From positions 1-17,585 of the forward strand of contig SKZJ01000290.1 of NCBI GenBank assembly GCA_007127425.1: 17,585 nt of DNA, written 5' to 3'. This document shows, in pieces, positions 1-17,585 of the stretch. How positions within the stretch are numbered: position 1 is the stretch's first letter; every line of letters begins with the position of its first letter. The DNA comes from Wenzhouxiangella sp. (GTDB taxonomy: Bacteria > Pseudomonadota > Gammaproteobacteria > Xanthomonadales > Wenzhouxiangellaceae). The notes below the pieces were generated by a model. The model was not told the DNA's origin. It worked only from the letters and a program-made list of their open reading frames with translations, and made no database searches. The position numbers and the translations under genes are program-made.

Positions 1-79
1 CATCGGCTGCCGTTACGGCCCCGAGCACCAGAAGGGCGAGAACCGCGGCAACGCATGACTTCAATCGCGAAATGGACAT
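1..79 (-). CDS. Partial secreted protein, N-terminal signal peptide only
   Basis: Only the first 26 codons lie in the window; the gene runs off the left edge. The start ATG has an AGGAG about 7 nt upstream. The peptide begins MSISRLKSCVAAVLALLVLG and continues AVTAAD. A short basic n-region, a hydrophobic core and small residues near position 25 make a Sec signal peptide, so the product is exported to the periplasm or beyond. There is no lipobox in the visible part. It follows the lipase-to-PP-loop gene train on the same strand but is separated from it by a 130-nt spacer with a heptamer array, so it may have its own promoter. The family cannot be named from this fragment. Confidence 0.65.
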   Translation of the reverse strand, partial: MSISRLKSCVAAVLALLVLGAVTAAD

Positions 80-113
80 GGGCAGGCTCCTGCTGATTCG
101 GTGAGTTGCGACC

Positions 114-119
114 AGTATA
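114..119 (-). promoter_or_regulatory. Candidate -10 box (TATACT) at the edge of the heptamer array
   Basis: On the minus strand TATACT matches the sigma70 -10 consensus at 5 of 6 positions and lies about 35 nt upstream of the ATG of the partial gene at 1-79. No -35 match is visible, because the upstream bases are the heptamer array. This is suggestive only. Confidence 0.25.
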
Positions 120-120
120 C

Positions 121-169
121 GGGTTACGGGTTACGGGTTACGGGTTACGGGTTACGGGTTACGGGTTGC
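121..169. repeat. Heptamer tandem array, (GGGTTAC)6 plus one variant unit
   Basis: Six perfect GGGTTAC units run head to tail from 121 to 162, followed by GGGTTGC at 163-169. The array lies in the spacer between the PP-loop gene (ending at 210) and the start of the partial secreted gene (79). The remainder of the 130-nt spacer holds no ORF of note. It is a simple-sequence array, far too short in period and without spacers to be CRISPR. Confidence 0.95.
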
Positions 170-209
170 AGGGAACAATTGTCGCTTTGTCGTTACGGGT
201 CCCTGGCCC

Positions 210-890
210 CTACCCGACCGTCCGCAACTCGAGCATGGCATAGCGTCCATGCGTGACCACGACCCTTCCGGTCGTGAACGTGAGCGGATAGGCGAACGGG
301 GGGCCATCATGCACGAAGGTATGGAACTCACCATTCTCGCCGCAAGGATCCACATCGACGGGAAGCTCGTCGAGAAAGCTGCGATCGTAGCGACGCCCGA
401 GAAAGCGCTCGGGCAGCTTCTCCGTATCCACACAGGTGACGGTCAGGGACCAGCCGTCTCCGATCAGGCGCTCGGCCAACCGTTCCGTCGGCTCCTGCCA
501 GAGCGGAAAGATCGGCGTCCAGCCAAGACGCTCGAACAATGCCTCCCGCCACCGGCGGATATCTCCCAGAAACAGATCACCGCAGGCGACGTGTTCGATA
601 CCGCGCTCGCGAAAGGGCGCCAGGCCGGCAGACAGCCGCTGCTCATAACCGGCGTTGTCGCAGTCCTCCGGCAGGCCGACCAGCACCAGTGGAACGCCCA
701 GGGCATCGGCCTGGGCTCGAATCAGTGATTCGGGGGTGCCGTGCATGGCCACACGGCCGTTGGTTTCGTTGACCGTGGTCAGCAGCGCGCCGACCTCCCA
801 CCGGGGGTCGGCGCGCAGATAATCGAACATGACCAGGCTGTCCTTGCCGCCGGATGACAGCACCACGACGGCTTGCGGCTCCGGCGACAT
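210..890 (-). CDS. DUF71/COG2102 PP-loop ATPase, Dph6-like
   Basis: A 226-residue protein of the adenine-nucleotide alpha-hydrolase (PP-loop) superfamily. The ATP-binding PP-loop SGGKDS is at residues 13-18. The family signatures GDLFLGDIRRWRE (near 104-116) and PCGENGEFHTFV (near 182-193) are present, and length is normal for the family. Archaeal and eukaryotic relatives (Dph6) amidate diphthine on EF-2; bacteria lack diphthamide, and comparative genomics has proposed other roles such as B12 salvage for some bacterial members, so the substrate is unknown here. Its ATG directly follows the TAG stop of the RND gene (TAGATG). The nearest purine-rich SD-like stretch is about 18 nt away, too far, so translation probably depends on reinitiation after the RND gene. 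It is cytoplasmic, the only gene of the train without an envelope role. Confidence 0.88.
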   Translation of the reverse strand: MSPEPQAVVVLSSGGKDSLVMFDYLRADPRWEVGALLTTVNETNGRVAMHGTPESLIRAQADALGVPLVLVGLPEDCDNAGYEQRLSAGLAPFRERGIEHVACGDLFLGDIRRWREALFERLGWTPIFPLWQEPTERLAERLIGDGWSLTVTCVDTEKLPERFLGRRYDRSFLDELPVDVDPCGENGEFHTFVHDGPPFAYPLTFTTGRVVVTHGRYAMLELRTVG

Positions 891-3365
891 CTATCGGATT
901 CGCACCGGCTCCTTCCAGGCCAGCAGCACACGGGCCAGGGCAGGCAGCAGCAGCATGGCGCCAATCATGTTGAAGATGAACATGAAGGCCAGCAACACGC
1001 CCATGTCGGCCTGGAACTGCAGGTCGGAGAACAGCCAGGTGCCCACGCCAACAGCCAGGGTAAGCGCCGTGAAGAACACGGCCTTGCCGGTCAGCCGCAG
1101 TGTTCGCATATAGGCCTCATCCAGGGTCAGACCTTCCTGCATGAAACTTCGCATGCGGCTGAAGATGTAGATGCCGTAGTCCACCCCGATACCGACACCC
1201 AGCGCCACCACCGGCAGGGTGTTGACCTTCAGCCCAATACCCATCCAGGCCATGAGGGTATAGGCCAGGTAGCTGACCAGCACCAGTGGTAGCACAATGC
1301 ACAGGGTACCCATGATGCTGCGGAAGGTGATCAGGCACAGGATGATGATGGCTGAATACACATACAGCAACATCGGGGTCTGGGCGGCCTCGACCACTTC
1401 GTTGGTCGCGGCCATCACACCGACGTTGCCCGTAGCCAGACGGAACTTGAGACATTCTTCGCACGGCTCGCCTTCCTGCCTCAGCAAGCCCTCGACCACC
1501 TCACCCGGACCGGTGAAGTCGAGCAGATCCTCGACGTAGATTTCGTCCCTGAGCTCGCGCACCCGATTGACCACACGGATGATGGTCTCGGCACGGTGGT
1601 CTTCGGTGAACATCATGACCGGCATGGCGCTGCAGTCGCGATTGAGCAGCCCGGTATCGGTGTCGATGTTCTGCAGGTTCTGGCGCATGATGAAGTTGTT
1701 GCGCGGCAGCACCTTCCAGCGCAGGTTGCCCTCGTTCCAGCCGGCATTCACCTGCTTGGCCACCATCGGCAACGAGACCACCTGCTGCACACCCTCGACG
1801 TTGTACATCTGCCAGGAAAAGCGATCAATGGCTTCCATCACCGCATAGGACTCGGTGCAGGCCTCCGGTACGGTCTCAGCGATGACCGAAATCAGGTCGG
1901 TGCCGAGCGAAAACTTTTCGGCGATCAGGCGGGCGTCCTGGTTGTAGCGGGCATCCTCACGAAGCTCGGGCACACCGGGCTGTGAATCACCGATCTGCAG
2001 GTTCTGCGACTGGATCCAGGCAAAGGCGAACAGGCCGACACCGGCAATGATGGCGACCAGCGCCACCCGCGGACGGGTAAACGATGCAATCGCATTCCAG
2101 ATGATGCTGGGCTTCTGAGCCGCCTCGTACTGCTTCCGTCGCTTGTGGTCCTCGCGGTGCAGGCGCACGTAGGACAACAGGATCGGTAACAGCAACAGGT
2201 TGGTGAAGATAATGACGGCCACACCGATGCTGGCGGTGATGGCCAATTCCTGGATGATGCGGATATTGATCAGCAGGATGGTCAGGAAACCGATGGTATC
2301 GCTGATCAGCGCGATCGATCCGGGGGCCAGCAAGCGGGCGAATGTGGCCTTGGCTGCGTCAAGACTGGAGAGTGGCTTGACGTCTTCCAGCGGGATGCCG
2401 GACTGCGCCAGCCCGGCGGCGGAATGTCCGCCAAAGAACTTCTCGGCCGACCACCCGCTGATCATCTGTACCCCGTGACTGACCCCGATGGCGAACACCA
2501 GGAAGGGCGTGAGGATGTTCATCGGATCGATGCCGAAACCCAACAGGCTCAGAATACCGAGCTGCCAGATCACAGCCACCGTCGAACAGGCCAGGGGCAG
2601 CACGGTCAGCCAGACCGAGCCGGAATACCAGTACAGCAACAGTGCGGTGATCAGGAAGGCGACGCCGAAATAAGCCACCACACCGCGCGCACCGTCGGCG
2701 ATGTCGCCGACAATCTTGGCGAAACCGATGATGTGTACCGAGTGCTGCTCATTCTCGAATTCCGTGCGAATGGATTCCAGACGATGAGCCACATCCTGAT
2801 AGTCCAGTGTTTCGCCTGTCGAGGGGTCGCGCTCGAGCAGGTTCGCCCAGACCATGGCTCCGGAGAAGTCTTCCGCGACCAGCCTGCCGACCTCTCCCGA
2901 CTTGACGATGTTCGAGCGCACCCGTTCGAACATCTCCGGTGACGGCGAGAAGTCTGCCGGAATGACATTGCCGCCGGCAAAGCCGTCTTCGACCACCTCG
3001 ACGAACCGCACATTGGGTGTGAAGATGGAGCGGACGCTGGCCCGATCAACGCCAGGAATGAAAAAGACCCGATTGCTGACCTGCTCGAAATCCGCAAAGA
3101 ACTCGGGCGTGAACATGTCTCCGTCGCGGGACTGCAATGCGACCATCACGCGGTTGGCGCCGCCAAACTCCCGCTCGTAGTCGAGGAAGGTCTGCATGAA
3201 CTCGTGTTCGAGCGGCAACTGCTTCATGAAGCCGGCGTCGACACGAAGTTGGCTCATGTAGAAGCCCATGGCCACTGTACCGAGCAGAAAGACCAGTAGC
3301 ACCAGGGGCCGGATGCGGAATACGGCATCGGCGATGCGCCGGGTCAGCGTATTGGATTCACTCAT
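891..3365 (-). CDS. RND/MMPL-superfamily exporter, 12 TM
   Basis: An 824-residue inner-membrane transporter of the COG1033/MMPL type. Layout: TM1 at 19-37, a large periplasmic domain 38-225, TM2-TM6 between 226 and 400, TM7 at 432-451, a second periplasmic domain 452-660, and TM8-TM12 between 663 and 814. This is the duplicated 6+6 arrangement of RND pumps without the AcrB-style docking length. TM10 carries GVDYGIY (D729, Y730), typical of proton-relay residues in MMPL proteins; the matching TM4 segment reads GVSHGVQ (S296, H297). The second periplasmic domain has a CxxC pair (C635, C638). Family members such as HpnN and MmpL3 move lipids, so a hydrophobic substrate is likely but unproven. 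Its ATG overlaps the end of the YCF48 gene by 8 nt (ATGAGTGA), which implies coupled translation and a shared complex. Confidence 0.92.
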   Translation of the reverse strand: MSESNTLTRRIADAVFRIRPLVLLVFLLGTVAMGFYMSQLRVDAGFMKQLPLEHEFMQTFLDYEREFGGANRVMVALQSRDGDMFTPEFFADFEQVSNRVFFIPGVDRASVRSIFTPNVRFVEVVEDGFAGGNVIPADFSPSPEMFERVRSNIVKSGEVGRLVAEDFSGAMVWANLLERDPSTGETLDYQDVAHRLESIRTEFENEQHSVHIIGFAKIVGDIADGARGVVAYFGVAFLITALLLYWYSGSVWLTVLPLACSTVAVIWQLGILSLLGFGIDPMNILTPFLVFAIGVSHGVQMISGWSAEKFFGGHSAAGLAQSGIPLEDVKPLSSLDAAKATFARLLAPGSIALISDTIGFLTILLINIRIIQELAITASIGVAVIIFTNLLLLPILLSYVRLHREDHKRRKQYEAAQKPSIIWNAIASFTRPRVALVAIIAGVGLFAFAWIQSQNLQIGDSQPGVPELREDARYNQDARLIAEKFSLGTDLISVIAETVPEACTESYAVMEAIDRFSWQMYNVEGVQQVVSLPMVAKQVNAGWNEGNLRWKVLPRNNFIMRQNLQNIDTDTGLLNRDCSAMPVMMFTEDHRAETIIRVVNRVRELRDEIYVEDLLDFTGPGEVVEGLLRQEGEPCEECLKFRLATGNVGVMAATNEVVEAAQTPMLLYVYSAIIILCLITFRSIMGTLCIVLPLVLVSYLAYTLMAWMGIGLKVNTLPVVALGVGIGVDYGIYIFSRMRSFMQEGLTLDEAYMRTLRLTGKAVFFTALTLAVGVGTWLFSDLQFQADMGVLLAFMFIFNMIGAMLLLPALARVLLAWKEPVRIR

Positions 3366-4446
3366 ACTTCAGCCCATCCTCTCCGGCCAAAATCAGGTTG
3401 CCACTTTCAGTGATCAGAACCGCGGCATAGTCACTACCCAGTCGATCCTCGCGCAGTCGGAATACGTTCTGGGTCAGATCGTACCTGAGGACGGCAGCAC
3501 CGGTCCCGACCATCACCGGATCGCCGTTGGCATCGACGGCACCGCCCATCAGACTCGACGATAATCCGGAGTCCAGGACGTCCCAGGAATCACCGAAATC
3601 ATCGCTGTACTGGACGTTACCGCGCAAACCGAAGGCCAGGACACCGTCGTTGGCCGCCAACAGTCCGAACATCGAGCCGGGGTAGGGAAAACGGAAGCTC
3701 TCCCAGGTCTCGCCGCCATCGGTGCTGCGGAAACCGTAGCCACGCTCGGCAGCGATCATCAAGCGACCGGCGCCAAGATCCAGCAGGGCATTGAGGTGAC
3801 ACTCCATGAACTCGTAGCAGCCGCGATCAAAGTCCGCCCCGGCATCGTACAGATCGTCGTCCCAATCGTGGGTATCATCGGTCACCGCGTCATCGGCCAG
3901 TTCCTCGACGAACTCGGCCGCCTCATCCCAGTCGATGGCTTCGGAGGTCACCAGATCGGCCATCTCGAAGACTTCCCAGTCGCGGCCGGCATTGTCCGTT
4001 CGCATGAACAAACCGTAGGCGCCCACGGCAATGCCTTCATTGGAATTGAAGAATCGCACGTCGAGCAGCGGCCGCTCCCATTCCGGCTCGAAGTGTTGCA
4101 GGCTCCAGGTGTCGCCCATGTCCCGGCTGTGGATGATGGTGCTGTCATGGCCGACGGCCCACAAGCGACCACCGGCGAATGCAACCCGCGTGAGCGTGGC
4201 CGAAACCGGCACAAAACGGGCCTGCTCCCATTCGCGTCCATCGCGGGAGACGACTACGTGCCCGCGCTCCCCGACAGCGACATAGCGCTCGCCAGCACGC
4301 ACCACGTCGAGCATCAGGGACTTGTGCGCCAGGCCGGCAGGGTCCGCGGGCCGCGGTTCGATTTCGAATTCCGCCTCCTGCGCCAAACCCGACCCCATGA
4401 TCGGCAACAAAAGACAGATCAGCAATAGCTGCTTGGAAAATCGCAT
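3358..4446 (-). CDS. YCF48/BNR-type periplasmic beta-propeller protein
   Basis: A 362-residue exported protein. I chose the ATG at 4446 over the in-frame GTG at 4455 because AGGGG sits 8 nt before the ATG and overlaps the GTG. The N-terminus is a Sec signal peptide ending near GSGLA, followed by QEAEF. The mature part contains at least five Asp-box (BNR) elements, S-x-D-x-G-x-x-W-like, near residues 67, 107, 149, 240 and 280, as in sialidase-type and YCF48 propellers. Between the third and fourth lies a very acidic insert (about residues 170-209), then a Cys pair seven positions apart. Propellers of this family act as assembly factors or scaffolds; YCF48 itself assists photosystem II assembly. 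Next to DUF1329 and RND genes a scaffold or adaptor between pump and outer-membrane parts is plausible, but this is inference. Confidence 0.82.
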   Translation of the reverse strand: MRFSKQLLLICLLLPIMGSGLAQEAEFEIEPRPADPAGLAHKSLMLDVVRAGERYVAVGERGHVVVSRDGREWEQARFVPVSATLTRVAFAGGRLWAVGHDSTIIHSRDMGDTWSLQHFEPEWERPLLDVRFFNSNEGIAVGAYGLFMRTDNAGRDWEVFEMADLVTSEAIDWDEAAEFVEELADDAVTDDTHDWDDDLYDAGADFDRGCYEFMECHLNALLDLGAGRLMIAAERGYGFRSTDGGETWESFRFPYPGSMFGLLAANDGVLAFGLRGNVQYSDDFGDSWDVLDSGLSSSLMGGAVDANGDPVMVGTGAAVLRYDLTQNVFRLREDRLGSDYAAVLITESGNLILAGEDGLKYE

Positions 4447-4454
4447 GATTTGCA

Positions 4455-4459
4455 CCCCT
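4455..4459 (-). promoter_or_regulatory. Shine-Dalgarno deciding the YCF48 start
   Basis: AGGGG on the minus strand lies 8 nt before the ATG at 4446. The alternative GTG start at 4455 would overlap this element and has no SD of its own. Confidence 0.55.
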
Positions 4460-4501
4460 GGAGCGGAATACCCTTTCTGGATCTGGAACTTGCAGACTAC
4501 A

Positions 4502-4525
4502 GGACCGACCGCAGTGGGTCGGCCC
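4502..4525 (-). other. Stem-loop in the 109-nt gap between DUF1329 and YCF48 genes
   Basis: CCGACC (4505-4510) pairs with GGTCGG (4517-4522) around a 6-nt loop, and two more G-C pairs follow after one mismatch. No T-tract follows on the minus strand, so it is not a standard intrinsic terminator. In a polycistronic mRNA it could set 3'-end stability or partial attenuation between the lipase-barrel-lipoprotein part and the propeller-pump part of the train. It occupies the only sizeable gap inside the gene train. Confidence 0.4.
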
Positions 4526-4555
4526 TGACAGTCCTAGTCCTGGACTTGTTCGTCG

Positions 4556-6427
4556 CTAGCGTCGTCCCCTGGTCCGCAAGGCCTGCGGCGTATAGTTGCT
4601 GGGGCTCAGCTCGACATTGAACGTATTGACCGGATCCTGGTTGTCCAGACCCGTGGCCACGAAGCGTCCGGACTGCAGGTCCATGTGGGTCTCGATCGAT
4701 GACCAGTAGGTCGGCACGTCATAGTAGTTGATGGTGTGAGCCTCGGAGGCACGCCACAGGTTGCCGCGCTGGTCGTAATGATCGATCAGGGCGATCTGGT
4801 AGGTGTCTTCATCGAGGTAGAAGGTCCGGCGCGGATTGATATGGCGGGTGCCGTCCCGCAGCGTGGCCTCGATCACCCACACCCGGTGCAGTTCGTAGCG
4901 CATGTACTCGGGATTGAGGTGGCCCGGGCGCACCAGGTCGTTGGCGGTGATGTCGCCGCTATGCGCATCGTAGGAATTGTACGGGATGTACATTTCGCGC
5001 TTTTCGACGATCTCCCAGTTGAAACGGTCCATGGCACCATTGAACATGTCGGTCATGTCGTTGGTGCGCAGGCCGTCCGATGCCGTACCCGGGTTGTCAT
5101 AGGCGACATTGGGCGCACGACGCACACGGCGCTGACCGGGATTGTAGATCCAGGCCTGGCGCGGCGTTTCGATCTGGTTGAGCGACTCGTGCACCAGCAG
5201 GATGTTGCCGGCCAGGCGTGCCGGGGACTCCACTTCCTGGAAAAAGTACAGCAGGATGTTGTTGGTGTCCTCGATGGTCATGCCTTCGCGGTAATACAGA
5301 CCGAGCAGTTCTTCACGCAGGCGAATGAGCTGGAAGCTGCCGCCCGCGGTCGGCACGACCTGGTTGTTGTAGCGCGTGCCGCCAATACCCTTGTACTTGA
5401 GCTTGTGGTTCCACATCAACTCATAGGCGTTTTGCGGCAACGGGAACGGGAAACCCTCGGCGGCGTCGGCCACGCCCTCACCGTTGCCCACCAGGCGACT
5501 GGTTTCGGCATTTTGCCGGGTCATCTCGTAGATGCGCTCAGGGAAGGAAGCCGAGCGGCGCGACGGATAGACCGTCATGTAATAAGTGTCCGGGTAGCGC
5601 TCGAAGGTCGCGATCTGACCGGCCGATAGCCTATCTGCGTATTCCTGGTAATTGTCCCCGTTGATCACGAACAGCGGCTCGTCATCGGCAAACGGATTGG
5701 GGTGACGGTCACCTTCCTGGTATCCGTCCGGCCAGTCATCGCGGCCCAGTCCACCTTCCCAGGCCGGGATGGTGCCTTCCTCATTGCCGGCACGAATCGA
5801 CCCCATCGGGGTCAGATCGTCGCCCAGGCGCGCGACATTTTCCGGCGTGCGCTCGATGATGCCCGACACGTCCTCGGAGCCAATGTCAGCATCGCCCCGT
5901 GTCTGGGCTTCCGGAGCGGAATCCGTGGCCATGTCCTCTTCGGCTGCTGCGGCTTCTGCCTCGGCCATCGCCACCTGGCGTGCTTCTTCTTCGGCAGCAC
6001 GACGCTCAGCCTCGGCCCGCTCTTCGGCGGCCAGGCGCTCGGCTTCAGCTTGCTCTGCAGCGCGGCGTTCGGCTTCGGCTCGTTCGGCCGCCAGCCGCTC
6101 GGCCTCGGCCTGTTCAGCGGCGCGGCGCTCGGCGTCTGCCTGCTCGGCGGCCAGGCGTTCCGCCTCGGCTTGTTCGGCGGCACGACGTTCGGCTTGACGT
6201 TGCTCGGCGGCACGACGCTCCGCTTCACGCTGCTCGGCGGCGGCCTCTGCCTCATCGGCTTCACGCCTTTCGGCTTCCCGGGCCTCGAAGCGATCGGTAA
6301 CGGACGATTCTTCAGCCGGTGCCGGCTGGTCACCCGTTGCCGGAGCGGTGCCGCAGCCGACCAGCAGGCCGCCAAGGAATACTGCGGCGAAGATCTTGAG
6401 TTTCATTTGCATATTGTGAACTGGCAT
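4556..6427 (-). CDS. DUF1329 (LolB-like) outer-membrane lipoprotein with helical repeat tether
   Basis: A 623-residue protein. GGAGGT 9 nt upstream supports the first ATG. A short signal peptide ends in the lipobox LLVGC with Cys25 as the lipidated residue; Gly at +2 argues for Lol sorting to the outer membrane. Residues about 45-166 are Ala/Glu/Arg rich, with eight decapeptide units of the type AERRAAEQAE (residues 69-148), predicted as one long charged helix. The DUF1329 domain begins near 190 with LGDDLTPMGSIRAGNEEGTIP and runs to the end, giving the usual domain length of roughly 430 residues. DUF1329 is related to the LolA/LolB lipid-carrier fold and is commonly found beside DUF1302. A tethered periplasmic carrier of a hydrophobic molecule between the RND pump and the DUF1302 barrel is the best guess. 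Its start is 18 nt after the DUF1302 stop. Confidence 0.88.
   Translation of the reverse strand: MPVHNMQMKLKIFAAVFLGGLLVGCGTAPATGDQPAPAEESSVTDRFEAREAERREADEAEAAAEQREAERRAAEQRQAERRAAEQAEAERLAAEQADAERRAAEQAEAERLAAERAEAERRAAEQAEAERLAAEERAEAERRAAEEEARQVAMAEAEAAAAEEDMATDSAPEAQTRGDADIGSEDVSGIIERTPENVARLGDDLTPMGSIRAGNEEGTIPAWEGGLGRDDWPDGYQEGDRHPNPFADDEPLFVINGDNYQEYADRLSAGQIATFERYPDTYYMTVYPSRRSASFPERIYEMTRQNAETSRLVGNGEGVADAAEGFPFPLPQNAYELMWNHKLKYKGIGGTRYNNQVVPTAGGSFQLIRLREELLGLYYREGMTIEDTNNILLYFFQEVESPARLAGNILLVHESLNQIETPRQAWIYNPGQRRVRRAPNVAYDNPGTASDGLRTNDMTDMFNGAMDRFNWEIVEKREMYIPYNSYDAHSGDITANDLVRPGHLNPEYMRYELHRVWVIEATLRDGTRHINPRRTFYLDEDTYQIALIDHYDQRGNLWRASEAHTINYYDVPTYWSSIETHMDLQSGRFVATGLDNQDPVNTFNVELSPSNYTPQALRTRGRR
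5984..6223 (-). repeat. 30-bp coding tandem repeat (decapeptide AERRAAEQAE), 8 units
   Basis: Inside the DUF1329 lipoprotein gene. Units alternate AERRAAEQAE and AERLAAEQAE with small changes (ADAER, ERAEAER). One extra Glu sits near residue 136, so the tenth-residue phase slips once. The DNA units are alike but not identical, and indels of 30 bp would keep frame. Confidence 0.9.
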
Positions 6428-6445
6428 TGGAATGTGACCTCCGCG

Positions 6446-8332
6446 TCAGAATGAGTAGCTCAGGGAAGCCGAGACGAAGTCTCGGTCCTTGAGCAGGTTG
6501 TTATTGCCGGCACCGAAAAACGAGGTGTAGGCAATGTCGGCGCGCCACCGGGCCTGGTAGTCGAAACCCAGCCCGAAGGTCAGCTGCTTGCGCCCTTCGA
6601 CAAAGTTGCCGCCCGGTCCCGGGGATACCCCGTCGACGTCATGGTTGAACGCCAGTCGCGGCGTCATGTTCCAGGGCGTGCCGAACACACTGTTGTAGGT
6701 CGGCGCCACCACCAGGCGATACCCCCAGCTCGTGTCGGTCACGAATCCGTCCGTCGTGGTGACCGGGTTGCGCAGGTTGCCGCCTGTAACAATAGACGGT
6801 CCACCCCCGGTGTCAGTTCCCGGACCCTCGAAGCGCAACACGCTTTCGTCGGGCAGGTTCCAGACATGAGTGACACCGACTTCACCGACGACGACAACCT
6901 GGGCCGCACCGATCGGGTTATTGGGACCGTACAGGCGGGTAAATGTGGCCTGGGCCTGGGAAACGTCGCGACGCTCGTAACCCTGGATGAACTCACCCGG
7001 CTCGTACTCGCCGAGCTGGCTGCGGAAACGCAGGGCTTCCTCCGGCAACAGGGAGTTGAGCGGCGACAGGCCGGCGAACAGCAGCTCGACGTCGTCGATC
7101 TGCACCGGCACGTTGTCCCGGTAGCTGACTTCGCCCCCCACCGACCACTGGCCGATGTTGGTGTTGATGCTGGCACCGAACAGGTTGATGTCTTCCGGGT
7201 ACTCGACAATCACGCGGCCCGAGCGTGCCTCGGTCGTCGTTACCGCCTGGCCCGAAAGTACCGGCAGTCGGCTGTGATAGCGCAGGTAATAGAGGCCCAT
7301 CTCGCTGTCGAAGAACCACGGCGCGAAGTAGCGCGCTGCCAAGCCCCACTGCCCGCTGTCACGGGCGCGGTTATCATTGCCGCGTGGGAAGGAAGCGCTG
7401 CAACCGGCTGCCACGAGTTGCGGCGGCAGGTCCTTGTCGCTGGCACCGAAGTTGCCTTGATTGCAGACCGTGTCGTAAAGATCGGGGTTCTGCACCGGCT
7501 GCGGCACCAGGCCGAAGTTGAGCATGGCATAACGGCCGCCGGCGGTGGCAAAGTCGTTGGTGGCGAAGAAGGTCCCGACGGGCTCGGCCTCGACCCGGCC
7601 CCACTCGAACAGCGCCACACCTTCCAGCGACAGGTTCGGCGTCAGGTCGATATTGCCCCACAGCATGTTGAGCGGCAGGAAGGCATCGCGCAATTCCGCC
7701 CCGGCGGTGCGCAACGCGGTGACATCGACCGGATTGATCGTGTTGATGCCGCCGGCGAGGAAGGTGCTTTCACCCCAGCTCACGACCTGACGGCCGGCAC
7801 GCAGCGACAGTACGCGATCGCCGATATCAAAGTTGCCCCAGACGTAGGCATCAAGAAGACGCCCGCGTTCACCAACCCGGTCCTTCGCGCCTTCCGACAG
7901 CTCGTCCATTTCATTGAGCGTGAAGTCGTAGAAGTAGTTGCCGCGAACGAAGGCACCGTAGTTCTGGTAGTTGATATCCAGCTCGGAGGTGACGCGGGCC
8001 GCGTTGAAGATCGGGTCCCACTGGTCGAAGTTCAGGTTGCCGTCGTCGGAGTTGGCCGAAAATCGGCCGGGTGCGGCGATCTGGTCCTGAATGGGTGCCT
8101 GGAAAATTGTCGGATTGAAGTGCGACTTGGCGATCAGGTCTGCATCACGCTCTTGCGTACGGAAACCGATGCCGTAGCTGACGGTGGTATCAAGGGTGAT
8201 GCTGACATTCTCGGTGCTGAGATCCAGCGCCGAAGCGTGTTGCGCCGACAGGGCGAGGCCGATCGCGCAGGCCAGAAGGCCCGGACGCAAACTGAGACCG
8301 TGCCGACGTGTTTTGAATTCTTGCCTATTCAT
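6446..8332 (-). CDS. DUF1302 outer-membrane beta-barrel protein
   Basis: A 628-residue protein with AGGGAGA 8 nt upstream of its ATG. The N-terminus has a long Sec signal peptide (twin Arg near 9-10, hydrophobic core 18-30) cleaved near QHASA/LDLS at residue 36. The mature part alternates polar and hydrophobic residues with many aromatic girdle residues, and contains the DUF1302 hallmark RAGRQVVSWGEST (about 178-190). It ends in SLSYSF with a C-terminal Phe, the signature recognised by the BAM machinery. Two cysteines (C290, C311) may form an extracellular-loop disulfide. DUF1302 proteins have no established substrate; they co-occur with DUF1329 and RND genes and often with lipid or steroid metabolism. 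It lies 16 nt after the lipase stop. Location in the outer membrane is well supported, transport direction is not. Confidence 0.9.
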   Translation of the reverse strand: MNRQEFKTRRHGLSLRPGLLACAIGLALSAQHASALDLSTENVSITLDTTVSYGIGFRTQERDADLIAKSHFNPTIFQAPIQDQIAAPGRFSANSDDGNLNFDQWDPIFNAARVTSELDINYQNYGAFVRGNYFYDFTLNEMDELSEGAKDRVGERGRLLDAYVWGNFDIGDRVLSLRAGRQVVSWGESTFLAGGINTINPVDVTALRTAGAELRDAFLPLNMLWGNIDLTPNLSLEGVALFEWGRVEAEPVGTFFATNDFATAGGRYAMLNFGLVPQPVQNPDLYDTVCNQGNFGASDKDLPPQLVAAGCSASFPRGNDNRARDSGQWGLAARYFAPWFFDSEMGLYYLRYHSRLPVLSGQAVTTTEARSGRVIVEYPEDINLFGASINTNIGQWSVGGEVSYRDNVPVQIDDVELLFAGLSPLNSLLPEEALRFRSQLGEYEPGEFIQGYERRDVSQAQATFTRLYGPNNPIGAAQVVVVGEVGVTHVWNLPDESVLRFEGPGTDTGGGPSIVTGGNLRNPVTTTDGFVTDTSWGYRLVVAPTYNSVFGTPWNMTPRLAFNHDVDGVSPGPGGNFVEGRKQLTFGLGFDYQARWRADIAYTSFFGAGNNNLLKDRDFVSASLSYSF

Positions 8333-8348
8333 TATCTAAGTCTCCCTG

Positions 8349-10484
8349 TCAGTCGGTCTTGATGATGGACGGATTGCTGATGACGACCTGTGCGCCACCG
8401 GACGCCACCATGCTGGCCGCCTGCCCCTGCATTTCGGCCGTAGCGGCCGGAGAAGCGCTCGGGTCAAGCAGCGATCCGTGGCTGCCTTCGAGCATGCGCA
8501 CCACACCGCGAATACCCATCGGATCGGTGGTGGTCTCGACGATCGGATCCAGGCCCATGACGGCGATCAGCGGCTCGGTACCCGACAACGGCGCGCCCGG
8601 GACGAAGTTCGGCACCACCGTGTCGCCTGCCACCTGCTGCAGGAGAATGCTGTTGGTCATGACCGCCTGTGCGCCCCAGTTGATCGGGTCGGCCGAATCG
8701 ATAACCGTCTGCGCGGCCAGCAGGAACTGGAAATATTCGGGCGAGAAGGGCTCGACCCCGGCCTGCCGCAGGCCTTCCCGAATGACCGGGCCGAACGTGT
8801 CCGATCCGGACAGCAGGTTGGCGATACCACCACCCGGTGCCGACAGCACGCCGTTGTTGACCGTCGGTTCCACGGCCAGGAAGTTGGTTCCGACCATGCC
8901 GCCGAGGGACAAGCCGACCAGGTTGATATTGGAACCGTCAAGGTCCGAAACGCCGTCGCCGTTGATGTCCATCTGCGGAACGTTGAGCGCCAGCACCGAC
9001 AGGTCGGCCTGGGCCTGGCGCAGGTTGTCGCGCGAGACCAGCAGGTTTTGCAGGTTGATGAACCACTGGCCGGAGCTGTCGAGGGTCTGGCCGTCACCCA
9101 GCGTCAGGTCGAAGGTTCGCTCGTTGGCAAACTGCCCGAAAGGCGTGTTGCCGACATAGAGCGGACTGGCGACGTCGGTAATCCCGTGCAACGGCATATC
9201 GATGGAAATCACGGCAAAACCGATCGAGGCCATGGTATCGGCCAGCGCCAGCATCTGCGAGCGATTGCCGGTAATGCCGTGCTGGAAGATCACCACCGGC
9301 CAGCCGGCGGTCGGCCGCACGTGGCCGGAATTCTGGTTGGGGACCGTCATCAGCACCGGCGCAAATTGACGCGCGGTTTCCACCGGAAACGGATTGGCGA
9401 CCGTGATATTGGTCGAGGTCGGATCCAGGCCGAACTGATCGAACGGCGGAATGTAGGCACCGGGCTCGGCCTGCCAGAAACGCCGCAACGGGGTTGGGTC
9501 GACCGAGCTTTCGGGGATGCCGAGATAGTACGGCAGTTCCACTGCACCGATGTAGAGGTCGGCGATCCCCGGCGATGCACCCGGTGGCAGCACGTCGGCC
9601 GTAGTCAGGCAGGCGCCGGGTGCGGCGCAGGCCTGGGCAATCTGGCTTGACGTCGGCTGGGCCATCGAACGCACGGCTTCGGCAACCGGCGTAATCGACT
9701 GAGTCGTGGCGGTGAACGACAGCACCACGCTGTCGCGGCCGATTCCCTGCCCACCGGCAGCCGCCAGGTGCGTATTGATCAGCTGACGCAGGGGCTCAAG
9801 TGCCCGGGCGGTCTGGTTGTCGAGCAGCGGATCGGTGCTGATGCCGTCGCTGGTCACCAGCGGGTCGGGCCGCTTGGCCAGGAAGTAGGCCTGGGCCGGC
9901 GTCGCCGGATTGCCATTGGCGTCGCGGATCCCGTCGGTGACGACGGCCATGTAGCCGGTCATCTGCTGCAGTGGTCGGAGCGGCACGACGGCGACAGTAC
10001 GACCGCTGGGGTCGGACGGCGCAATCGCGGTGACGAAATCCTGGCCCGGGACCAGCTCGCGATTGACGCCGGTCACCGCCGCCGTACCCTGCGCGAACGA
10101 CACCTCAAAGAAGCGCACGTTGCTGCCCGGCACGATCGAATCGGGATCCGGTGCGACCGAGAAACTGAAGGTCCATGGTGCCACGGTGCTGAACCCGTCG
10201 AGCGTGCTCATGGCGGCGAGCGGATCGCTGAAATCGGTGGGGTCGTCAGCCGGCAGGTTGAGCGTCAGATCGGTCGTACCCGAGAGCAACAGGCTGTTGG
10301 GGAAGGGAATGACACCGGCGGCCGGATCGAACCGGGCGGTGATGACCCCGTCGACAGGACGTCCCTCGGGATTGGTAACGGGTGGCGCGGGCGTGGCCCG
10401 ATCGACGTCCGAGCTCCCGCCGCAGCCGATCACTAACAGCAGCGGCATGAGCGCGAGCGCCATGTAACGGCATGACTTCATCAT
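8349..10484 (-). CDS. VolA/Pla-1/cef-family lipoprotein lipase
   Basis: A 711-residue exported lipase. The frame is open further upstream to a TTG at 10559, but the ATG at 10484 (or the adjacent ATG at 10481) follows GGGGAG by 5 (or 8) nt and gives a proper lipoprotein signal ending in VIGC, Cys21, with Gly at +2 (outer-membrane sorting). Residues 47-80 (TARFDPAAGVIPFPNSLLL) match the N-terminal domain of bacterial virulence-factor lipases. The alpha/beta-hydrolase part has an oxyanion segment FQHGITGNRSQ (400-410), a nucleophile elbow GLSLGG with Ser526, a likely acid Asp621 (GDTVVPN) and His669 (EGSHGSLL). A Ca-loop-like D-x-N-x-D-G stretch (506-516) sits just before the elbow. In Vibrio, VolA cuts lysophospholipids at the cell surface and pairs with FadL; here the barrel partner is DUF1302. 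First gene of the train. Confidence 0.87.
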   Translation of the reverse strand: MMKSCRYMALALMPLLLVIGCGGSSDVDRATPAPPVTNPEGRPVDGVITARFDPAAGVIPFPNSLLLSGTTDLTLNLPADDPTDFSDPLAAMSTLDGFSTVAPWTFSFSVAPDPDSIVPGSNVRFFEVSFAQGTAAVTGVNRELVPGQDFVTAIAPSDPSGRTVAVVPLRPLQQMTGYMAVVTDGIRDANGNPATPAQAYFLAKRPDPLVTSDGISTDPLLDNQTARALEPLRQLINTHLAAAGGQGIGRDSVVLSFTATTQSITPVAEAVRSMAQPTSSQIAQACAAPGACLTTADVLPPGASPGIADLYIGAVELPYYLGIPESSVDPTPLRRFWQAEPGAYIPPFDQFGLDPTSTNITVANPFPVETARQFAPVLMTVPNQNSGHVRPTAGWPVVIFQHGITGNRSQMLALADTMASIGFAVISIDMPLHGITDVASPLYVGNTPFGQFANERTFDLTLGDGQTLDSSGQWFINLQNLLVSRDNLRQAQADLSVLALNVPQMDINGDGVSDLDGSNINLVGLSLGGMVGTNFLAVEPTVNNGVLSAPGGGIANLLSGSDTFGPVIREGLRQAGVEPFSPEYFQFLLAAQTVIDSADPINWGAQAVMTNSILLQQVAGDTVVPNFVPGAPLSGTEPLIAVMGLDPIVETTTDPMGIRGVVRMLEGSHGSLLDPSASPAATAEMQGQAASMVASGGAQVVISNPSIIKTD

Positions 10485-10489
10485 TTTTA

Positions 10490-10495
10490 CTCCCC
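10490..10495 (-). promoter_or_regulatory. Shine-Dalgarno deciding the lipase start
   Basis: GGGGAG on the minus strand is 5 nt before ATG 10484 and 8 nt before ATG 10481. The upstream TTG extension (10485-10559) would overlap the predicted 5' leader and has no signal-peptide logic. Confidence 0.6.
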
Positions 10496-10563
10496 GAAGC
10501 AGAAGGCTTTTTGGTTTATCGATACTGCCGAGTATGGTGCAAATCCGACAGATCCACAAATGT

Positions 10564-10593
10564 ATGATATGAACAGAATCTTAATTTTTGCAA
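10564..10593 (-). promoter_or_regulatory. Candidate sigma70 promoter of the lipase-RND gene train
   Basis: On the minus strand TTGCAA (10588-10593, 4/6 to TTGACA) is followed after 18 nt by TATCAT (10564-10569, 5/6 to TATAAT). The spacer is AT-rich in an otherwise GC-rich region. It would give a leader of about 70 nt before ATG 10484. It is the only convincing promoter-like pair upstream of the train. Confidence 0.45.
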
Positions 10594-10606
10594 GCGACCG
10601 GTCCTG

Positions 10607-10639
10607 AATTACGGGGCGGCAACGCCAACGCCGGTAATT
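10607..10639. promoter_or_regulatory. Inverted repeat in the divergent lipase/Nramp intergenic region
   Basis: AATTAC (10607-10612) and GTAATT (10634-10639) are perfect inverted arms around a GC-rich centre that itself can pair GGCG with CGCC. It lies just upstream of the minus-strand -35 candidate and about 50 nt before the plus-strand gene, where a shared operator could sit. No known regulator site is recognised. I found no clear plus-strand promoter for the transporter in this spacer. Confidence 0.3.
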
Positions 10640-10691
10640 GATCGGGTAAGGTAGTCCGCACGCGCACGATCACGATCCACAGAGGGAATCC

Positions 10692-11963
10692 ATGGGCAAG
10701 AGGAAAGAGGGTCTGCTGGCCGCGCTCGGGCCGGGGTTGCTGATGGCAGGCGCCGCCGTCGGCGTGTCTCACCTGGTGCAGTCGACCCGTGCCGGTGCCG
10801 AGTACGGACTCGCCCTGCTCGGCGTGGTCATCATCGCCTGCCTGGTCAAGTACCCCTTCCTCGAGTTCGGACCGCGCTATGCCGCGGCGACCGGGCAGAG
10901 CCTGATCAGCGGCTATCGCAAACTGGGCGAATGGGCACTGGGACTGTTCACGCTGATCACACTGGGCACCATGTTCATCATCCAGGCCAGCGTGACCCTG
11001 GTTACCGCCGGACTGGCCGGCATGGTGTTCGGTCTGGACTGGACCGTCACCCAGCTCTCCTTTGCCGTACTGATCGGTTGCATCGTCATCCTGACGATCG
11101 GCAAGTACCAGGGCCTCGACCTGATCATGAAGATCATCATGGCCGTGCTGGCGGTATCCACCCTGGCGGCCGTCGCCTTCGCCTTCGGGGCCGAGCCGGA
11201 CTGGGAAGTCCTGCACCCCGCGTTCGGCTGGGACGCAGTATGGACGGCAGCCGGATTCGCCTTCGTGCTCGCGCTGCTGGGCTGGATGCCGATTCCGCTC
11301 GACGTCGCCGCCTGGCACTCCCTGTGGACGCTGGAGCGGGCCGAACAGACCGGCCACCGGCCCAGTGTCCGTCATGCCGTCATCGACTTCCGCATCGGTT
11401 ATATCGGTGCCACGGTACTGGCGGTGCTGTTCCTGCTGCTCGGCGCAATGGTGATGTACGGCAGCGGCACCTCGCTGCCGGAATCCGCCGTCGCCTTTTC
11501 AGCCGCACTGGTCGAGCTCTATGCCGTCACCCTGGGCGAATGGGCGCGCCCGGTCATCGCCATTGCAGCGCTCACCACCATGTTCTCGACCACGCTAGCG
11601 GTGACCGACGCCTATCCGCGCGTGATCCGCGCCCTGATCGAAATCAGCGGCGTGGCCGACGAAGAGGACAAGGCCCCCAACCTGCATCGCGGGCGCTATG
11701 TCACCGGCCTGCTGCTGGTGACCATCGGCGCCATGATCATCATCCATTACTTCGGCGAGCGCTTCACCCTGCTGATCGACTTCGCCACCACGGTATCATT
11801 CCTGGCCGCACCAGTACTGGCCTGGCTGAACATCCGGGTGGTCACCAGCGAACACATGCCGGCCGAACACCGCCCGGGGCCCTGGTTGACGATGCTGGCC
11901 TGGACCGGCTTCTGGTTCCTGGTGGTCTTCTGCCTGATCTGGGCAGGATGGAGGATTTTCTGA
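10692..11963 (+). CDS. Divergent Nramp-family (SLC11-like) transporter
   Basis: A 423-residue, about 11-TM membrane protein; GAGGG lies 5 nt before the ATG. The N-terminus GPGLLMAGAAVG, the segment STRAGAEYGL (31-40) and KYPFLEFGPRYAAATGQSL show the Nramp fold. Yet the helix-1 metal motif, normally DPGN, reads GVSH (24-27), and the helix-6 motif, normally MPH, reads MPIPLDV (199-205), keeping the Met and Pro but not the His. Canonical Nramps carry Mn2+/Fe2+ with protons through those residues, so this member probably moves something else or binds metal differently. TM segments are otherwise complete and the frame is intact. It is transcribed away from the lipase gene train and is alone on its strand, ending at a stem-loop. 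Family assignment is firm enough; substrate is unknown. Confidence 0.8.
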   Translation: MGKRKEGLLAALGPGLLMAGAAVGVSHLVQSTRAGAEYGLALLGVVIIACLVKYPFLEFGPRYAAATGQSLISGYRKLGEWALGLFTLITLGTMFIIQASVTLVTAGLAGMVFGLDWTVTQLSFAVLIGCIVILTIGKYQGLDLIMKIIMAVLAVSTLAAVAFAFGAEPDWEVLHPAFGWDAVWTAAGFAFVLALLGWMPIPLDVAAWHSLWTLERAEQTGHRPSVRHAVIDFRIGYIGATVLAVLFLLLGAMVMYGSGTSLPESAVAFSAALVELYAVTLGEWARPVIAIAALTTMFSTTLAVTDAYPRVIRALIEISGVADEEDKAPNLHRGRYVTGLLLVTIGAMIIIHYFGERFTLLIDFATTVSFLAAPVLAWLNIRVVTSEHMPAEHRPGPWLTMLAWTGFWFLVVFCLIWAGWRIF

Positions 11964-11973
11964 TCGAGTCGGC

Positions 11974-11997
11974 AGCCACCGGTCGAATCCGGTGGCT
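11974..11997 (+). terminator. Stem-loop terminator candidate after the Nramp-like gene
   Basis: A perfect 9-bp stem AGCCACCGG / CCGGTGGCT with loop TCGAAT starts 10 nt after the stop. Only a short T-containing tail (TTGGCGTT) follows, so termination efficiency is uncertain. Confidence 0.5.
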
Positions 11998-12023
11998 TGG
12001 CGTTACGGCTCAAGCTGGATGGG

Positions 12024-12090
12024 CCAAAGCACCAAATCTCAAGCACCAAATCCGAAACAAATTCCAAGCACAAAAATCCAAATTTCCAAA
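12024..12090 (+). repeat. Degenerate heptamer array, plus orientation (copy A)
   Basis: An A/C-rich run of units such as AGCACCA, AATCCGA, AACAAAT and TCCAAGC, sharply different in base composition from its GC-rich surroundings. It contains AAGCACCAAATCCGAAACAA at 12041-12060, repeated inverted in copy B. It lies between the Nramp-like gene and the 3' end of the DUF885 gene. The rest of this spacer (11998-12023, 12091-12127) shows no gene. Confidence 0.8.
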
Positions 12091-12127
12091 CGGCGGTGGT
12101 GTCCAGACCGGACGGTTCGGGATAGCC

Positions 12128-14173
12128 TCAAGGCGGGATTGGCCCTTGCCGACAATCCGCCGCGGAGTTCACCACCTGAGCATCGGCACCAGCCTGTCGG
12201 CCTGACGTCACGCCCGTTTCGGTCATTGGAATTTTGGTCCTTGGTGCTTGTTTCGGATTTGGTGCTTCGTATTTCGAATTTCGTACTTCGTATTTCCATT
12301 GCCCTCCGTCGGGGGCCTTAAAGCCTCCACTCCCCCCACCCCCATCGTCGATCCACTGATCGATCACACCATCAAGCAGGTCCAGCGGCATGGCGCCGTT
12401 GTCCAGGATCACACGGTGAAAGTCGCGGATGTCGAAGTCATCGCCGAGCGCCTGCTCGGCGCGGTTGCGCATCGCCTGCATGCGCAGCATGCCGATCTTG
12501 AAGGCACAGGCCTGCCCCGGAATGACCAGGTAGCGCTCGATCTCGGCGACCACATCGCTCTCGGACATGCCGGTCGTCTCGAGCATGTACTCGATGCCTT
12601 TCTCGCGCGACCAGCGACGGTCATGCAGGCCGGTATCGACCACCAGTCTCACCGCCCGAAACAGCTCGGCCTGCAGTCGCCCGAGATTGTCGTACGGGTC
12701 ATCGAGCAGCCCCATCTCCGCCGCCAGGTGCTCGGCGTATAGCGCCCAGCCCTCGGCATGCGCATGCAGGCCAAACGAGCGACGAAACGAAGGCACGTCT
12801 TCCATTACCTGCATGCGACTGATCTGCAGGTGGTGCCCCGGCACGGCCTCGTGGTGGGCCAGGGTGGGGAGCGCAAAACGCGGATGCTCGTCGACCGAGC
12901 GCAGGTTGGCGAAAAACACGCCGGGCCGTGAACCGTCGGCGGCCGGGCGCATGTAGTAGGCACGAAACGCTGTGTCCTCGCGATACTCCGGAACCCGCCG
13001 CACTTCCAGTTCGCCGGCCGGCCCTTCATGGAACCAGCCATCCAGCGCTCCCTCGGCCTGTGCGACGATCTCCCGATAGGACTGCAGGATCGCCTCGCGC
13101 CCGTCGTCGGAGTCTTCGAACAGGAACCGTTCATCGGCGTTGAGTGCGGCCATGCGCTCGCCCACCGTGCCGTCGCAACGGTCCTGTGCGCACAAGATAT
13201 CGTCCATCTTCGCCTCGAGGCGCTCCACTTCCTCCAGGCCCAGCCGGTGTATCTCGTCGGGCGTCATCCCGGTGGTGGTATGGCCGCGCAGCACCCAGCG
13301 GTAGTAGTCACTACCATCGGGCAGGCGCCAGACGCCAGCGTTGGAATCGACCCGCTCGATCAATCCCTCCAGGTAGTCGGCGAAGACCCGGTAGGCCGGC
13401 ACCACGTATTCACGCACCACTTGGGCCAGCTCATCCTCCATCCCCTCGCGCCGCTCATCGGACAACACCCCGGCACGGTCGGCACGTGCGAGAAAACGCT
13501 CGACCAGCGGATTGTCGATGGCGGGACCTTCGACGAAGGCGCGGGCGTCACGCACGGTCTTTTCCAATGCGAACCGTGGCGGGTAAAGATCCTGCTCGGC
13601 GCGGTAGGCGACCACCTCGATCGTCCCCTGGAACACGTCGGGAAACTGCATCAGGCGCTGGATGTAGAAGTCGACATCCTCGTCACGGCGCAGCGGGTGC
13701 TGGTCGGTCATGAAGGCCGGCAACAGGTTGTGCACCGCCATCAACTGGTTGACCGGGAAGTCGTGCCACAGGTACTCGGCCCCGGCAATGTGCTGGTCGA
13801 GCTGCCAGGCCATGATGTCCCACGACAGGGCATCCTGCCCGTCCAGCCCGTCACGGTCGAAACGACCCAGCTCGTCGCGGTGACGGCGCGCCATGGCCAA
13901 TTCAGCCTCGGTGCGCTCCACCGAGGGGATATCGAGACGACCGAGGTAGTCGGATTCGCGCTCGGTGCCGGCCACGGCGGCCGCCATGGTCTGCGGACTC
14001 AGTTCGGCACGCTCGCGCTCGACGCGCTGGAAGAAGTCCTGCAAGCTCTCGCCGACCTCCTCGGCCTCCGGCACTTCGACCTCGCGCACCTCGCGCTCGG
14101 CTTCATCGCTGCAAGCGGCCAGCAGCATGACCAGCAACAGCGTCATCAGAACAGTGACTCGCACGACATTCAT
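12128..14173 (-). CDS. DUF885 zinc metallopeptidase-like lipoprotein with array-encoded tail
   Basis: A 681-residue protein from ATG 14173; an in-frame TTG at 14194 is possible, and neither start has a well-placed SD (GGAG abuts the ATG). The lipoprotein signal ends LLAAC, Cys21. The DUF885 body includes HHEAVPGHHLQ (about 440-450), an HExxxGHH zinc-site variant, and EGWALYAEHLA (about 474-484), which supplies the downstream Glu ligand. This pairing suggests a peptidase of the envelope, although most DUF885 proteins are uncharacterised. The homologous body ends near GVIDQWID (about 602-609). Then follow a Gly-rich linker and about 55 residues read from the heptamer array and the sequence beyond it: KYEVRNS, KYEAPNP, KQAPRTK. 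The native stop was probably lost or displaced. It stands alone on its strand, divergent from the SLC13 gene. Confidence 0.87.
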   Translation of the reverse strand: MNVVRVTVLMTLLLVMLLAACSDEAEREVREVEVPEAEEVGESLQDFFQRVERERAELSPQTMAAAVAGTERESDYLGRLDIPSVERTEAELAMARRHRDELGRFDRDGLDGQDALSWDIMAWQLDQHIAGAEYLWHDFPVNQLMAVHNLLPAFMTDQHPLRRDEDVDFYIQRLMQFPDVFQGTIEVVAYRAEQDLYPPRFALEKTVRDARAFVEGPAIDNPLVERFLARADRAGVLSDERREGMEDELAQVVREYVVPAYRVFADYLEGLIERVDSNAGVWRLPDGSDYYRWVLRGHTTTGMTPDEIHRLGLEEVERLEAKMDDILCAQDRCDGTVGERMAALNADERFLFEDSDDGREAILQSYREIVAQAEGALDGWFHEGPAGELEVRRVPEYREDTAFRAYYMRPAADGSRPGVFFANLRSVDEHPRFALPTLAHHEAVPGHHLQISRMQVMEDVPSFRRSFGLHAHAEGWALYAEHLAAEMGLLDDPYDNLGRLQAELFRAVRLVVDTGLHDRRWSREKGIEYMLETTGMSESDVVAEIERYLVIPGQACAFKIGMLRMQAMRNRAEQALGDDFDIRDFHRVILDNGAMPLDLLDGVIDQWIDDGGGGSGGFKAPDGGQWKYEVRNSKYEAPNPKQAPRTKIPMTETGVTSGRQAGADAQVVNSAADCRQGPIPP
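12225..12296 (-). repeat. Degenerate heptamer array inside the DUF885 3' end (copy B)
   Basis: Read on the minus strand the units are GAAATAC, GAAGTAC, GAAATTC, GAAATAC, GAAGCAC, CAAATCC, GAAACAA, GCACCAA and GGACCAA. Because three 7-nt units make 21 nt, the translation repeats every seven residues. A 20-bp stretch (12248-12267) is the exact inverse of 12041-12060 in copy A. Confidence 0.9.
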
Positions 14174-14253
14174 CTCCAGGCATTTGCCAGACAACCAACG
14201 GCCTTGGAGGATAACCCACCCGGATCAACGGCCGCCCACCGCGGTAGACTGAT

Positions 14254-14293
14254 AACGAATCAACGAATTAGCGAACAAACGAACAAACGGACA
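14254..14293 (+). repeat. Octamer array directly before the SLC13 start codon
   Basis: Five units, AACGAATC, AACGAATT, AGCGAACA, AACGAACA and AACGGACA, end on the A of the ATG at 14293. The array takes the place where an SD would lie. The other part of this spacer (14174-14253) shows no gene and no clear promoter for either flanking gene. Confidence 0.9.
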
Positions 14294-16104
14294 TGCCCAC
14301 CGACCTGATCATCGTCCTGGTCATCCTCGCCGTCACCCTGGCGCTGTTCATGAGCAACCGGCTCAGGCTGGACCTGGTGGCGGTGATGGCGCTGCTGGCG
14401 CTGGTCTTCAGCGGCGTGATCTCCACCGAGGAAGCGCTGGCCGGCTTTTCCGATCCGGTCGTGTTGATGATCGCCGGGCTGTTCGTGGTCGGTGCGGCCC
14501 TGTTCCGCACCGGCGTGGCCGATGCCATGGGACGCGGCGTACAGCGGCTGGCCGGTGAGAGCCCGGCACGCCTGATCGCGGTATTGATGCTGACCACCGC
14601 CCTGCTGTCCGGATTCCTGAGTTCCACGGGCACGGTCGCGGTGATGTTACCGGTGGTCATTGCCATTGCCCGCTCGCGCGGCATCAGTCCGTCGCGCCTG
14701 CTCATTCCGCTGGCATTTGCCGCCCTGCTCGGCGGCATGCTCACCCTGATCGGCACCCCACCCAACCTGATCGTGGCCGGACAGCTCAGGCAAGCCGGGC
14801 TGGAGCCCTTCGCCTTCTTCGACTACACCGCTCCCGGGCTGGTGATGCTGGTCATCGGCATTGTCTTCATGGTCCTGGTCAGCCCCAGACTGGTCCCGGC
14901 GCGCAAGCGTGCCGAGGAAGCCGAAACCGGCCCCGACTGGTTCGACCTGTTCACCGAGTACGGACTGCAGAACGGACTGGCGCGGGTGCGCGTGCCTGCG
15001 AATTCCGTGCTGGCCGGCCAGAGCGTTTCGGGTTGCGGACTGCGCTCACGCTACCAGGTGAGCGTGCTGGCCATCAGCAGTCGGACCCGACGCGGCAAGT
15101 TCACCCGGCGAGCCGAGCCGGGCAGCCCCATCAATCCCGATGACGAACTGTTCCTGAGCGGCGAGCCAGACCATATCGAGGAGGCGGTCGAGGCCATGGA
15201 CCTCGAATTCGAGCAATGGCAGCCGGAACTGCCCGCACCGCTCAGCCTGGTCGACGCCCTGGTGCCGCCACGCTCGCGCTGGATTGGTCAGACCCTGCGC
15301 GATCTGCGCCTGCACAGTGGTGCCGGCGTGACCGTGCTCGGACAGCGACCCAGCGGCGGTGAAGGTCGCATGGTCGACCTCGACCGGAAACTCGGGGTGG
15401 GCGACGTATTACTGGTCACCGGCAAGCGCAGCAACCTGCATAACGTGGCCCGTGACTCGCGTGACCTGGTGTTGCTCGGCGGCGATGGACAGGCCGAATC
15501 GCGGCGCACGAAGAAAGCGCCGGTGGCCATGGCGGTGATGCTGCTGATGCTTGCGGCCATGACCTTCGATCTCATGCCCAATGTCGTCGCCGTATTGGCT
15601 GCCGCTTGTGTGCTGGTGCTGACGCGCTGTCTCGACGGACTGGAAGCCTATCGCAACATCAACTGGGAAAGCGTGGTACTGATTGCCGCCATCATGCCCA
15701 TGGCCACCGCACTGGACAACACCGGCGGCCTGGCACTGGCCAGCGACTGGCTGCTCGGGCTGTCGAACGACTACGGCGCGATGGTGGTGATGGCCGCGCT
15801 GTTCATTTTCACCTCGGCACTGAGCCAGATGATCTCGAATACCGCGACCACGGTGCTGATCGCACCGATTGCACTGCAGGCCGCGCTGGCGATGGAACTG
15901 AGCCCCTACCCCTTCATGATGACCGTGGCGATTGCCGCCAGCACGGCGTTTGCCACCCCGGTGGCCTCGCCGGTCAACACCCTGGTCCTCAACCCCGGCG
16001 GCTACCGCTTCGGCGACTTCGCCCGCGCCGGCATTCCACTGCAGTGCCTGATCCTCATCGCCACCCTGATCGTGGTGCCGTGGCTGTTCCCTCTGACGCC
16101 GTAA
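14293..16104 (+). CDS. SLC13 (DASS) transporter with two RCK_C domains
   Basis: A 603-residue inner-membrane carrier. TM helices fill residues 5-200 and 405-600. Between them lie two soluble RCK_C/TrkA_C modules (about 225-305 and 315-395). This is the 'SLC13 family permease with TrkA_C' layout, used for anions such as sulfate or dicarboxylates with Na+. The second substrate/Na+ signature is the normal SNTATT (515-520); the first reads SSTGT (110-114), with Ser where SNT motifs have Asn. GTPPNLIVAG (154-163) and ATPVASPVNTLVL (554-566) are the usual re-entrant motifs. RCK_C domains bind small ligands and may gate the carrier. No Shine-Dalgarno precedes the ATG; the octamer array does. It ends convergently with lpdA. 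Substrate cannot be told from sequence. Confidence 0.88.
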   Translation: MPTDLIIVLVILAVTLALFMSNRLRLDLVAVMALLALVFSGVISTEEALAGFSDPVVLMIAGLFVVGAALFRTGVADAMGRGVQRLAGESPARLIAVLMLTTALLSGFLSSTGTVAVMLPVVIAIARSRGISPSRLLIPLAFAALLGGMLTLIGTPPNLIVAGQLRQAGLEPFAFFDYTAPGLVMLVIGIVFMVLVSPRLVPARKRAEEAETGPDWFDLFTEYGLQNGLARVRVPANSVLAGQSVSGCGLRSRYQVSVLAISSRTRRGKFTRRAEPGSPINPDDELFLSGEPDHIEEAVEAMDLEFEQWQPELPAPLSLVDALVPPRSRWIGQTLRDLRLHSGAGVTVLGQRPSGGEGRMVDLDRKLGVGDVLLVTGKRSNLHNVARDSRDLVLLGGDGQAESRRTKKAPVAMAVMLLMLAAMTFDLMPNVVAVLAAACVLVLTRCLDGLEAYRNINWESVVLIAAIMPMATALDNTGGLALASDWLLGLSNDYGAMVVMAALFIFTSALSQMISNTATTVLIAPIALQAALAMELSPYPFMMTVAIAASTAFATPVASPVNTLVLNPGGYRFGDFARAGIPLQCLILIATLIVVPWLFPLTP

Positions 16105-16105
16105 G

Positions 16106-16137
16106 GGTTCGTTGGTTCGTTGGTTCGTTGGCTGGTT
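16106..16137 (+). repeat. Octamer array after the SLC13 stop
   Basis: Three perfect GGTTCGTT units (16106-16129) and a variant GGCTGGTT begin one base after the stop codon. Read in reverse they are AACGAACC, the same unit type as the array before the SLC13 start, so the gene is flanked by inverted arrays. Confidence 0.9.
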
Positions 16138-16244
16138 TGGCCCGTTAACCCGTTAACCCTTTCACCTTTCACCTTGAGCCTTGCGCCTCGCTCCGTTAAC
16201 CCATCAACCCATTCACCCATTCACCCGTCACTTGTCACCTGTCA
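16138..16244 (-). repeat. Degenerate 7/8-mer array running into the lpdA stop codon
   Basis: Read on the minus strand from the lpdA end: GGGTGAC, AGGTGAC, AAGTGAC, GGGTGAA, then TGGGTGAA, TGGGTTGA, TGGGTTAA, then several AGG-type heptamers and a final CGGGTTAA pair. The TGA inside the first unit is the lpdA stop. No GC-hairpin plus T-tract terminator is seen between these convergent genes. Confidence 0.8.
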
Positions 16245-17585
16245 CCCTTTCTTGGGAATGTACAGGTCCGTAATGGTGCCCTCATAAGCCTCGGCAGCCA
16301 GCATGATCGACTCGCTCAGGGTCGGGTGCGGGTGGATGGTCAGGCCGATATCCTCGGCATCACAGCCCATCTCGATGGCCAGGGCCAGCTCGGCAATCAG
16401 GTCGCCGGCATGCAGGCCGACCACGCCGGCGCCGACCAGGCGGTCGGTCTTCTTGTCGAAGATCAGCTTGGTGAAGCCCTCCGAGCGATCCATGCCCAGC
16501 GCACGCCCCGACGCTGCCCACGGGAACTTGCCGACACCGTAATCGAGCCCGCCTTCCTTCGCCTGCACCTCGGTCAGCCCCACCCAGGCGACTTCCGGGT
16601 CGGTGTAGGCCACCGAGGGAATGACGCGTGCATCGGCGGCGCGCTTTTCGCCAGCCGCAACCTCGGCGGCCACCTTGCCCTCGTAGCTGGCCTTGTGCGC
16701 CAGCATGGGCTGGCCGACGATGTCGCCGATGGCGAAGATGTGATCGACGTTGGTTCGCATCTGGCCGTTGACCTTGATGAAGCCCTTGTCGTCGACCTTC
16801 ACGCCGGCCTGATCGGCCTTGATCTGATCGCCGTTGGGACGGCGGCCGACACTGACCAGTACACGATCGAAATCGGCTGAATCGGGCGCCTTCTCGCCGT
16901 CGAACTGTGCGGTCAGCGCCGAATCGCCGGCCTCGACCTTTTCCACCTTCGTCTTCAGGTGGAATTCGACGCCCTGCTTTTTCAGATGCTGGTGCAACGG
17001 CTTGACGAGGTCGGCATCGGCGCCGGGCATAAGCTGATCCATCAGCTCGACCACGGTCACGTTCGAGCCCAGCGCACGGTACACGCAGGCCATTTCCAGG
17101 CCGATGATGCCGCCGCCGATAACCAACAGCCGTTCGGGGACATTCTCCAGTTCCAGCGCACCGGTCGAGTCCATGACCCGCTCGTCGTCCCATGGAATCC
17201 CCGGAATCTCGATCACGCGGGAGCCGGCGGCGATGATGCACTGGTTGAAGCTGACGGTTCTGTTCTCGCCGTCGGTCTCGACGCTCAGTTCATGCTCGCC
17301 GGCAAACTTTCCGGTGCCTTCGACGACCTCGACCTTGCGCTTCTTCGCCATGCCGGCCAGCCCGCCGGTGAGCTTGCCGACCACGTCATCCTTGAATTCA
17401 CGCAACTTGTCGATATCGAGCTCCGGCTGGCCGAACTTCACCCCGTGCGACCCCAGGTGCTCGGCCGCATCAATGACCTGCCCGACATGCAACAGCGCCT
17501 TCGAGGGAATGCAGCCCACGTTCAGGCACACCCCACCCAAGGATCCGTAGCGCTCGACAAGCGCCACCTTCAGGCCCAGATCGGC
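16242..17585 (-). CDS. lpdA: Dihydrolipoyl dehydrogenase (E3), N-terminus cut by window edge
   Basis: The last 447 residues of lipoamide dehydrogenase, the FAD enzyme that reoxidises dihydrolipoamide for pyruvate and 2-oxoglutarate dehydrogenase with NAD+. The redox disulfide motif GGVCLNVGCIPSKALLHV is near the start of the visible part. A second nucleotide-binding GGGIIGLEMA stretch follows in the NAD domain, the FAD-binding AIGDIVGQPMLAHKA segment comes later, and the catalytic HPHPTLSESI lies near the C-terminus. The sequence resembles the E. coli-type Lpd of PDH complexes, so aceE/aceF genes may lie upstream outside the window. The frame continues to the window edge (ADLGLK before the first visible Met), so that Met is not the start. 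It ends PKKG followed by TGA, where the repeat array begins. Confidence 0.96.
   Translation of the reverse strand, partial: ADLGLKVALVERYGSLGGVCLNVGCIPSKALLHVGQVIDAAEHLGSHGVKFGQPELDIDKLREFKDDVVGKLTGGLAGMAKKRKVEVVEGTGKFAGEHELSVETDGENRTVSFNQCIIAAGSRVIEIPGIPWDDERVMDSTGALELENVPERLLVIGGGIIGLEMACVYRALGSNVTVVELMDQLMPGADADLVKPLHQHLKKQGVEFHLKTKVEKVEAGDSALTAQFDGEKAPDSADFDRVLVSVGRRPNGDQIKADQAGVKVDDKGFIKVNGQMRTNVDHIFAIGDIVGQPMLAHKASYEGKVAAEVAAGEKRAADARVIPSVAYTDPEVAWVGLTEVQAKEGGLDYGVGKFPWAASGRALGMDRSEGFTKLIFDKKTDRLVGAGVVGLHAGDLIAELALAIEMGCDAEDIGLTIHPHPTLSESIMLAAEAYEGTITDLYIPKKG

Follow-up and report, generated by a model that had tools for sequence, protein, structure and literature searches.

Gene content of the locus

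The window, a stretch of DNA of 17,585 nucleotides, comes from a Wenzhouxiangella-like MAG that is 65% complete. It carries six genes on the minus strand (Table 1), for which the intergenic gaps are 16, 18, 100 or 109, −8 and 0 nt; the third gap depends on whether the YCF48 gene starts at GTG 4455 or ATG 4446. Profile matches and recomputed gaps confirmed the genes, families, strand and spacing given by an earlier reading made without database searches (the sequence-only reading). Its lipase gene also stood, but the start at TTG 10559 was corrected, as ATG 10484 behind GGGGAG (10495–10490) is the most likely start. The genes of the train are probably co-transcribed.

Table 1 Features of the locus, in the direction of transcription.
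Feature	Positions	Strand	Basis
Promoter-like TTGCAA-N18-TATCAT, 5′ of lipase	10564..10593	-	hexamer/spacing scan and upstream comparison
VolA/Pla-1 family lipase, lipoprotein	8349..10484	-	TIGR03502, Lipase_bact_N
DUF1302 outer-membrane barrel, Phe at C-terminus	6446..8332	-	591 bits
DUF1329, LolA-like carrier, lipoprotein (LVGC) on long helix	4556..6427	-	PF07044, 476 bits
Predicted continuous helix, DUF1329 residues 44-164, A/E/R-rich	5936..6298	-	AlphaFold
YCF48-like periplasmic propeller	3358..4455	-	PSII_BNR, 41.9 bits
RND/MMPL transporter	891..3365	-	MMPL, 86.7 bits; best NCBIfam match HAE3
Dph6-like PP-loop ATPase	210..890	-	Diphthami_syn_2 PF01902, 105.4 bits

The sequence-only reading had placed one promoter-like site upstream of the train. 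On its own this site is uninformative because the scan found three such sites, as compared with 2.8 in shuffles. The claim was rescued by comparison: TTGCAA-N18-TAT[CG]AT, a pattern picked post hoc, is present in 19 of the 73 stretches compared 5′ of the lipase, 11 of these 19 belonging to the window's family, the window included, whereas 100 base shuffles gave a mean of 0.01 and a maximum of 1. Since both hexamers and the 18-nt spacing are shared at this frequency, the site is regarded as conserved. PsrA and FadR patterns matched zero and one of the 73 stretches, respectively, and control by a fatty-acid regulator found no support there.

Conservation of the gene order

A sample of 121 genomes from the window's order was compared. 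In 68 of them, spread over 11 families, the lipase, DUF1302, DUF1329, YCF48 and RND genes follow one another in a fixed order, which rules out chance. The train lies at contig ends and is thus incomplete in 9 further genomes, and three (G056, G075 and G116) have the four transport genes without any match to the lipase model. G056 also has a second train, behind which lie genes for a FadD-like ligase and a WS/DGAT acyltransferase. The lipase is the usual first gene of the train across the order. It is a core member of the unit and not a local addition, contrary to the sequence-only reading, to which it had looked like a specific addition. That reading's broader proposal, one conserved unit apparently made for trans-envelope lipid handling, is upheld by these 68 genomes, in which the lipase is stably present; the search for conserved neighborhoods found the lipase together with the other four genes, and not the lack of co-occurrence that would argue against such a unit.

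The PP-loop ATPase had been proposed as the sixth member. Its family is present in 38 of the 121 genomes and adjoins the train only in Wenzhouxiangellaceae, the family of the window, where it lies 3′ of the train in the window and in 8 of 67 five-gene stretches. The PP-loop gene is away from the train in 29 of the 38 genomes, some of which, such as G009, are not comparable in this respect because the contig of the train is cut at its end. The gene was therefore rejected as a component of the train; it is a passenger outside the conserved unit. Several Wenzhouxiangellaceae stretches have a BtuF-like gene behind the PP-loop gene.

The lipase and its neighbors

The window lipase scored 404.1 bits against TIGR03502, above the curated cut-off of 383.9. 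Its nucleophile motif is GLSLG with Ser526, and its catalytic histidine is His669; G524, S526, G528 and H669 are invariant in an alignment of 15 lipases. By family it is a VolA/Pla-1 lipase with a putative lysophospholipase role. It has a VIGC lipobox and may be exposed at the cell surface; by our own rule a lipobox was found in only 75 of 111 DUF1302-partnered lipases.

In V. cholerae, the locus tags of volA (vca0863) and of the gene of a FadL homolog (vca0862) are consecutive, as given in the available part of PMC9496633. The window lipase has no FadL neighbor and is adjoined by DUF1302 instead; PF03349 had no match in the 65%-complete genome. In a class-wide sample, where 40 lipase matches less 7 single weak stretches left 33 lipase genomes, the lipase has FadL within 1.5 kb in 10 genomes and DUF1302 within the same distance in 11, and no genome has it beside both. 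It is on the same strand as DUF1302 at a distance of 4–7 kb in two, and near neither in the other 10, two of which (G196 and G313) have it at contig ends. Among named loci, the best 80 of at least 539 relatives and several of them from genomes that are also part of the order sample, the lipase is beside FadL in Thiothrix caldifontis and Thiofilum flexile, and in the train in Marinicella pacifica, Chiayiivirga flava, Aquimonas voraii and Wenzhouxiangella limi. The neighbor label, DUF1302 or FadL, needs four changes on the lipase tree, which was built by FastTree and drew long-branch warnings.

Distribution of FadL

FadL at 180 bits or more was found in 2 of 80 train genomes and in 33 of 41 others in the order sample, where a train genome is one with DUF1302 above 535 bits, plus G092; 68 of these 80 show all five genes, 9 are cut by contig ends and 3 are without the lipase. 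The threshold matters little because few genomes (3) fall between 90 and 180 bits, with 83 below and 35 above this range; 3, 2 and 2 train genomes have FadL at 100, 180 and 250 bits, respectively. The Fisher p value of 9e-20 ignores shared ancestry and hence is not quotable alone. FadL was present in 4 of 29 train genomes versus 95 of 200 others in the class sample (Fisher 5e-4), with the train defined by DUF1302 above 500 bits alone. The train and FadL occur together in G012 and G031 of the order and in G185, G258, G281 and G328 of the class. Within three families they replace each other, the counts of train and FadL genomes being 3 and 15 in f2, 9 and 1 in f4, and 16 and 1 in f9, with one unresolved. 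The FadB model was matched in all 121 order genomes.

Ancestry was considered using an rpoB tree that covers 70 of the 121 order genomes, with rpoB rows picked by similarity; the set comprised all of f2 and f12, 30 genomes that the search gave as loci and a few chosen by hand (G019, G071, G003 and G015), with the place of G019 unsure because of its very long branch. Among seven independent pairs, FadL differed in the direction opposite to the train in 3–4, in the same direction in none, and not at all in 3–4. The corrected contrast rests on these 3–4 reciprocal switches and is not significant (p 0.125–0.25). This result, and the relatedness of most of the 121 genomes, would suit the explanation that the lipase and the transport genes share an inherited gene order without any functional link. 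We nevertheless consider that explanation very improbable: the pair is kept in families whose lipases share about 40% identity and whose flanking genes on both sides vary, and the changes of neighbor label on the lipase tree also argue against it.

Weak Toluene_X matches (20–102 bits) were seen in many train genomes; if these proteins are fatty-acid importers, the argument from FadL exclusion falls. In the library searched, no report linked FadL to fatty acid uptake in Xanthomonadales.

Predicted properties of the transport proteins

DUF1302 is the sole Pfam family matched by the barrel, and FadL (PF03349) was not matched. The model, with 18 long predicted strands by our count, suggests an 18-strand barrel that is not visibly FadL-like. 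The idea that DUF1302 is a disguised FadL is unsupported by sequence or predicted fold. Among its fold matches AlgE, an exporter, is nearly as good as Occ channels. A sequence search found no relative of solved structure, and no paper in the library searched dealt with DUF1302 together with FadL.

The DUF1329 protein matched LolA_like PF17131 at 33.4 bits (cut-off 30), and its model matches the LolA folds 9tp6 (TM 0.83, target length), 4z48 and 3bk5. The helix is predicted to span 121 residues, with AlphaFold 10-residue blocks at 86–95 except at the two ends, and a 30-nt tandem repeat (6024–6242) lies inside its coding region. At 0.15 nm per residue it would be about 18 nm long, which is roughly the width of the periplasm. 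This tethered variant, a lipoprotein with a long helix, was seen in two families.

The YCF48 propeller matched the Ycf48-like structure 2xbg (E 8.6e-12). The best NCBIfam match of the RND protein is HAE3 (TIGR00921) at 168.9 bits, under the threshold of 351.9. Its 12 hydrophobic segments, with long gaps at 34–227 and 453–672, give the 12 TM segments and two large periplasmic loops of AmeABCD-type RND proteins, and its structural relatives include MmpL4, MmpL3 and HpnN.

A proposed role in acyl-lipid uptake

We propose, with a probability of about 0.58, that the five-gene operon is an acyl-lipid uptake system standing in for FadL. The lipase, lipid-anchored at the outer membrane, would cut phospholipids, lysolipids or esters outside, and the freed fatty acids or lysolipids would cross the DUF1302 barrel. 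The LolA-like DUF1329 protein, tethered in the window by its predicted helix, would pick up the acyl chain in the periplasm. The YCF48 propeller may dock this carrier onto the RND transporter, which would use the proton gradient to move the cargo into the inner membrane, such that the whole train substitutes for FadL. The sequence-only reading had favored a path from the inner membrane to the surface. The reverse is likelier because the lipase family pairs with FadL elsewhere and the P. putida counterparts are required to grow on Tween 20. Uptake is further favored by the negative association with FadL, the FadB matches, the FadD-like ligase and acyltransferase genes behind the second G056 train, and the LolA-like fold of DUF1329. 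Against it count the deletion phenotype of AmeABCD, the exporter names of the RND relatives, the lack of growth of Wenzhouxiangella AB-CW3 on olive oil, the loss of significance after correction for ancestry, the genomes with both train and FadL, the 10 class lipases near neither FadL nor DUF1302, the Toluene_X matches, the lipobox count of 75 in 111, the AlgE match of DUF1302 and its lack of visible likeness to FadL, and the upstream stretches without support for a fatty-acid regulator. Most likely, the train brings fatty acids in, mainly in bacteria without the classical channel FadL.

It is unlikely that the train is instead an export or tolerance pump, in which the RND protein and its partners expel toxic hydrophobic compounds, including fatty acids freed by the lipase, through DUF1302. 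MmpL3/4/5 and HpnN-like proteins, the RND relatives in the PDB, are named exporters, AlgE is among the DUF1302 fold matches, and deletion of AmeABCD in Castellaniella defragrans made the cells less tolerant of monoterpenes and let slightly more Nile Red accumulate, from which the authors infer export. However, the available part of that report describes the Nile Red difference as slight and real-time efflux kinetics as almost identical (PMC6394551). Nor does export explain why the lipase family has FadL as its partner in other lineages, why the train and FadL are negatively associated, or why the P. putida counterparts are required on Tween 20 (PMC10866462, in part).

We also doubt that the train recycles the cell's own outer-membrane lipids, with the lipase trimming outer-leaflet phospholipids and the train returning lysolipids or fatty acids to the inner membrane, or carrying new lipid outward. 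A LolA-like carrier on a long predicted tether would fit a fixed route between the membranes, and many genomes of the order have the train, which is not tied to one catabolic niche. Moreover, strain AB-CW3 of Wenzhouxiangella, a train-bearing genus, showed neither lipase activity nor growth on olive oil, according to the portion of PMC7691419 at hand. Recycling accounts neither for how rarely train genomes have FadL nor for the Tween 20 phenotype in the available text of PMC10866462.

Uptake by the train may be taken further, as a tentative idea that we would not yet favor: an energized second route of fatty-acid uptake in Gram-negative bacteria, by which FadL was displaced repeatedly while a lipase of the same kind was kept and a tethered carrier spans the periplasm in some lineages. 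If the train replaces FadL, another entry route, probably proton-driven, exists in a large set of environmental gammaproteobacteria. DUF1302 and DUF1329, which are widespread and of unknown function, and a branch of RND proteins would gain a testable role, and some RND transporters would work inward.

Comparison with known systems

A close relative is AmeABCD, which consists of DUF1302, DUF1329, photosystem-II-stability-factor-like (COG4447) and HAE3 RND proteins in the order A-B-C-D (PMC6394551, in part). In the window, DUF1302, DUF1329, YCF48 and RND genes likewise stand in this order on one strand, with a sub-threshold HAE3 match for the RND protein. AmeABCD is without a lipase and lies in a monoterpene island, whereas here the lipase comes first and the train occurs widely in the order. 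The earlier statement that the function of such neighborhoods is not established is only partly right, since AmeABCD has been studied. In P. putida, PP_0765, PP_0766, PP_2018 and PP_2019, with predicted contacts among them, are needed on Tween 20. They encode DUF1302, DUF1329, a periplasmic protein and a multidrug efflux transporter, the same kinds as in the train, though by locus tag they lie in two places, and section 12 of that report mentions no lipase (PMC10866462).

VolA of V. cholerae frees fatty acids for uptake. As here, a VolA/Pla-1 lipase gene is beside that of an outer-membrane channel, judging by locus tags; the channel there is FadL, and the accessible parts of the two reports name neither a carrier dedicated to it in the periplasm nor an RND pump (PMC9496633, PMC12208996). 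The predicted DUF1329 domain shares the fold of LolA (9tp6). Unlike the LolA/LolB carriers, it has in the window both a lipid anchor and an attached helix, predicted to span 121 residues.

Conservation of a five-gene train

The window is contig C305 of an assembly that is 65% complete, and the closest named relative by lipase among the matches listed is a Wenzhouxiangella MAG (90% identity; order Lysobacterales/Xanthomonadales). Gene and profile-family mapping of the window placed six genes on the minus strand, and the family matches confirmed all six families as they had been named from the sequence alone.

Profile searches with the lipase model (VolA/Pla-1 family, TIGR03502) and DUF1302 were run on an order sample of 121 genomes from 12 families; 92 stretches around the matches were fetched and the window proteins were mapped onto them. 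The genes for the lipase, DUF1302, DUF1329, YCF48 and RND proteins occurred in the same order and on one strand in 67 of the 121 genomes, in addition to the window. These five-gene stretches span 11 families (both f7 stretches are cut), and in nine more genomes of the sample the train is interrupted by contig ends. Three genomes (G056, G075, G116) had the four transport genes and no lipase-model match. The flanking genes on both sides vary from family to family. All five genes were present in 41 of 80 named lipase loci, which are the best 80 of at least 539 relatives and come partly from the same genomes as the order sample. Thirteen of the 80 carried lipase and DUF1302, some with more genes, up to a contig end; FadL, the classical fatty-acid channel (PF03349), was seen in 5, and 21 had neither DUF1302 nor FadL, some of these also being cut by contig ends. 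We judge the train to be a genuine operon-like unit that is found widely across its order; it is a variant of a transport cassette already known, though little understood. With its place in the order so kept, the lipase belongs to the unit and is not the locally specific addition that the sequence-only reading had proposed.

The same reading had included the PP-loop gene in a six-gene system. This gene comes after RND in 8 of the 67 stretches and in the window, all within the window's family (f1), and 29 of the 38 genomes (among 121) that contain the PP-loop family carry it elsewhere. It is therefore a passenger, and we rejected it as a train component. Two loci, in records named Desulfuromonas and Deltaproteobacteria (L269, L273), also show the full five-gene train, through either transfer or misnaming of MAGs.

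Taken as a lone match, the promoter-like site is unremarkable. Its two hexamers with an 18-nt spacer recurred in 19 of 73 upstream stretches vs a shuffled mean of 0.01, for a pattern defined after inspection of the sequences. The window and its own family supply 11 of the 19; the remaining 8 belong to families f4, f5 and f10, and there the bases within the spacer have changed.

Features of the window in and around the train (forward-strand positions)
Feature	Position	Strand	Remark
Six-gene run	10484 to 210	-	lipase start most likely ATG 10484
Promoter-like site	10593-10564
DUF1329 tether repeat	6024-6242		30-nt (10-residue) tandem repeat encoding the tether
Nramp-like gene	10692-11963	+	divergent from train
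AT-rich inverted repeat	12034-12274		57-nt arms, 77% complementary; overlaps DUF885 gene 3' end

In tethered relatives, the helix-like runs are 77 to 213 residues long. Tandem DUF1329 genes occur within the train at several loci (L067/L201, L079/L199, L085, L114/L240, L125, L198, L205, L237); one copy of a pair is lipid-anchored with a long charged stretch and the other is soluble. The Nramp-like gene adjoins the train in 12 of 18 other stretches of the window's family, and a CitMHS-like transporter takes its place in many stretches of other families. The inverted repeat looks like a small intergenic repeat element; the DUF885 protein extends about 80 residues past the Pfam domain.

The lipase neighbours DUF1302 in some genomes and FadL in others

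The lipase model matched 40 of 229 class-sample genomes, and seven were dropped for a single weak stretch (G134, G164, G171, G201, G272, G306, G314), leaving 33. FadL lay within 1.5 kb of the lipase in 10 (G130, G179, G193, G194, G195, G220, G250, G264, G282, G322) and DUF1302 in 11 (G000, G144, G157, G175, G212, G231, G297, G311, G319, G321, G332), and in 2 more (G245, G328) a DUF1302 gene on the lipase's strand lay 4-7 kb away. Ten had neither neighbour, G196 and G313 among them at contig ends. In none of the 33 did FadL and DUF1302 both neighbour one lipase. Assignments were checked on fetched DNA, G313 excepted. In G144 and G231, DUF1302 stands beside the lipase, but the stretch fetched shows none of DUF1329, YCF48 and RND (L164 and L167; each genome has five DUF1302 matches), and the G157 contig terminates inside DUF1302. 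One order-sample genome, G053, has the lipase followed by FadL. Since the neighbour label needs 4 changes on a tree of 155 lipases (FastTree, long branches), the partner swap seems to have occurred more than once.

FadL is scarce in train genomes

With train genomes taken as those with a DUF1302 match above 535 bits plus G092, and canonical FadL as at least 180 bits, FadL occurred in 2 of the 80 train genomes of the order sample and in 33 of the other 41. The two take each other's place inside families: f2 has 3 train and 15 FadL genomes, f9 has 16 and 1 (one more is unassigned by this count) and f4 has 9 and 1. All 18 genomes of f12 have FadL, and 2 of them the train as well. Eight order genomes have neither by this count, including G077, which has a distant train-like cluster, and two with a gene at a contig end, a divergent DUF1302 in G102 and the lipase in G118. 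Most families of the class sample are represented by one or two genomes; in this sample FadL occurred in 4 of 29 genomes with strong DUF1302 (above 500 bits) and in 95 of the other 200 (Fisher 5e-4). After correction for ancestry on an rpoB tree built from 70 of the 121 genomes, 7 independent pairs were left, with FadL opposite to the train in 3 to 4, the same way in 0 and no difference in 3 to 4 (p 0.125 to 0.25), a consistent direction in a test with too little power. FadB-model matches were found in 121 of 121 order genomes, weak in some (four of family f11).

Proposed uptake and possible export

Uptake is the simplest account covering four lines of evidence: the partner change, the rarity of FadL in train genomes, the phenotype on Tween 20 reported for the counterparts in P. 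putida (PMC10866462), and the FadD-like ligase (best model below cut-off) and wax-ester/triacylglycerol synthase directly behind one train. In the proposed steps, the lipase would act outside, passage across the outer membrane would be via DUF1302, DUF1329 would carry the cargo across the periplasm, and YCF48 and RND would act at the inner membrane. The train with this ligase and synthase behind it is a second one in G056 (L086). Around it lie the FadD-like ligase, two WS/DGAT acyltransferases, a GMC oxidoreductase and an AidB-type acyl-CoA dehydrogenase, and the region may be a wax-ester or triacylglycerol locus. A fatty acid-CoA ligase, DUF1302 and DUF1329 have locus tags close to one another in P. 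aeruginosa MPAO1, and one proteome table shows all three shifting the same way (PMC7603352).

Export is the authors' own reading of one studied relative, AmeABCD. The mutant tolerated monoterpenes less well, and its de-energised cells showed slightly higher Nile Red, with nearly the same efflux in real time (PMC6394551). Impaired uptake would be another way to explain the poor growth on limonene as sole carbon source, but export is the better match for the rescue by acetate and for the weaker growth when limonene is high. Wenzhouxiangella AB-CW3 is reported not to grow on olive oil (PMC7691419), which speaks against triglyceride use and not against lysolipids. DUF1329 genes, with or without DUF1302, are also reported alongside the degradation of phenanthrene, benzene and toluene (PMC3110197, PMC13101534, PMC7012976); therefore hydrophobic substrates in general are probably what the core of the transport system handles, and the lipase marks off the acyl-lipid case. 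A distant second kind of train (L151, L152, L153 in G077, G027, G112) has a DUF1329-like gene, a 670-residue DUF1302-like frame, RND and YCF48, differently arranged and without lipase.

The value lies in the partner change with FadL, which makes an old annotation gap directly testable. The known FadL-type case is VolA of Vibrio cholerae (vca0863), whose neighbour by locus tag is the preceding vca0862, a FadL homolog (PMC9496633), whereas the window lipase has DUF1302 as its neighbour.
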